A stretch of DNA of 64,000 bases from Sporosarcina sp. (GTDB taxonomy: Bacteria; Bacillota; Bacilli; Bacillales_A; Planococcaceae): assembly GCA_029257435.1 (NCBI GenBank), contig JARIBI010000058.1, forward strand, positions 1 through 64,000. The letters run 5' to 3'. This document shows, piece after piece, positions 1-64,000 of the stretch. Made by a program: the position numbers and the translations under genes. A model generated the notes under the pieces. The model was not told where the DNA came from. It made no database searches and saw nothing but the letters and a program-made list of their open reading frames with translations. Numbering within the stretch: position 1 is the first letter of the stretch; every line of letters begins with the position of its first letter.

Positions 1-15
1 GGCTGTTTTTTATCA

Positions 16-927
16 TTATTTATGAATGCGCACTCTGGATAGCAGCAAAATCATGTACGTGAGCAACCCGAAGAGTAATGTCACGAAAAATGAGTGAAGC
101 AATGCAATGGAAAGGTTCAAACGAGTGAAGACAGAGAGCATTCCCGTTGTAGCTTGTGCCAGAACGAGCACCAATGCGATAGACCAGCTCCATACCAGCA
201 CTTTTTGATCACGATAGTTACGGAATACATGGATAGCGATATACGCAAGCCAGATGACAATTAATGCAGCAGCCGTACGATGTCCCATTTGTACCCACTC
301 ATTCAATGTGGAAGGGAGTTCGAATTGATCGTTTCTGCACAGCGGCCAATCCGCACAAGCCAGACTGGATTCTGTATGACGCACTAAAGCGCCTGTATAA
401 ATAACGATGTAAGAGTAAACGGTCACACCGATTGTATGGAATTTCAGTTTGGGTCCGACTTTGATCTTATCAGCGTCGAACTTTTTATCCACTTCAAAAA
501 TGAGAAGAGTTAGAAGCAGAACCGCCGCAAACGAAATTAATGAAATTCCGAAATGTAAAGCGAGGATGAAATCTCCTTGTCCCCATTTTACCTGTGCCGC
601 ACCTATGAGTGCTTGCAAGATGAGGAAAAATACAGCCATCACCGAGAGGAATTTAGTTTCACGAACATGTCCAATCGCTTTCCATGACCATACGGCTAAA
701 ATCACTATTAAAATTCCGACAGCACCTGTTACGAGACGATGAGAAAACTCGATTAATACTTCTGTTGTAATCTCGTCTGGAATTAGTTGACCATTACAGC
801 CAGGCCAATGTCTGCCGCAGCCCATACCGCTGTCTGTTTTCGTAACGAGCGCACCGCCGAGCATGATGAGCAGCATTCCAACTGTCGCAGCTACCGCAAA
901 CCATTTTAAGTAGTTATATCGTTTCAA
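16..927 (-). CDS. ctaA: Heme A synthase CtaA
   Basis: 303 aa multi-[28 protein letters not shown] and [19 protein letters not shown] motifs typical of COX15/CtaA; divergent from ctaB. Confidence 0.95.
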
Positions 928-1125
928 ACAAAGACACCTTCTTCTGTAAAATGTCGACCGTTGAAAAGGTCTCTAGTTTTTAATGATAGAGAATCCCGTC
1001 ATAAAACACAATGCCGGAAACAAAGAAGAGTTGATAAGGTTTGGGTTTTCACAAAAAGTTCATAAAAAAGACCTGATAACTTCACAAATAGGTACGTGGA
1101 ATGATTTACTATAGAGTGTGCACTG

Positions 1126-1131
1126 TATAAT
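1126..1131 (+). promoter_or_regulatory. Candidate -10 element (TATAAT) upstream of ctaB; no good -35 seen
   Basis: TATAAT at 1126-1131 in the ctaA-ctaB divergent intergenic region. Confidence 0.35.
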
Positions 1132-1150
1132 TCCTTGAGAGAGTGTGCAA

Positions 1151-1179
1151 TTCTATACAAATTGCGATTTTGTATAGAA
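1151..1179. promoter_or_regulatory. Perfect palindrome TTCTATACAAA-N7-TTTGTATAGAA in the ctaA/ctaB intergenic region; candidate operator or hairpin
   Basis: 11-bp perfect inverted arms read directly from sequence. Confidence 0.5.
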
Positions 1180-1248
1180 ATTGTGAAGGATTTTCGATAT
1201 AGTTAAGTACAGCGGTCATTTTTTAAAGGCTTTGAAAGGGGGAGTCAA

Positions 1249-2169
1249 ATGTCAAACAGTCGTACGACTGCTGCAGAGACGGTACCGGAAACTGTAATTG
1301 CACCAACATTCATGAAGGACTTTTTAGCACTCATTAAAATTGGAATAGTGAATTCTAACTTGATTACTGCGTTCACGGGTCTTTTCTTGGCGTTCCAGTT
1401 TGCGAACATCAATTTTGTACATAGACTGGATCTTATGATTGCTACTCTTTTCGGAACTGCCTTAATCATAGCCGGTTCAGCAGCGCTGAATAATTTGATC
1501 GATCGTGATATCGACCCGATTATGACACGTACTCGGACTAGACCTACAGTGACTGGCCGATTTAAAGCCCCGGCAGTCCTTGCAATGGCTTTAGGGTTTA
1601 TCGCAATTGGAGAAGGGTTGCTGTTTTCAGCAAATGCTACTGCAGGACTTCTTGGTCTCGCAGGAGTATTCAGTTATGTCGTTCTTTATTCGATGTGGTC
1701 AAAACGCCGTCACGTATCAAATACGATTGTCGGAAGTTTATCTGGAGCTATTCCGCCGCTTATTGGATGGGCAGCAGTAGAACCGTCACTTGGATTTGGA
1801 GCTTTGGCGTTGTTCCTAATTATGTTTGTCTGGCAGCCGCCGCACTTTTATGCGCTGGCTATGAAAAAAACAGATGAATATGGAGCAGCTGGAATTCCCA
1901 TGTTACCTGTCGTAAAAGGATTTGCCCGCACAAAGAAATCAATGCTTGCGTGGGTTGTGCTGTTATTTCCTTTGCCTTTTTTATTAAGCGAATTGGGAAT
2001 TGGGTTTCTGATTTTGGCAACACTGTTAAACGTAGGCTGGTTATTGCTGGCTCTAAAAGGATTCAGTGCGAAAGATGATTTAAAGTGGGCAACATCCATG
2101 TTCATCTACTCATTGAATTACATGACAATCCTTTTTGTCTCGATGATTATCTTTTCGATTTTCATCTAA
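1249..2169 (+). CDS. ctaB: Protoheme IX farnesyltransferase CtaB
   Basis: NNLIDRDIDPIMTRTRTRPTVTGR prenyltransferase motif; context. Confidence 0.95.
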   Translation: MSNSRTTAAETVPETVIAPTFMKDFLALIKIGIVNSNLITAFTGLFLAFQFANINFVHRLDLMIATLFGTALIIAGSAALNNLIDRDIDPIMTRTRTRPTVTGRFKAPAVLAMALGFIAIGEGLLFSANATAGLLGLAGVFSYVVLYSMWSKRRHVSNTIVGSLSGAIPPLIGWAAVEPSLGFGALALFLIMFVWQPPHFYALAMKKTDEYGAAGIPMLPVVKGFARTKKSMLAWVVLLFPLPFLLSELGIGFLILATLLNVGWLLLALKGFSAKDDLKWATSMFIYSLNYMTILFVSMIIFSIFI

Positions 2170-2266
2170 ATGTCTGGAATTCTTTCTTTGACAGGAATTC
2201 ATTATAGAGAGGTCTTTACTCCTCAATGGAAGAAAACACTATTAGAAAGAGAGGGATTATGAAGCG

Positions 2267-3331
2267 ATGATGAAAGGACTCAAAAAATGGCGTCTCTTTT
2301 CCTTGTTAGCGGTTCTGACTGTTTTTTTAGCAGGATGTGGCCAACAGGAATTATCCACGCTTCTACCGGCTGGTCAGGTAGGTAAAGATCAGTTTAAGCT
2401 GCTGATGCTTTCTTCAGGTATCATGTTGTTCGTCATTCTTGTTGTAGTCGTAATTTATGTAGTCGCATTGATTCGTTTCAGACGTTCGAAACTAGGTGAG
2501 GATTTCGTGCCTGAACAAGTTGAAGGCAGTCATAAATTGGAACTTGTTTGGACAATCATTCCAATTATCCTCATTATCATTCTTGCAGTTCCTACTGTAT
2601 ATTACACATATAAACTTGGGGACGTAAAAGCAATGGAAGAAGTAGACGACGAAGGAAATGCGAAGCATCTTGTTGTTGACGTTACCGCTAAGCTTTACTG
2701 GTGGGAATTCGAATACCCGGATCTCGGGATTGTAACAGCACAAGAACTCGTAGTACCAACTAAGGAGAAAGTATTCTTCAATCTGAAAGCTGCAGACGTG
2801 AAGCACTCCTTCTGGATCCCGGCAATCGGCGGTAAGTTGGATACGAACGTTGAAAACTTAAACAAGTTTTTCCTGACATTCGATCAAGAATCAAAAGGTC
2901 TTAAAGATGGCGTATTCTATGGTAAATGTGCTGAGCTATGCGGACCGTCTCACTCACTGATGGATTTCAAAGTAAAAACATTACCGCGTGATGAGTTCAA
3001 CGCATGGGCGAAAAACATGAAGGCAACTGCAGATGAAACCCCTGTAGCAAACGCAGCAGGTGAAGAAGTCTTCAAACAAAGCTGTATCACTTGTCACGCC
3101 ACTTCTGGTGCTGGATCAAGCGGAGCACCCGGTCCGAACCTTGCAGCATTTGGTGACCGTAACCGCGTCGCTGGTTTCCTAGATCATGATGAAGAGCACT
3201 TGAAAGAATGGATTAAGAATCCACAAAAAGTTAAACCGGGCAACAAAATGCCTTCTTTTGAAAATCAGCTTTCTGACCAAGAGTTAGACGACTTAGCTGA
3301 GTACTTGCTTGGCTTGTCTGTTGAGCAGTAA
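2267..3331 (+). CDS. ctaC: Cytochrome caa3 oxidase subunit II with C-terminal cytochrome c domain
   Basis: Lipoprotein signal LAGCG, CuA region YGKCAELCGPSHSLM, CITCH heme c motif. Confidence 0.95.
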   Translation: MMKGLKKWRLFSLLAVLTVFLAGCGQQELSTLLPAGQVGKDQFKLLMLSSGIMLFVILVVVVIYVVALIRFRRSKLGEDFVPEQVEGSHKLELVWTIIPIILIIILAVPTVYYTYKLGDVKAMEEVDDEGNAKHLVVDVTAKLYWWEFEYPDLGIVTAQELVVPTKEKVFFNLKAADVKHSFWIPAIGGKLDTNVENLNKFFLTFDQESKGLKDGVFYGKCAELCGPSHSLMDFKVKTLPRDEFNAWAKNMKATADETPVANAAGEEVFKQSCITCHATSGAGSSGAPGPNLAAFGDRNRVAGFLDHDEEHLKEWIKNPQKVKPGNKMPSFENQLSDQELDDLAEYLLGLSVEQ

Positions 3332-3366
3332 TACGTAACGCGATATTGAAGAGGAGGTAAAACAAC

Positions 3367-5247
3367 GTGAGTTCTGTTGCTCAAAAAAGAGGATTCGGCG
3401 CAGCCCTTTGGGATTGGATGACAACTGTCGACCATAAGAAGATCGGAATTCTTTACCTCATTGGCGGCGGTTTCTTCTTCGTCGTCGGCGGTATTGAAGC
3501 GATGATCATTCGTCTCCAGCTGTTAAAGCCGAACAATGACCTAGTTAGTGCAGGTCTTTTCAATGATTTAATCACGATGCATGGTACTACGATGATTTTC
3601 TTGGCCGCCATGCCGATACTATTTGGATTTATGAACTATATTATGCCACTCCAAATCGGAGCGCGTGACGTTGCGTTCCCATTCATTAACTCATTAGGTT
3701 TCTGGATGTTCTTCTTTGGAGGATTGTTCCTGAATATATCATGGCTTATTGGGCAAGTTCCTGATGCTGGATGGACTTCTTATGCATCGCTGTCACTTGC
3801 TTCTACAGGACACGGAATTGACTTTTATGCGATAGGTCTTCAAATCGCTGGTGGGGGTACGCTGATGGCCGGGATTAACTTCCTTGTTACCATCATTAAT
3901 ATGCGTGCACCAGGTATGACATATATGAGGATGCCATTGTTTACTTGGACGACATTTGTCGCTTCAGCAATGATCCTTTTCGCTTTCCCACCACTTACTG
4001 TCGGTTTGTTCTTCTTAACATTCGACCGTATGTTTGGCGGTAACTTCTTTGATCATCAGATGGGTGGAAACACAATTATCTGGGAGCATATTTTCTGGAT
4101 CTTCGGACACCCTGAAGTATATATCTTGATTTTGCCGGCATTCGGTATTTTCTCTGAGATTTTCTCAATCTTCTCTCGCAAGCGCTTGTTTGGATATCCA
4201 GCAATGGTATTTGCGACAGTGTTGATTGGGTTCTTAGGATTCATGGTTTGGGCTCACCACATGTTTACAGTAGGTCTTGGGCCAACTGCAAACGCAATCT
4301 TCGCAGTTGCCACGATGGCGATTGCTGTCCCAACTGGTGTTAAAATCTTCAACTGGCTGCTTACAATTTGGGGCGGAAGCATTGTCCTTACAACTCCAAT
4401 GTTGTATGCACTTGGATTCATCCCGTCATTCGTAATGGGTGGTGTTACAGGGGTTATGCAGGGTGCTGCACCTCTTGACTATCAATTACACGATAGTTAT
4501 TTCATTGTTGCTCACTTCCACTACGTAATCGTTGGCGGAGTTGTACTTGCGATCTTAGCAGGTGTCCACCTTTACTGGCCGAAAATGTTCGGAACAATGC
4601 TCAGTGAAACACTTGGTAAAATTACGTTCGTCTTCTTCTTTGTCGGATTCCACTGTACATTCCTGATCCAGCATTGGCTTGGATTCTGGGGAATGCCGCG
4701 TCGTGTTTGGACATATATGGACGGACAAGGCTGGAATACTGCAAACTTAATCAGTTCAATCGGTGCGCTTCTAATGGCGATCGGTGTGATTGTATTGGTC
4801 ATCAATATCATTATGACAACTGTTAAGAATGTACGTATTGGAAATGATCCATGGGGCGACGGACGTACGCTTGAATGGGCGATTCCATCACCACCGCCAT
4901 TCTATAACTTCACTCAGACTCCACTTGTCCGCGGACTTGATACAGTTTGGATTGAAAAGCAGGAAGGCAACGCAACAGGTCTTACATTTGCTGAGCCTGT
5001 AACGGATATCCACATGCCGAATGGTTCAATCATTCCATTCTTCATGACATTTGGTTTGTTCATCGCAGGATTTGGTGCAATGTTCCACCAAGAAACATCT
5101 TGGGGACTTCCAGTGCTCATCTTGGGTCTTGCTTGGACGTTTGTCTCAATGGCAATGCGCTCAGTTAAAGATGACCTAGGCTTCCATGTAACAAAAGAAG
5201 AAATTCAGCGTGATATTAACAATGCTCATAAAGGGGGTCAAAACTGA
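3367..5247 (+). CDS. ctaD: Cytochrome caa3 oxidase subunit I
   Basis: 626 aa; HPEVYILILPAFG, WAHHMFTVG, HDSYFIVAHFHYV motifs; GTG start after AGGAGG. Confidence 0.97.
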   Translation: MSSVAQKRGFGAALWDWMTTVDHKKIGILYLIGGGFFFVVGGIEAMIIRLQLLKPNNDLVSAGLFNDLITMHGTTMIFLAAMPILFGFMNYIMPLQIGARDVAFPFINSLGFWMFFFGGLFLNISWLIGQVPDAGWTSYASLSLASTGHGIDFYAIGLQIAGGGTLMAGINFLVTIINMRAPGMTYMRMPLFTWTTFVASAMILFAFPPLTVGLFFLTFDRMFGGNFFDHQMGGNTIIWEHIFWIFGHPEVYILILPAFGIFSEIFSIFSRKRLFGYPAMVFATVLIGFLGFMVWAHHMFTVGLGPTANAIFAVATMAIAVPTGVKIFNWLLTIWGGSIVLTTPMLYALGFIPSFVMGGVTGVMQGAAPLDYQLHDSYFIVAHFHYVIVGGVVLAILAGVHLYWPKMFGTMLSETLGKITFVFFFVGFHCTFLIQHWLGFWGMPRRVWTYMDGQGWNTANLISSIGALLMAIGVIVLVINIIMTTVKNVRIGNDPWGDGRTLEWAIPSPPPFYNFTQTPLVRGLDTVWIEKQEGNATGLTFAEPVTDIHMPNGSIIPFFMTFGLFIAGFGAMFHQETSWGLPVLILGLAWTFVSMAMRSVKDDLGFHVTKEEIQRDINNAHKGGQN

Positions 5248-5873
5248 TGGATTTGAATAAAAAATTCACTCCGGAAACTTGGCCGGAACACCCTGAGCGT
5301 GCAACACTTGAAGCAAAGAATAAGTTTGTTGGCTTCTGGCTCTTCCTTGGCGGAGAAACGATTCTTTTTGCGACGTTATTTGCAACTTATATGGCGCTTA
5401 AGAATAAAGGACCAAGCGGTTTCGGCTTCTCGACTCAAGAACTTTATCAGCTTCCACTAGTATTTGTCATGACGTTGTTACTTTTAACGTCTTCACTTAC
5501 TAGTGTGTATGCGATGCACCATATGAAGAATTACAACTTCAAAAAAATGCAGCTGTGGTTAGCTATCACTGCATTCCTTGGACTTTGCTTCCTGGGACTT
5601 GAAGTGTATGAGTTCTCTCATTACGTAAAAGAAGGCTTTACATTTGGAAATAGTGCATTTAGTTCATCGTTCTTTACACTTGTAGGAACACACGGTTTCC
5701 ACGTTGCCATCGGACTTGTTTGGGTAACATTGCTGCTCTTACGAAATGCAAAACGCGGCTTGAACCTGTATAATGCAACTAAGTACTATACGTTCTCACT
5801 TTACTGGCACTTCATTGACGTCGTATGGGTATTCATCTTTACGGTAGTTTACTTGATGGGAGTGATCGGATAA
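5247..5873 (+). CDS. ctaE: Cytochrome caa3 oxidase subunit III
   Basis: GTHGFHVAIGLVWV and YWHFIDVVWVFIF motifs. Confidence 0.95.
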   Translation: MDLNKKFTPETWPEHPERATLEAKNKFVGFWLFLGGETILFATLFATYMALKNKGPSGFGFSTQELYQLPLVFVMTLLLLTSSLTSVYAMHHMKNYNFKKMQLWLAITAFLGLCFLGLEVYEFSHYVKEGFTFGNSAFSSSFFTLVGTHGFHVAIGLVWVTLLLLRNAKRGLNLYNATKYYTFSLYWHFIDVVWVFIFTVVYLMGVIG

Positions 5874-5874
5874 C

Positions 5875-6222
5875 ATGGCAGAAGTAGAAATGTATAAGAG
5901 AACCCCTCTTGAACAGGATCTATTCGTCCGTCGTTCAAAGGAAACTATGCGCGGTCAAGTTATGATGTTCTCACTCATGATTTTCATGACACTTGTCTCG
6001 TTTACATTCGTCGTGGCTTATCAGCAAGGAGTGGATGGGTTTTCTAAGTATTTAGTAATCCCGGTTCTTTTCCTCTTTGCTGCAGTTCAAGTAGCATTAC
6101 AGCTGTACTATTTCATGCACATGAAAGATAAGGGACACGGTGTTCCTCAGATGTTCATGTTCACAGGAGTAGTATTTGCATTCCTGATTCCACTTGCTTT
6201 CGTTACGATTGTTTGGTGGTAA
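5875..6222 (+). CDS. ctaF: Cytochrome caa3 oxidase subunit IV
   Basis: 115 aa TM protein, COX4-like YYFMHMKDKG; operon position. Confidence 0.9.
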   Translation: MAEVEMYKRTPLEQDLFVRRSKETMRGQVMMFSLMIFMTLVSFTFVVAYQQGVDGFSKYLVIPVLFLFAAVQVALQLYYFMHMKDKGHGVPQMFMFTGVVFAFLIPLAFVTIVWW

Positions 6223-6228
6223 GCACTA

Positions 6229-6272
6229 AAAACCTCTGTCTTTAGCCAAGGGCTAAAGACAGAGGTTTTCTT
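6229..6272 (+). terminator. Rho-independent terminator after ctaF
   Basis: AACCTCTGTCTTTAGCC-AAG-GGCTAAAGACAGAGGTTTTC hairpin. Confidence 0.85.
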
Positions 6273-6360
6273 ATTTGTACCAATGTCAAAGAACGTTCAT
6301 TGTGTTACCTAAAAGAAGAGCCTATAATAGGAACAGATCTTATAAAAGGAGCTGAGGCAA

Positions 6361-7275
6361 TTGCCGTTAAGTATATTTGGCTTCCGCGCTTTATGGAGTC
6401 CGTACTTTTTCTTATTTCTCGTTCTCGTGACGGTCCTTTATTTTTTATTGACTAAAAAGTGGAGAACACGATTTGAAGGAACTGAGGCTGTCACTTCCAG
6501 ACAAATCACCTCTTTCATTTCCGCAATTGTACTGCTGTATATAGTAAAAGGATCCCCAATGGATTTGATGGGACATATTCTGTTTTCTGTTCATATGGGA
6601 CAAATGGCGCTTTTGCTGTTGGTGATTGCTCCTTTATTCATTGTCGGAATTCCGAACTTTTTATGGAAGAAAGTGTTCAGTTTCCCAAAACTCGCAGCGG
6701 TTATCCGGTTTTTCACTAAGCCGGTCATTAGCTTGATTGCGTTTACGATTATGTTTTCGTTAAACCACTATCCGCTCGTCCTGGATACAATCAAACTAAG
6801 CTTAATGCTGCATACTGCATTTACGCTGACATTATTTTTATCGGCGCTGTTTTTATGGTGGCCAATATTCAACACACTTCCAGGGGAGCCTCAATTACAT
6901 GGCTTGAAAAAAATCGGTTATGTCATTTTGAGTGCAATTCTGTTAACACCTGCTTGTTCGTTAATCATTTTTGCCGAAGTTCCGGTGTATGAGACGTATA
7001 GCAGCGGTGAAGCATGGCTGAAAGCAATGGCGCTGTGTGTACCTGCTGGAACGCTGTCCGGTCTGACGATTTCCGGCCCTGAGTTATTTACGAATATGCC
7101 AACGCTTTATGACCAGCAGCTTGGCGGGATTATTATGAAAGTCATTCAAGAATTATTGTATGTATTCATCATTGGTAAAATCTTCATTACATGGTATCGT
7201 GATGAACAAGATAATGCTGACGAAATTACTCGTCAAGACCTGATTAACCGCAAAAACTTGACGATGCACGGTTGA
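6361..7275 (+). CDS. ctaG: Cytochrome c oxidase assembly factor CtaG
   Basis: 304 aa caa3 CtaG-family membrane protein; TTG start; downstream of ctaF. Confidence 0.9.
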   Translation: MPLSIFGFRALWSPYFFLFLVLVTVLYFLLTKKWRTRFEGTEAVTSRQITSFISAIVLLYIVKGSPMDLMGHILFSVHMGQMALLLLVIAPLFIVGIPNFLWKKVFSFPKLAAVIRFFTKPVISLIAFTIMFSLNHYPLVLDTIKLSLMLHTAFTLTLFLSALFLWWPIFNTLPGEPQLHGLKKIGYVILSAILLTPACSLIIFAEVPVYETYSSGEAWLKAMALCVPAGTLSGLTISGPELFTNMPTLYDQQLGGIIMKVIQELLYVFIIGKIFITWYRDEQDNADEITRQDLINRKNLTMHG

Positions 7276-7307
7276 TTGTTACATCTGAATAGAAACGGAG
7301 AACTAAT

Positions 7308-7769
7308 ATGAACTTGCCAATCCTGCCGACATTAAGCACTTTGCTCATTATTATTTCCGGCATTTTAGTAGTGATTGGGTGGATGCTGATACGCAAAAAT
7401 CGGAAACAAGCACACAAAAATGTGATGATTGCCGCATCTATTTCAGCACTGCTGTTTTTAGTGATTTACTTATCAAGGACAGCAATTTTGGGGAACACAG
7501 CTTTCGGTGGACCCGATTCTGTTAAAATCTATTACACCGTATTTTTGATCTTCCATATTTGTTTGGCTACCTTAGGGGGCGTTTTGGGTGTGTTATCACT
7601 CATTTCAGGATTCAAGGATAACTTACCTAGACATAAACGTCTTGGGCCAGTAACGAGTACTGTGTGGGTTTTTGCAGCCATTACCGGTGTTGCAGTCTAT
7701 TTTCTTCTCTATGTATTCTACAAAGGCGGAGAAACGACTTCAATGATTAAAGCGATTTTAGGATTTTAA
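7308..7769 (+). CDS. DUF420 family membrane protein
   Basis: 153 aa, 4 TM; DUF420-like; usual neighbour of ctaG. Confidence 0.8.
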   Translation: MNLPILPTLSTLLIIISGILVVIGWMLIRKNRKQAHKNVMIAASISALLFLVIYLSRTAILGNTAFGGPDSVKIYYTVFLIFHICLATLGGVLGVLSLISGFKDNLPRHKRLGPVTSTVWVFAAITGVAVYFLLYVFYKGGETTSMIKAILGF

Positions 7770-7772
7770 CAC

Positions 7773-7811
7773 AAAAGACGCATGCCCCTATTATTGGGAT
7801 ATGCGTCTTTT
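7773..7811. terminator. Bidirectional terminator between DUF420 gene and ytvI-like gene
   Basis: AAAAGACGCAT...ATGCGTCTTTT inverted repeat between convergent genes. Confidence 0.8.
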
Positions 7812-7822
7812 CAAATTTCGAT

Positions 7823-8881
7823 TTAAATTTTAAAGTTCATTTTAATGATTCCTGCTTCAATTGCTGTCGTAAAGAGAATCACGACCATTGGGCCGATGAA
7901 GAATCCGAGGACTCCGAACAGTTTCAGGCCGATAAACATTCCGATCAATGTGGGGAGAGGGGACAAGCCGATTTGGGCTCCCATCACTTTTGGTTCCACA
8001 GTTCTTCTGATAATCAGAAGCGTCGCAGCTAATATTGCCAGCTTTGTTCCCATTGCAACGTCGCCGCTTACATACTCATAAAGCGACCAAGGTGCCAGAA
8101 TGATAATTGACCCCAATATAGGAATAACATCGATAATCCAAATAATGATCGCCATGACGACTGCGTATTTCGGAACAATTAACAGCAGCCCGACGAATGC
8201 TACAGCTAAAATGATGAAACTTACGAGCAATTGCGCTTTCATGAATCCAATAACTGTGGCATTCAGTTTCGTGGTCATGTATCGTACTTTTTCAGCTGTC
8301 CGGTCCGTTAATAAGTTAAACGCACTTTGTTTTAACTGAGGCAGCTCGAGCATAAACAAGAACAAGGCGATTAAGAAGACGATGAAACTCACGAGAAAAT
8401 TCGGAATTTCAGAAGCGAGTGCAATAATCTTTTCATAGCTCAACAATTCAAGAAGGGAAATTTTGAAGGAAGTGAGCGCAGCAGTCAATTGTTCTTGTGT
8501 AGCTTTGACGATATCTGAAGGCATTCCAGACGTATATTTAAATACTTTTTCTTGCATATCAATCCATACACCAGATAACGAGTTTAAATAGTCTGGCGCA
8601 TCCTTTGTAAATTGAATAATCTTGCCGATCAAAGAAGTTACGGAATAATAGATACCTACCGAAACAAGTAAAACGACAAAGATGAATACGGAAATAACGG
8701 ATAGCTTCCGCTTCCACTTGAACTTCCGCTCTACTAATTTGACCAGCGGATCAATGATCAGTGCTGTCAGCAGGGCTAAAATAAGCGGTATTGATACCGG
8801 GAGTATAAAGAATAGAGCAGCAGCTGCAATAAGAGCAGTCACTAAGATTAAGAATGTTCGTTTTGTTAACCATTTCGACAC
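7823..8881 (-). CDS. AI-2E family transporter-fold / YtvI-like membrane protein
   Basis: Multi-TM permease with typical C-terminal repeat; likely GTG start at 8881 preceded by GGAGG (ORF track extends to 8923). Confidence 0.75.
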   Translation of the reverse strand: MSKWLTKRTFLILVTALIAAAALFFILPVSIPLILALLTALIIDPLVKLVERKFKWKRKLSVISVFIFVVLLVSVGIYYSVTSLIGKIIQFTKDAPDYLNSLSGVWIDMQEKVFKYTSGMPSDIVKATQEQLTAALTSFKISLLELLSYEKIIALASEIPNFLVSFIVFLIALFLFMLELPQLKQSAFNLLTDRTAEKVRYMTTKLNATVIGFMKAQLLVSFIILAVAFVGLLLIVPKYAVVMAIIIWIIDVIPILGSIIILAPWSLYEYVSGDVAMGTKLAILAATLLIIRRTVEPKVMGAQIGLSPLPTLIGMFIGLKLFGVLGFFIGPMVVILFTTAIEAGIIKMNFKI

Positions 8882-8941
8882 CCGGCATTCCTCCAAATTG
8901 TGTATTGTTTCTATTATAGCCAAAATAAATGAAAATGGATA

Positions 8942-8974
8942 TTAAAAACCGGAGAATAGAATATTCTCCGGTAG
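8942..8974 (-). terminator. Terminator downstream of yugN-like gene
   Basis: ACCGGAGAATA-TTC-TATTCTCCGGTTTTT on minus strand. Confidence 0.7.
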
Positions 8975-8978
8975 ACAA

Positions 8979-9344
8979 TCATTTTTTTAAGTTGAACGCT
9001 TGTAAATCTTTCACAAGACCTGTTAATGTCTTTTTGCAATCATTGACAACGAACGGTGGATAAAACTCATCATCTCCGTACTCAACACCGTGAGGATAAT
9101 AGTGTTTTCCAAGTTGCGGAGTGATGAATTCAATCACTGCTTCGTTCTTGCCAACATCACCATTTGGTGTTAACCCGTATACACGCAGATAGAACACGCC
9201 TTCGCTAACCGTGTACTTTTTGTCGAACGTGACACGTTCGTAGTCCCATTGTCCCGCAAGAACTAAATCATATCTTTTAGCAATTTCTTCAAGATCAGTT
9301 AGGCTGACAGCCAGCTCTTCAATACCTGTGTTTACAAAATCCAT
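8979..9344 (-). CDS. YugN-like family protein (YlbA position)
   Basis: 121 aa; YugN-like sequence; next to ctaG/ylbC. Confidence 0.7.
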   Translation of the reverse strand: MDFVNTGIEELAVSLTDLEEIAKRYDLVLAGQWDYERVTFDKKYTVSEGVFYLRVYGLTPNGDVGKNEAVIEFITPQLGKHYYPHGVEYGDDEFYPPFVVNDCKKTLTGLVKDLQAFNLKK

Positions 9345-9551
9345 TGATTAGCTTCCTCCTTAAGTAGACAGACAATCGATTGCTATTCGTTTACAATCAT
9401 AGAACAAAAGGAAGTCGGTTGCAATGGCAACATTGTGTCTGGAGCCGGATTTGGGGAACGGGTTAGAAATGGGTGACTTATTCATCTGATGTTGATTACA
9501 ATAGAGGCAGAGAATTATATGCAGGTTGATTGGATGAGGGGGTGGAAAATA

Positions 9552-10631
9552 ATGAAACGATTAATAAATCGATTATGGAAAGTGCTTGTATTATTCTTAC
9601 TCATCCTTTTGGGTTTTTACTTTTGGGACGATGGATTTAAGGAAAATGAGCCTTTAGAGTCGCCTGTACAACCCGGAACTGCGATTAGCGGGGGCGAGAC
9701 CTTTGAACAGCAAGGGATTAGTAATGCAAAACGTCCTGAAAAAGGAATATCGACGATAGTTGGCCAAACTTCAAAAGAATTGATTACTCAATATGGAGAA
9801 CCGGATCGAAAAGATCTTTCGGTATTTGGCTTTGAATGGTGGATATATAACGCGAATCCTATGATGATGGCTGGGGTCTCAGAGGGTAAAGTAAATCAAA
9901 TCTACAGTGCGGATCTGGATGCAGATGTTTATCCGTATGTAAATGGGCAAAGCAGTGAGGATATCTATCGAAGTACCATCATTGAATCGGAATTGGAAGT
10001 AGTGGTTGGAGAAAACCAGTATACATTTGTCCTAAATGGGGATGACATCAAAAACAAGATGCTGATTCAATCAGAAGGCCTGTTCACACAACTATATATT
10101 GATGAAAAGGGTGAAGAATTGGAAGGTGTTCGGTTCATTGATCCGGTGACACTTGTCATGCAGCAGCCCTATGACCTTTTCTACAAAGGAGAGCTTGTAG
10201 AAGTGAAGAAGCCTTCATCTGAAGATCAGATGGCTGTAGATCGGGCACTGGAACGTCAAATTTTAGACATCACCAATGTTTATCGGACGAATCATGATGT
10301 AGGCAAGTTGAAACGGGACTACCAGCTTCAACTGGTTGCGCGCGAACATAGTAAAGAAATGGCGTTGCAAAATTACTTTTCCCAAGATTCACCGACGTCT
10401 GGCACACTTGCCAATCGTTTGAAACTTGCTGGAATCGATGTTAAAAAAGCAGGAGAAAATATTGCGTTGAACTATACAGACGCGATTGAAGCAGTTCATG
10501 GATGGTTAAATTCTCCTGCACACCAGGAAGTGTTGCTGGATAAAAACTTTACTCATATTGGTACTGGCGTTTATGGAAACTATTATACGCAAAATTTAAT
10601 TCAGGAAGTCGAGAGACCAGCGCGTCAATAA
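9552..10631 (+). CDS. ylbC: CAP (SCP/PR1) domain protein with N-terminal CAP-associated domain, YlbC-like
   Basis: C-terminal REHSKEMALQNYFSQDSP..GENIALNYTDAIEAVHGWLNSPAHQEVLLDKNFTHIGTGVY; start placed at ATG 9552 after GAGGGGGTGG (ORF track starts 9489). Confidence 0.85.
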   Translation: MKRLINRLWKVLVLFLLILLGFYFWDDGFKENEPLESPVQPGTAISGGETFEQQGISNAKRPEKGISTIVGQTSKELITQYGEPDRKDLSVFGFEWWIYNANPMMMAGVSEGKVNQIYSADLDADVYPYVNGQSSEDIYRSTIIESELEVVVGENQYTFVLNGDDIKNKMLIQSEGLFTQLYIDEKGEELEGVRFIDPVTLVMQQPYDLFYKGELVEVKKPSSEDQMAVDRALERQILDITNVYRTNHDVGKLKRDYQLQLVAREHSKEMALQNYFSQDSPTSGTLANRLKLAGIDVKKAGENIALNYTDAIEAVHGWLNSPAHQEVLLDKNFTHIGTGVYGNYYTQNLIQEVERPARQ

Positions 10632-10636
10632 AACAA

Positions 10637-11377
10637 CTATAAAGAGTGCGGAACAATCCACGTCCCTTCTTCAGCTGCAGCAATTCCTCTAACACAGAGA
10701 GGGATTGCTGTTTTTTTTGCATAAAGAGCTGCGCGTTTTTGTATGACAGGTCTCTCACAGTCGAGTAAAGGAATGAATTCATCGATCGTCAGTGAATCAA
10801 ATTTTTTTGCTTCTCTATGAATATGCGGATCAGCAGACATTACACCTGGCACATCTTTGAAAAATTCAACATGGGAGGCATTTAAGCTGCTGCCTAGCGC
10901 AATGGCTGTCAAATCACTGCCGCCACGACCCAGTGTCATGTAATCGCCGGCTGTATTCATTCCTTGAAATCCCGGTATTATTAAACACTTGTGATCTTGT
11001 AAGGTCCGTTCGATATGGCTTGTCTCGATTGTCTCGATTATTGCGTTACCAAAGGAACCAATCGTTCTGATACCTGAATTCATACTGTGCATCACCCTGT
11101 TAGGGATCCCTGCTTCCTCCAATTCAGCACTAAGTACTGCAGAAGCAATCAGTTCTCCGCATGAAGCAGCCAGGTCCCATGAAGCTGAAGAGAACTTCAA
11201 TGACGGTGTTATCGAGAGCAGCCGATCTGTGGAATACGGACTTTCCTGACGTCCGATTGCAGAAACGACAACAATAACTTCATCATGTGATTTCAAACCT
11301 TCTTGAATCCGGTGAATACATAAACGGCGCATTTCACGATTTTTCATCGCTGCGCCACCAAACTTTTGGATGATCAT
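10637..11377 (-). CDS. Short aspartate kinase-like protein (kinase domain only, no ACT domains)
   Basis: MIIQKFGGAAM, CGELIAS, LGRGGSDLTAIALG, KDVPGVMSADP motifs; resembles the DapG kinase domain but stops before any ACT domain. Start at 11377 preferred (GGGAG before ATG); ORF track extends to 11404. Confidence 0.8.
   Translation of the reverse strand: MIIQKFGGAAMKNREMRRLCIHRIQEGLKSHDEVIVVVSAIGRQESPYSTDRLLSITPSLKFSSASWDLAASCGELIASAVLSAELEEAGIPNRVMHSMNSGIRTIGSFGNAIIETIETSHIERTLQDHKCLIIPGFQGMNTAGDYMTLGRGGSDLTAIALGSSLNASHVEFFKDVPGVMSADPHIHREAKKFDSLTIDEFIPLLDCERPVIQKRAALYAKKTAIPLCVRGIAAAEEGTWIVPHSL
10678..10718 (+). terminator. Rho-independent terminator for ylbC, located inside the opposing aspartokinase CDS
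   Basis: CAGCAATTCCTCT-AACACAG-AGAGGGATTGCTG-T8. Confidence 0.8.
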
Positions 11378-11489
11378 CTCGTCTCCCAACTTTCTTCGTG
11401 ACATTTACCCGATGCTTTTCATACTCTGTGGTAGGTTCACTCTTACTATATTCCCTCGCAAGAAAAACGTTCGGGAAGGAGATGCTGAT

Positions 11490-12920
11490 TTGCATCTGAT
11501 TGAATTATTAAAGGATTGGCCGTGCACAATCCGCGGGAACTGGCGTGACGTTACGATTGACTCAGTTACAGAGCACCCGAACCGTCTTAAGAAGAATTGC
11601 TTATTTATCGCTAGAAAAGGGGCACATCATGATGGAATCGAGTCCATTGAAGAGGCCCTTGATAAAGGAGCGGCTGCAATTGTGATTGACCGCTCTGTCT
11701 CAGAGAGTACTCTGTCAAAATGGAGTCTTCGAGGGGCTGCCGTTGTGACTGTACCCGACTGTAAAAAGTTCTTATCTTTCAGCAGTGCGCAATTATCAGG
11801 ATTCCCCTCTGAAGAGCTAACGGTACTTGCGGTGACAGGTACGAATGGAAAAACTACGGTGACGCATTTTATCGGTCAGCTGCTTTCACAATTTGGAATA
11901 AAGACCGCTGTGGTGGGGACGACAGGTTGTTATATAGACGGGGAGAAAGTGGATGAAGAAATCCCTTCTCTGACAACACCGACTGCTGAATATCTGCATC
12001 CATTGTTAAGAAGATGCATAGATCGGGGAGTGACTCACGTTGCAATAGAGGCTTCTTCGCTCGGGTTGGAAATGGAAAGGCTTGCTCATTGCCGTGTGTC
12101 AGTCGGGGTTTTCTTAAATATTGGAACTGATCATTTCGAAGAGCATGGCGGACGTGAAAACTATATTAAGGCAAAGAAAAAGCTGTGTTCATTGTCAGAG
12201 CAAATTGTTGTGAATTGTGAAGACACGGAGTGTATGAGAATTGTAAAAGATATAGAACCGCCGATACACTTGTTTGGCAGAAACGTGGCGGGAGGCTGTA
12301 TGCCTTCTGAGGAGTTAATCGGTTCGCTGCCTCCCGGAGAACATAATCGGTTGAATGCGATGGCTGCTGCATCTGTTGTCAAATTGCTTGGGTTTCCTGA
12401 AAGAGAAATTTTCAGTGCGTTTCGTCTGTTGACCCTCCCCGAAGGCCGCATGCAGCTTGTAGAGCATGAAGGCAGAAGGGTTTTTATCGATTATGCTCAT
12501 ACACCTGACGCTTTATCAGCCGCATTGCAGGCTGTAACAAGTTTGAATCCTAGGAAACTCATATGTGTATTTGGGTGCGGGGGAGATCGAGATAAGGAAA
12601 AGCGGCCGGTCATGGGGGGAATTGCGGAAAGTTACTGTGATACGATCGTACTCACATCAGATAATCCTCGCAGTGAACCCCCATTAGCAATCGTTCAGCA
12701 CATTTTAACAGGCACCAAAAATCCAGCATCGATATCCGTGATTATGGACAGGAAAAGTGCTATCCATCAAGCGATATCAGCTAGTAAACCAAATGATATT
12801 GTTCTTATCGCTGGAAAAGGCCACGAAACGTCACAAATCATTGGCACTCATGAAATTAGAATGTCTGATCTTGCAGAGGCGATGATAGCCCTTAATCAGT
12901 TGAAAACGCTTTTAGAATGA
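11490..12920 (+). CDS. murE: MurE-like UDP-N-acetylmuramyl-tripeptide synthetase
   Basis: TGTNGKTTVT, VFIDYAHTPDAL, FGCGGDRDKEKRPVMG, TSDNPRSEPP, AGKGHETSQ motifs. Start assigned to TTG 11490 (GGAAGGAG upstream; MurE homology begins LHLIELLKDW); ORF track start at 11370 would overlap the divergent gene. Confidence 0.85.
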   Translation: MHLIELLKDWPCTIRGNWRDVTIDSVTEHPNRLKKNCLFIARKGAHHDGIESIEEALDKGAAAIVIDRSVSESTLSKWSLRGAAVVTVPDCKKFLSFSSAQLSGFPSEELTVLAVTGTNGKTTVTHFIGQLLSQFGIKTAVVGTTGCYIDGEKVDEEIPSLTTPTAEYLHPLLRRCIDRGVTHVAIEASSLGLEMERLAHCRVSVGVFLNIGTDHFEEHGGRENYIKAKKKLCSLSEQIVVNCEDTECMRIVKDIEPPIHLFGRNVAGGCMPSEELIGSLPPGEHNRLNAMAAASVVKLLGFPEREIFSAFRLLTLPEGRMQLVEHEGRRVFIDYAHTPDALSAALQAVTSLNPRKLICVFGCGGDRDKEKRPVMGGIAESYCDTIVLTSDNPRSEPPLAIVQHILTGTKNPASISVIMDRKSAIHQAISASKPNDIVLIAGKGHETSQIIGTHEIRMSDLAEAMIALNQLKTLLE

Positions 12921-12981
12921 AGAAGTAATGCGTACACTCCCTCTATTTGGTATAATGAAGAAGAATGGAGGGAAATCACTT

Positions 12982-13425
12982 ATGATGATGACCGACGAAT
13001 GGCTTGCCATCATCGAGCAAACAGACGAATTGGCAGATATGATTTTAACATCCGATGTATTAGTTGAGTACCGCTCCGCTCATCAGGCAGTATACGGTGA
13101 TCCGGATTTAGTGAAAAAAATCCGAAACTTCTCTGAAATGAAGGACCGTTATGAAGAGGTGCAGCGATTCGGAAGATACCATCCGGATTATAATATAGTA
13201 ATGAAATCGATCCGACTCGATAAACGGGCGTTAGATATGAATGAGAAGGTTGCAGCGTTAAGACTTGCGGAGAACGATGTCCAATATATGCTAGATGAAA
13301 TAAGTGCAGGGATTGCACACTCTGTATCTGAATCGGTGAAGTTACCGACAGATAACACGTTTGTAACGGATTCTTCTTGCGGAGGCAGCTGCGGAACTGG
13401 CGGCGGCTGCTCGTGCTCAGCATAA
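12982..13425 (+). CDS. ylbF: YlbF family regulator (Y-complex component)
   Basis: DUF964-type sequence, position before ylbG; Cys-rich tail CGGSCGTGGGCSC; ATG 12982 after GGAGGG. Confidence 0.85.
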   Translation: MMMTDEWLAIIEQTDELADMILTSDVLVEYRSAHQAVYGDPDLVKKIRNFSEMKDRYEEVQRFGRYHPDYNIVMKSIRLDKRALDMNEKVAALRLAENDVQYMLDEISAGIAHSVSESVKLPTDNTFVTDSSCGGSCGTGGGCSCSA

Positions 13426-13433
13426 TTTGAATA

Positions 13434-13479
13434 GAACACTAAAAGCGGATGGCTCTTCAGCCATCCGCTTTTAGTGTTC
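13434..13479. terminator. Bidirectional terminator, perfect 21-bp stem with CTTC loop
   Basis: GAACACTAAAAGCGGATGGCT-CTTC-AGCCATCCGCTTTTAGTGTTC. Confidence 0.85.
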
Positions 13480-14250
13480 CAGTAACATATCCAGTTGTAC
13501 CATTGTTGATTTTGGAGAATCTGTTATAAATCCTGAAATACCGGAATTCACTAGTTTGATAACGTCATCGGCCTCGTAATTTTCCACATATACAGTGATG
13601 TTGAGTTTATTTAAAAATTGTATGAATCCCTCACTTGCAGGCTGAAATGGCCCAATCTTACCGGCTAAAACAAAAAGATCCGTACGAGGGTGATAAAGAT
13701 GACCGAAACGACTCGTATAAGCAGCATACGCTTGCTTCAGTTCGGTTATGCCTGCTCCTGCTGCAGCCTTATGCTGGGTATACAAGTTGAAACGATCTAC
13801 TTGCTCGTCATAATGACTGAGGACAGCGACTTGTTCTTGCGCTCCGCATTCTTCTAGCAGTTTCCATAACTTCGAAGGCATCAAACTGCCTTCGTATGTA
13901 TCGGGAGAATCAGCTATACGAATGATGAAAAGCAAATGCGGATATTGGGTAATCATATCTTTCAGTAAGCAATGGGAGGATTCAGGATGCTCATTGTTCA
14001 CAAGAATGATTTCTTCATGGACTGTCAATTTAACATCCATCGCAAATCCGTGAACGCCAAGGGAAGCGGCTTCAGCGGCTTGCTGCTCACTAGTTGCAGT
14101 GTCGGTTAATTGTTGAATAACAACCGGCCCTTCAAATTGAAGCGCTTTTTTTCCAGGTCTCGCGTTTGGACGGATCATTGCTTTTGAAGCGGCCCAGGCA
14201 GCTGCGCCTGCTGCACCGACTGAAAGGGCAACTTTAGTTTTTCTTCCCAT
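13471..14250 (-). CDS. Glycerophosphodiester phosphodiesterase-fold protein, apparently catalytically degenerate
   Basis: C-terminal VYVENYEADDVIKLVNSGISGFITDSP matches GDPD; catalytic HRG/ENT/ExD/HD positions not conserved; ATG 14250 after AGGAGG (ORF track start 14274). Confidence 0.65.
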   Translation of the reverse strand: MGRKTKVALSVGAAGAAAWAASKAMIRPNARPGKKALQFEGPVVIQQLTDTATSEQQAAEAASLGVHGFAMDVKLTVHEEIILVNNEHPESSHCLLKDMITQYPHLLFIIRIADSPDTYEGSLMPSKLWKLLEECGAQEQVAVLSHYDEQVDRFNLYTQHKAAAGAGITELKQAYAAYTSRFGHLYHPRTDLFVLAGKIGPFQPASEGFIQFLNKLNITVYVENYEADDVIKLVNSGISGFITDSPKSTMVQLDMLLEH

Positions 14251-14378
14251 GTCTAATTCCTCCTTGTTTTGCAACTGGTAAGTTCATTATAAGACAAATT
14301 GGACAAACTGTCAGTAAAGTCTGGTTGCGGCTTTTTTCAAACCTATGGTATTGTTAGGGGAAGAAAAGAGGGATACTA

Positions 14379-14651
14379 TTGGTTGATCGTCAAGGAGTTA
14401 TCATTTATCTCCACCACTTGAAACAGGCGAAATCGTTCCGTAAATACGGACACGTTCACTATATATCACGACGCATGAAATACGTTGTCCTCTATTGCAG
14501 TCAAGACGATGTCGAGGACGTTATTCGTAAAGTCGAGAAGCTCTCGTCAGTGAAGAAAGCAATTCCTTCTTACAGACCGTTTGTGAGCACAGAATACGAA
14601 AATGCACGCCCTGACAAAGCCAAGGAATACGATTACAAAACAGGTTTGTAA
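14379..14651 (+). CDS. ylbG: YlbG family protein (DUF2129)
   Basis: 90 aa, DRQGVIIYLHHLKQAKSFRKYGHVHYISRRMKYVVLY; TTG start. Confidence 0.85.
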   Translation: MVDRQGVIIYLHHLKQAKSFRKYGHVHYISRRMKYVVLYCSQDDVEDVIRKVEKLSSVKKAIPSYRPFVSTEYENARPDKAKEYDYKTGL

Positions 14652-14653
14652 GG

Positions 14654-15049
14654 TCAGTCTAGAGGCGGCAGCAAGTGATTAAGCCGTAAAACGCCAGTTA
14701 CGTATTGGAAAAATAATTTGGTTTCCGGAAACTCAGAGGAATGTTTAAGTTCAACCGGGACGGGCTTGCTGCCAACTGAAGCAGCGGCTTCTTCAAACAC
14801 GAGTTGACGTTTAGAAACTTTCCCCTCTTTTGAAGGAATCCCTTCGCGGCAAATATAGATTGGGTAAAAGCCTCCTTCACCAGCGGGCGAGAACGAAGCT
14901 GCTAAAGAAATGGATGGTTTCCCGTCTTTCGTTGTGGCTTTAAATAAGAAAGTTCTTTCAAGTCTGTCTGCGTTCGTTGTTATTAGTTCACATAGTTCAT
15001 AAATATCCGAGTACCCTTCACCGAGTTCGATAAATCGCTGCTGTCGCAT
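14654..15049 (-). CDS. Conserved hypothetical protein of Bacillales (DUF7147-like)
   Basis: ~131 aa ORF MRQQRFIELGEGYSDIYEL...; between ylbG and rsmD. Confidence 0.5.
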   Translation of the reverse strand: MRQQRFIELGEGYSDIYELCELITTNADRLERTFLFKATTKDGKPSISLAASFSPAGEGGFYPIYICREGIPSKEGKVSKRQLVFEEAAASVGSKPVPVELKHSSEFPETKLFFQYVTGVLRLNHLLPPLD

Positions 15050-15150
15050 ATGGGATGCACACACCTTTCAAAAAAGTATCTTTCCCATCATAGCACGCTG
15101 TGGGATTCTTTGCAGATCGGCTGTCGGGGGAATCATAAAGGAGTTGCCAC

Positions 15151-15699
15151 ATGAGAGTGATCGCTGGAACAAGAAGGGGAATCCCTTTAAAATCAATTAC
15201 GGGCACAGATACAAGACCCACATCAGACAAAGTAAAAGAAGCATTGTTCAGTAAAATCGGTCCGTTTTTTAACGGTGGCATTGCGGTGGAGTTGTTTGGC
15301 GGAAGTGGCTCCTTAACTTTGGAAGCGCTCTCGCGCGGTTCGGATAGCGCCTGGATTTTTGAAAAAAATCCTAAAGCATGCGCGGTCATTAAGTCCAATG
15401 CAGAAAAATGCAAATTTACGGAGGAACTTCATATCATTCGAGGTGACGCGAGGTCGGCGGCTGCAAAACTTGCCAAAGAAGGCGTTAGAGCCAATCTGTT
15501 ATTTTTAGATCCCCCTTATGCAAAAGAAGAGTTTTACAATCTCGCTTCTCAGTTTGTTGATCAAGGCCTGCTGGCAGAACATGCAATTATTGTATGCGAG
15601 CACGAAAAGCAATTGAAACTTCCGTCTGCCTATGGTCCATATGAGTCTGTTGGAACTACGGTATACGGTGGCAGCGCGATTACAATTTATAAGAAATGA
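15151..15699 (+). CDS. rsmD: 16S rRNA (guanine966-N2)-methyltransferase RsmD
   Basis: MRVIAGTRRGIPLKSI, DPPYAKEEF motif. Confidence 0.95.
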   Translation: MRVIAGTRRGIPLKSITGTDTRPTSDKVKEALFSKIGPFFNGGIAVELFGGSGSLTLEALSRGSDSAWIFEKNPKACAVIKSNAEKCKFTEELHIIRGDARSAAAKLAKEGVRANLLFLDPPYAKEEFYNLASQFVDQGLLAEHAIIVCEHEKQLKLPSAYGPYESVGTTVYGGSAITIYKK

Positions 15700-16188
<489 letters not shown>

Positions 16189-16193
16189 TCTCA

Positions 16194-16232
16194 AAACAAT
16201 GGGACGGCAGTTTAGTTGCCTCCCATTGTTTT
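16194..16232 (+). terminator. Terminator after coaD
   Basis: AAACAATGGGACGGCA...TGCCTCCCATTGTTTTTT. Confidence 0.7.
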
Positions 16233-16250
16233 TTGCTTTCTCTAAGATCC

Positions 16251-17141
16251 TCATAAAAGCATATAAAGAAACACTGGAACTGCCAGCACACTCCAGATGC
16301 GGCCGATAACGTAAGGTTTAAGCGACAGCTCGGCTGAGCGTGCAATCACGAAAACCTGCATGTGAATACTTAAGCCGTTGATGGAAAGAATGGCTGCAAT
16401 CAAGTAAGGGAAAATTGCAGATCCGTAAAAATGCTGCGTGGCTGATTGAACTCCTGATGTCATTTCAAAGAATGCCAGCACTGCTGTTTTTACAATCCCC
16501 ATTTCGACCGATGCAGCGGCTTGAATAACTGTCGTCAGCACGCTGCCAAGCGAAGAAAAAAATACGACAGTTGTAGCGACTAAAATGATGATGGAAGAGC
16601 TTTCTTTAAAAGCATCCAGTAATGGAGCTGAACTTGGCGGTGGTAACGGTAAATTACCAATGACTTCAAGCTGCGAACGTTTAGATGCCATTAACAGAAG
16701 AACGAATAAGAAAAATAGAATATTAGCGACGTGAATCGCAATGAGTAGCTTCCATCCTGCCATTGAATTGCCGAATAGCTCCAATCCTACATATCCGACG
16801 ATGAACATTGGACCGGGTGCGTGACAAGCTGCAAGAAGCAGGCTGCTTTCATACGCGGAAAGTTGTCCGGTCCGCTTCATTTCACTCACCGTAACTGCGC
16901 CAACGGGAAACCCTCCAAAAGATCCAAGTGTGTATGCCTTTAGATAACGCATCCACGCAGGTGAAGAATTTTTGGAAGCGGGTAATTTTAAGAGCCATTG
17001 GGTTAGAATGATGTAAGGAAGTAAATAGGGAAGCAAGGCTTGCACAAACAATTTCACACCTGTCTCAGCTCCATCATGAGCAATTCCAGGCTGTAAAATG
17101 AATAACGCAATGAGCGCCCAAATCATAATGACGTTGATCAT
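16251..17141 (-). CDS. ylbJ: Sporulation integral membrane protein YlbJ (nucleoside-recognition domain)
   Basis: Multi-TM, GSFGGFPVGAVTVSEM, ACHAPGPMFIVGYVG; start uncertain (17141 vs 17252 in the ORF track). Confidence 0.8.
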   Translation of the reverse strand: MINVIMIWALIALFILQPGIAHDGAETGVKLFVQALLPYLLPYIILTQWLLKLPASKNSSPAWMRYLKAYTLGSFGGFPVGAVTVSEMKRTGQLSAYESSLLLAACHAPGPMFIVGYVGLELFGNSMAGWKLLIAIHVANILFFLFVLLLMASKRSQLEVIGNLPLPPPSSAPLLDAFKESSSIIILVATTVVFFSSLGSVLTTVIQAAASVEMGIVKTAVLAFFEMTSGVQSATQHFYGSAIFPYLIAAILSINGLSIHMQVFVIARSAELSLKPYVIGRIWSVLAVPVFLYMLL

Positions 17142-17300
17142 GCTTCTCTTGCAAGTGCAGACAGCTTTGTATTCACTCTTGCGGCTCCTTTCTCTATTGT
17201 GTGAGAAGCTCAAACAAAAAACATTGTGCCGCTCATTTTTCAGATGGTACACTTAACCATATGTAAATTAGGTACAGGCTATTAATGGAGGTGCAGGAAA

Positions 17301-18350
17301 ATTACATTTAAACGAATTGGGATAACGGCAATTCTTACGGTTTTAATCGCTTTGTTTATGCTTTATCCCTTAGATAGCTACGTGTCCCAACCTGGCGGCG
17401 CCTATGAATTGTCACCCCTTGTCAAAGTGGAACAAGGTGATGAAGATGACGCTGGAACGTTTAGTCTTATGACCATTTCTGTTGGGAAAGCAACACCTGC
17501 AACTTATTTTTGGTCCAAGATTTCAGATAAAATGAAGCTGCTTCCAGCGAACAAAGTAAGACGTCATGGCGAGAGTGATCAGGAGTACAATGTGCGCCAG
17601 CTGCGCTTGATGAGCGACTCACAATTCAATGCGATTGCGGTTGCTTTTGAAAGAGCCGGAAAACCGGTGGAAATCGATTTTGCCGGTATTTACATTCAAC
17701 ATGTTGTAGAGGGCAGTGCATCAGACGGGAAACTGCAAGCAGGGGATCGGGTGGTCGGAGTTGATGGGAAACCATTGCTGGAGCCGGACCAGTTTGCTGC
17801 GTACATTGCTGACCAGCGAAAAGGCAATACAATCCAAGTGGAAGCGGAACGGGATAAAAAGAAATTTAAGACGGATATTACGTTGAAAGAAATTCCTGAA
17901 GCAAAAGGGAAGGTGGGTCTTGGAATTCAGTTTTTAGAAGACCGCACCTTGAAAACTATACCAAAAGTTAACTTTAATACATCCGAAATCGGAGGTCCGT
18001 CTGCTGGCTTGATGTTTACACTGGAAATCATGAATCAGCTTAAACCTGAGGATATTTCAAAAGGCTATACAGTCGCAGGGACGGGAGAAATGTTGCCAGG
18101 CGGTACTGTCGGCCGTATCGGAGGCATTGACTTTAAGGTCATGGCTGCCGATCGTGATGGAATGGAAATTTTCTTTGCACCTGACGATGAATTACCTGAA
18201 GAAGTGAAAGCTGCGAATCCAGGCATAATGAGTAACTACGAAGAGGCTGCGGAAACCGCAAAAAAAATAGGCACGAAAATGAAAATCGTACCCGTTAAAA
18301 CGGTTGATGATGCCCTTGCCTATTTAGATAAGTTAAAACCGAAAAAGTGA
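17301..18350 (+). CDS. ylbL: YlbL-like PDZ + Lon (S16) domain membrane-anchored protease
   Basis: PDZ domain, GGPSAGLMFTLEI and GTGEMLPGGTVGRIGGIDFK (Ser/Lys Lon dyad). Open frame and TM segment extend upstream of the ORF track's TTG (17352) to an ATT at 17301, 9 nt after GGAGG. Confidence 0.8.
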   Translation: MTFKRIGITAILTVLIALFMLYPLDSYVSQPGGAYELSPLVKVEQGDEDDAGTFSLMTISVGKATPATYFWSKISDKMKLLPANKVRRHGESDQEYNVRQLRLMSDSQFNAIAVAFERAGKPVEIDFAGIYIQHVVEGSASDGKLQAGDRVVGVDGKPLLEPDQFAAYIADQRKGNTIQVEAERDKKKFKTDITLKEIPEAKGKVGLGIQFLEDRTLKTIPKVNFNTSEIGGPSAGLMFTLEIMNQLKPEDISKGYTVAGTGEMLPGGTVGRIGGIDFKVMAADRDGMEIFFAPDDELPEEVKAANPGIMSNYEEAAETAKKIGTKMKIVPVKTVDDALAYLDKLKPKK

Positions 18351-18351
18351 G

Positions 18352-19566
18352 TCAGTCTTTACGGATTGGAGGAATTCGATAATCCAATCCTATTGATGGA
18401 TGAATTGGATTGATTCCGAATGCATATAAATCCGAAACAGAAGATGAGAAGCCTGCAGATGCACTTTTAAAATTGGCGAGCCGGCTTACGACAGGCAATT
18501 TCATATTCTCTTTCATTTCTTTAAGGTAGCTTTGACCGGCACGTGTCATTCCGAGCAGACGCAGGTGGTCTGGAGCAGGCATGGATGCACGGTGGCTGTA
18601 TGTGAAGCCGGTGTAGATGTGGGTGAGCATGCGCTGGATGCGTGTCCATGTATAGCGCTTAGACTTTACAATAGCCATGAATTGCTGGAATGTCTCAGCT
18701 TGTCTGGCTGCTTTGTATAAAAGATTTTCGATGCCTTCTGTAACATCTGCAATAGCGGCAAGGTGTTCGGGTCCGCTGCGAAGAATTTGGACTCTAAGGA
18801 GCGGATAGAAAGCATCCCAGCTGCCAAAAGAGCTGCGCTCAATAATCCAATTGTTTAAAGAATTATAAACAGAATTAGGGACAAACTGTTGGATAGGCGC
18901 TGTGCTCTCGGTTTCAAAAAATTCTTTTCGGATTCCCGTTGCACTGGCAATCGGATTGCCGTGTTTCACATCATCATGGTACCCCGCTCCCAGGCGCGGG
19001 AGAGTGGCTGGTTTCATGGAAGAGCCTATGTTTGCAGCGGCTTCCATATAGTGAAAACCAAGTATGTTGTTCGGTAATGATAAATCTACTGTTTCTTGTT
19101 CGTTTGCAGTAGAACGAATAAGCGTGGAGTATGCACGGTTTAACGCTTTTGGGTAACTTATCCCTTCTTGAACATACTCATGGATAAGTTCATCATACTG
19201 TGTTTGAACCGATGCAATCCGGCTTAGTGTAGTCGTGAATGGAACGATAGACCCGTTCTCGCTACCGAAGCAATAACTGGAACAGCCAGCAGCATCTAAA
19301 AGCTGGATAGCACCAGATGCAAACGAAGGAGCATTTGAGGTTGCGCGCTCATAAGGCAATTCGAAAACGATGTCTACTCCGTTTTCAAGCGCCATTTCTG
19401 TACGCGTCCATTTGTCGACCAATGCAGGTTCACCGCGTTGAAGAAAGTTACCGCTCATGACAGCGATGACTAAATCAGATTCAGTTTGAGCTTTTGCAGA
19501 GGCAGCATGGTACAAGTGGCCGTTATGGAAAGGATTATATTCTACGACGATGCCGACAGCTTTCAT
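18352..19566 (-). CDS. tmcAL: Nucleotidyltransferase-fold protein, tRNA(Met) cytidine acetate ligase (TmcAL/YlbM)
   Basis: MKAVGIVVEYNPFHNGHLYH...VIAVMSGNFLQRGEPALVDKW. Confidence 0.9.
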   Translation of the reverse strand: MKAVGIVVEYNPFHNGHLYHAASAKAQTESDLVIAVMSGNFLQRGEPALVDKWTRTEMALENGVDIVFELPYERATSNAPSFASGAIQLLDAAGCSSYCFGSENGSIVPFTTTLSRIASVQTQYDELIHEYVQEGISYPKALNRAYSTLIRSTANEQETVDLSLPNNILGFHYMEAAANIGSSMKPATLPRLGAGYHDDVKHGNPIASATGIRKEFFETESTAPIQQFVPNSVYNSLNNWIIERSSFGSWDAFYPLLRVQILRSGPEHLAAIADVTEGIENLLYKAARQAETFQQFMAIVKSKRYTWTRIQRMLTHIYTGFTYSHRASMPAPDHLRLLGMTRAGQSYLKEMKENMKLPVVSRLANFKSASAGFSSSVSDLYAFGINPIHPSIGLDYRIPPIRKD

Positions 19567-19641
19567 GGAAAATCACTCCTGTTTGAAGTTTTTCTTTCGT
19601 TTAGTATAATGAACTAAGCGATCAAGTGACAAGAAAATATC

Positions 19642-19670
19642 TTGACATCTTTTTTTATCCGCTATATAAT
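19642..19670 (+). promoter_or_regulatory. Consensus sigma-A promoter for ylbN-rpmF
   Basis: TTGACA-N17-TATAAT exact consensus upstream of ylbN. Confidence 0.85.
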
Positions 19671-19697
19671 CAAAAGTGTTGTCTTGAGGTGATAGGC

Positions 19698-20231
19698 ATG
19701 AAATGGTCAATTCATCAATTGCGTAAGTTCAGGCAGGGAGCAATGCCGCTTGACGAAGTGGTTGATTTAGGATCTGTAAGGGAAAGAAACCCGGAAATCC
19801 GGGCGATTTCACCTGTTCAGTTAACAGGAAGTTGTACAGTTGGTTCTAAAAAGATCTCGTTTCACTTCCATTTGGAAGGTTCGTTGACATTGCCATGTGC
19901 CCGCACATGGGAAGATGTTCATTTTCCGTTCTCCATTGAGTCGGACGAACAGTACAGTTGGGATGAAGACGTATTAGCACAGGACGATGAAATCCATCCG
20001 ATTACGGGGGATGTCGTCGATCCAATGCCGATCTTTGAAGAGCTCATTCTTCTGGAAGTACCGTTGCAGGTTTACTGCGACGATGCGGATACCATGACGG
20101 AAGCCTCCGGCACGGGTTGGTCGTACGCGACTGACGAAGAGTATAATCTCCAATTGACAGAAGAACAGGATAAGAAAACGGATCCTAGACTTGCAGGCTT
20201 AGCAAGATTTTTTGAATCCGATAACGACTAG
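19698..20231 (+). CDS. ylbN: YceD/DUF177 family protein (YlbN)
   Basis: MKWSIHQLRKFRQGAMPLDE; precedes rpmF; start at ATG 19698 rather than 19626, which lies upstream of the promoter. Confidence 0.85.
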   Translation: MKWSIHQLRKFRQGAMPLDEVVDLGSVRERNPEIRAISPVQLTGSCTVGSKKISFHFHLEGSLTLPCARTWEDVHFPFSIESDEQYSWDEDVLAQDDEIHPITGDVVDPMPIFEELILLEVPLQVYCDDADTMTEASGTGWSYATDEEYNLQLTEEQDKKTDPRLAGLARFFESDND

Positions 20232-20255
20232 TCGAAATAAAGGAGGTGCCCTCTA

Positions 20256-20429
20256 ATGGCAGTACCAAAGAGAAGAACATCTAAAACCAAAAAGAATATG
20301 CGCCGTACACATTACAAGTTACAAGTACCTGGTATGACAACTTGTGAAAACTGTGGTGAAATGAAATTGGCACACCGCATCTGTAAGTCATGCGGTCAAT
20401 ACAAAGGGAAAGTCGTTGTAGGCGAATAA
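20256..20429 (+). CDS. rpmF: 50S ribosomal protein L32
   Basis: 57 aa [57 protein letters not shown], zinc CXXC pairs; missing from the ORF track (short). Confidence 0.97.
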
Positions 20430-20471
20430 GCAAGATTCTGCCGCAACTCCCTGATAGCTATTGCTATCTAA

Positions 20472-20511
20472 AGACTACCGTGAGACCATGGGTCACGGTA
20501 GTCTTTTTTTG
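20472..20511 (+). terminator. Terminator after rpmF
   Basis: AGACTACCGTGAGACCATGGGTCACGGTAGTCTTTTTTT. Confidence 0.85.
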
Positions 20512-20537
20512 TACATAAAAATCTAGGAGGCTGTGTC

Positions 20538-21293
20538 ATGTCATTTAATATTACATCCGATCAGGGAGTCGTGACATTCACCATTACCCGACCTGAAGTT
20601 CGGAATGCGGTGAATCATGAAGTGATAGAAGGTCTTGAACAATTCATTGCTCAAATTGAGCAGAACAAATCGGTGAAATGGGGAGTCATCACATCTGTTG
20701 GCGGCAAAGCATTTTGTTCAGGCGGTGACCTGGGTGAGTTCCACGTGTTAGAAACATCTGCGCAGGCGCTGCCGATGCTTTCTCGAATGACAGAGCTATT
20801 GTATCGGCTTGCAACATTGCCTGTACCAACACTAGCACTGATGGATGGAGCTGCAGTTGGCGGAGGCTGCGAAATTGCAGCTGCATGTGATTACAGACTG
20901 ATGAAGTCCGGTGTCAAAGCAGGGTTCATCCAAGGAACACTTGCAATTACTACTGGCTGGGGCGGGGCATCGCTACTTTATGAAAAAGAGTCCGGGCATA
21001 GTCATGTCCTTCAGTTATTGACTCGTGCGCAGCTTCATACAGCTGAAGCACTCGTTGAATGGGGCTGGATCACTGAACTTTATGAAGATGACAAACAGGC
21101 AGCACTAGATCAGTTTATAGCGAAGTTTGCAAATATAGAGTCCGATGTCTTACGAGCTTACAAGGCAGTTGCTGTACGGAAATGGGAACAGTCAGACTTG
21201 AAGAGCCGGATGATGGAAGAATGCAATCAGTGTTCAATCCTTTGGGAATCCGAAGCACATCATGCGGCTGTACGTCAATTTCGCAACCGATAA
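20538..21293 (+). CDS. Enoyl-CoA hydratase/isomerase family protein
   Basis: Crotonase fold: GGKAFCSGGDLGEFH, GAAVGGGCEIAAACDYRLM. Confidence 0.85.
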   Translation: MSFNITSDQGVVTFTITRPEVRNAVNHEVIEGLEQFIAQIEQNKSVKWGVITSVGGKAFCSGGDLGEFHVLETSAQALPMLSRMTELLYRLATLPVPTLALMDGAAVGGGCEIAAACDYRLMKSGVKAGFIQGTLAITTGWGGASLLYEKESGHSHVLQLLTRAQLHTAEALVEWGWITELYEDDKQAALDQFIAKFANIESDVLRAYKAVAVRKWEQSDLKSRMMEECNQCSILWESEAHHAAVRQFRNR

Positions 21294-21427
21294 TTGCTGG
21301 ATATATAGTTCGAATATTCTAAAGATAAACGAATAGTTGAAAACGGTTTCATTGTTCAGATAAACTAGTAAATAGATATTTGAAAATCATCTATCTGCAG
21401 CAAGCAAAAGTTGAGGAGGAAAACAAT

Positions 21428-21643
21428 ATGGCACAAGTACTTTCTACAATGACAGGAACAGTTTTCACAATTGAAGTTGAAGTTGGGCAAGAAGTGAAAA
21501 AGGGGGATGTCGTTGTCATCCTTGAATCAATGAAAATGGAAATTCCTGTTGAAGCTGAAATGGATGGGAAAGTGGCGTCTATCGCTGTTAAGGAAGAGGA
21601 CTTTGTTGACGAAGGGGACCTTATTCTGACGTTTGAAGGATAA
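21428..21643 (+). CDS. Biotin/lipoyl attachment domain protein (BCCP-like)
   Basis: VVILESMKMEIPVEAEMDGKV biotinylation motif; ATG 21428 after GAGGAGG. Confidence 0.9.
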   Translation: MAQVLSTMTGTVFTIEVEVGQEVKKGDVVVILESMKMEIPVEAEMDGKVASIAVKEEDFVDEGDLILTFEG

Positions 21644-21668
21644 GTGAATTAACGAAGGGGGAGTTCAC

Positions 21669-23222
21669 ATGACAAACCACACAGAAGAACAAAAGGGGTA
21701 TAATCATAAACTTGAACAACAGCTCGAGGAGATTTTTTCGGGCGGACAGCCGAAATATCATGAAAAAGCTGCTCAGCAAGGAAAGCTTTTTGTTCGGAAA
21801 CGTCTAGAGTTACTGTTTGACGACGGTGAATATACAGAAGATGGACGTTTTGCGAATTGTGAAGCGGGCGACTTGCCTGCAGATGGTGTCGTCACCGCAA
21901 TGGGGAAGGTTGGCGGCCAAACGGTTTGTGTCATGGCAAATGATTCAACGATCAAAGCGGGTTCGTGGGGATCCCGCACAGTAGAGAAAATTATTAGAAT
22001 ACAAGAAACGGCTGAAATGCATCGTGTTCCGATGTTGTATTTAGTCGATTCAGCAGGGGCCCGTATTACGGATCAGCTGGATATGTTCCCGAACCGCAGA
22101 GGTGCAGGGCGGATTTTCCACAATCAAGTGAGGCTTTCTGGATTCATTCCTCAAATTTGTGTGCTGTTCGGTCCTTCAGCTGCTGGCGGTGCTTATATAC
22201 CAGCATTTTGTGATCTTGTAATAATGGTTAAAGGGAATTCCTCAATGTATTTAGGTTCGCCAAGAATGGCTGAGAAGGTCATCGGACAGAAAGTATCGTT
22301 AGAGGAAATGGGCGGTGCAGAAATGCATTGCACTGTCAGTGGATGCGGAGATGTACTGGCAGAGAACGAAGAAGAGGCGATTTCTGAAGCGAAGCGCTAC
22401 CTTGCGTTCTTCCCGGCAAACTTTACAGAGCCTGCACCTGTAGCAGAACCTGTTGAGGCAAAAGCAGGACGAACACTAGAAGAAATCATTCCTGAAAATC
22501 AAAATGCACCATTCAATATGTACGAAGCGTTGGATGTGCTGATTGATGAGGGAAGTTTCTTTGAGGTGAAAAAGAAGTTTGCTCCAGAATTGGTTACTGG
22601 GCTTGCACGTATTAACGGGAAGTCTGTAGGAATTATAGCAAACCAGCCGAAAGCAAAAGGCGGCGTGTTGTTTGTCGACTCCGCAGACAAAGGCGCCAAG
22701 TTCATTAACCTTTGTGATGCTTTTTCAATTCCTTTGCTATTTCTAGCAGATGTCCCTGGGTTCATGATCGGGACTAAAGTGGAAAAGGAGGGGATTATCC
22801 GTCACGGGGCGAAACTGATTATGGCGATGAGTTCTGCGACTGTGCCGAAAATCTCAGTCGTCGTACGTAAAGCATACGGTGCTGGACTGTACGCGATGGC
22901 AGGTCCAGCCTTTGAACCAGATGTTTGTATCGCACTGCCAACGGCACAGATTGCAGTTATGGGACCAGAAGCGGCTGTGAACGCGGTCTATTCAAACAAG
23001 ATTGAAGCGATTGAAGATCCGAAAGAGCGACGTGCATACGTACTGGAAAAACAGCAGGAATACAAAGAAGAGATCGATATTTATCGTTTAGCATCAGAGA
23101 TGATTATCGATGAAATCGTGAAACCTTCCGATTTGCGAACAGTTCTTGCTGCGCGTTTTGAACTATACAGTACAAAGAATATTCCACAGCCGCCTCGGAA
23201 ACACCCGGTTTATCCAGTTTAA
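21669..23222 (+). CDS. Acyl-CoA carboxylase carboxyltransferase (beta) subunit
   Basis: 517 aa; SAGARITDQLDMFPNRRGAGRIFHNQVRLSG, GPSAAGGAYIPAFCD, DVPGFMIGTKVEKEGIIRHGAKL. Confidence 0.9.
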   Translation: MTNHTEEQKGYNHKLEQQLEEIFSGGQPKYHEKAAQQGKLFVRKRLELLFDDGEYTEDGRFANCEAGDLPADGVVTAMGKVGGQTVCVMANDSTIKAGSWGSRTVEKIIRIQETAEMHRVPMLYLVDSAGARITDQLDMFPNRRGAGRIFHNQVRLSGFIPQICVLFGPSAAGGAYIPAFCDLVIMVKGNSSMYLGSPRMAEKVIGQKVSLEEMGGAEMHCTVSGCGDVLAENEEEAISEAKRYLAFFPANFTEPAPVAEPVEAKAGRTLEEIIPENQNAPFNMYEALDVLIDEGSFFEVKKKFAPELVTGLARINGKSVGIIANQPKAKGGVLFVDSADKGAKFINLCDAFSIPLLFLADVPGFMIGTKVEKEGIIRHGAKLIMAMSSATVPKISVVVRKAYGAGLYAMAGPAFEPDVCIALPTAQIAVMGPEAAVNAVYSNKIEAIEDPKERRAYVLEKQQEYKEEIDIYRLASEMIIDEIVKPSDLRTVLAARFELYSTKNIPQPPRKHPVYPV

Positions 23223-23228
23223 GTGATA

Positions 23229-23257
23229 CGAGTATTGTCCGCCTGATGGGCGGACTT
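23229..23257 (+). terminator. Small terminator after carboxyltransferase gene
   Basis: GTCCGCCTGATGGGCGGACTTTTCT. Confidence 0.6.
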
Positions 23258-23280
23258 TTCTCTTGATAAGGGGGGAGAAA

Positions 23281-24171
23281 ATGGAAGTTGTGATAGTAGG
23301 GGCGGGAGCGATGGGACTCTTAATTGGTTCCTACTTAGCTGAATCAGGAATGTCAGTTTCGTTTTTAACGAGACGAAATGAGCAAGCTGCGGACTTGATC
23401 GACAATGGCGTAAAAAGAATACATAATGGAAGAGTGAGTATGTTTCATGTTCATGCATTTTCGGACATAGCACATGCTCCAAAGAATGCATTCTGGATAC
23501 TTGCAGTAAAATCCAAGGATTTAAGAGGTGTCGTACAGCAATTGGAATCCGATAAGCTTCCCGGCCATTTAATGTTTATCCAAAATGGAATGCGTCACTA
23601 TGAACTTGCACGTTCTGTAACAATATCTTCTGTTTCAATTGCATCGCTCACGCATGGTGCAGGAAAAGCTGGCAATCATACTGTCATTCATAACGGAGTC
23701 GGGGTGATGAGAATTGCTGCGCTTACTGAAAAGCAGGAAGGTTCTTCTCGCTTATTAGAAGCAATCTCTTCCATGTTTCCTATTGTGCAAGAACAAGACG
23801 CACACTCGATGTTGTTAAGAAAGGCAATTATAAACTGCTGTATTAATCCCCTAACGGCGTTATTGGAGCTGAAGAATGGAGAATTACTCACAAATATCAC
23901 CGCACATGCACTCATGGAAACAGTTTATAGTGAACTTGCATCAGGATATCCAGAAGCAGTAAAAACTTTGGCTTTTTCTGACGTGGAAGAAGTGTGCAGA
24001 AGTACTGCAGACAACAGATCCTCCATGCTTACCGACCGGTATAATGGCATACCGATGGAGATTGACACAATTGTAAGTACAATTCTTGAGGGGAAAGGTG
24101 AACGTATGCCTACACTCAAGGTGTTGGAAAGACTGTTGAAAGCAATGGATGAAAGGAAAGATGACGTGTGA
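23281..24171 (+). CDS. panE: Ketopantoate reductase family (2-dehydropantoate 2-reductase)
   Basis: VVIVGAGAMGLLIGSYLAESG Rossmann motif; NCCINPLTAL; position of B. subtilis ylbQ. Confidence 0.8.
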   Translation: MEVVIVGAGAMGLLIGSYLAESGMSVSFLTRRNEQAADLIDNGVKRIHNGRVSMFHVHAFSDIAHAPKNAFWILAVKSKDLRGVVQQLESDKLPGHLMFIQNGMRHYELARSVTISSVSIASLTHGAGKAGNHTVIHNGVGVMRIAALTEKQEGSSRLLEAISSMFPIVQEQDAHSMLLRKAIINCCINPLTALLELKNGELLTNITAHALMETVYSELASGYPEAVKTLAFSDVEEVCRSTADNRSSMLTDRYNGIPMEIDTIVSTILEGKGERMPTLKVLERLLKAMDERKDDV

Positions 24172-24560
24172 AAGAAATCGTGCAATTCCTGTTGTCATTA
24201 ATCGTCATCGTGCCATATGTATTGACAGTTGCTTTGTTCGTAATAGTAAAATTGAGCGGACGTTCTTCTGTAAGATCCTTTCGTATAGCAGCAGATGTAA
24301 CGGTGCCTTTTTTAGTATTGTCCGTAATCGTCTTACTCAGAATGATTTTACAGATTCACGCCGGAATCATCCTAATAGCAGGTGTCCTCATAATTGGAAT
24401 TGGTTTTGCGATAGCAGAAAGAATTCGCAGTAAAGAATTCAGGGTCCAGAATATGCTGCGCAATCTATGGAGAATGCTGTTTTTAATAATGTCATTGTTC
24501 TACATTGTCTTGCTTTTAATAGGTGTTGCAAAAACAGTGGCGGAGTTTTTAAGAGGATAG
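24168..24560 (+). CDS. DUF3397 family membrane protein
   Basis: 130 aa 4-TM protein between panE and bshC; GTG start overlapping panE stop. Confidence 0.65.
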   Translation: MKEIVQFLLSLIVIVPYVLTVALFVIVKLSGRSSVRSFRIAADVTVPFLVLSVIVLLRMILQIHAGIILIAGVLIIGIGFAIAERIRSKEFRVQNMLRNLWRMLFLIMSLFYIVLLLIGVAKTVAEFLRG

Positions 24561-24646
24561 CTGGTTATTAAGCGTATGTTTTTTAACAACGACAATGGAG
24601 TGATATACTCAATCCATAAACAGTTGGTGAAAAAGGGGCTTAAACG

Positions 24647-26254
24647 ATGGAATTTGCATCACAAAACGTACATAAAAGTGCCGTTATAGAAGCGTATGAA
24701 CACGACGCGCAGTTCAACAAAACGTTCTATGACTATACGCTTAGCGCTGAAAGCTATACACAGCGACTCGCTGAATTGAAAAATCGTTCGTATCAGCGAC
24801 AGGAGCTTGCTGAGACAATCCGGTCATTTATGGAGCCATTCGGGATTTCAGATGCTGCCGCTGCTCATATAGATGAGCTTTCCGAAAATGGAGTGGCCGT
24901 TGTGGGCGGACAGCAAGCCGGACTTTTGACGGGTCCTCTCTATTCCGTTCATAAAGCGATTACAGTTATTTTGCTCGCAAAACAACAGCGAAAAGAATTA
25001 GGTGTTCCAGTTATCCCGGTGTTTTGGGTGGCGGGTGAAGACCATGATATAGAAGAAATCAATCATATCTTTACCGAGCAAGACGGCCGTCCGGTAAAAC
25101 AGCAATATCCGGAACGTTATGTTTTAAAGTCGATGGCATCGGATACTGAATATAATGCTGAACAAATGGCAGAATACATTCGGTTAGTATTTCGTGATTA
25201 CGAAGAAACAGCATATACAAAGGAATTGTTAGAAGAAGTCCTTACTTCTGCAGAACAAGAGCACACTTTTACTAAATTCTTCGTTCGTTTAATGAACAAC
25301 CTATTCCAAAAACACGGACTGTTGTTCATCGATTCAGCTGACAAGACGTTGCGTCAGCTTGAATCCGGCTATTTCAAAAAACTGATTACAGAGTCTAAAA
25401 CAATTGCTGGAAAGATTTTATTGAAAGAACGGTTATTTGAAGAGCAGGGATTCGGAACACCAATTCAAGCTGCAGAGAATGCGGCACATTTATTTTACGT
25501 ACATGAAACAGGCAGGGTGTTATTGAGCAGAAAAGATGATGTGTTTGTAAATGAGACAGCTGGTCTTCGATTTACGGCTGAAGAACTTATTGCCATTGCT
25601 GAGCAGACGCCATGGAAGCTAAGCAATAATGTAGCTACGAGACCATTGATGCAAGATATGGTGTTTCCTGTTCTCGCATTTGTTGGAGGACCTGGTGAAA
25701 TCGCGTATTGGTCTTTGTTAAAAGATGCTTTTAACCATTTAGAAATGAAAATGCCGATTCTAGTTCCTAGGATTTCGATTACGTTGGTTACTTCTGAAAT
25801 ACAGCATGCATTGAAGAAATCAGAGTTGACCGTTGATCAAGTGATGACGGGCGAAGTGATTAGCAGACGAGCACAATTTTTAGATGAACAAAAAGACGTC
25901 AAACTTGAACAGTTACTTCAAGAAACTGAAAACGTGATTCAGGAACAATACAACAAAATTGAACAGCATATTTCTGATAAGGACCTGAAAAGTCTTGCCG
26001 GGAAAAATCGCGCGTATCACTTGCGTCAGCTTACCTATCTTCGAGACAAATCTGAAGATGCCTTGTTAAGGAAGTATGCGGCGGCGATTCGGAATTACAG
26101 TTTAGTTGAGGGCGATTTGTATCCGGAAAGAAATTTGCAGGAGCGTACGTATACGCCGTATCCGTATTTAAACGTATATGGACCTGCACTAATTGATGAT
26201 TTGCTGGATGCTTCTTTACCAATTAACGGGCAACATGTTGTCATCTGCCTATAA
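24647..26254 (+). CDS. bshC: Bacillithiol biosynthesis cysteine-adding enzyme BshC
   Basis: VVGGQQAGLLTGPLYSVHKAI, PVIPVFWVAGEDHDIEEINH. Confidence 0.95.
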   Translation: MEFASQNVHKSAVIEAYEHDAQFNKTFYDYTLSAESYTQRLAELKNRSYQRQELAETIRSFMEPFGISDAAAAHIDELSENGVAVVGGQQAGLLTGPLYSVHKAITVILLAKQQRKELGVPVIPVFWVAGEDHDIEEINHIFTEQDGRPVKQQYPERYVLKSMASDTEYNAEQMAEYIRLVFRDYEETAYTKELLEEVLTSAEQEHTFTKFFVRLMNNLFQKHGLLFIDSADKTLRQLESGYFKKLITESKTIAGKILLKERLFEEQGFGTPIQAAENAAHLFYVHETGRVLLSRKDDVFVNETAGLRFTAEELIAIAEQTPWKLSNNVATRPLMQDMVFPVLAFVGGPGEIAYWSLLKDAFNHLEMKMPILVPRISITLVTSEIQHALKKSELTVDQVMTGEVISRRAQFLDEQKDVKLEQLLQETENVIQEQYNKIEQHISDKDLKSLAGKNRAYHLRQLTYLRDKSEDALLRKYAAAIRNYSLVEGDLYPERNLQERTYTPYPYLNVYGPALIDDLLDASLPINGQHVVICL

Positions 26255-26266
26255 ATAATTTATAAA

Positions 26267-26308
26267 GCATCTCAATTGCGCAGTCACTGTGCGAATTGGG
26301 ATGCTTTT
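26267..26308 (+). terminator. Terminator after bshC
   Basis: AGCATCTCAATTGCGCAGTCACTGTGCGAATTGGGATGCTTTTC. Confidence 0.75.
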
Positions 26309-26380
26309 CTTTGTAATAAATGTCACAATCTCAATAAATGAAGTACTATTGATACATTTTCATTGCAATTTGGGAAATTG

Positions 26381-26406
26381 GTGGAGGAAAGTGGAGGGAT
26401 GTGGTA
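26381..26406 (+). promoter_or_regulatory. Probable MraZ operator: three 10-bp-spaced GTGG repeats
   Basis: GTGGAG(26381)-N4-GTGGAG(26391)-N4-GTGGTA(26401) just upstream of mraZ. Confidence 0.65.
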
Positions 26407-26435
26407 CATTAAATTTATATAGTGGGGTGAAGGGT

Positions 26436-26867
26436 ATGTTCATGGGTGAATATCAGCATACTATCGATACAAAAGGCCGTTTGATAATCCCTTCAAAATT
26501 CAGGGAAGATCTTGCGGATGGTTTTGTGTTGACTCGCGGCCTCGACAATTGTCTCTTCGGTTATCCGATGAATGAATGGAAAAAGCTTGAAGAGAAGTTG
26601 AAAGCGCTGCCCGTGACAAAAAAAGACGCCCGAGCATTCACACGATTTTTCTTTTCTGGTGCAACTGAAGTTGAACTGGACAAGCAAGGCCGTGTTAATA
26701 TTCCATCTTCACTGCTTGGCTATGCCAAAATCTCTAAAGATTGCATGGTTATAGGTGTTTCCGGGAGATTTGAAATATGGTCTGAAGAAAATTGGCAGAC
26801 GTATTACGAGGAGTCCGAGGAATCTTTTAACGATATCGCAGAAAATATTATGGACTTTGACTTTTGA
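26436..26867 (+). CDS. mraZ: Transcriptional regulator MraZ
   Basis: [24 protein letters not shown]; start 26436 (ORF track 26289 too long). Confidence 0.95.
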
Positions 26868-26914
26868 GAGTCAGGTTGGATTTTAGACGTTAATTTTAGA
26901 AAGCAGGCGGTACC

Positions 26915-27847
26915 ATGTTCGATCATACAACTGTATTACTTCACGAAGCTGTGGAAGGCCTTTCTATACAACCGGAAGGGATCTATGTCGACTGTACTCT
27001 TGGGGGTGCTGGACATAGTAAAGAAATTGCGAAACAGCTATCAGGAAAAGGCAGACTTATTTGTTTTGACCAAGATATGACTGCAATTGAAGCCGCAAAA
27101 CAGACGTTATCCGAGTATTTGGATAGAGTGACGTTCATTCATGCTAATTTCAGTCAGTTAAAAGAGGAACTCCATAGAATTGATATAGAATTTGTAGATG
27201 GAATTTTGTACGATCTTGGTGTCTCTTCCCCTCAATTGGATACACCTGAACGCGGGTTTAGTTACAACCATGATGCGCCACTAGACATGAGAATGGATAC
27301 AACCGCTCCTCTAACTGCTTTTGAAGTGGTGAATGAATGGAGTTATCAAGATTTACTGCGTATTTTCTTCCGCTACGGAGAAGAGAAGTTCTCAAAAAGC
27401 ATCGCGCGCAAAATTGAAGAAGCACGTTCAGATAAACCGATTCAGACGACAGCTGAACTTGCAGAGCTTATTAAGACAGGTATTCCAGCCGCTGCAAGAA
27501 GAACAGGCGGCCACCCGGCGAAACGGGTGTTTCAAGCGATTCGGATTGCAGTCAATGATGAATTAGGTGCAGCAGAAACGTCTCTGACAGACGCTATTGA
27601 GCTTCTTAATCCTAAAGGCCGCATCAGTGTTATCACTTTCCACTCGTTGGAAGATCGTCTGTGCAAGACGATTTTTAAAGAAGCCTCCTCTTTACCAGAG
27701 CTTCCTCCCAACTTGCCTGTGATACCAGAAGGACTTGACGTCAAATTGAAATTAATTACCCGTAAACCAATTTTGCCAAGTGAAGAAGAAATAGAAGCCA
27801 ACAAACGAGCGCGATCTGCAAAGCTTCGAATAGCTGAAAGAAAATGA
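26915..27847 (+). CDS. rsmH: 16S rRNA (cytosine1402-N4)-methyltransferase RsmH
   Basis: [35 protein letters not shown]. Confidence 0.97.
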
Positions 27848-27864
27848 AAAGGGGATGAGGATGA

Positions 27865-28233
27865 ATGGCTCTAGAGCAACGCAAAATCCAACCGAATTAC
27901 ATACCGGAACAGGAAACTCAAGCGAGTCCGGCATCGATACCTGCTCCGAAAACCCGGACGATTTTTTCGCCGGGTGAAAAGTTTCTAGCTGTTGCATTCA
28001 TTGCTGCAGTTGTGATGTTTTCGACGATGGTGCTTCATACACAGGCTCAAATCAACGATACAAATAAAGATATGCACTATCTTTCAAATCAAATTGAGGA
28101 AACATCAAAACAGAATATCGAATTGTCCAACCAAGTTAGCGAGAAATCGACTTATGAACGTATTTGGGAGAAAGCAAAAGAACTTGGCTTGAATCTTAAT
28201 GAAAGTAACGTAAAGGTCGTGCCTGGACGATGA
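27865..28233 (+). CDS. ftsL: Cell division protein FtsL
   Basis: Short single-TM coiled-coil protein between rsmH and pbpB. Confidence 0.9.
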   Translation: MALEQRKIQPNYIPEQETQASPASIPAPKTRTIFSPGEKFLAVAFIAAVVMFSTMVLHTQAQINDTNKDMHYLSNQIEETSKQNIELSNQVSEKSTYERIWEKAKELGLNLNESNVKVVPGR

Positions 28234-30434
28234 AGAAAAAGAAATTTCGATTTCAAGGTGGAGCCTTTCTAATGCTGTTGTTATTTGGAGGGCTCTTTTT
28301 CCTTTTGTTCGGAAGAATGCTTCAAATTCAAGTAACCGGGCAAATAGATGGACGGGCACTAGCGGCAATGGCAGATCAGAAATACTTAAAAGAAAGTGTA
28401 TTAAAAGCAAATCGCGGACAGATTGTTGACCGTTCTGGAGAAGTAATTGCAACAGATACACTGAGCTATCGGCTGATTGCCGTTCTTAGTCAAGATGCGA
28501 GTAAAGGTTCTAAAAAACCGCAGCATGTCACAGATTTTGAACATACCGCAGAAGTGCTGAGCAAGTATATTGATATGGACAAGGAAGCCATCCTAAAACG
28601 ATTCACAGGCGCTAAAGAAGGGGCTTATCAAGTTGAATTCGGAAAAGCCGGCCGCTCCATTTCAAATGAGACTGCAGATGCTATTAAAAAAGAAGACCTG
28701 CCTGGCATTCGTTTCTTTGAGGACAAAAAACGTCTTTATCCGAATGGAAATTTTGCTTCGTATTTAGTAGGCTTTGCGATGCCGGAAGAAGATGAAGATA
28801 AAAACGTGAATACGGTTGGGAAAATGGGGCTGGAGAAGACATACAATAAACAACTGACAGGAACTGACGGGAAGGCTGATTTTAAAACAGATCGATGGGG
28901 AATCCAATTACGTGATTCCAAAAAGAACATCGAAGCACCCAAAGACGGTCAGACGATTCAGTTAACGCTAGATAAAACAATTGAAAACTTTACAGAAGAT
29001 GCGCTTAATCGTGCTGAAGAAAAATATCATCCTGAAAAAATGTTGGCAGTTGTGGTGAATCCAAAAACAGGAGAGATTCTTTCCATGAGCCAGCGCCCGT
29101 CCTTCCATCCGGGAACACGTGAAGGATTAACAGGGAATTGGCTCAATGAAGCTGTTGAGGAAACATTTGAACCGGGTTCGACAATGAAGATGTTTACACT
29201 TGCAGCAGCCATAGAAGAAAATAAATGGGATCCCAACGCTTACTATAAATCAGGAAAATATGAAATTTATGATCAAACTATTCGCGATGTAAATAAAGTT
29301 GGATGGGGAATGATCACATTTCTTGAAGGATTCCAAAGGTCATCCAATGTCTCGATGGCATATTTGCTAGAAAAATTGGGAGACCAGACACTTATAGAAT
29401 ACTTTGAGGAATTCGGATTTGGGAAAAAGGTTGGAATTGACCTGCCAAATGAGGCATCAGGCATCCTGCTGGCAAATTATCCAAGTGAGCGACTTACAAC
29501 TTCCTATGGGCAAGGGTCAACTGTAACGCCGATTCAGATGGTACAGGCAGCAACAGCTATCGCGAATAACGGAAAGATGATGACGCCTTATGTAATCGAC
29601 CAAATCATTGATCCGAATATAGACAAAGTCGTCGAAAAACATGAACCGGCTGAGAAGAAGAGTCCAATTAGTGAAAAGACCGCTAAACACGTGCGCGAAA
29701 TCTTAGCATCGGTTATTACTTCTGAACATGGAACGGGTAAAAAATTCGCACTGGATGGATATAATGCAGGCGGAAAAACCGGTACTGCACAAATTCCGAA
29801 AACATCTGGAGGAGGGTATATTGCAGGGGATGGAAACTATCTTTATTCATTCCTAGGAATGGCACCTATTGATGATCCACAATTATTAACTTATGTTCTC
29901 GTTCAAAAACCGAAATTAAAAGCAGGTCAATATGGTTCAGATCCAACATCTGAAATCTTCACTTCCATAATGGAAAGCAGTTTAAAGTATTTAAATATTG
30001 CACCTGATGCAGTACAGCCTGATGAATCATTGAAATTAAAAGATTATACAGGTGAATCTTCAGAAAAAGTGACTGCTAGTTTAACAGAAGCGGGATTGAA
30101 ACCGATTGTTGTAGGGGAATCGGGCGAAGTTGCCGAGCAATCACCTTCGATAAATACGAAGCTATCAAAAGGTTCGCTTGTACTTCTAAAAACTTCTGGA
30201 GCAACGACTCTTCCTGACTTTGCGGGGTGGTCCAAAAAACAAGTGTTAGTGTTTAAGAACTTCTCGGGTCTTGATATCCGATTGAACGGAGAAGGATTCG
30301 TTGTAAAACAAAGTCTCTCAAGCGGAGCATCGGTTTCGGATAGTGATCCAATCGTAATCACATTGGAAGAACCCGAACAACACAACCAAACAAAGCCAGA
30401 ATCAGAAGAAGAGCCTGAAATTATTGGCGGTTGA
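28230..30434 (+). CDS. pbpB: Penicillin-binding protein 2B-like transpeptidase with PASTA domains
   Basis: EPGSTMKMFTLAAA, SSNVSMAYLLEKLG, GKTGTAQIP; C-terminal PASTA. Confidence 0.93.
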   Translation: MKKKKFRFQGGAFLMLLLFGGLFFLLFGRMLQIQVTGQIDGRALAAMADQKYLKESVLKANRGQIVDRSGEVIATDTLSYRLIAVLSQDASKGSKKPQHVTDFEHTAEVLSKYIDMDKEAILKRFTGAKEGAYQVEFGKAGRSISNETADAIKKEDLPGIRFFEDKKRLYPNGNFASYLVGFAMPEEDEDKNVNTVGKMGLEKTYNKQLTGTDGKADFKTDRWGIQLRDSKKNIEAPKDGQTIQLTLDKTIENFTEDALNRAEEKYHPEKMLAVVVNPKTGEILSMSQRPSFHPGTREGLTGNWLNEAVEETFEPGSTMKMFTLAAAIEENKWDPNAYYKSGKYEIYDQTIRDVNKVGWGMITFLEGFQRSSNVSMAYLLEKLGDQTLIEYFEEFGFGKKVGIDLPNEASGILLANYPSERLTTSYGQGSTVTPIQMVQAATAIANNGKMMTPYVIDQIIDPNIDKVVEKHEPAEKKSPISEKTAKHVREILASVITSEHGTGKKFALDGYNAGGKTGTAQIPKTSGGGYIAGDGNYLYSFLGMAPIDDPQLLTYVLVQKPKLKAGQYGSDPTSEIFTSIMESSLKYLNIAPDAVQPDESLKLKDYTGESSEKVTASLTEAGLKPIVVGESGEVAEQSPSINTKLSKGSLVLLKTSGATTLPDFAGWSKKQVLVFKNFSGLDIRLNGEGFVVKQSLSSGASVSDSDPIVITLEEPEQHNQTKPESEEEPEIIGG

Positions 30435-30492
30435 TGAATAGCTGAGCATACTCTCTCATAAATTAGCTATAAAACGAGAGGTGTGAAGCTCT

Positions 30493-32406
30493 TTGAAAGA
30501 AATCATCGGAATGCGGTCTAAAAAGAGACTGCGGGCCGTGTTCATTATTTTTCTACTACTGCTCGGAGCAACGGTTGGTAAGCTATTTCACGCACAAATC
30601 ATTAAGCACGAATGGTTAAAAGAGCGCGCACAAGCAAACTGGGATCGGGAAATTCCTTTTGGCGGTGTACGAGGAGAGATCGTGGATAGAAACGGAAAAT
30701 TAATAGTCGGGAACCAGCTTGCGCCAACTCTTTACTTCATGCCGGCTCAGAATCCAGACCCTGAAGAAGCAGCAGCAAAACTTGCGCCGATATTACAAGT
30801 CGATCAAGTGAAGTTAGCAGAGAAAATGAGTAAGAAAGATTATATGGTCAAATTGGCGCCAGAGGGGAAAAATATTACAAAAGCTCAAGCAGATGAGATT
30901 TCAGCATTGAAGATTCCTGGATTATATACCGGGGTGGATTTCATGCGAAGTTATCCGAATGGTGAACTGCTGTCACGTCTATTAGGATTTACAGGATATG
31001 ACGGTAAAGGGTTAGCCGGAATTGAATATGCATACAACGATTTTTTGGACGGAACAGGTGACAGAATCCGTATGTATACCGATGCAAGAGGTGTTCCGCT
31101 TCCGCATGTAGATGATGATTTCAAAGATGGAAAAGAGGGCTCATCAGTTGTTTTGACAATTGATGCTGAGATGCAGAAAATCGTTGAACGTGAACTTTCA
31201 CAAGCCATGGAAAAGTATGATGCCAGCCAAGCACTTGCAATTGTGATGAATCCGAAAACTGGAGAGCTGCTCTCCTTAGCATCCGCGCCAACATTTGATC
31301 CAGCTAACTACCAGGCCGCGAATCCTGATATTTATAATCGCAATTTACCGGTTTGGATGACATTTGAGCCGGGTTCTACATTTAAGATTATGACATTAGC
31401 GGCAGGACTGGAAGAAAAAGTTATTGACTTAGACCATGATTCCTTCAATGATCCGGGGTATACTATGGTAGGCGGGGCTCGCTTGCGATGCTGGAAGCGG
31501 GAAGGCCATGGCCATCAATCATTTCTAGAAGTCGTTGAAAACTCATGTAACCCGGGCTTCATAGAAATCGGTCGCCGGCTGGGGGAAAAGAAACTTTCTT
31601 CCTATATACGTGATTTTGGCTTTGGCGAATCGACGGAATCGGGTATAGCGGGCGAAGCAAAAGGAATTTTGTTTGCAGAAAATGCTTTTGGACCTGTCGA
31701 ACAAGCAACGACAGCATTCGGTCAAGGGATTGCAGTGACGCCGATTCAGCAAGTGCAGGCCGTAGCGGCAGCAGTTAACGGCGGTATGCTGTACAAACCA
31801 TATATCGTCAAAGAGATTATTGGCGCTGATGGGAAAGCAACACAATCATACGTACCTGAGATGAAGCGTCGAGTCATTAGCGAAGAAACATCTGCTGAAG
31901 TTAGAAGAGCGCTAGAATCTGTTGTTGCAAACGGATCAGGGCGTAATGCTTTTGTCGATGAAATTCGAGTAGGCGGAAAGACAGGAACAGCTCAAAAAGT
32001 TCAAGACGGAAAGTATAAAGAAGGCGACTACATTGTTTCCTTTATTGGCATTGCACCTTCAAATGATCCTGAACTAGTGGTCTATGTTGCGATAGACAGC
32101 CCTAAAAACTCAGTTCAGTTCGGCGGTGTTATTGCGGCACCGATTGTCGGAAGAATCATAGAAGAAATTGCACCGCTGGCAGGTATTGAACCGCAAAAAG
32201 ATCAGGTGGAAAAAGAATATCGATGGGGAGACCCGTTAACACAAGAAATTCCTGATTTAAAGGGCATGACAAAAGACGAAGTTGCAAAGCAGCAATATAC
32301 GCTTAGAATTGAATGGCACGGAAAAGGCAAGAAAGTCAGCAAGCAGTTACCTGTTGCAGGTACAGTAGTGAATGAAGAAGATGTAATCCACCTGTACACA
32401 GAGTAA
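30493..32406 (+). CDS. spoVD: SpoVD-like penicillin-binding protein with PASTA domain
   Basis: EPGSTFKIMTLAAGLE, ENSCNPGFIEIG, GKTGTAQKV; second PBP in the cluster; TTG start 30493 or ATG 30511. Confidence 0.85.
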   Translation: MKEIIGMRSKKRLRAVFIIFLLLLGATVGKLFHAQIIKHEWLKERAQANWDREIPFGGVRGEIVDRNGKLIVGNQLAPTLYFMPAQNPDPEEAAAKLAPILQVDQVKLAEKMSKKDYMVKLAPEGKNITKAQADEISALKIPGLYTGVDFMRSYPNGELLSRLLGFTGYDGKGLAGIEYAYNDFLDGTGDRIRMYTDARGVPLPHVDDDFKDGKEGSSVVLTIDAEMQKIVERELSQAMEKYDASQALAIVMNPKTGELLSLASAPTFDPANYQAANPDIYNRNLPVWMTFEPGSTFKIMTLAAGLEEKVIDLDHDSFNDPGYTMVGGARLRCWKREGHGHQSFLEVVENSCNPGFIEIGRRLGEKKLSSYIRDFGFGESTESGIAGEAKGILFAENAFGPVEQATTAFGQGIAVTPIQQVQAVAAAVNGGMLYKPYIVKEIIGADGKATQSYVPEMKRRVISEETSAEVRRALESVVANGSGRNAFVDEIRVGGKTGTAQKVQDGKYKEGDYIVSFIGIAPSNDPELVVYVAIDSPKNSVQFGGVIAAPIVGRIIEEIAPLAGIEPQKDQVEKEYRWGDPLTQEIPDLKGMTKDEVAKQQYTLRIEWHGKGKKVSKQLPVAGTVVNEEDVIHLYTE

Positions 32407-32463
32407 TAACACGAACATAACTGAACCAACAACTTGTTTGGGAATACAGAAGGAGAACTAAAC

Positions 32464-33435
32464 ATGACGCTCGTCACAACAATCACGGCAATTGCCGTAA
32501 CATTTGGCCTTACGGCTATTTTGGGCTATGCCATCATTCCGTTGCTAAGACGGATGAAATTCGGCCAAAGCATTCGGGAAGAAGGACCGCAAGCCCACAT
32601 GAAAAAAGCAGGAACACCAACAATGGGCGGACTGATTTTTTTAGTAGCGATTCTCATCGCAACGCCTATTTTGTCTTACATAAACGGCGTGCTCACTACC
32701 CAGACGATCGTTCTATTGCTTGTTCTGGTAGGATTCGGAATTATCGGGTTCATTGATGACTTCATAATCGTAGTGATGAAACGAAATCTAGGTTTAACTT
32801 CATTGCAAAAGCTAATTGGGCAAATCATTATCGCGATTTTCGCGTTTTTCCTATTGAAATTAGGACCTTTCGATACAGTGATTTCGATACCATTTACAGG
32901 ATTTGAAATCGATATGGGAATCTTCTATGTTGTATTCTTGATTTTCTGGCTCGTTGGTTTCTCGAATGCTGTGAATCTCACAGATGGATTAGATGGTTTG
33001 GTATCAGGTACATCATCCATCGCATTCTCAGCATTTGGTATTCTGGCAGTATCCTATAATCAGCAGGATATTGCGATGTTTTCCTTTGTCGTATCAGGTG
33101 CTATGCTCGGTTTCCTATTGTTCAATATGAAACCTGCGCGTGTATTTATGGGAGATACTGGTTCACTGGCACTTGGCGGTGCATTGGCAATGATTTCTAT
33201 GCTCATTAAACAAGAGTTCTTATTGCTCATTATCGGGATTGTTTACGTTATTGAAACACTCTCTGTGATCATTCAAGTAATTAGTTTTAAAACAACAGGT
33301 AAACGGGTATTCAAGATGAGTCCTATTCATCATCATTTCGAGCTTTCGGGATGGTCGGAATGGAAAGTGGTCCTTGTCTTCTGGGGGATTGCATTCTTAG
33401 CAGCAATTGTACCTGTACTTATGGAGGTGATGTAA
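32464..33435 (+). CDS. mraY: Phospho-N-acetylmuramoyl-pentapeptide transferase
   Basis: KKAGTPTMGGLIFL, NLTDGLDGL, MSPIHHHFELSGWSEWKVV; start 32464. Confidence 0.97.
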   Translation: MTLVTTITAIAVTFGLTAILGYAIIPLLRRMKFGQSIREEGPQAHMKKAGTPTMGGLIFLVAILIATPILSYINGVLTTQTIVLLLVLVGFGIIGFIDDFIIVVMKRNLGLTSLQKLIGQIIIAIFAFFLLKLGPFDTVISIPFTGFEIDMGIFYVVFLIFWLVGFSNAVNLTDGLDGLVSGTSSIAFSAFGILAVSYNQQDIAMFSFVVSGAMLGFLLFNMKPARVFMGDTGSLALGGALAMISMLIKQEFLLLIIGIVYVIETLSVIIQVISFKTTGKRVFKMSPIHHHFELSGWSEWKVVLVFWGIAFLAAIVPVLMEVM

Positions 33436-34791
33436 ATGCAAAATGCAGCTCAATTTTCCGGAAAAAAAGCACTTGTCCTTGGCTTAGCGAAAAGCGGCCA
33501 TGCCGCGGCCTCCCTACTATCAGCATGCGGGGCATCCGTTACATTAAATGATTTTGCACCAGATAATGGCAATCCTCTTGCTGAAGAACTGCGGACGCAA
33601 GGGGTCAAGGTGATCTGTGGCGGACATCCTGAAGATATCTTAGATGGCGGATTCGATTTCATCGTCAAAAATCCTGGGATTCCTTATTCAAATCCTGTCA
33701 TTGCACAGGCTGAACAATTTGGTATTCCGATTTGGACGGAAATCGAACTTGCCTATCTAATTAGTGAAGCACCAATTATCGGAATTACAGGATCGAACGG
33801 AAAGACGACTACTACTACATTGCTATACCATATGTTGAATATTGGCAATCGACATCCTCTAATAGCTGGTAATATTGGAACAGTTGCAAGCACAGTTGCC
33901 TCCAAAGCGACAGCGGATGAAGTAATTGTTTTAGAAGCATCCTCGTTCCAATTAATGGGCGTTGGCGAATTTCGTCCGCATATCGCAATTTGGACAAATT
34001 TGTATGAGGCACATTTGGACTATCATGGGAGTGCTGATGCGTATGCTGAAGCAAAGGCTCAAATTACGAAAAACCAAACTCCGACTGATTTCCTGATTTA
34101 TAACGCAGACCAATCAGTTATTAAGAGATTCGTTGAGAATACAAAGGCTACTTTAGTTCCTTTTACAACTAAAGGACGATCTACTGAGGGAATCTCGGCA
34201 GACAGTGAATCAATTTACTGGCTTGGCGAACCAATTATCCAAAGAACCAAAATTACATTGCCTGGTGCCCATAACTTGGAAAACATATTGTCAGCAACAG
34301 CAGCTGCGTTGTTGTATGGCTGTGAGCGAAGCGCCATTGAAAGTGTTCTAAGTTCGTTTACGGGTGTTCGACACCGCATGCAATTTGTAACAGAATACGA
34401 TGGACGTAAATTTTATAATGATTCAAAGGCAACCAATACACTTGCAACGAAGAGTGCGCTGTCATCATTTGAGACACCCACGATTCTAATCGCCGGGGGA
34501 CTGGATCGAGGACATTCTTTTGAGGAATTGCGTCCACACATGACTCACGTCAAAGCTCTGATTGGAATTGGCGAGACTGGTGATCGAATCGTCCAATTTG
34601 CTGAATCATGCGGAGTCGACTTTGTCAAAGAGACAGGAAACCTTCGTGATGCGATTCAAGAAGCGTATGCCGTATCTGATGCCGGGGATACCATCCTCTT
34701 ATCTCCAGCCTGCGCGAGCTGGGATCAGTACCCTAACTTTGAAGCAAGAGGCGATGAATTTATCGAAGCTGTGCAAAAACTTAAAGCGTGA
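33436..34791 (+). CDS. murD: UDP-N-acetylmuramoyl-L-alanine--D-glutamate ligase
   Basis: GITGSNGKTTTTTLL, NDSKATNTLATKSAL, SPACASWDQYPNFEARGDEF. Confidence 0.97.
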   Translation: MQNAAQFSGKKALVLGLAKSGHAAASLLSACGASVTLNDFAPDNGNPLAEELRTQGVKVICGGHPEDILDGGFDFIVKNPGIPYSNPVIAQAEQFGIPIWTEIELAYLISEAPIIGITGSNGKTTTTTLLYHMLNIGNRHPLIAGNIGTVASTVASKATADEVIVLEASSFQLMGVGEFRPHIAIWTNLYEAHLDYHGSADAYAEAKAQITKNQTPTDFLIYNADQSVIKRFVENTKATLVPFTTKGRSTEGISADSESIYWLGEPIIQRTKITLPGAHNLENILSATAAALLYGCERSAIESVLSSFTGVRHRMQFVTEYDGRKFYNDSKATNTLATKSALSSFETPTILIAGGLDRGHSFEELRPHMTHVKALIGIGETGDRIVQFAESCGVDFVKETGNLRDAIQEAYAVSDAGDTILLSPACASWDQYPNFEARGDEFIEAVQKLKA

Positions 34792-34833
34792 ACTGTAAGT
34801 ATTCGTTAACTCTGTAAATCTAACAGCGAAAGG

Positions 34834-35922
34834 ATGCATCCACTGCTTTCAAAGTATAGAATGCTCTTTATGTTTTCTGCAGTTGCCCTCACGGTTATTG
34901 GTGTTCTTTTCGTGCACTCAGCAGCAGCGTATTGGGGAGAAATCAGATATGCGGACGCAGCCCCATTTGCCGTCAAGCAACTAGTTTACATAGGTGTTTC
35001 CATAACAATCGCCTACTTAATGATGAGAACCCCGATTCTTTCGACAGAAAGATTTTGGACGTTATTTTATATCGCAGCTATCGTATTGTTAACGTTAGTG
35101 CTGATTCCGGGTATAGGAGCGGTCCGGAATGGCTCACAAAGCTGGATAGCTTTTGGTCCCATCAGTTTGCAGCCGGCAGAATTTGTGAAAGTGGCTTTGA
35201 TTGGAAAACTTGCAATGAGTATGAAGATGAAATCGAGGCAAAGGGTATGGGATTGGCGGCATTTTGCATTGATTTTATTGCCTTTCGCTCTAATTATGAT
35301 GCAACCTGACCTGGGTTCAGCCGTCATAATGATCGTTTCAGCTTTTGTTGTATTGTTCGTAGCGGGTTATCCGTTAACGTTCTTTTCTCTTTTAGGTGTA
35401 ACAGGAGTTGGAGCATTCGCTGCATTAATCGCTGCGGCCCCATATCGTTTGGATCGTATAAAGTCCTACATCGATCCATGGAGTGATCCGCTAGGAAAGG
35501 GATTTCAGGGGATCCAGTCATTATTTGCAATTGCGCCAGGAGGACTGCTTGGACATGGTTTCGGAAATAGCCGGCAAAAGTATTTGTATTTACCAGAGCC
35601 GCAGAATGATTTCATTTTTTCAATTATTGCTGAAGAAACCGGGTTTATAGGCGCAACTGCAGTTTTGCTGCTATTTGTCTGTTTGCTCATTGGAGCCTTC
35701 GGAATTGCTATTCGTACAAAAGGATGGAAAGAATGCTTAGTTGTATCCGGTATGGCATCCATTATCATTTTTCAAACGTTTTTGAATGTCGGTGTTGTCT
35801 CAGGGTTGCTGCCGGTAACGGGTGTTACGTTGCCATTCATCAGTTATGGAGGGTCTTCAATGCTGACAACATGGCTGGCAGTAGGGGCGATCTTACATTT
35901 TTCTAGACAAAAGAAAGATTGA
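34834..35922 (+). CDS. spoVE: FtsW/SpoVE SEDS family glycosyltransferase
   Basis: SEDS motifs: PLGKGFQGIQSLFAIAPGGLLGHGFGNSRQKYLYLPEPQNDFIFSIIAEE; cannot distinguish spoVE from ftsW. Confidence 0.85.
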   Translation: MHPLLSKYRMLFMFSAVALTVIGVLFVHSAAAYWGEIRYADAAPFAVKQLVYIGVSITIAYLMMRTPILSTERFWTLFYIAAIVLLTLVLIPGIGAVRNGSQSWIAFGPISLQPAEFVKVALIGKLAMSMKMKSRQRVWDWRHFALILLPFALIMMQPDLGSAVIMIVSAFVVLFVAGYPLTFFSLLGVTGVGAFAALIAAAPYRLDRIKSYIDPWSDPLGKGFQGIQSLFAIAPGGLLGHGFGNSRQKYLYLPEPQNDFIFSIIAEETGFIGATAVLLLFVCLLIGAFGIAIRTKGWKECLVVSGMASIIIFQTFLNVGVVSGLLPVTGVTLPFISYGGSSMLTTWLAVGAILHFSRQKKD

Positions 35923-35942
35923 GTGAAAAGGAGGGGGAGGAA

Positions 35943-36758
35943 ATGGAAAAGGTTATTGATATCGAGGAACGGATCCCATCTATGCGCAAAAAACGTCGTA
36001 AAAAAACCAATCGAAAGTTTGTGTTCATTTTACTCGTGTTTGTTATCATCCTCCTCGTCCTCCTTTACTTTCAATCACAAGCGAGTAAAATCGATGCTGT
36101 TGAACTGAATGGTGCTGTGCTTCATGATAAGGATTTCTATTTAAAACAAGCTGGCATTGCTTCTGGGGACTCCATTTGGGGGTTTAGTGCGGATGATGCA
36201 AGAAAGCGCCTAAACGGCGTTGAAGGAGTGCAGAAGGCTTCAATTTCACGTAAATGGTTCCGTGATGTGCACATTACAATCCAGGAATGGAAACCCATTG
36301 CGTGGATCGATCGAAAAGGACAATACGACCTTATTCTTGAAGATGGAGAAGTTTTTGTACCGGTTACAGAGCCGACTATCGATATCCCGATTATCACTGG
36401 ATTCGAAGATGAAGATGTACGAAAACTTCTTGCCTCCCAACTTGTGGAGTTAAATGACTCCGTGTATCAGCTCGTTTCTGAAGTTAGGGAACCTGATGAG
36501 TCTGATGGGGATCGTGTGATTTTGTATATGGATGATGGTTATGAAGTTCATGCAACACTAGGAACATTGGCGGACAAGCTCTCTTATTATCCGGAGATTG
36601 TAAATCAGCTGAATGGTTCTGAAAAAGGCGTGATAGATGTGGAAGTAGGAACATATTTTACACCATATAGTAAATTGTATGGAAATGAAGAAGAAACAGC
36701 TGAAGAAGAAAATGCGGAAGAAGAAAAAGGTGATGACAGTGAGTCTGAAGACGAGTGA
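35943..36758 (+). CDS. divIB: Cell division protein DivIB/FtsQ
   Basis: POTRA-type region, FWRDVHITIQEWKPIAWI; single TM; acidic C-terminal tail; start 35943. Confidence 0.92.
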   Translation: MEKVIDIEERIPSMRKKRRKKTNRKFVFILLVFVIILLVLLYFQSQASKIDAVELNGAVLHDKDFYLKQAGIASGDSIWGFSADDARKRLNGVEGVQKASISRKWFRDVHITIQEWKPIAWIDRKGQYDLILEDGEVFVPVTEPTIDIPIITGFEDEDVRKLLASQLVELNDSVYQLVSEVREPDESDGDRVILYMDDGYEVHATLGTLADKLSYYPEIVNQLNGSEKGVIDVEVGTYFTPYSKLYGNEEETAEEENAEEEKGDDSESEDE

Positions 36759-37464
36759 CCGGAAAAAAAGAAATAACCGTATTTCTTACGCCCTCGTATT
36801 TTTAGTGCTTGGTTTCATTTTTTCTTTCTCCTATAGGACACTCGGTCCAGGTTCTGAAACCCAACAACTAAGAGCTCAAGTCGATACGAAAGAAGAAGGA
36901 TTTCGCGAGCAGCTGATTGAGCAAAAAGAACGGAATAAGCAGCTGACAGATGAAATCTCTGCTAAGCAAAAGTCAATTGCGGAAGTTGAACAGTCATTAA
37001 GTGATTCTGAAGAAAATCATGATCTGCTTGTCAAAGAAGCAAAAAGCCTAAGGTTGCTTCTTGGCGTAGTTCCTGCGAGTGGACAAGGTGTACGGGTTGA
37101 ACTCGCAGATGGAAACTACGACCCAGCTCAGCAGAATCCGAATGAATATATCGTCCATGAGAGTCAAGTATTACTAGTAGTCAATGAACTTAAAATTGCT
37201 GGAGCGCAAGCAGTATCTATCAATGGACAACGCTTAAATGCGAATTCAAGTATAAAATGCACGGGTCCAGTGATTACCATTGATGGACAAACTTACCCTG
37301 CTCCTTTTGTGGTAGAGGCAATTGGTGATTCCAATGCACTTAACTCTTCCATAATGCTAAAGGGGGGCGTAATGGATACTCTAATGTCAGACAATATTGA
37401 AATGGAAATTGAAAAGGTGAGAGAGATTACAATGCCTGCATTACGAGATGACATACAAGGATAA
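36733..37464 (+). CDS. ylxW: DUF881 family protein (YlxW-like)
   Basis: TM + coiled coil + DUF881 (GQGVRVELADG, NEYIVHESQVLLVVNELKIAGAQAVSINGQR); ATG 36733 overlaps divIB. Confidence 0.85.
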   Translation: MTVSLKTSDRKKRNNRISYALVFLVLGFIFSFSYRTLGPGSETQQLRAQVDTKEEGFREQLIEQKERNKQLTDEISAKQKSIAEVEQSLSDSEENHDLLVKEAKSLRLLLGVVPASGQGVRVELADGNYDPAQQNPNEYIVHESQVLLVVNELKIAGAQAVSINGQRLNANSSIKCTGPVITIDGQTYPAPFVVEAIGDSNALNSSIMLKGGVMDTLMSDNIEMEIEKVREITMPALRDDIQG

Positions 37465-37493
37465 TTCAAACCGGCGAGAGGGGATGAGTATGT

Positions 37494-38207
37494 ATGAAAC
37501 GTAAATGGATGTTCACTTTCATCCTGCTCATTGTCGGTTTCATGGTTGCCGTGCAATACAACACTGTACAGCAGCCTGAGGAGCGAGATACGCGGGATTT
37601 GTGGGCAATCAGGAACGAGTTAGCAAAAGAACGTAAACTTCATTCAGAACTATTAACAGAAGTTCGGGAGTTGGATAAAACACTTGGAAAATACAATTCT
37701 TCTGAAGGCGAAAATGCAGGGAAGGCATTAGCCGATACAGTTCACGGTTTACGGCAGCAAGCGGGAATGATAGACCAAAGCGGGCCCGGGATTATAATCG
37801 ATGTGGTTCCTTCAGAAGAGAGCATGGCTTTCGGAACACCGCTGCACGAAGTAAGCCCTGAATTGCTGACACGCTTTGTAAATGATGTAAACCGGTTTAA
37901 AGGGATAGACATGGAAATTGACGGGAAACGAGTGACTGCGTTAAGTGCAATCAGGGATATTAACGGGGAGACAACCGTCAATGGTTTGCCTGTGTCGTTA
38001 CCTCCATTCCAGATAAAAATTTTATCTGCTGACTTGGAAAACAGTGAAAAGCTCTACAACTTCTTACAATCGTCATCGATTCTTGATGACTTTTACTTGG
38101 ACGACTTTGTGTTAGAGATCAGTCAACCGGAATCGAAAGTAACAATTAACGGCAGAATCGACAAATTTGAAAATCGATTTCTGAAAGAATTGCCAAAGGA
38201 GGGCTGA
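37494..38207 (+). CDS. Second DUF881 family protein (YlxX-like)
   Basis: DUF881 sequence GPGIIIDVVPSE...LTRFVNDVNRFKGIDMEIDGKRVTALSAIRD. Confidence 0.85.
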   Translation: MKRKWMFTFILLIVGFMVAVQYNTVQQPEERDTRDLWAIRNELAKERKLHSELLTEVRELDKTLGKYNSSEGENAGKALADTVHGLRQQAGMIDQSGPGIIIDVVPSEESMAFGTPLHEVSPELLTRFVNDVNRFKGIDMEIDGKRVTALSAIRDINGETTVNGLPVSLPPFQIKILSADLENSEKLYNFLQSSSILDDFYLDDFVLEISQPESKVTINGRIDKFENRFLKELPKEG

Positions 38208-38209
38208 CA

Positions 38210-38581
38210 ATGTGGTTACCAATATTGGGGTTGATACTTGGGGTATCACTCGGATTTCTCACAGATCTCCAGATCCCTCAAGAATACGGTAATTATTTGT
38301 CAATTGCCGTACTGGCAGCGCTCGATACGTTACTTGGAGGAATTCGGGCCCACTTGCAACGGGTTTATGATGACCAAGTGTTCATCACAGGTTTTTTCTT
38401 CAATATTTTACTAGCTGCAGGACTTGCATTCCTTGGCGTACACTTAGGTGTGGATCTCTATCTCGCTGCTATATTTGCGTTTGGTGTGCGGCTGTTCCAG
38501 AATTTAGCTGTTATTCGAAGAGTATTACTCAGTAAATGGTCAGAGTATCGTAAAGTTTCTACGACAAATATTACAAAATGA
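38210..38581 (+). CDS. sbp: Small basic family protein (DUF1290)
   Basis: MWLPILGLILGVSLGFLTDLQIPQEYGNYLSIAVLAALDTLLGGIRA. Confidence 0.9.
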   Translation: MWLPILGLILGVSLGFLTDLQIPQEYGNYLSIAVLAALDTLLGGIRAHLQRVYDDQVFITGFFFNILLAAGLAFLGVHLGVDLYLAAIFAFGVRLFQNLAVIRRVLLSKWSEYRKVSTTNITK

Positions 38582-38672
38582 GAGGATTTCGAGAGGAGAT
38601 GGCGAAAATATTTAGACAATGCAGTAAGAATACAATAGAATGGAAGAAGAGTCATAATTGGAGGTGCCAAAG

Positions 38673-39950
38673 ATGAGTCAGTCAAATATGTATGTATCAC
38701 TCGACATCGGGTCCTCCACTATCAAAGTCCTAATCGGTGAGGTAGATGGCGGATCCTTGCATGTAATCGGGGTCGGCAATGTTCAATCTGCCGGTATCCG
38801 TAAAGGATCTATTGTGGACATTGACGCAACCGTCCAGTCTATCCGTAAAGCTGTAGAACAAGCAGAACGAATGACAGGATTACAAGTAAAAGAGGTTGTT
38901 CTGGGAATACCTTCTAATGGTGTTACCTTGCAAGATGTAAAAGGTGTTGTTGCTGTAAACTCTGTGAATCGTGAAATTACAGACGACGATTTAGATCGTG
39001 TCATGGAGTCGGCGCAAGTCATGTCTGTTGCACCTGAGAGAGAAATTGTAAATATCATTCCTAAGCAATTCATTGTGGATGATTATGATGAGATAAAGGA
39101 TCCAAGAGGGATGATCGGCGTCCGTCTGGAAATGGACGGTACAATGATTACAACGTCAAAAACACTTGTACACAATATCCTTCGTTGTGTAGAACGAGCT
39201 GGTCTTTCCATCCGCGAAATCTATTTGCAGCCGCTCGCATCTGGAACGTTTGCATTAACAGAAGACGAAATGAATCACGGAACAGCGTTTATCGATATCG
39301 GCGGCGGTTCAACGACAGTTTCTGTTTTCTGGGAAAATCGATTTGCCGCAACGAAAGTTCTTCCAGTCGGCGGAGATCATATTACAAAAGATCTTTCAAT
39401 TATTCTTAAGACGCCAACTGAACAGGCGAGAAAAATTAAGCATCAATATGGTCATGCTTTTTATGATGATGCCTCTGATGACGAATTGTTTGAAGTTCCG
39501 GTAATTGGCGCAGATACGAAAGATCAGTATAGCCAAAAATACATATCGGAAATTATCGGAGTGAGACTCGAGGAGCTATTTGAACTTGTGCTTGAAGAGT
39601 TGTACCACTTAGGTATCCGAGATCTTCCGGGGGGTGTTGTATTAACTGGCGGCACAACCAAAATGGATGGTATTTTGCAACTGGCACGTCATGTTCTCAA
39701 CACACGTGTTAGAATCCATACGCCAGAATATATTGGTGTTCGGGAGCCGATGTACTCAACAGCAGTTGGTCTCATTCGATATGCGAGTATGGAAGATGTT
39801 TTCTTTGGAGAAGGGCATTTCGAACCAATGGGACAAGCATACGATGAAACAGCTGCTGCACCCGTTGCTAGGAAGAGTCAGGAACCGAAACAAGCAAAAG
39901 ATTCTTTGCTTGGGAAAACAAAACGCTTTTTCGATAGCTTTTTTGAATAA
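38673..39950 (+). CDS. ftsA: Cell division protein FtsA
   Basis: YVSLDIGSSTIKVLIGEV, C-terminal amphipathic KTKRFFDSFFE; start 38673 after GGAGGTG. Confidence 0.97.
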   Translation: MSQSNMYVSLDIGSSTIKVLIGEVDGGSLHVIGVGNVQSAGIRKGSIVDIDATVQSIRKAVEQAERMTGLQVKEVVLGIPSNGVTLQDVKGVVAVNSVNREITDDDLDRVMESAQVMSVAPEREIVNIIPKQFIVDDYDEIKDPRGMIGVRLEMDGTMITTSKTLVHNILRCVERAGLSIREIYLQPLASGTFALTEDEMNHGTAFIDIGGGSTTVSVFWENRFAATKVLPVGGDHITKDLSIILKTPTEQARKIKHQYGHAFYDDASDDELFEVPVIGADTKDQYSQKYISEIIGVRLEELFELVLEELYHLGIRDLPGGVVLTGGTTKMDGILQLARHVLNTRVRIHTPEYIGVREPMYSTAVGLIRYASMEDVFFGEGHFEPMGQAYDETAAAPVARKSQEPKQAKDSLLGKTKRFFDSFFE

Positions 39951-39994
39951 ATTCGAGATCCAAATGATACGTGGAATGATTAGGAGGAGAAGAG

Positions 39995-41173
39995 ATGCTA
40001 GAGTTTGATACGAACATTGAAGCGCTCGCAGTCATCAAAGTAATCGGTGTTGGCGGCGGCGGTAATAACGCAGTAAATAGAATGATTGAGCATGGAGTAC
40101 AAGGTGTAGAGTTCATCGCGGTAAATACGGATGCACAAGCACTTAACTTGTCCCAAGCAGAAGTAAAACTTCAAATTGGCGGAAAGTTGACACGCGGTCT
40201 TGGAGCAGGGGCAAACCCTGAAGTGGGCAAGAAGGCTGCTGAAGAAAGCCGTGAGCAGCTGGAAGAGGCACTTCGAGGCGCTGATATGGTATTCGTGACT
40301 GCAGGTATGGGCGGCGGTACAGGTACTGGTGCAGCACCTGTTATTGCACAAATCGCAAAAGATCTTGGAGCTCTTACAGTAGGTGTCGTCACACGTCCAT
40401 TCACATTTGAAGGACGCAAACGTTCCACACAAGCAATCGGCGGTATTACAGCTATGAAAGAATCCGTGGATACACTGATTGTCATTCCAAATGATAAGCT
40501 GCTTGAAATTGTAGATAAAAACACGCCAATGCTTGAAGCATTCCGCGAAGCGGATAATGTCCTTCGTCAAGGTGTTCAAGGTATTTCAGATTTGATCGCT
40601 GTACCGGGTCTTATTAACCTGGACTTCGCCGATGTGAAGACGATTATGTCTAACAAAGGATCAGCGCTTATGGGAATCGGAATGTCTACAGGTGAAAACC
40701 GTGCATCTGAAGCTGCTAAAAAAGCAATCTCCAGCCCGCTTCTTGAAACATCAATTGATGGAGCAAAAGGTGTGTTGATGAACATTACTGGCGGTTCTAA
40801 TCTAAGTCTATTTGAAGTACAAGAAGCAGCGGATATTGTTGCTTCCGCTTCTGATGAAGATGTGAACATGATTTTTGGTTCAGTCATCAATGATGATTTG
40901 AAGGATGAAATCATTGTGACAGTTATTGCAACTGGTTTCACAGATGAGCAGATCACTCAAGTTCGCGGAAACCGCAACGCAGGATACGGTGGTGTTCGTC
41001 AGCGTGAGACGCAGGCGCCGCAAAGTAATCCGACGCCAAGCAATCAAATTCGTCACGAAGAACCGCAACATCACCAGCCGGTTCACCATGAACCAGCTCG
41101 CAGTCAGCAGCAAACACAACAAGACGATGGCTTGGACATCCCAACGTTCTTGCGCAATCGTCGTCGTAAATAA
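39995..41173 (+). CDS. ftsZ: Cell division protein FtsZ
   Basis: [29 protein letters not shown]-terminal [13 protein letters not shown]. Confidence 0.99.
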
Positions 41174-41187
41174 CCGAAATGCACCAG

Positions 41188-41217
41188 CCTCCGGCAATTG
41201 AGCCGGAGGTTTTTTCG
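41188..41217 (+). terminator. Terminator after ftsZ
   Basis: GCCTCCGGCAATTGAGCCGGAGGTTTTTT. Confidence 0.85.
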
Positions 41218-41225
41218 TGTTCATC

Positions 41226-41244
41226 TTTCGAACAATCTGTCGAA
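41226..41244 (+). promoter_or_regulatory. Candidate Spo0A (0A) boxes upstream of spoIIGA
   Basis: TGTCGAA exact 0A box at 41238-41244 with a degenerate TTTCGAA 12 nt upstream. Confidence 0.5.
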
Positions 41245-41324
41245 CTTTTCTTTCAGATTCATACCGTAAAGTGACAAAACTCGTGATGGAATAATGGTAA
41301 TCTTGCAAACAAGGAGGACAGCCT

Positions 41325-42185
41325 ATGTATGGGGAAGTCATGATTATTATCAATATGGTTTTCAATTATACAGTTCTGTCATTTGCCAATGCGACCGGGG
41401 ATACTAAAATTAGCAAGAAGCGATTGGCGTTAGCAGCATTTGCAGGTGCCATTCCAGCAGTTGTTTTCCCAGACTCTGTAGTAGCTTCGCTGACTGCGTT
41501 TGCAATCATGGCAGGCTGTGCATTCGGTTTTTCTGCACGTCTTTGGAAAGCATCGATAGGACTCGTACTGATAGGTGCGTTTTTAGCAGGCGGATTGTTA
41601 TCCGCACTTCCATTCAGTCAATTGGGTCAGAGCTTTCAATATCACTTGATCATCTATGTGGCACTTGCATATTGCTGTCTTCAATTAGTAAAAGTAAAAT
41701 GGCTGGATGTTCGCAAAATCAGCCGATTTTCAGAGTTTGCGTGCGATTCGGAGCTGCATCTATTTGGTACTTCAGTGAATTTGCGCGTATTTATTGACAC
41801 GGGTAATAGCTGCACCGAACCATTGTCAAATGATGCCGTTCATTTCGTATCACTCCGAGCGGTGAAGTCTATTATCCCAGATGATTTACTCGAAGGATTG
41901 CAGAAAGTTGGAACTGAACAAGGCTCCATCCCTGATTTATCCCAATTCCCTGAACGGTACAGCAGACAATTGCGTCTCATTCGGATTCAAACGGTCGAAG
42001 GGGCGAACTGGGCTGCAGGGATACGATTTGACAGCTGGGAATTGGAAGGTAATCGCTCTTTAGAAAAAGGATATATCGTGTTGACAGCTGATAATGCGCG
42101 ATACCCGCATAGTGCAGCTGCAATCCTGCATGTATCTGCCTTGGAGACTAGAGAAGAAGAAAGGGGAATGCTTCATGCTACATGA
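41325..42185 (+). CDS. spoIIGA: Sigma-E processing peptidase SpoIIGA
   Basis: 5-TM N-terminus, aspartyl protease [14 protein letters not shown]; upstream of sigE. Confidence 0.93.
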
Positions 42186-42885
42186 ATTGAAGAAATGGCT
42201 TTCGGTACTCGCAGGAATCTTTAAGAAGAAAAATGGGACGTACTATATCGGTGGACATGAATCGCTGCCCAAGCCTCTGACAAGGGAAGAAGAAGCCGAA
42301 ACGATTGCCGCATATATGGCAGGGGATCAACAAGCCAGAGATCGGTTAATCGAGAAAAATTTACGGCTTGTTGTCTATATCGCAAGACGGTTCGACAATA
42401 CGAATACGCACATTGAGGATTTAATTAGCATTGGTGCAATCGGGCTCATTAAAGCCATTGAGACGTTCAAAAGCGATAAGAATATTAAGTTAGCAACGTA
42501 CGCATCGAGATGTATTGAAAACGAAATTTTAATGCATTTAAGAAAAACAAATCGAACGCGTTCTGAAATTTCTTTTGACGAGCCCCTCAATTCCGATGCA
42601 GATGGAAATGAGCTCTTGCTGTCTGATATTTTAGGGACAGATGAAGATATTATTACAGATGACGTTGAGAAGAAAATCGAGCGTCAGCATATGATTGACG
42701 CAGTAACGACACTCAGTGATCGGGAACGTCATATTATGGAATGCAGATTCGGATTGACGGGGAAAATTGAAATGACGCAAAAAGAAGTTGCAGATTTACT
42801 TGGCATTTCCCAATCGTATATTTCACGTTTAGAAAAGAAGATCATTTCAGAACTTCGTGATCGTTTGAACCATCCGATTGCGTAA
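42175..42885 (+). CDS. sigE: RNA polymerase sporulation sigma factor SigE
   Basis: Pro-sequence [50 protein letters not shown] 42175 overlaps spoIIGA. Confidence 0.96.
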
Positions 42886-42978
42886 TGGTTGAAATTGGTG
42901 TTTCAGAAAACCGCATAGAACTCCACTCAGAGGATAAGCTATCTCGTACAGTCATCTACAGAATACGGAGGAATTCAG

Positions 42979-43764
42979 ATGGTACGTACAAGAGTGGAAA
43001 TTTGCGGTATCGACACATCTACTTTGCCGCTTCTGTCGAGTGAAGTCATGAAAGAAACATTCATCCGCCTGCAAAGTGGGGATGAATCAGCCAGAGATGA
43101 ACTCGTAACAGCGAATTTACGTCTCGTCCTAAGTCTTGTGCAGCGATTTGCCTATCGAGGGGAACAAGCGGATGATTTGTTTCAAGTTGGTTGTGTCGGT
43201 CTGCTGAAGTCAATAGACAACTTTGATTTAAAACACAATGTAAGATTTTCAACGTATGCAGTGCCTATGATTGTCGGGGAAATTAAACGGCATTTGAGAG
43301 ATCATCATTCCGTTCGAGTCTCACGCTCGCTCCGAGATATTGCGTATAAGGCAATTCGTGCTAAAGAAGAATTTATCAACGAACATCAAAAAGAACCAAG
43401 AATATCTGACTTAGCAAAAATGACGGACATCCCGGAAGAGGATATCTTATTTGCTCTGGATGCCATACAAGATCCGATGTCCCTTCACGAACCGATAAAT
43501 GGAGATGGCGGAGATCCTGTGTATATGATGGATCAGCTTCACGATAAAACAGTATCAGAAGAGCGATGGTCAACTTATGTATCGATGAAGGAAACGATGA
43601 CAGGACTCGATAATCGGCAGCAGCTGATTTTGTCGAAGCGGTTTTATCTGGGGCAAACACAAACTGAAATTGCTCGGGAGCTGGGCATTTCCCAGGCTCA
43701 AATATCCCGCTTGGAAAAACAGGCAATTGCTCAAATCCGTGAAGGAATGGAACAAAATAAATAA
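42979..43764 (+). CDS. sigG: RNA polymerase sporulation sigma factor SigG
   Basis: RTRVEICGIDTSTLPLLSSEVM, ELVTANLRLVLSLVQRFAYRGEQADDLFQVGCVGLLKSIDNFD. Confidence 0.97.
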   Translation: MVRTRVEICGIDTSTLPLLSSEVMKETFIRLQSGDESARDELVTANLRLVLSLVQRFAYRGEQADDLFQVGCVGLLKSIDNFDLKHNVRFSTYAVPMIVGEIKRHLRDHHSVRVSRSLRDIAYKAIRAKEEFINEHQKEPRISDLAKMTDIPEEDILFALDAIQDPMSLHEPINGDGGDPVYMMDQLHDKTVSEERWSTYVSMKETMTGLDNRQQLILSKRFYLGQTQTEIARELGISQAQISRLEKQAIAQIREGMEQNK

Positions 43765-43769
43765 TTTCG

Positions 43770-43803
43770 GACGCAATGCGATGGATGCATTGCGTTTTTT
43801 TGT
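43770..43803 (+). terminator. Terminator after sigG
   Basis: ACGCAATGCGATGGATGCATTGCGTTTTTTT. Confidence 0.75.
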
Positions 43804-43841
43804 ACGCCTATCTGCATAGAATATGAAAAAGGGGGATTTCT

Positions 43842-44087
43842 ATGCGCTTTTCGGAATTTCAAAAAAAAGAAGTGATTGATATGCAACGCGGAAAATTTCT
43901 TGGATTCATTCAAGATGCGGCAATCGATATAACAAAAGGTAAAATTGATACGCTGCATATCGGAGATACGGAAAGATCGCTGTTTATGGAAATGCGCGTA
44001 AAAGATCAAAAGCAGTTTGGTTATGATGAAGTTGTAACGATTGGAAAAGATATTGTCCTTATTCAAAAGAAAGAGCCGAAAAAGTGA
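43842..44087 (+). CDS. ylmC: YlmC/YmxH family PRC-barrel sporulation protein
   Basis: MRFSEFQKKEVIDMQRGKFLGFIQDAAIDITKGKID. Confidence 0.85.
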   Translation: MRFSEFQKKEVIDMQRGKFLGFIQDAAIDITKGKIDTLHIGDTERSLFMEMRVKDQKQFGYDEVVTIGKDIVLIQKKEPKK

Positions 44088-44155
44088 CTTATCGTTGATA
44101 ACTAGGCTTCTGGTTGATACAATGGAACAAAGTATCGAGAAAAGTAGTGATTAAG

Positions 44156-44848
44156 ATGACACCATTACAGCAGCGGATAAATACAATCGAAGAGACCATC
44201 TGCCAGGCGTGTGAACGGGCAGGCAGAGATCGTGATGAAGTTACAGTTATTGCAGTTACCAAGCAAGTGTCTGAAGAACGCACACAAAATGTTTTGGACC
44301 GAGGGATCATCCATTTAGGTGAGAACCGACCCGAAGGACTTCTTGCAAAACAGCATGCAATTCCTCAAGGGGCTGTTTGGCATTTCATCGGAAATGTGCA
44401 AAGTCGCAAAGTAAAAGAAATCATCGAACGCATTGATTATCTCCACTCTTTAGATCGATTGAGTATAGCTAAGGAAATTCAGAAACGGGCAGTTGAACCG
44501 ATTGACTGTTTCGTACAAGTTAATGTTTCTGGTGAGGAATCGAAATCTGGACTATCGCCAGCTGAAACACAAGAATTTATCGATGCATTAGTAGAGTATG
44601 ATAAAATACGGGTAATCGGTCTAATGACGATGGCTCCATTAACAGAGGATCAAGATTCCATCCGAGAAGTGTTTAGAAAGCTGCGTGAACTGCGAGATGA
44701 ACTGGCAGCTAAAAAGATGAAACATGCACCGTTAACCAAATTGTCCATGGGGATGTCGAATGATTACAGTATTGCAATCGAAGAGGGCGCGACCCATGTG
44801 CGAATTGGGACTGCACTCGTCGGTTCGGAGAGCGAGGGAGACGAATGA
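44156..44848 (+). CDS. ylmE: YggS/YlmE family PLP homeostasis protein
   Basis: VTVIAVTKQVSEE, LGENRPEGLLAKQ, WHFIGNVQSRKVKEI, LSMGMSNDYSIAIEEGATHVRIGTALVG; start uncertain (44114/44147/44156). Confidence 0.92.
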   Translation: MTPLQQRINTIEETICQACERAGRDRDEVTVIAVTKQVSEERTQNVLDRGIIHLGENRPEGLLAKQHAIPQGAVWHFIGNVQSRKVKEIIERIDYLHSLDRLSIAKEIQKRAVEPIDCFVQVNVSGEESKSGLSPAETQEFIDALVEYDKIRVIGLMTMAPLTEDQDSIREVFRKLRELRDELAAKKMKHAPLTKLSMGMSNDYSIAIEEGATHVRIGTALVGSESEGDE

Positions 44849-45321
44849 GTATAAAAGGCAAATTCGAAAAATGGTTTTACCTTGACGAAGAAGAGGCGGC
44901 AGCGCAAGAAACAGCGGCTAAGCAGCAAACAGCTCCAACAATGCCGGAGCGGAAGCCAAATAAACAAACTTCCATGAAAAATGCTCCCCTGCCTAAACAG
45001 AATCGCAAGGAACCCCAGACTGGCGGGAACATTGTGAGCTTACAAAGCGTCCAAAAATCATCAAAAGTTATTTTAGTTGAGCCCCGTGTCTATGCAGAAG
45101 CACAAGATATCTCAGAACATCTGACTAGCAAACGGGCAGTCATTGTGAATTTACAGCGTATCGACCGTGAACAGGGAATTCGAATTGTTGATTTCCTTAG
45201 CGGTGCAGTGTATGCGTTAAATGGAGATATCCAGCGGATTGGCACAGATATTTTCCTTTGCGTTCCGGAAAACGTAGAAGTGAATGGCTCAATTTCCGAC
45301 TATTTGAACGAAAGAAACTAA
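44845..45321 (+). CDS. sepF: Cell division protein SepF
   Basis: KVILVEPRVYAEAQDISEHLTSKRAVIVNLQRIDREQGIRIVDFLSGAVYALNGDIQRIG. Confidence 0.96.
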   Translation: MSIKGKFEKWFYLDEEEAAAQETAAKQQTAPTMPERKPNKQTSMKNAPLPKQNRKEPQTGGNIVSLQSVQKSSKVILVEPRVYAEAQDISEHLTSKRAVIVNLQRIDREQGIRIVDFLSGAVYALNGDIQRIGTDIFLCVPENVEVNGSISDYLNERN

Positions 45322-45340
45322 ATGAGGTGTACCAACCGTA

Positions 45341-45625
45341 ATGGCAGAATTATTAATTCGACTGTATCAAATAATTACGTATGCTCTTTCCATCTATTCC
45401 GTTTTACTCGTCATCTATATTTTGATGTCGTGGGTACCAGCTTCACGAGAGACTAAGTTCGGCAGGATTCTTGCGAAAATTGCAGAACCCTATTTAGGAT
45501 TCTTCCGAAACTTCATTCCTCCTCTTGGAATGATTGATATCTCCCCAATTGTTGCTTTGTTTGCACTGCAGCTAATCGGGCAGGGTCTGACACCTGTATT
45601 TAATTTCTTTTTACGTTTACTTTAA
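45341..45625 (+). CDS. ylmG: YggT family membrane protein (YlmG)
   Basis: VLLVIYILMSWVP, EPYLGFFRNFIPPLGMIDISPIVAL. Confidence 0.93.
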   Translation: MAELLIRLYQIITYALSIYSVLLVIYILMSWVPASRETKFGRILAKIAEPYLGFFRNFIPPLGMIDISPIVALFALQLIGQGLTPVFNFFLRLL

Positions 45626-45700
45626 TGCGTTGCATATAACAATCATATTGTTGGACCAGTCCTCACGCTGTGGGGATTTTTCTATAAGGAGACGAATACA

Positions 45701-46477
45701 ATGGACGGCATCTTACAACACTTTAGAAAAGAAGAGCAGCCTTTTATTGAAATGGCGATGGACTGGGCAAGAGAGGTCGAGGATCTGTATTCTCCTAAAT
45801 TGACCGACTTTCTAGATCCGCGTCAGCGTTTTATTGTGGAATCCGTTGTTAAGGGAAGCGGTTTGCTAGTGGCGGAGGATGGTGGATTTGAAGGTGCAGA
45901 GCGTAAGCGAATGCTCATTTATCCTGATTACTATGTACCGGCTCGCGAAGACTTTCAAATCGATGTCTTCGATGTGCGTTACGCATCCAAGTTCTTGACG
46001 CTGGAGCATCCCGCAATTTTAGGAGCATTGATGGGACTCGGTCTTGATCGTGCGAAATTTGGTGATATCCGGTTGAAAGACGGGGACGTTCAACTCGCAA
46101 GTGTATTGGAGCTAAGCACGTATTTGACTGCGAACTTCACGTCTGCCGGGAAAGCGAAAATCCATTTGACTGAACTGTCCGATCGCGAAGACTGGATTAC
46201 ACTTGAGGAAGTGTGGCTGGAAGAAACCCAAATCATTAGTTCACTCCGGCTGGACACGGTCATCGCGGCGCTGTTGAATGTTGCACGCCAAAAAACTTCT
46301 GCGTATATTCACGGCGGGAAAGTTAAAGTGAATTGGCGTGTGGTGGATCAGCCATCATTTGAGTTAAATGAATCAGATGTGCTTTCCATCCGTGGACATG
46401 GTCGGTTTAAAATGATTGCCATTGAAGGCAGGACTAAAAAGGATAAAATTCGTTTAGTAACTGGGAAGTTGGAATGA
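45701..46477 (+). CDS. ylmH: S4 domain RNA-binding protein (YlmH)
   Basis: YlmH-like with C-terminal S4: TSAYIHGGKVKVNWRVVDQPSFELNESDVLSIRGHGRFK. Confidence 0.92.
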   Translation: MDGILQHFRKEEQPFIEMAMDWAREVEDLYSPKLTDFLDPRQRFIVESVVKGSGLLVAEDGGFEGAERKRMLIYPDYYVPAREDFQIDVFDVRYASKFLTLEHPAILGALMGLGLDRAKFGDIRLKDGDVQLASVLELSTYLTANFTSAGKAKIHLTELSDREDWITLEEVWLEETQIISSLRLDTVIAALLNVARQKTSAYIHGGKVKVNWRVVDQPSFELNESDVLSIRGHGRFKMIAIEGRTKKDKIRLVTGKLE

Positions 46478-46565
46478 TTTTTATGGACAGACTTTAGAAA
46501 AAGTCTGTTTTCTGTTATAGTCAACGATATAACGTATAACGAACATCAAAAGGGGAGAGACTTGC

Positions 46566-47072
46566 ATGGCGCTTACACCAATTGATATACATAATAAAAC
46601 GTTCGGCAGCAGATGGCGTGGATATGATGAAGATGAGGTTAATGAATTCCTCGAGCAACTCATGAAAGACTATGAAAACTTGCTTGAAGAGAACAAAGAG
46701 CTTACGCGTAAATTGAAAGAAACAGAAGATCAAGTTGCGCATTTCAATGCAATTGAAGAAACGCTGCAAAAATCAATTATGATCGCCCAAGAAGCCGCGG
46801 AAGATGTGCGCAGAAATTCTACTCAAGAGTCTAAGCTCATCATTAAAGAAGCGGAAAAGAATGCAGATCGCATCGTCAACGAAGCATTGTCACGTTCACG
46901 TGAAATTTCAATCGAGATTGAAGATTTGAAAAAGCAGTCAAAAGTATTCCGAAATCGCTTCCGCATGCTGATTGAAGCACAGCTGGATTTGGTGAAGATG
47001 GATGATTGGGACACACTTCTCGATTATGAACAGAACACGAAGCAGCTGGAAGCTGCAGCAGATAACGAGTAA
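46566..47072 (+). CDS. divIVA: Cell division initiation protein DivIVA
   Basis: MALTPIDIHNKTFGSRWRGYDEDEVNEFLEQLMKDYE. Confidence 0.96.
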   Translation: MALTPIDIHNKTFGSRWRGYDEDEVNEFLEQLMKDYENLLEENKELTRKLKETEDQVAHFNAIEETLQKSIMIAQEAAEDVRRNSTQESKLIIKEAEKNADRIVNEALSRSREISIEIEDLKKQSKVFRNRFRMLIEAQLDLVKMDDWDTLLDYEQNTKQLEAAADNE

Positions 47073-47080
47073 CAGACACT

Positions 47081-47109
47081 TGACTTTAGGGGCTGTTCGC
47101 CCCTATAAT
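47081..47109 (+). promoter_or_regulatory. Sigma-A promoter driving the ileS T-box leader
   Basis: TTGACT-N17-TATAAT. Confidence 0.75.
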
Positions 47110-47115
47110 ATGGTT

Positions 47116-47362
47116 CATATTGAATGACAGGCATTGAAAGAGACAGTACTTTCCAAGTAGGCTGTGATTTAGCGAGTCGGGGATAGTGAGAGCCCGATTG
47201 CAGGTTGGAAAGGAAAATCACTCTGGAGCCGGATTGCAGCAGCAATCCCGGAGCACACCCCGTTACGGTGTTCGAGAGGCAGTCGTGATTTCTATACGGT
47301 TGCAACTAGGGTGGTATCGCGAGCACAGTCCTCGTCCCTTTTACAGGGACGGGGGTTTTTTA
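47116..47362 (+). promoter_or_regulatory. T-box leader riboswitch (Ile, specifier AUC) upstream of ileS
   Basis: AGGGTGGTATCGCG T-box sequence 47308-47321, AUC specifier at 47217-47219 in GAAAATCACTCTGGAG, terminator CGTCCCTTTTACAGGGACGGGGGTTTTTT. Confidence 0.9.
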
Positions 47363-47438
47363 TGTTTATTCAAAGAAATCATGTTGTCGAAACGAAATAC
47401 CGTCATTAATGAGCTATTACTTCAAAGGAGGAATTGGA

Positions 47439-50195
47439 ATGGATTATAAAGACACGCTGCTTATGCCGAAAACGGACTTTCCGATGAGAGGCGGTTTACC
47501 AACGAAAGAACCGCAAATGCAAGAACAGTGGGAAAAAGACAACATGTATGCGAAAGTTCAGGAACGGACAAAGGGGAAACCGACGTTCATCTTGCATGAC
47601 GGACCTCCATATGCAAACGGAGACCTCCACATGGGTCACGCGCTTAACAAAGTTCTAAAAGACATTATCGTGCGTCATAAATCCATGACGGGCTTCCATG
47701 CACCGTACGTTCCAGGCTGGGACACACACGGTCTGCCAATTGAACAGGCACTTGTGAACAAAGGTGTAAAGCGTAAAGAGCACAGCATTGCTGAGTTCCG
47801 TGAAATGTGTAAAGACTATGCACTTACTCAAATCGACAACCAGCGCACACAATTTAAACGTCTGGGTGTTCGCGGTGATTGGGATAATCCATACATCACA
47901 TTAAAACCTGAATTTGAATCACGTCAAATTAAAGTATTCGGGGACATGGCGAAAAAAGGCTATATCTATAAAGGCTTAAAACCGGTCTACTGGTCCCCAT
48001 CTTCTGAAACAGCATTGGCTGAAGCGGAAATTGAATACCAAGACAAAAAGTCCCCATCCATCTACGTGAGCTTCCCAGTCCGTGATGGCAAAGGGGTATT
48101 AGAGTCTGACGTCACTATCTTAATCTGGACAACAACGCCATGGACAATTCCATCAAACTTAGGAATTTCGGTACACCCTGACTTTGTTTATACAATTGTA
48201 GAAGCAAATGATAAAAAGTTCTTAGTCGCAAAAGACTTGGTTGAAGGTCTTGCTGCTGAACTTGGGTGGGAAGATTACACGACAGCAAGGGAGTTCAAAG
48301 GACGCGAACTCGAGCGTATCACTGCGAGTCACCCGATTTACGATCGTGAATCACTTGTGATGCTCGGTGAACACGTAACAGCTGATGCTGGTACGGGGTG
48401 TGTTCATACAGCTCCAGGACACGGTGAAGATGACTTCTACGTTGCGAAACAGTATGGACTTGGGGTCTTATCTCCAATTAACGACCGTGGGGTTATGACT
48501 GCAGAAGCCCCATTGTTTGAAGGACTTTTCTATGAGGATGCTAACAAAGCAGTTACTGAGAAATTGAAAGAAGTTGGAGCACTTGAAAAGCTCTCATTCT
48601 TCACTCACTCATATCCGCATGACTGGCGTACGAAAAAGCCGGTTATTTACCGTGCTACTGCTCAGTGGTTTGCGTCGATTGAATCATTCCGGGATGAACT
48701 GCTTGAAGCGATCCGCAAGACGGACTTCACGCCATCTTGGGGGGAGACACGACTCTATAATATGGTGCGCGACCGCGGTGACTGGTGTATTTCACGTCAG
48801 CGCGTGTGGGGTGTTCCGATTCCTGTGTTCTATGCGGAAGATGGCGAACCGATTATTACGGATGAAACAATCGATCACATCTCAACGTTGTTCCGTGAAC
48901 ACGGTTCTAACATTTGGTTCGAGTGGGATACGAAAGATTTGCTGCCGAAAGACTTCTCTCATGAAGGCAGTCCTAACGGAACATTTACGAAAGAAACGGA
49001 CATTATGGACGTTTGGTTCGACTCAGGTTCTACACACCAAGGTGTTCTTGTGGAGCGTGATGATCTTTCATATCCAGCTGATCTTTATCTAGAAGGATCT
49101 GACCAGTATCGCGGATGGTTCAACTCTTCTTTGACAACAAGTGTAGCAATTAACGGAATTGCACCCTATAAAGGCTTGCTAAGCCACGGGTTCACGCTGG
49201 ACGGTGAAGGGCGCAAGATGAGTAAATCAATTGGCAACGTTATTCTTCCTTCTAAAGTGACGAACCAATTCGGAGCGGATATCCTGCGTCTTTGGGTATC
49301 TTCAGTGGATTACACAGCAGACGTTCGCGTTTCTGATTCGAACTTCAAGCAAGTTTCTGAAGTGTATCGGAAAATCCGGAACACCGTCCGTTTCCTTCAC
49401 GGAAATACGTCTGACTTCACACCAGGTACAGATACGGTTGCATTTGAAGACTTGCGTCCAGTGGACCAGTACGTGTATGTGAAACTTCAAGATTTGATTC
49501 GTGATGTTAGAACTGCGTATGAACAATATGAATTTGCAAATGTGTATCATGCGATTAATTCGTTCTGTACAGGAACGTTAAGCTCGTTCTATCTTGATAT
49601 TGCAAAAGATGTCGTATATATCGAAGCGGCGAATCATCCGCACCGACGTGCGATGCAAACAGTCATGTATGATTCTCTTCTTTCATTATTGAAACTTGCT
49701 GCACCAATCTTGCCACATACAGCTGACGAAATGTGGGCTTACTTGGAACACGAAACAGCAGAAAGTATTCAGCTTACAGACATGCCTGAAGCTAAGGAAC
49801 TTGAAGCGTCTGACCTTCGTGTACAGTTTGACCAGTTAATGCTCGTACGTGATGATGTGTTGAAAGCGCTGGAAGAAGCGCGAAACAACAAAGTTATTGG
49901 TAAATCCCTAGAGGCACACGTAACTGTAGCTGTTCGTGAAGATCTTGCTTCACTATTTGAAACAAAAGAAATCGACTTTGCTCAATTCTTCATTGTTTCG
50001 AAATTCAGTGCAGTACTAGCGTCTGAGTTACCGGAAAACGCAGTTTCACTTGCAACAGGTCAAGTTGCAGTGGATAAAGCATCTGGTGAAAAGTGTGAAC
50101 GCTGCTGGACAATTTCAGAGACAGTTGGTTCAAACGCCGATTATCCTGAGTTGTGTGAGCGTTGCGCAGACGTTGTTGCGCATCATTATGCTTAA
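47439..50195 (+). CDS. ileS: Isoleucyl-tRNA synthetase
   Basis: [23 protein letters not shown] (HIGH), [10 protein letters not shown] (KMSKS), C-terminal zinc motif; start 47439. Confidence 0.98.
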
Positions 50196-50205
50196 TAACT
50201 AAACA

Positions 50206-50247
50206 GGCGCTGCAATCCGTCTATTCGGGTCTTGCAGCGTCTTTTTT
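50206..50247 (+). terminator. Terminator after ileS
   Basis: CGCTGCAATCCGTCTATTCGGGTCTTGCAGCGTCTTTTTTC. Confidence 0.75.
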
Positions 50248-50328
50248 CATTCATACCTGTTTGACTTGCGCGTGATGGGTTAGGGTATGATAAACTAAAC
50301 AAGATACTGCAGGACGGAGGGAATCAGG

Positions 50329-50808
50329 TTGTTCATTTATTATGGTATTGCAGCACTTGTTATTTTGGTCGATCAGCTGACAAAATGGCTGGTCGCTGCT
50401 AATATGGAAATCGGAGAACGAATTCCTTTAATCGAACCGTATCTAGGCTTACTGTCTCACCGGAATCGCGGTGCGGCATGGGGCATGCTGGAAGGTCAAA
50501 TGTGGTTATTTGCAATTGTTACGATTGTCGTCGTTGGCGGAATCGTTTATTACTTTCAAAAAGAGGCAAAGAACGAACCGTTATTTGCATGGAGTTTAAT
50601 GTTATTGCTAGGCGGCGCTGTCGGAAACTTTATTGACCGAATGGCAAGGGGCGAAGTGGTAGACTTTGTCAACGTTCTTATCCCGGTCATTAACTATGAT
50701 TTCCCAATATTTAACGTAGCCGATGCAGCATTGACTGCAGGCGTTGTACTCGTGATCCTTCATTTGATTTTAGACGAAAAAAAGAACAAGAAAGATAAGG
50801 TGGCATAA
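50329..50808 (+). CDS. lspA: Lipoprotein signal peptidase
   Basis: DQLTKWLV, NRGAAWGM, GAVGNFIDRM, FNVADAALTAG; TTG start. Confidence 0.96.
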   Translation: MFIYYGIAALVILVDQLTKWLVAANMEIGERIPLIEPYLGLLSHRNRGAAWGMLEGQMWLFAIVTIVVVGGIVYYFQKEAKNEPLFAWSLMLLLGGAVGNFIDRMARGEVVDFVNVLIPVINYDFPIFNVADAALTAGVVLVILHLILDEKKNKKDKVA

Positions 50809-51722
50809 TGGAACAGTTTCAATATGTAATTGAAGAACAGACAGCAGGTGAGCGAATCGATAAGGCGCTGGCAACTGCAAATCCAGATTGGTCACGGACT
50901 CTTATTCAGCAATGGGTAAAAGACGGGATTGTCTTAGTGAATGGCGGTACAGTAAAACCAAATTATAAGGTGAAAGCTGGAGATGCACTTACCGTCGATG
51001 AACCGGCGCCGGAAGAACTTAATATTCCTGCTGAAGATTTAAATCTTGAAATTGTCTATGAAGACAGCGATGTTCTTGTTGTTAATAAACGCAGCGGAAT
51101 GGTAGTACATCCCGCACCTGGACATACAACAGGGACATTAGTGAACGGACTTATGCATCATTGTACAGATCTGTCTGGCATTAATGGCATCATGAGACCG
51201 GGGATTGTACACCGTATTGATAAAGATACATCGGGACTGCTTATGGTCGCTAAAAATGATAAAGCGCATACTTCACTCGTTAATCAGCTCGTGGAAAAAT
51301 CAGTAACACGTGTCTATACCGCACTCGTTCACGGACATATTCCACATGATAATGGTACAATTGATGCACCTATAGGAAGAAATCAAAAGGACCGTCAAAG
51401 CATGTCTGTTGAAAATACAGGTAAACATGCGGTCACACACTTCAAAGTGCTGGAGCGATTTGGAGACTTTACACTTGTGGAGTGCCGTTTGGAAACAGGG
51501 AGAACACATCAAATTCGTGTCCATATGAAATACATTGGCCATCCTCTTGCCGGAGATCCAAAATATGGTCCAAAGAAAACAATCGAATTTGATGGACAAG
51601 TTCTTCACGCCGGTACGCTTGGTTTTGTTCATCCAGTAACTGAAGAATATATGGAGTTTAAAGCTCCTTTACCAGAAGACTTCGAGCAATTACTGAATGA
51701 AATGAAGTCTAAAAAAGGTTGA
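50808..51722 (+). CDS. rluD: RluD-family 23S rRNA pseudouridine synthase
   Basis: S4 domain, GIVHRIDKDTSGLLMVAKND, RLETGRTHQIRVHMKYIGHPLAGDPKYG. Confidence 0.94.
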   Translation: MEQFQYVIEEQTAGERIDKALATANPDWSRTLIQQWVKDGIVLVNGGTVKPNYKVKAGDALTVDEPAPEELNIPAEDLNLEIVYEDSDVLVVNKRSGMVVHPAPGHTTGTLVNGLMHHCTDLSGINGIMRPGIVHRIDKDTSGLLMVAKNDKAHTSLVNQLVEKSVTRVYTALVHGHIPHDNGTIDAPIGRNQKDRQSMSVENTGKHAVTHFKVLERFGDFTLVECRLETGRTHQIRVHMKYIGHPLAGDPKYGPKKTIEFDGQVLHAGTLGFVHPVTEEYMEFKAPLPEDFEQLLNEMKSKKG

Positions 51723-51783
51723 CGTAAAGATTTTTAACCTGTATGCTTATTGTAGAAACTTAATAGCGAGCCTTTAACGCCAA

Positions 51784-51899
51784 TCCAGAGAGGTTGGGAA
51801 GGATGCACGTTGTTCAGAGTCACGCTTGCGAGCGCGGACTGCTGAATTCTATTTACGCACGTAAACCTTCCTGCCAGAAAGACGGCCGGAAGGTTTTTT
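51784..51899 (+). promoter_or_regulatory. PyrR-responsive attenuator upstream of pyrR
   Basis: PyrR binding loop TCCAGAGAGGTT 51784-51795, terminator AAACCTTCCTGCC...GGCCGGAAGGTTTTTT 51863-51899. Confidence 0.85.
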
Positions 51900-51927
51900 G
51901 TATGTAAAAACCAACGTTAAAGGTTAG

Positions 51928-52521
<594 letters not shown>

Positions 52522-52548
52522 TAGAAAACTGCTTGGAGGCCATTAGAA

Positions 52549-53862
52549 ATGTCAGAAAAAGTATTGGATATCCATGAAAAACCCGCAAGTGGAAAATGGC
52601 TTGCACTAAGTCTCCAGCACATGTTCGCGATGTTCGGTGCAACAATCTTAGTCCCGCAACTCGTTGGACTTAGCCCGGCAATTGCTTTACTTACAAGTGG
52701 TATTGCTACACTCATTTTTGTTGTTGTTACTCAAGGTAAAGTTCCAGCATACCTTGGCTCTTCCTTTGCTTTCATCGTCCCGATTCAAGTCGCGACTGAA
52801 ACTGGCGGAATTGGAAGTGCGATGATTGGAAGTATGTTCGTGGCTCTGGTCTATGCAATCGTGTCCCTCGTCATTTGGAAGACAGGACATAATTGGATCA
52901 TGAATATTTTACCCCCGGTTGTGGTGGGCCCGGTTATCATGGTTATTGGACTCGCCGTGGCTCCGACTGCAGTTGGCATGGCGAGCCGTATAGATATTGA
53001 CGGAGTGTCAACATACAGTCTTCTTCATTTCTCAGCAGCCATAGTCACACTAGCGGCAGCAATCATTTGTCTTATGTTTTTCCGGGGCGTCATCAGCTTA
53101 ATGCCGGTGTTAATTGGAATAATCATAGGCTATCTTTACTCAGCAGCAATCGGCATTTTGAATTTCCAGCCAGTACTTGAGGCGAAGTGGTTTGCAGTCC
53201 CAGAGTTCTTAATACCAGGAGTCGATTACAATTTTGTTGTCACACCAACGCTGCTGTTCGTCATGGTACCAATTGCGATTGTGACGATTTCAGAGCACAT
53301 CGGTCACCAACTCGTATTAGGAAAAGTAGTGGAACGTGACTTCATCCGCGATCCGGGATTAAACCGCTCTCTATTAGGTGATGGAATTGGAACACTCATA
53401 AGTGGATTGCTCGGAGGACCGCCAAAAACGACTTACGGTGAAAATATCGGAGTTATGGCGATTACACGAGTATATAGTGTCCATGTCATCGTTGGGGCTG
53501 CAGTGTTCGCTATTCTATTCTCTTTCATGGGAAAAGTAATGGCACTGATTGCAACCATTCCAACAGCGGTACTTGGAGGGATTTCTATCCTGCTCTTCGG
53601 AATTATTGCATCATCCGGTTTGCGAATGCTTGTGGATCACCAAGTGGACTTTGATAAGCAGCGGAATCTTGTCATCACATCTGTCATTCTCGTCATTGGA
53701 ATCGGCGGTGCATCCATCAACTTCAGCGACACTTTCCATATCGAAGGCATGGCGCTGGCTGCAATCGTAGGTGTACTCCTGAACTTAGTGCTCCCGGGAC
53801 GTGAAAAGAATAAGTTGGAGGATGTTCAAGAAGAACCTTTATGGACAGATAAAGAAAACTAA
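52549..53862 (+). CDS. pyrP: Uracil permease
   Basis: NCS2 family: LQHMFAMFGATILVPQLVGLSPAIALLTSGI, GGPPKTTYGENIGVMAITRVYS. Confidence 0.95.
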   Translation: MSEKVLDIHEKPASGKWLALSLQHMFAMFGATILVPQLVGLSPAIALLTSGIATLIFVVVTQGKVPAYLGSSFAFIVPIQVATETGGIGSAMIGSMFVALVYAIVSLVIWKTGHNWIMNILPPVVVGPVIMVIGLAVAPTAVGMASRIDIDGVSTYSLLHFSAAIVTLAAAIICLMFFRGVISLMPVLIGIIIGYLYSAAIGILNFQPVLEAKWFAVPEFLIPGVDYNFVVTPTLLFVMVPIAIVTISEHIGHQLVLGKVVERDFIRDPGLNRSLLGDGIGTLISGLLGGPPKTTYGENIGVMAITRVYSVHVIVGAAVFAILFSFMGKVMALIATIPTAVLGGISILLFGIIASSGLRMLVDHQVDFDKQRNLVITSVILVIGIGGASINFSDTFHIEGMALAAIVGVLLNLVLPGREKNKLEDVQEEPLWTDKEN

Positions 53863-53879
53863 ATACGTTAGACCTTTTA

Positions 53880-53977
53880 ACATTGTTCAGAGAAACAAGG
53901 AAAGGTTTATGTGACAGGGACTGTTCAAGGGACCTGCATACATAAATGGCCTTCCTACATGCTGGGAAGGCTTTTTT
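53880..53977 (+). promoter_or_regulatory. PyrR-responsive attenuator between pyrP and pyrB
   Basis: TTCAGAGAAACAAGG anti-antiterminator loop near 53886 and terminator GCCTTCC-TACATGCTG-GGAAGGCTTTTTT 53949-53977. Confidence 0.8.
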
Positions 53978-54011
53978 AAGACCTTCCCCTAACTAAGAGG
54001 AGGACGACAAA

Positions 54012-54923
54012 ATGGATAACTTACTTACTATGAAACAATTTAACGAAGAGAATATTATGGAGATCTTGAATTATGCGGAGTACTTGAAGCGTCATGGAAT
54101 TCGAGAATTGCCCGGGAAATATTTAGTGAGCAACTTGTTTTTTGAGCCTAGTACACGCACAAAGCTAAGCTTCGAAATCGCTGAACGAAAATTGGGATTA
54201 GAAATTATCCAGTTTGATCCAGGTCATTCAAGCACGACTAAGGGAGAAACGCTATTCGATACTGTTAAGACATTGGAAGCACTTGGTGTAAACGCAGTCG
54301 TTATCCGACACCCTGAAAAAGAATATTACAAACAACTGGATGGTATAAAAATCCCAGTATTTAATGGCGGAGATGGAACGGGGCAGCATCCAAGTCAATC
54401 GCTACTGGATTTATTTACCATCAAGGAAGAGTTCGGTTACTTCCAAGGACTTAATGTAGTGATTGCTGGAGATTTGTCACACAGCCGAGTTGCGGCTTCT
54501 AACGCAGAGGCATTGCAAAAACTAGGTGCGAACGTACAATTTGTCTGCCCGGATGAATGGTCAGGTGATTATGAGACACTTTCTGGCTGGGACAATGTAA
54601 TTGAGCAAGCTGACGTTGTGATGCTGCTAAGAGTACAGCATGAGCGTCATGATGAAAAGATGAGCTTTACTAAAGACCAGTATCATACACAATATGGATT
54701 GACTGCAGACCGTGCAGCGATGATGAAGGATCATGCAATTATCATGCATCCAGCGCCAATCAACTGGGGAGTGGAGATCGCAGAGTCATTGACAACTCAT
54801 CCAAAACTCCGTGTCTATGAAGCGGTTGAAAATGGCGTCTATATTCGCGCTGCTGCGATGGAAATGATCTTACGAGGAGGAAATGTTCATGCACAAGCTG
54901 CTCCGAAATATATGGCTATTTGA
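54012..54923 (+). CDS. pyrB: Aspartate carbamoyltransferase catalytic subunit
   Basis: [36 protein letters not shown]. Confidence 0.98.
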
Positions 54924-56163
54924 TGAAACTTCACAAGATTTAAAGGATGTACGCGTACAAGACGGTAAGATTGCAGAAATCGGACAAAACTTGGAAGTAA
55001 AAGGTGCCGAAGTGATTGAAGGAAACGGTTATTGCCTGGCACCAGGATTTGTCGATGTTCATGTACATTTACGCGAGCCGGGCGGGGAGCACAAAGAAAC
55101 AATTGAGAGTGGAACGAAAGCTGCTGCTAAAGGCGGTTACACAACCATCTGTGCGATGCCAAATACACGTCCTGTTCCAGACACAATTAAAAATATTGAA
55201 CACGTGAACGAGTTAATTAAAAAGAATGCAGTAATTCGTGTGTTACCATATGCATCGATTACGATTCGAGAAGCTGGAAAAGAGCGCACGAATTTAGCAG
55301 AACTAAAAGAACACGGAGCATTCGCATTTACGGATGACGGCGTAGGTATTCAACAAGCCGGAATGATGCTCGAGACCATGAAAGACGCGGTAAAATTGAA
55401 CATGGCTGTTGTTGCACACTGTGAAGATAATACACTCATTTATGGAGGAGCGATGCACGAAGGGATCCGGAATAAGGAACTCGGACTTCCGGGAATTCCA
55501 TCTGTTGCAGAATCCGTCCATATTGCACGTGATATTCTTCTTGCTGAAGCTGCAGGTGCACATTATCATGTTTGCCATGTTAGCACGAAAGAATCCGTTC
55601 GTGTCATCCGTGACGCAAAACGAGCTGGTGTCCATGTTACTGCTGAAGTGACGCCTCACCATTTATTGCTGACAGAACATGATATTCCTGAAGATGATGC
55701 TGCTTGGAAGATGAACCCTCCATTGCGTGGAAACGAAGACTTGGCGGCACTGAGAGAAGGATTGCTTGACGGAACACTAGATTTCATTGCAACGGATCAT
55801 GCGCCGCATAGTGCGGAAGAAAAGGCTGCAGGATTCAAAACAGCACCGTTCGGAATTACAGGATTTGAAACAGCATTCCCATTGCTTTATACAAATTTCG
55901 TGAAAAACGGAGATTGGACATTGAAACAGCTTATCGACTGGTTTGCTAAAAAACCATGTGACGTATTCGACCTTCCATATGGTTCAATTGAAGAAGGGGC
56001 TATTGCTGATCTGGTACTGCTCGATTTGACTACTGAACAGGCCATTGACCCGACTTCGTTTTTGTCAAAAGGAAAAAATACCCCGTTTACAGGAGTAACT
56101 TGTACGGGATGGCCAGTGTTGACAATGTATGGCGGTGAAACGGTCTATTCCGTGCAAAAGTGA
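54883..56163 (+). CDS. pyrC: Dihydroorotase
   Basis: [37 protein letters not shown]; overlaps pyrB end. Confidence 0.98.
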
Positions 56164-56202
56164 GGACCGGATTGATCGAGTGAGATGAAGGAGGGTTCTT
56201 GC

Positions 56203-58596
<2,394 letters not shown>

Positions 58597-58600
<4 letters not shown>

Positions 58601-59229
58601 TGACTAAACAAGAAATCGCTAAAATTCTATTGCACGTAGGTGCTGTAACACTTAGTCCGGATGAGCCTTTCACATGGGCATCAGGCATTCAATCACCCAT
58701 CTATTGTGATAACCGACTTATCATGTCAGACCCAGGCGGCAGAAGAAGGATTGCTGAAGGAATGGCTGCTTCCATTAAAGCGAATTATCCGGAAACAACA
58801 GTCATTGCAGGGACTGCTACAGCCGGTATCCCGCATGCGGCATGGATTGCAGATATTTTAGGGTTGCCGATGGTCTATGTTCGTTCAAAAGCAAAAGGTC
58901 ACGGACGGAGTAAGCAGATCGAAGGGAAAGTAAAGCCGGAAGACCGGGCTGTCATCGTGGAAGATTTAATTTCTACTGGCGGGAGCAGCTTGACTGCTGC
59001 GGATGCATTAACAGAAGCTGGCGTTCAAGTGGAAGGTGTTGTCTCCATCTTTACATATGGATTGGAAAGTGCTGATCAAGCATTTGAAAAAGCTGGATTA
59101 TCTTATACCAGCCTTACAGATTTCAATGCCCTCGCAGAAGTGGCAACTCGTTCCGGAGCAATCCGCGAAGGATCTGTTGCCCCTCTCCTTGACTGGCACC
59201 AAAAATTAAAATCTGGCACTTTGCAATAA
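58597..59229 (+). CDS. pyrE: Orotate phosphoribosyltransferase
   Basis: FTWASGIQSPIYCDNRL, AVIVEDLISTGGSSLTAADAL. Confidence 0.97.
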
Positions 59230-59233
59230 TTGA

Positions 59234-59269
59234 CAGAAGCTGGCGTTTTACGCTGAGCTTCTTTTTTTA
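59234..59269 (+). terminator. Terminator after pyrE (pyr operon end)
   Basis: AGAAGCTGGCG-TTTTA-CGCTGAGCTTCTTTTTTT. Confidence 0.75.
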
Positions 59270-59376
59270 TGAGAATTTTTAAATCGACAGCATTTGACAG
59301 ATGTCGTTTAGTAGTGAGGATTGAAAATATATGTAGATTTGTGGCGATCCGCAGAGGAAGTTGTTTCGAGAAGTTG

Positions 59377-59527
59377 GTTTATGAGCGTTTTTGTCGGTTT
59401 TATGATCCTATTTTGGAGTTTATGAGCGCATTATGTGTTTTATGATCACAATTTGTGATTTATGAGCTTTTTCGACAATATATGATCACTTTCTCGTATT
59501 TATGAGCAAATTCCGTAATTTATGATC
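59377..59527. repeat. Periodic intergenic repeat: eight TATGAGC/TATGATC heptamers alternating at 20-bp spacing
   Basis: Heptamers start at 59380, 59401, 59421, 59441, 59461, 59481, 59501, 59521; GAGC and GATC strictly alternate. Confidence 0.95.
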
Positions 59528-59545
59528 ACACTTACCAAATAACGT

Positions 59546-59580
59546 AAAAAACCCAGCAAGGCGGGGAGCCGTGCTGGGTC
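59546..59580 (-). terminator. Terminator of rqcH (minus strand)
   Basis: Minus strand ACCCAGCACGGCTCCCCGCCTTGCTGGGTTTTTT. Confidence 0.85.
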
Positions 59581-59583
59581 AGG

Positions 59584-61275
59584 TTATGCTTTTAATTGCC
59601 GTACGACATCTACATCGGGTGTGACGAAAATCGTTTTTTGTTCAAAGTAGATGACAAACCCAGGTTTTGACCCATTGGGCTTTTTCACGTGACGAACTTC
59701 TGTGAAATCGACTGGAACGGATGCTGATCCCCGTGCCTTACTGAAATAGGCAGCGAGCGTGGCAGCTTCTTGAATCGTTTGTTCGCTCGGCTCCTCATCG
59801 TGAATGACTACGTGTGATCCCGGGATATCTTTGGTATGCAGCCAAATATGGTTGCGGGCAGCGAGCTTTGAAGTCAGCCAATCATTTTGTCGGTTATTTT
59901 TCCCGACTGAGATTTTTATACCATCTGACGACTGATAGGATTCGGGCATCGGTTTCTTAGGCTTCACTTTTTTCTTGCCTTTTCGAGCTTTCATGAGGCC
60001 CAGTTCTGCAAGTTCGTCCCGGATTTCATCGATATCATCAGTCGATGCCTGCATGACTTGCTGTTTCACCATTTCAAAATACTCGATGTCTTCGCGGGCT
60101 TTTTCCAATTGACTTGCAAGTTGAATTAAGGCATTCTTCGCTTTTGTATACTTTGAAAAATATCGCTGAGCATTGTCAATCACGGATTTGCGTGGATCCA
60201 GCTGAATGGTCACAGTTGTTCCTTGCTCATAATAGTTATCAACAACGGCTTCTTTTTGCCCTTTTTCAATCGCATAACTGTTTGCTGTAAGAAGTTCTCC
60301 GTAAAGTTGGAACGTATCCAAGCGTCCTGCATCATTGCGTTCCTTTTCCAGCTTTTGCACTTTCAACTTCAGTTTTGCAATTTCGTTATCCAGCCAGCGC
60401 TCTAGATCGGCCGCCTGCGCTTTCACACGTTCTCGAACTGCACGGGCAAAGTAGACTTTGTCGAGCAATTCTCCGAGAGTCGGATAAACTGTCGCAGTCC
60501 CTTCTGTAAACCTCAGCTCAGCTGCAGAGAATAATAACTTCCCCTCCTTTTCCACAGTGTTCGGATGAAAAGGACCTTCTGAAAAGATCTGAACGAATGA
60601 CTGATAGGTCTCATATGCAGACGACCCGCCGGAATTGGTTAAACGGTATAGCAGTTCCTCCGCATGGACCGGTGAAAACCCCGATAGCTCTTGAACAACA
60701 GCTTTAGGAGTATCAAACGATGGAAGTAATTGTTCAAACTCTTCTTGAGTAAGTGTAAATGGATTGCGTTTATCTTGCGGCGGTGCTGGAATGTAAGGTT
60801 GCCCTGGCATAATGGTACGATAGCTATTTACACTTGGCGGCAAGTGTTTCATGCTGTCGATAATCATGTCTCGTTCCGGATCAATCAGTAAGAAGTTACT
60901 GTGACGTCCCATGATTTCAAATATGATTGCCCGTTCCATATCATCGCCAATTTCGTTTTTTGACCGAATCTTAAACTTTAAGATTCGGTCTGTTCCCATT
61001 TGTTCAACCGCTGTAATTGTGCCGCCTTCCAAGTGTTTTCGAAGTGTCATACAAAACATTGGAGGTTCTTTTGGGTTTTGAATTGTTTCTTCTGTAAATT
61101 GCACGCGCGCATAGGAGGGGTGAACCGAAAAAAGCAACTTTCGGTTTTGACCGCCTGCACGGATAATGAATACGGTTTCTTGTGCGTTTGGTTGGTGAAT
61201 CTTTGTGATTCTCCCATTTTCAATCGTTTGTAGTTCGCGTTTCATCGCGGTTGAGAACAACCCGTCAAATGCCAT
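59584..61275 (-). CDS. rqcH: NFACT family protein, Rqc2 homolog RqcH (YloA)
   Basis: MAFDGLFSTAMKRELQ, NDWLTSKLAARNHIWLHTKDIPGSHVVI (NFACT-R); start 61275 preferred over 61314. Confidence 0.93.
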   Translation of the reverse strand: MAFDGLFSTAMKRELQTIENGRITKIHQPNAQETVFIIRAGGQNRKLLFSVHPSYARVQFTEETIQNPKEPPMFCMTLRKHLEGGTITAVEQMGTDRILKFKIRSKNEIGDDMERAIIFEIMGRHSNFLLIDPERDMIIDSMKHLPPSVNSYRTIMPGQPYIPAPPQDKRNPFTLTQEEFEQLLPSFDTPKAVVQELSGFSPVHAEELLYRLTNSGGSSAYETYQSFVQIFSEGPFHPNTVEKEGKLLFSAAELRFTEGTATVYPTLGELLDKVYFARAVRERVKAQAADLERWLDNEIAKLKLKVQKLEKERNDAGRLDTFQLYGELLTANSYAIEKGQKEAVVDNYYEQGTTVTIQLDPRKSVIDNAQRYFSKYTKAKNALIQLASQLEKAREDIEYFEMVKQQVMQASTDDIDEIRDELAELGLMKARKGKKKVKPKKPMPESYQSSDGIKISVGKNNRQNDWLTSKLAARNHIWLHTKDIPGSHVVIHDEEPSEQTIQEAATLAAYFSKARGSASVPVDFTEVRHVKKPNGSKPGFVIYFEQKTIFVTPDVDVVRQLKA

Positions 61276-61399
61276 GTGAATTCCTCTTTCTTTTCGTTTC
61301 CTCCATTTTAGCACTACGCGCCAAACATATGGTATAATACGAATACAAACTTCGGATCGAACTGGATTAGGGCTGATTTGAATGGAGAGACTACATTAG

Positions 61400-62029
<630 letters not shown>

Positions 62030-62033
62030 AACA

Positions 62034-62258
62034 ATGTTATATCCATCTGTTGATTCACTGAAAGAGAAAATCGATTCAAAGTACACGCTCGTCTCACTTG
62101 CTGCAAAGAGAGCCCGCGAAATGCAAGAAAAGAAAGACGAGCAGCTAGTTTCCTACACATCACATAAAAATGTCGGCAAAGCACTTGAAGAAGTAGCAGC
62201 AGGCATGCTTCATAAACGCAAGACGGACGCTTCCGTTGTCTATGAGGACGAAATTTAA
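62034..62258 (+). CDS. rpoZ: RNA polymerase omega subunit
   Basis: [30 protein letters not shown]. Confidence 0.95.
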
Positions 62259-62340
62259 ACGTACTTGAGTTGAATACACATATGGAAGCTCCCTTAGAAA
62301 ATGTACTTTCTTTGGGAGTTTGTCATTTTCGGGGAGGATG

Positions 62341-63555
62341 AAGAGGTTGTTAGCCAATAAAAAAGTTTTGCTTTGTGTGACTGGCGGCATTGCCGTCTAC
62401 AAAGCGGTTGCACTGGTTAGTAAATTGAGTCAATCCGGAGCGCAGGTGAAAGTGGTGATGACCCGCTCTGCGATGGAATTCGTTCAGCCGTTATCGTTTC
62501 AGGTGATGTCTCGGAACGATGTTTATTATGATACGTTCGATGAGAAAGATTCATCAGTTATCGCACACATCGATCTTGCAGATTGGGCAGATTTAATTAT
62601 CGTTGCACCGGCTACTGCGAATTTCATCGGGAAACTGGCAAATGGCATCGCGGATAATATGGCGTCAACACTCTTACTTGCAGCGACAGCTCCAGTTTGG
62701 ATTGCCCCTGCGATGAATGTCCATATGTACGAGCACCCGGCAGTCCTTCGGAATATCGATCTTCTTTATAGAGATGGAGTTCGATTCATCGAACCATCCG
62801 AGGGTTTTTTAGCATGCGGATATGTTGGCAAAGGCCGTCTAGAGGAGCCTGAGCGTATTGTGGAGCTAGTCGATTCGTTCTTCAATGAAACCGTAAAACT
62901 ACCGCTTGCAGGTAAAAAAGTGGTCGTGACGGCAGGCCCGACATTAGAACGAATTGATCCGGTCCGGTACATATCAAATTTCTCAAGCGGCAAGATGGGG
63001 TACGCGATGGCGCAAGCTGCGGTTGAACTCGGTGCGGAAACGATTCTTATTTCGGGACCTGTATCGCTGGCTCCACCAGCAGGAGTTGAGCTCATTCGTG
63101 TAGAAAGCGCGGCTGAAATGCTTGACGCTGTTTTAGGACATTACTCGGATGCGGATTATGTTGTTAAATCAGCAGCAGTTGCAGATTATCGTCCAAAGAC
63201 AATACATGAACAAAAGATGAAGAAAAAAGAAGGCGAAGCATCGCTGGAGTTGGAACGGACAACCGATATTTTGAAAACGTTAGGTCAAATGAAGACAACA
63301 CAGCGGCTAATTGGATTTGCGGCGGAAACGACAGATGCTCTTACATATGGAAAAGGTAAGTTGGAGTCAAAAAATCTGGATTGGATTATTGTTAATGATG
63401 TTACGGATCCTGCAGGCGGTTTTGGCAGTGATGAGAACGTCGTAACCCTGATTTCAAGATCCGGTATTGAGATTCTATTCCCGGCTATGGAGAAAAAGGA
63501 GCTGGCGAAGCAATTGCTCGCAACGATCGTTCAAGAAGGAACAGATTCTCGATGA
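62341..63555 (+). CDS. coaBC: Bifunctional phosphopantothenoylcysteine decarboxylase / phosphopantothenate-cysteine ligase
   Basis: VLLCVTGGIAVYKAV, APAMNVHMYEHPAV, TAGPTLERIDPVRYISNFSSGKMG; exact start uncertain (62320-62347). Confidence 0.97.
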   Translation, partial: KRLLANKKVLLCVTGGIAVYKAVALVSKLSQSGAQVKVVMTRSAMEFVQPLSFQVMSRNDVYYDTFDEKDSSVIAHIDLADWADLIIVAPATANFIGKLANGIADNMASTLLLAATAPVWIAPAMNVHMYEHPAVLRNIDLLYRDGVRFIEPSEGFLACGYVGKGRLEEPERIVELVDSFFNETVKLPLAGKKVVVTAGPTLERIDPVRYISNFSSGKMGYAMAQAAVELGAETILISGPVSLAPPAGVELIRVESAAEMLDAVLGHYSDADYVVKSAAVADYRPKTIHEQKMKKKEGEASLELERTTDILKTLGQMKTTQRLIGFAAETTDALTYGKGKLESKNLDWIIVNDVTDPAGGFGSDENVVTLISRSGIEILFPAMEKKELAKQLLATIVQEGTDSR

Positions 63556-64000
63556 TCGCTGAAGTGATTGTGGATGTTGCAGCGTATCCGATTGATCGTC
63601 CATTTGACTATAAAATCCCTGAACTTTTTTTAGGATTTGTAGAACCTGGGATGCGTGTAAAAGTACCATTTGGTCCACGTAAAGTAGCAGGTTATGTAGT
63701 TGCCTTGAAAGAAGACAGCGATTTGGACGTCAGTAAGATTAAACCGTTGGAAGAGCTTATTGATTTTGAACCAATTCTATCATCCGAACTGCTAAAACTT
63801 TCGGAATGGCTTGCTGTGGATACGCTTGCTTATCGAATAGAGGCCCTTCAAGTTATGCTTCCGGCTGCAATGCGTGCTAAGTATGAAAAGTATATACAAG
63901 TAGAGGATTCTTCATCCATCACAGATACTATATTTATGAAAATGCTGCGGGGCAGAGACCGTGTTCCATTAAAAATAGCTGATACATCAGAGCTGTTAAG
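63552..64000 (+). CDS. priA: Primosomal protein N' (PriA), N-terminal part, truncated by window end
   Basis: MIAEVIVDVAAYPIDRPFDYKIPELFLGFVEPGMRVKVPFGPRKVAGYVV; open to window end. Confidence 0.93.
   Translation, partial: MIAEVIVDVAAYPIDRPFDYKIPELFLGFVEPGMRVKVPFGPRKVAGYVVALKEDSDLDVSKIKPLEELIDFEPILSSELLKLSEWLAVDTLAYRIEALQVMLPAAMRAKYEKYIQVEDSSSITDTIFMKMLRGRDRVPLKIADTSELL

Follow-up and report, generated by a model that had tools for sequence, protein, structure and literature searches.

Why should eight near-identical heptamers recur every 20 bp between two convergently transcribed genes? We examined this question for an intergenic array located between pyrE and rqcH in a Sporosarcina sp. contig (JARIBI010000058.1, positions 1 to 64,000; this 64,000-nucleotide stretch is hereafter called the window). 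The initial annotation, made from the sequence alone, had described eight TATGA[G/T]C heptamers, and this observation proved correct. Eight TTTATGA[G/T]C units occupy positions 59378–59527 on the forward strand, with cores TATGAGC at 59380–59386, TATGATC at 59401–59407, TATGAGC at 59421–59427, TATGATC at 59441–59447, TATGAGC at 59461–59467, TATGATC at 59481–59487, TATGAGC at 59501–59507, and TATGATC at 59521–59527; the first step is 21 bp and the other six are 20 bp, and GAGC and GATC alternate strictly. Tandem Repeats Finder also reported the stretch (59377–59467, period 40, score 108), and the pattern TTATGAKC-N12..15-TATGAKC was found 6 times in the window, as compared to 0.00 times in 100 dinucleotide shuffles.

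The flanking genes were confirmed by Pfam searches and include pyrE (58597–59229, forward strand; PF00156), encoding an orotate phosphoribosyltransferase 98% identical to PyrE of S. aquimarina MER 20 and of two other named Sporosarcina isolates and giving a single match in every congeneric genome searched, with close matches ranked as the same genus by the genome search, and rqcH (59584–61314, reverse strand; PF05833, E 9.5e-142), encoding an NFACT protein whose true start is probably the internal ATG of MAFDGLF. The two terminators between which the initial annotation had placed the array are plausible. A terminator-like hairpin and T-run follow pyrE at 59234–59269 (forward strand; stem at about 59241–59255) and are conserved in the cross-species alignment, while the rqcH terminator-like hairpin (59546–59580, read on the reverse strand) contains the stem CCCAGC...GCTGGG at about 59551–59577; this stem was missed by the hairpin scan because of its long loop, but is visible by eye and aligned across six genomes. 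Two statements of the initial annotation required refinement. Strict alternation is common but not a rule, as neighbors alternate in 222 of 302 steps and one species has 14 GAGC in a row at this very site. The proposal that all motifs lie near one DNA face is only approximate, as at 10.5 bp per turn a 20-bp step drifts about 34 degrees per unit, whereas the 21-bp arrays of other species would be truly in phase.

We next asked whether the array is unique to this locus, the outcome that the initial annotation had named as refuting its novelty claim, and found that it is not. The host genome contains 148 + 195 matches (343 in total) of TATGAKC-N12..15-TATGAKC and none of the reversed control pattern. 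Among 37 genomes of the genus, counts ranged from 0 to about 660; in 200 genomes of the family Planococcaceae, triples were found in 44 genomes representing 9 of 19 genera, while outside the family the counts were at chance level. The reversed control, CKAGTAT...CKAGTAT, gave dozens of hits (68–97) in three genomes of one genus (G132, G202, and G241; genus g37), apparently representing another genuine core family rather than noise.

The pyrE–rqcH array is also present, in the same orientation, in S. aquimarina, Sporosarcina sp. ZBG7A, BI001-red, D27, S. gallistercoris, NCCP-2716, and S. koreensis. In five genomes, representing five species, the eight units align one to one; no unit was skipped, since every step is 20 or 21 bp, so the comparison is not circular. 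The six fixed core positions vary in 0 of 48 columns, the degenerate G/T position varies in 2 of 8, and the remaining positions vary in 42 of 96 (Fisher p 8e-10 for 0/48 against 42/96), while fourfold sites of pyrE differ by 44% between pairs; we take this as purifying selection on the core. The array-wide motif, based on 280 units, is [GA][GA]TTTATGA[GT]C[AG]N[AT]TT (in shorter form, TTTATGA[GT]C[AG]N[AT]T); T at the degenerate position requires A two bases later (153 to 1), while G allows A or G.

Species poor in TATGAKC carry other intergenic arrays of the same geometry. A blind detector (any 6-mer, at least four copies, periods of 10–60 bp), applied to the intergenic DNA of sampled genome stretches, identified ten arrays at 20–21 bp, one at 42 bp, and one labelled 10 in unselected Sporosarcina stretches, and eight of eight arrays at 20–21 bp in other Planococcaceae genera, although some of the latter stretches had been chosen because they hold TATGAKC arrays; it found none in 20 other families of the class and nearly none after shuffling. 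The cores include TGCAAGCAAA, CATKACAGTT, TTATGCGT, GGTAGTYCAGTT, TTAATAGACAA, ACCTGGA, GGCGTTCA, and CGGATAT. Two of these were counted genome-wide in 24 species; TGCAAGCAAA pairs number 63, 57, 21, and 13 in four species and 0–1 elsewhere, and CATKACAGTT pairs number 127 in one species, 15 in another, and 0–4 elsewhere. Downstream of pyrE itself, one genome (G066) and an uncultured Sporosarcina carry 21-bp arrays with other cores. The geometry is thus constant while the core changes. One genome can also run more than one core; a 20-kb stretch of genome G184 (L146) carries two array families with different cores, GGCGTTCA and TATGATC (4170–4277 and 11287–11481), and in a stretch of genome G036 (L136) a second intergenic family, CCCAAAG at 21 bp (221–332), lies about 60 bp from a TTTATGCGT array. 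Outside Planococcaceae, CTGATATAT repeats at 20–21 bp lie just after a terminator-like hairpin in Bacillus pinisoli (stretch L060, 10279–10368), and intergenic arrays of about 42 and 40.5 bp, twice the 20–21 bp period, were seen in the Lactobacillales Ruoffia (L085, 8468–8812) and Atopostipes (L090, 7583–8070), possibly representing the same kind of architecture. A different repeat type was observed in Salipaludibacillus keqinensis (L057, 5867–6032), where 51-bp intergenic repeats contain a short inverted repeat (CCGATAA...TTATCGG).

Among TATGAKC arrays with gene context, only two fell inside predicted ORFs, both probably spurious, and a 20-bp period is out of frame, which argues against a coding repeat. 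In tandem gene pairs, 22 arrays are co-directional with transcription and 28 are opposite (p 0.48); 19 arrays lie between convergent and 6 between divergent genes, where gaps of at least 150 bp as a whole number 58 and 60, respectively. While ORFs were called mechanically and single cases may be wrong, this pattern argues against a sense RNA signal and against promoter control. An autoregulated partner gene was rejected, as no recurring DNA-binding gene was found among the array neighbors.

Array orientation was also compared with the direction of replication, using complete lists of arrays, dnaA, and GC skew. In the closed genome G005, which carries TGCAAGCAAA arrays, 22 of 25 listed clusters lie on the leading strand (p 1.6e-4), including arrays between convergent genes. 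In the closed genome G081, which carries TATGAKC arrays, 15 of 18 lie on the lagging strand (p 0.0075) and 17 of 18 lie in the origin-proximal half. A third closed genome, G008, showed only a trend (30 to 17; p 0.08), three draft genomes were mixed, and the sign of the polarity differs between cores. One universal replication polarity was therefore rejected, and we report this pattern as a tendency; in G005 it partly coincides with the sense of the upstream gene (16 of 21 arrays), so that transcription is not fully excluded for that core.

The ends of the arrays are special. In Sporosarcina TATGAKC arrays, internal steps are 20 bp in 205 of 210 cases and 21 bp in 4 of 210, but first steps are 21 bp in 14 of 33 arrays (p 9e-11), and the first core is GAGC in 27 of 33; the 21-bp first step of the array in the window fits this pattern, although its orthologues have 20 bp. 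In G005, every TGCAAGCAAA array sampled starts with a conserved stretch of about 20 bp, roughly GGGTAAAAGGTCCCGACT, followed by a first step of mostly 20 bp and then by 21-bp steps. Such capped, polar elements are not what plain slippage would produce; terminal inverted repeats of a transposon were not seen, and only the 5′ end has a cap in G005. Noncoding DNA just upstream of the arrays, in array orientation, is G-rich in every gene context of the main sample, and downstream flanks are mostly neutral or C-rich; across the flanks of all sampled genomes, this holds in most gene contexts.

With moderate confidence, slightly more likely than not, we interpret the array as a multi-site DNA-protein binding platform. 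In this view, an as yet unidentified sequence-specific DNA-binding protein would occupy each TTTATGA(GCR/TCA) core, and neighboring molecules would interact along the DNA because sites recur every 20–21 bp, i.e., two helical turns; the host genome would carry dozens of such platforms in intergenic DNA, and relatives would run the same architecture with a different core. Our analyses show a dispersed family, purifying selection on the core, a fixed 20–21 bp spacing across unrelated cores, the absence of a link between TATGAKC arrays and transcription direction, special array ends, and replichore polarity in two closed genomes; by contrast, we only infer that a protein binds, that binding is cooperative and starts at the capped end, and that the purpose is chromosome organization, segregation, or insulation rather than gene control, and this chromosome-scale role remains doubtful. 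Against this interpretation, no protein candidate was found, the replichore polarity is weak in G008, mixed in three draft genomes, and of different sign between cores, copy numbers differ widely among species, arrays outside the pyrE locus vary in unit number, and at 20 bp per step the sites drift around the helix unless the DNA is slightly overwound. The interpretation offered by the initial annotation was thus supported in part; two of its three suggestions, a dispersed repeat family and a binding array for a DNA-binding protein, are supported, the third, a chromosome-organization site, is only weakly supported by the replichore polarity in two closed genomes, and it anticipated neither the different cores at the same spacing nor the special array ends. 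A more far-reaching possibility, unlikely on present evidence, is a family-wide chromosomal system in Planococcaceae, with dozens of capped, polar arrays per genome, sites fixed at two helical turns, a protein whose specificity turns over between species together with its sites, and orientation with respect to the replication origin; this would represent a fast-evolving bacterial system of oriented architectural sites.

The strongest alternative, although also unlikely, is a selfish or neutral satellite without host function, in which arrays spread and expand by slippage and by insertion at replication forks and the core is whatever the spreading machinery recognizes. Copy numbers ranging from 0 to about 700 between congeners, local homogenization with 40-bp dimer expansion, and capped, element-like ends are consistent with this alternative, and replichore polarity is what insertion into single-stranded lagging DNA would give. 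However, a selfish element has no reason to keep its core at one fixed locus over the divergence of five species while the spacers drift, no recurring mobile gene was found at the arrays examined, and the same spacing recurs with unrelated cores. An RNA-level element, in which transcribed cores bind a protein or form a structure in 3′ untranslated RNA, is less likely. Arrays do lie close to gene 3′ ends (52 flanking 3′ ends against 31 5′ ends), arrays in G005 are mostly in the sense of the upstream gene, and the reverse-strand fold is slightly better than that of shuffled sequences (z −1.9); however, TATGAKC arrays are indifferent to gene direction, the sense-strand fold is unremarkable (z −0.7), no Rfam match was found to E 1, and the array in the window sits between two terminators. 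Regulatory sites of LytTR-type or other direct-repeat transcription factors are less likely still; LytTR regulators use 9-bp direct repeats about 21 bp apart, a spacing that fits the arrays, and some alternative cores (CATKACAGTT, GGTAGTYCAGTTTTC) resemble LytTR sites by eye, but arrays have 4–30 sites rather than two, most cores do not resemble such sites, and arrays avoid divergent promoter regions. Chromosomal copies of plasmid or phage iteron or partition arrays, acting as decoys or remnants, are very unlikely despite the similar architecture, as no plasmid match beyond chance (hits to Klebsiella plasmids are 27-bp chance matches) and no phage match were found in the collections searched, viral-contig hits are coding or simple repeats, and dozens of chromosomal copies of such arrays are not known to have a precedent. 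The array is also inconsistent with a CRISPR array, as a 7-bp core is separated by 13–14 bp spacers that are orthologous and drift between species, and the immediate neighbors are the pyrimidine genes, rqcH, and guanylate kinase, with no cas genes next to it.

Literature searches identified two described classes of similar dispersed repeats, but no paper on these arrays in the open-access literature searched, although a description in a subscription journal may exist. If a protein reads these arrays, it would represent an unrecognized chromosome-binding system whose specificity changes between close species, making co-evolution of a DNA-binding protein with many target sites directly testable; this would also suggest a possible function for dispersed repeats such as the staphylococcal STAR elements, whose role is still open.

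Among known systems, plasmid iterons (17–22 bp direct repeats bound by Rep proteins) and parC-type partition arrays share tandem direct repeats of about 20 bp bound by one protein, but represent a single locus on a plasmid, while the arrays described here occupy dozens of chromosomal loci. LytTR-type operators share direct repeats of about 9 bp two helical turns apart, but consist of two sites at promoters rather than long intergenic arrays. The TAACTGA repeats of Beggiatoaceae and cyanobacteria (PMC4679880) are likewise intergenic heptamer direct repeats, with 169 sets in one genome; however, they involve one heptamer, located mostly just upstream of start codons in that genome and taken as a post-transcriptional signal, while the orientation of the arrays studied here ignores genes, promoter regions are avoided, and no TAACTGA pair within 30 bp was found in the window. 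The nearest known kind are the STAR elements of Staphylococcus (PMC3532100), which are also dispersed intergenic direct repeats with a short conserved motif, spacers that differ between loci but agree within a locus, copy numbers differing strongly between species, suspected purifying selection, and no assigned function. The STAR motif is, however, 14 bp long and GC-rich (T(G/A/T)TGTTG(G/T)GGCCC(C/A)), with at least 40 bp between copies and loci that are not shared between species, and its consensus, TDTGTTGKGGCCCM, had 0 matches in the window even with 2 mismatches; the arrays described here instead combine a 7–10 bp AT-rich core that is replaced between species, 13–14 bp between heptamers, a 20–21 bp period, a locus shared across species, and special ends.
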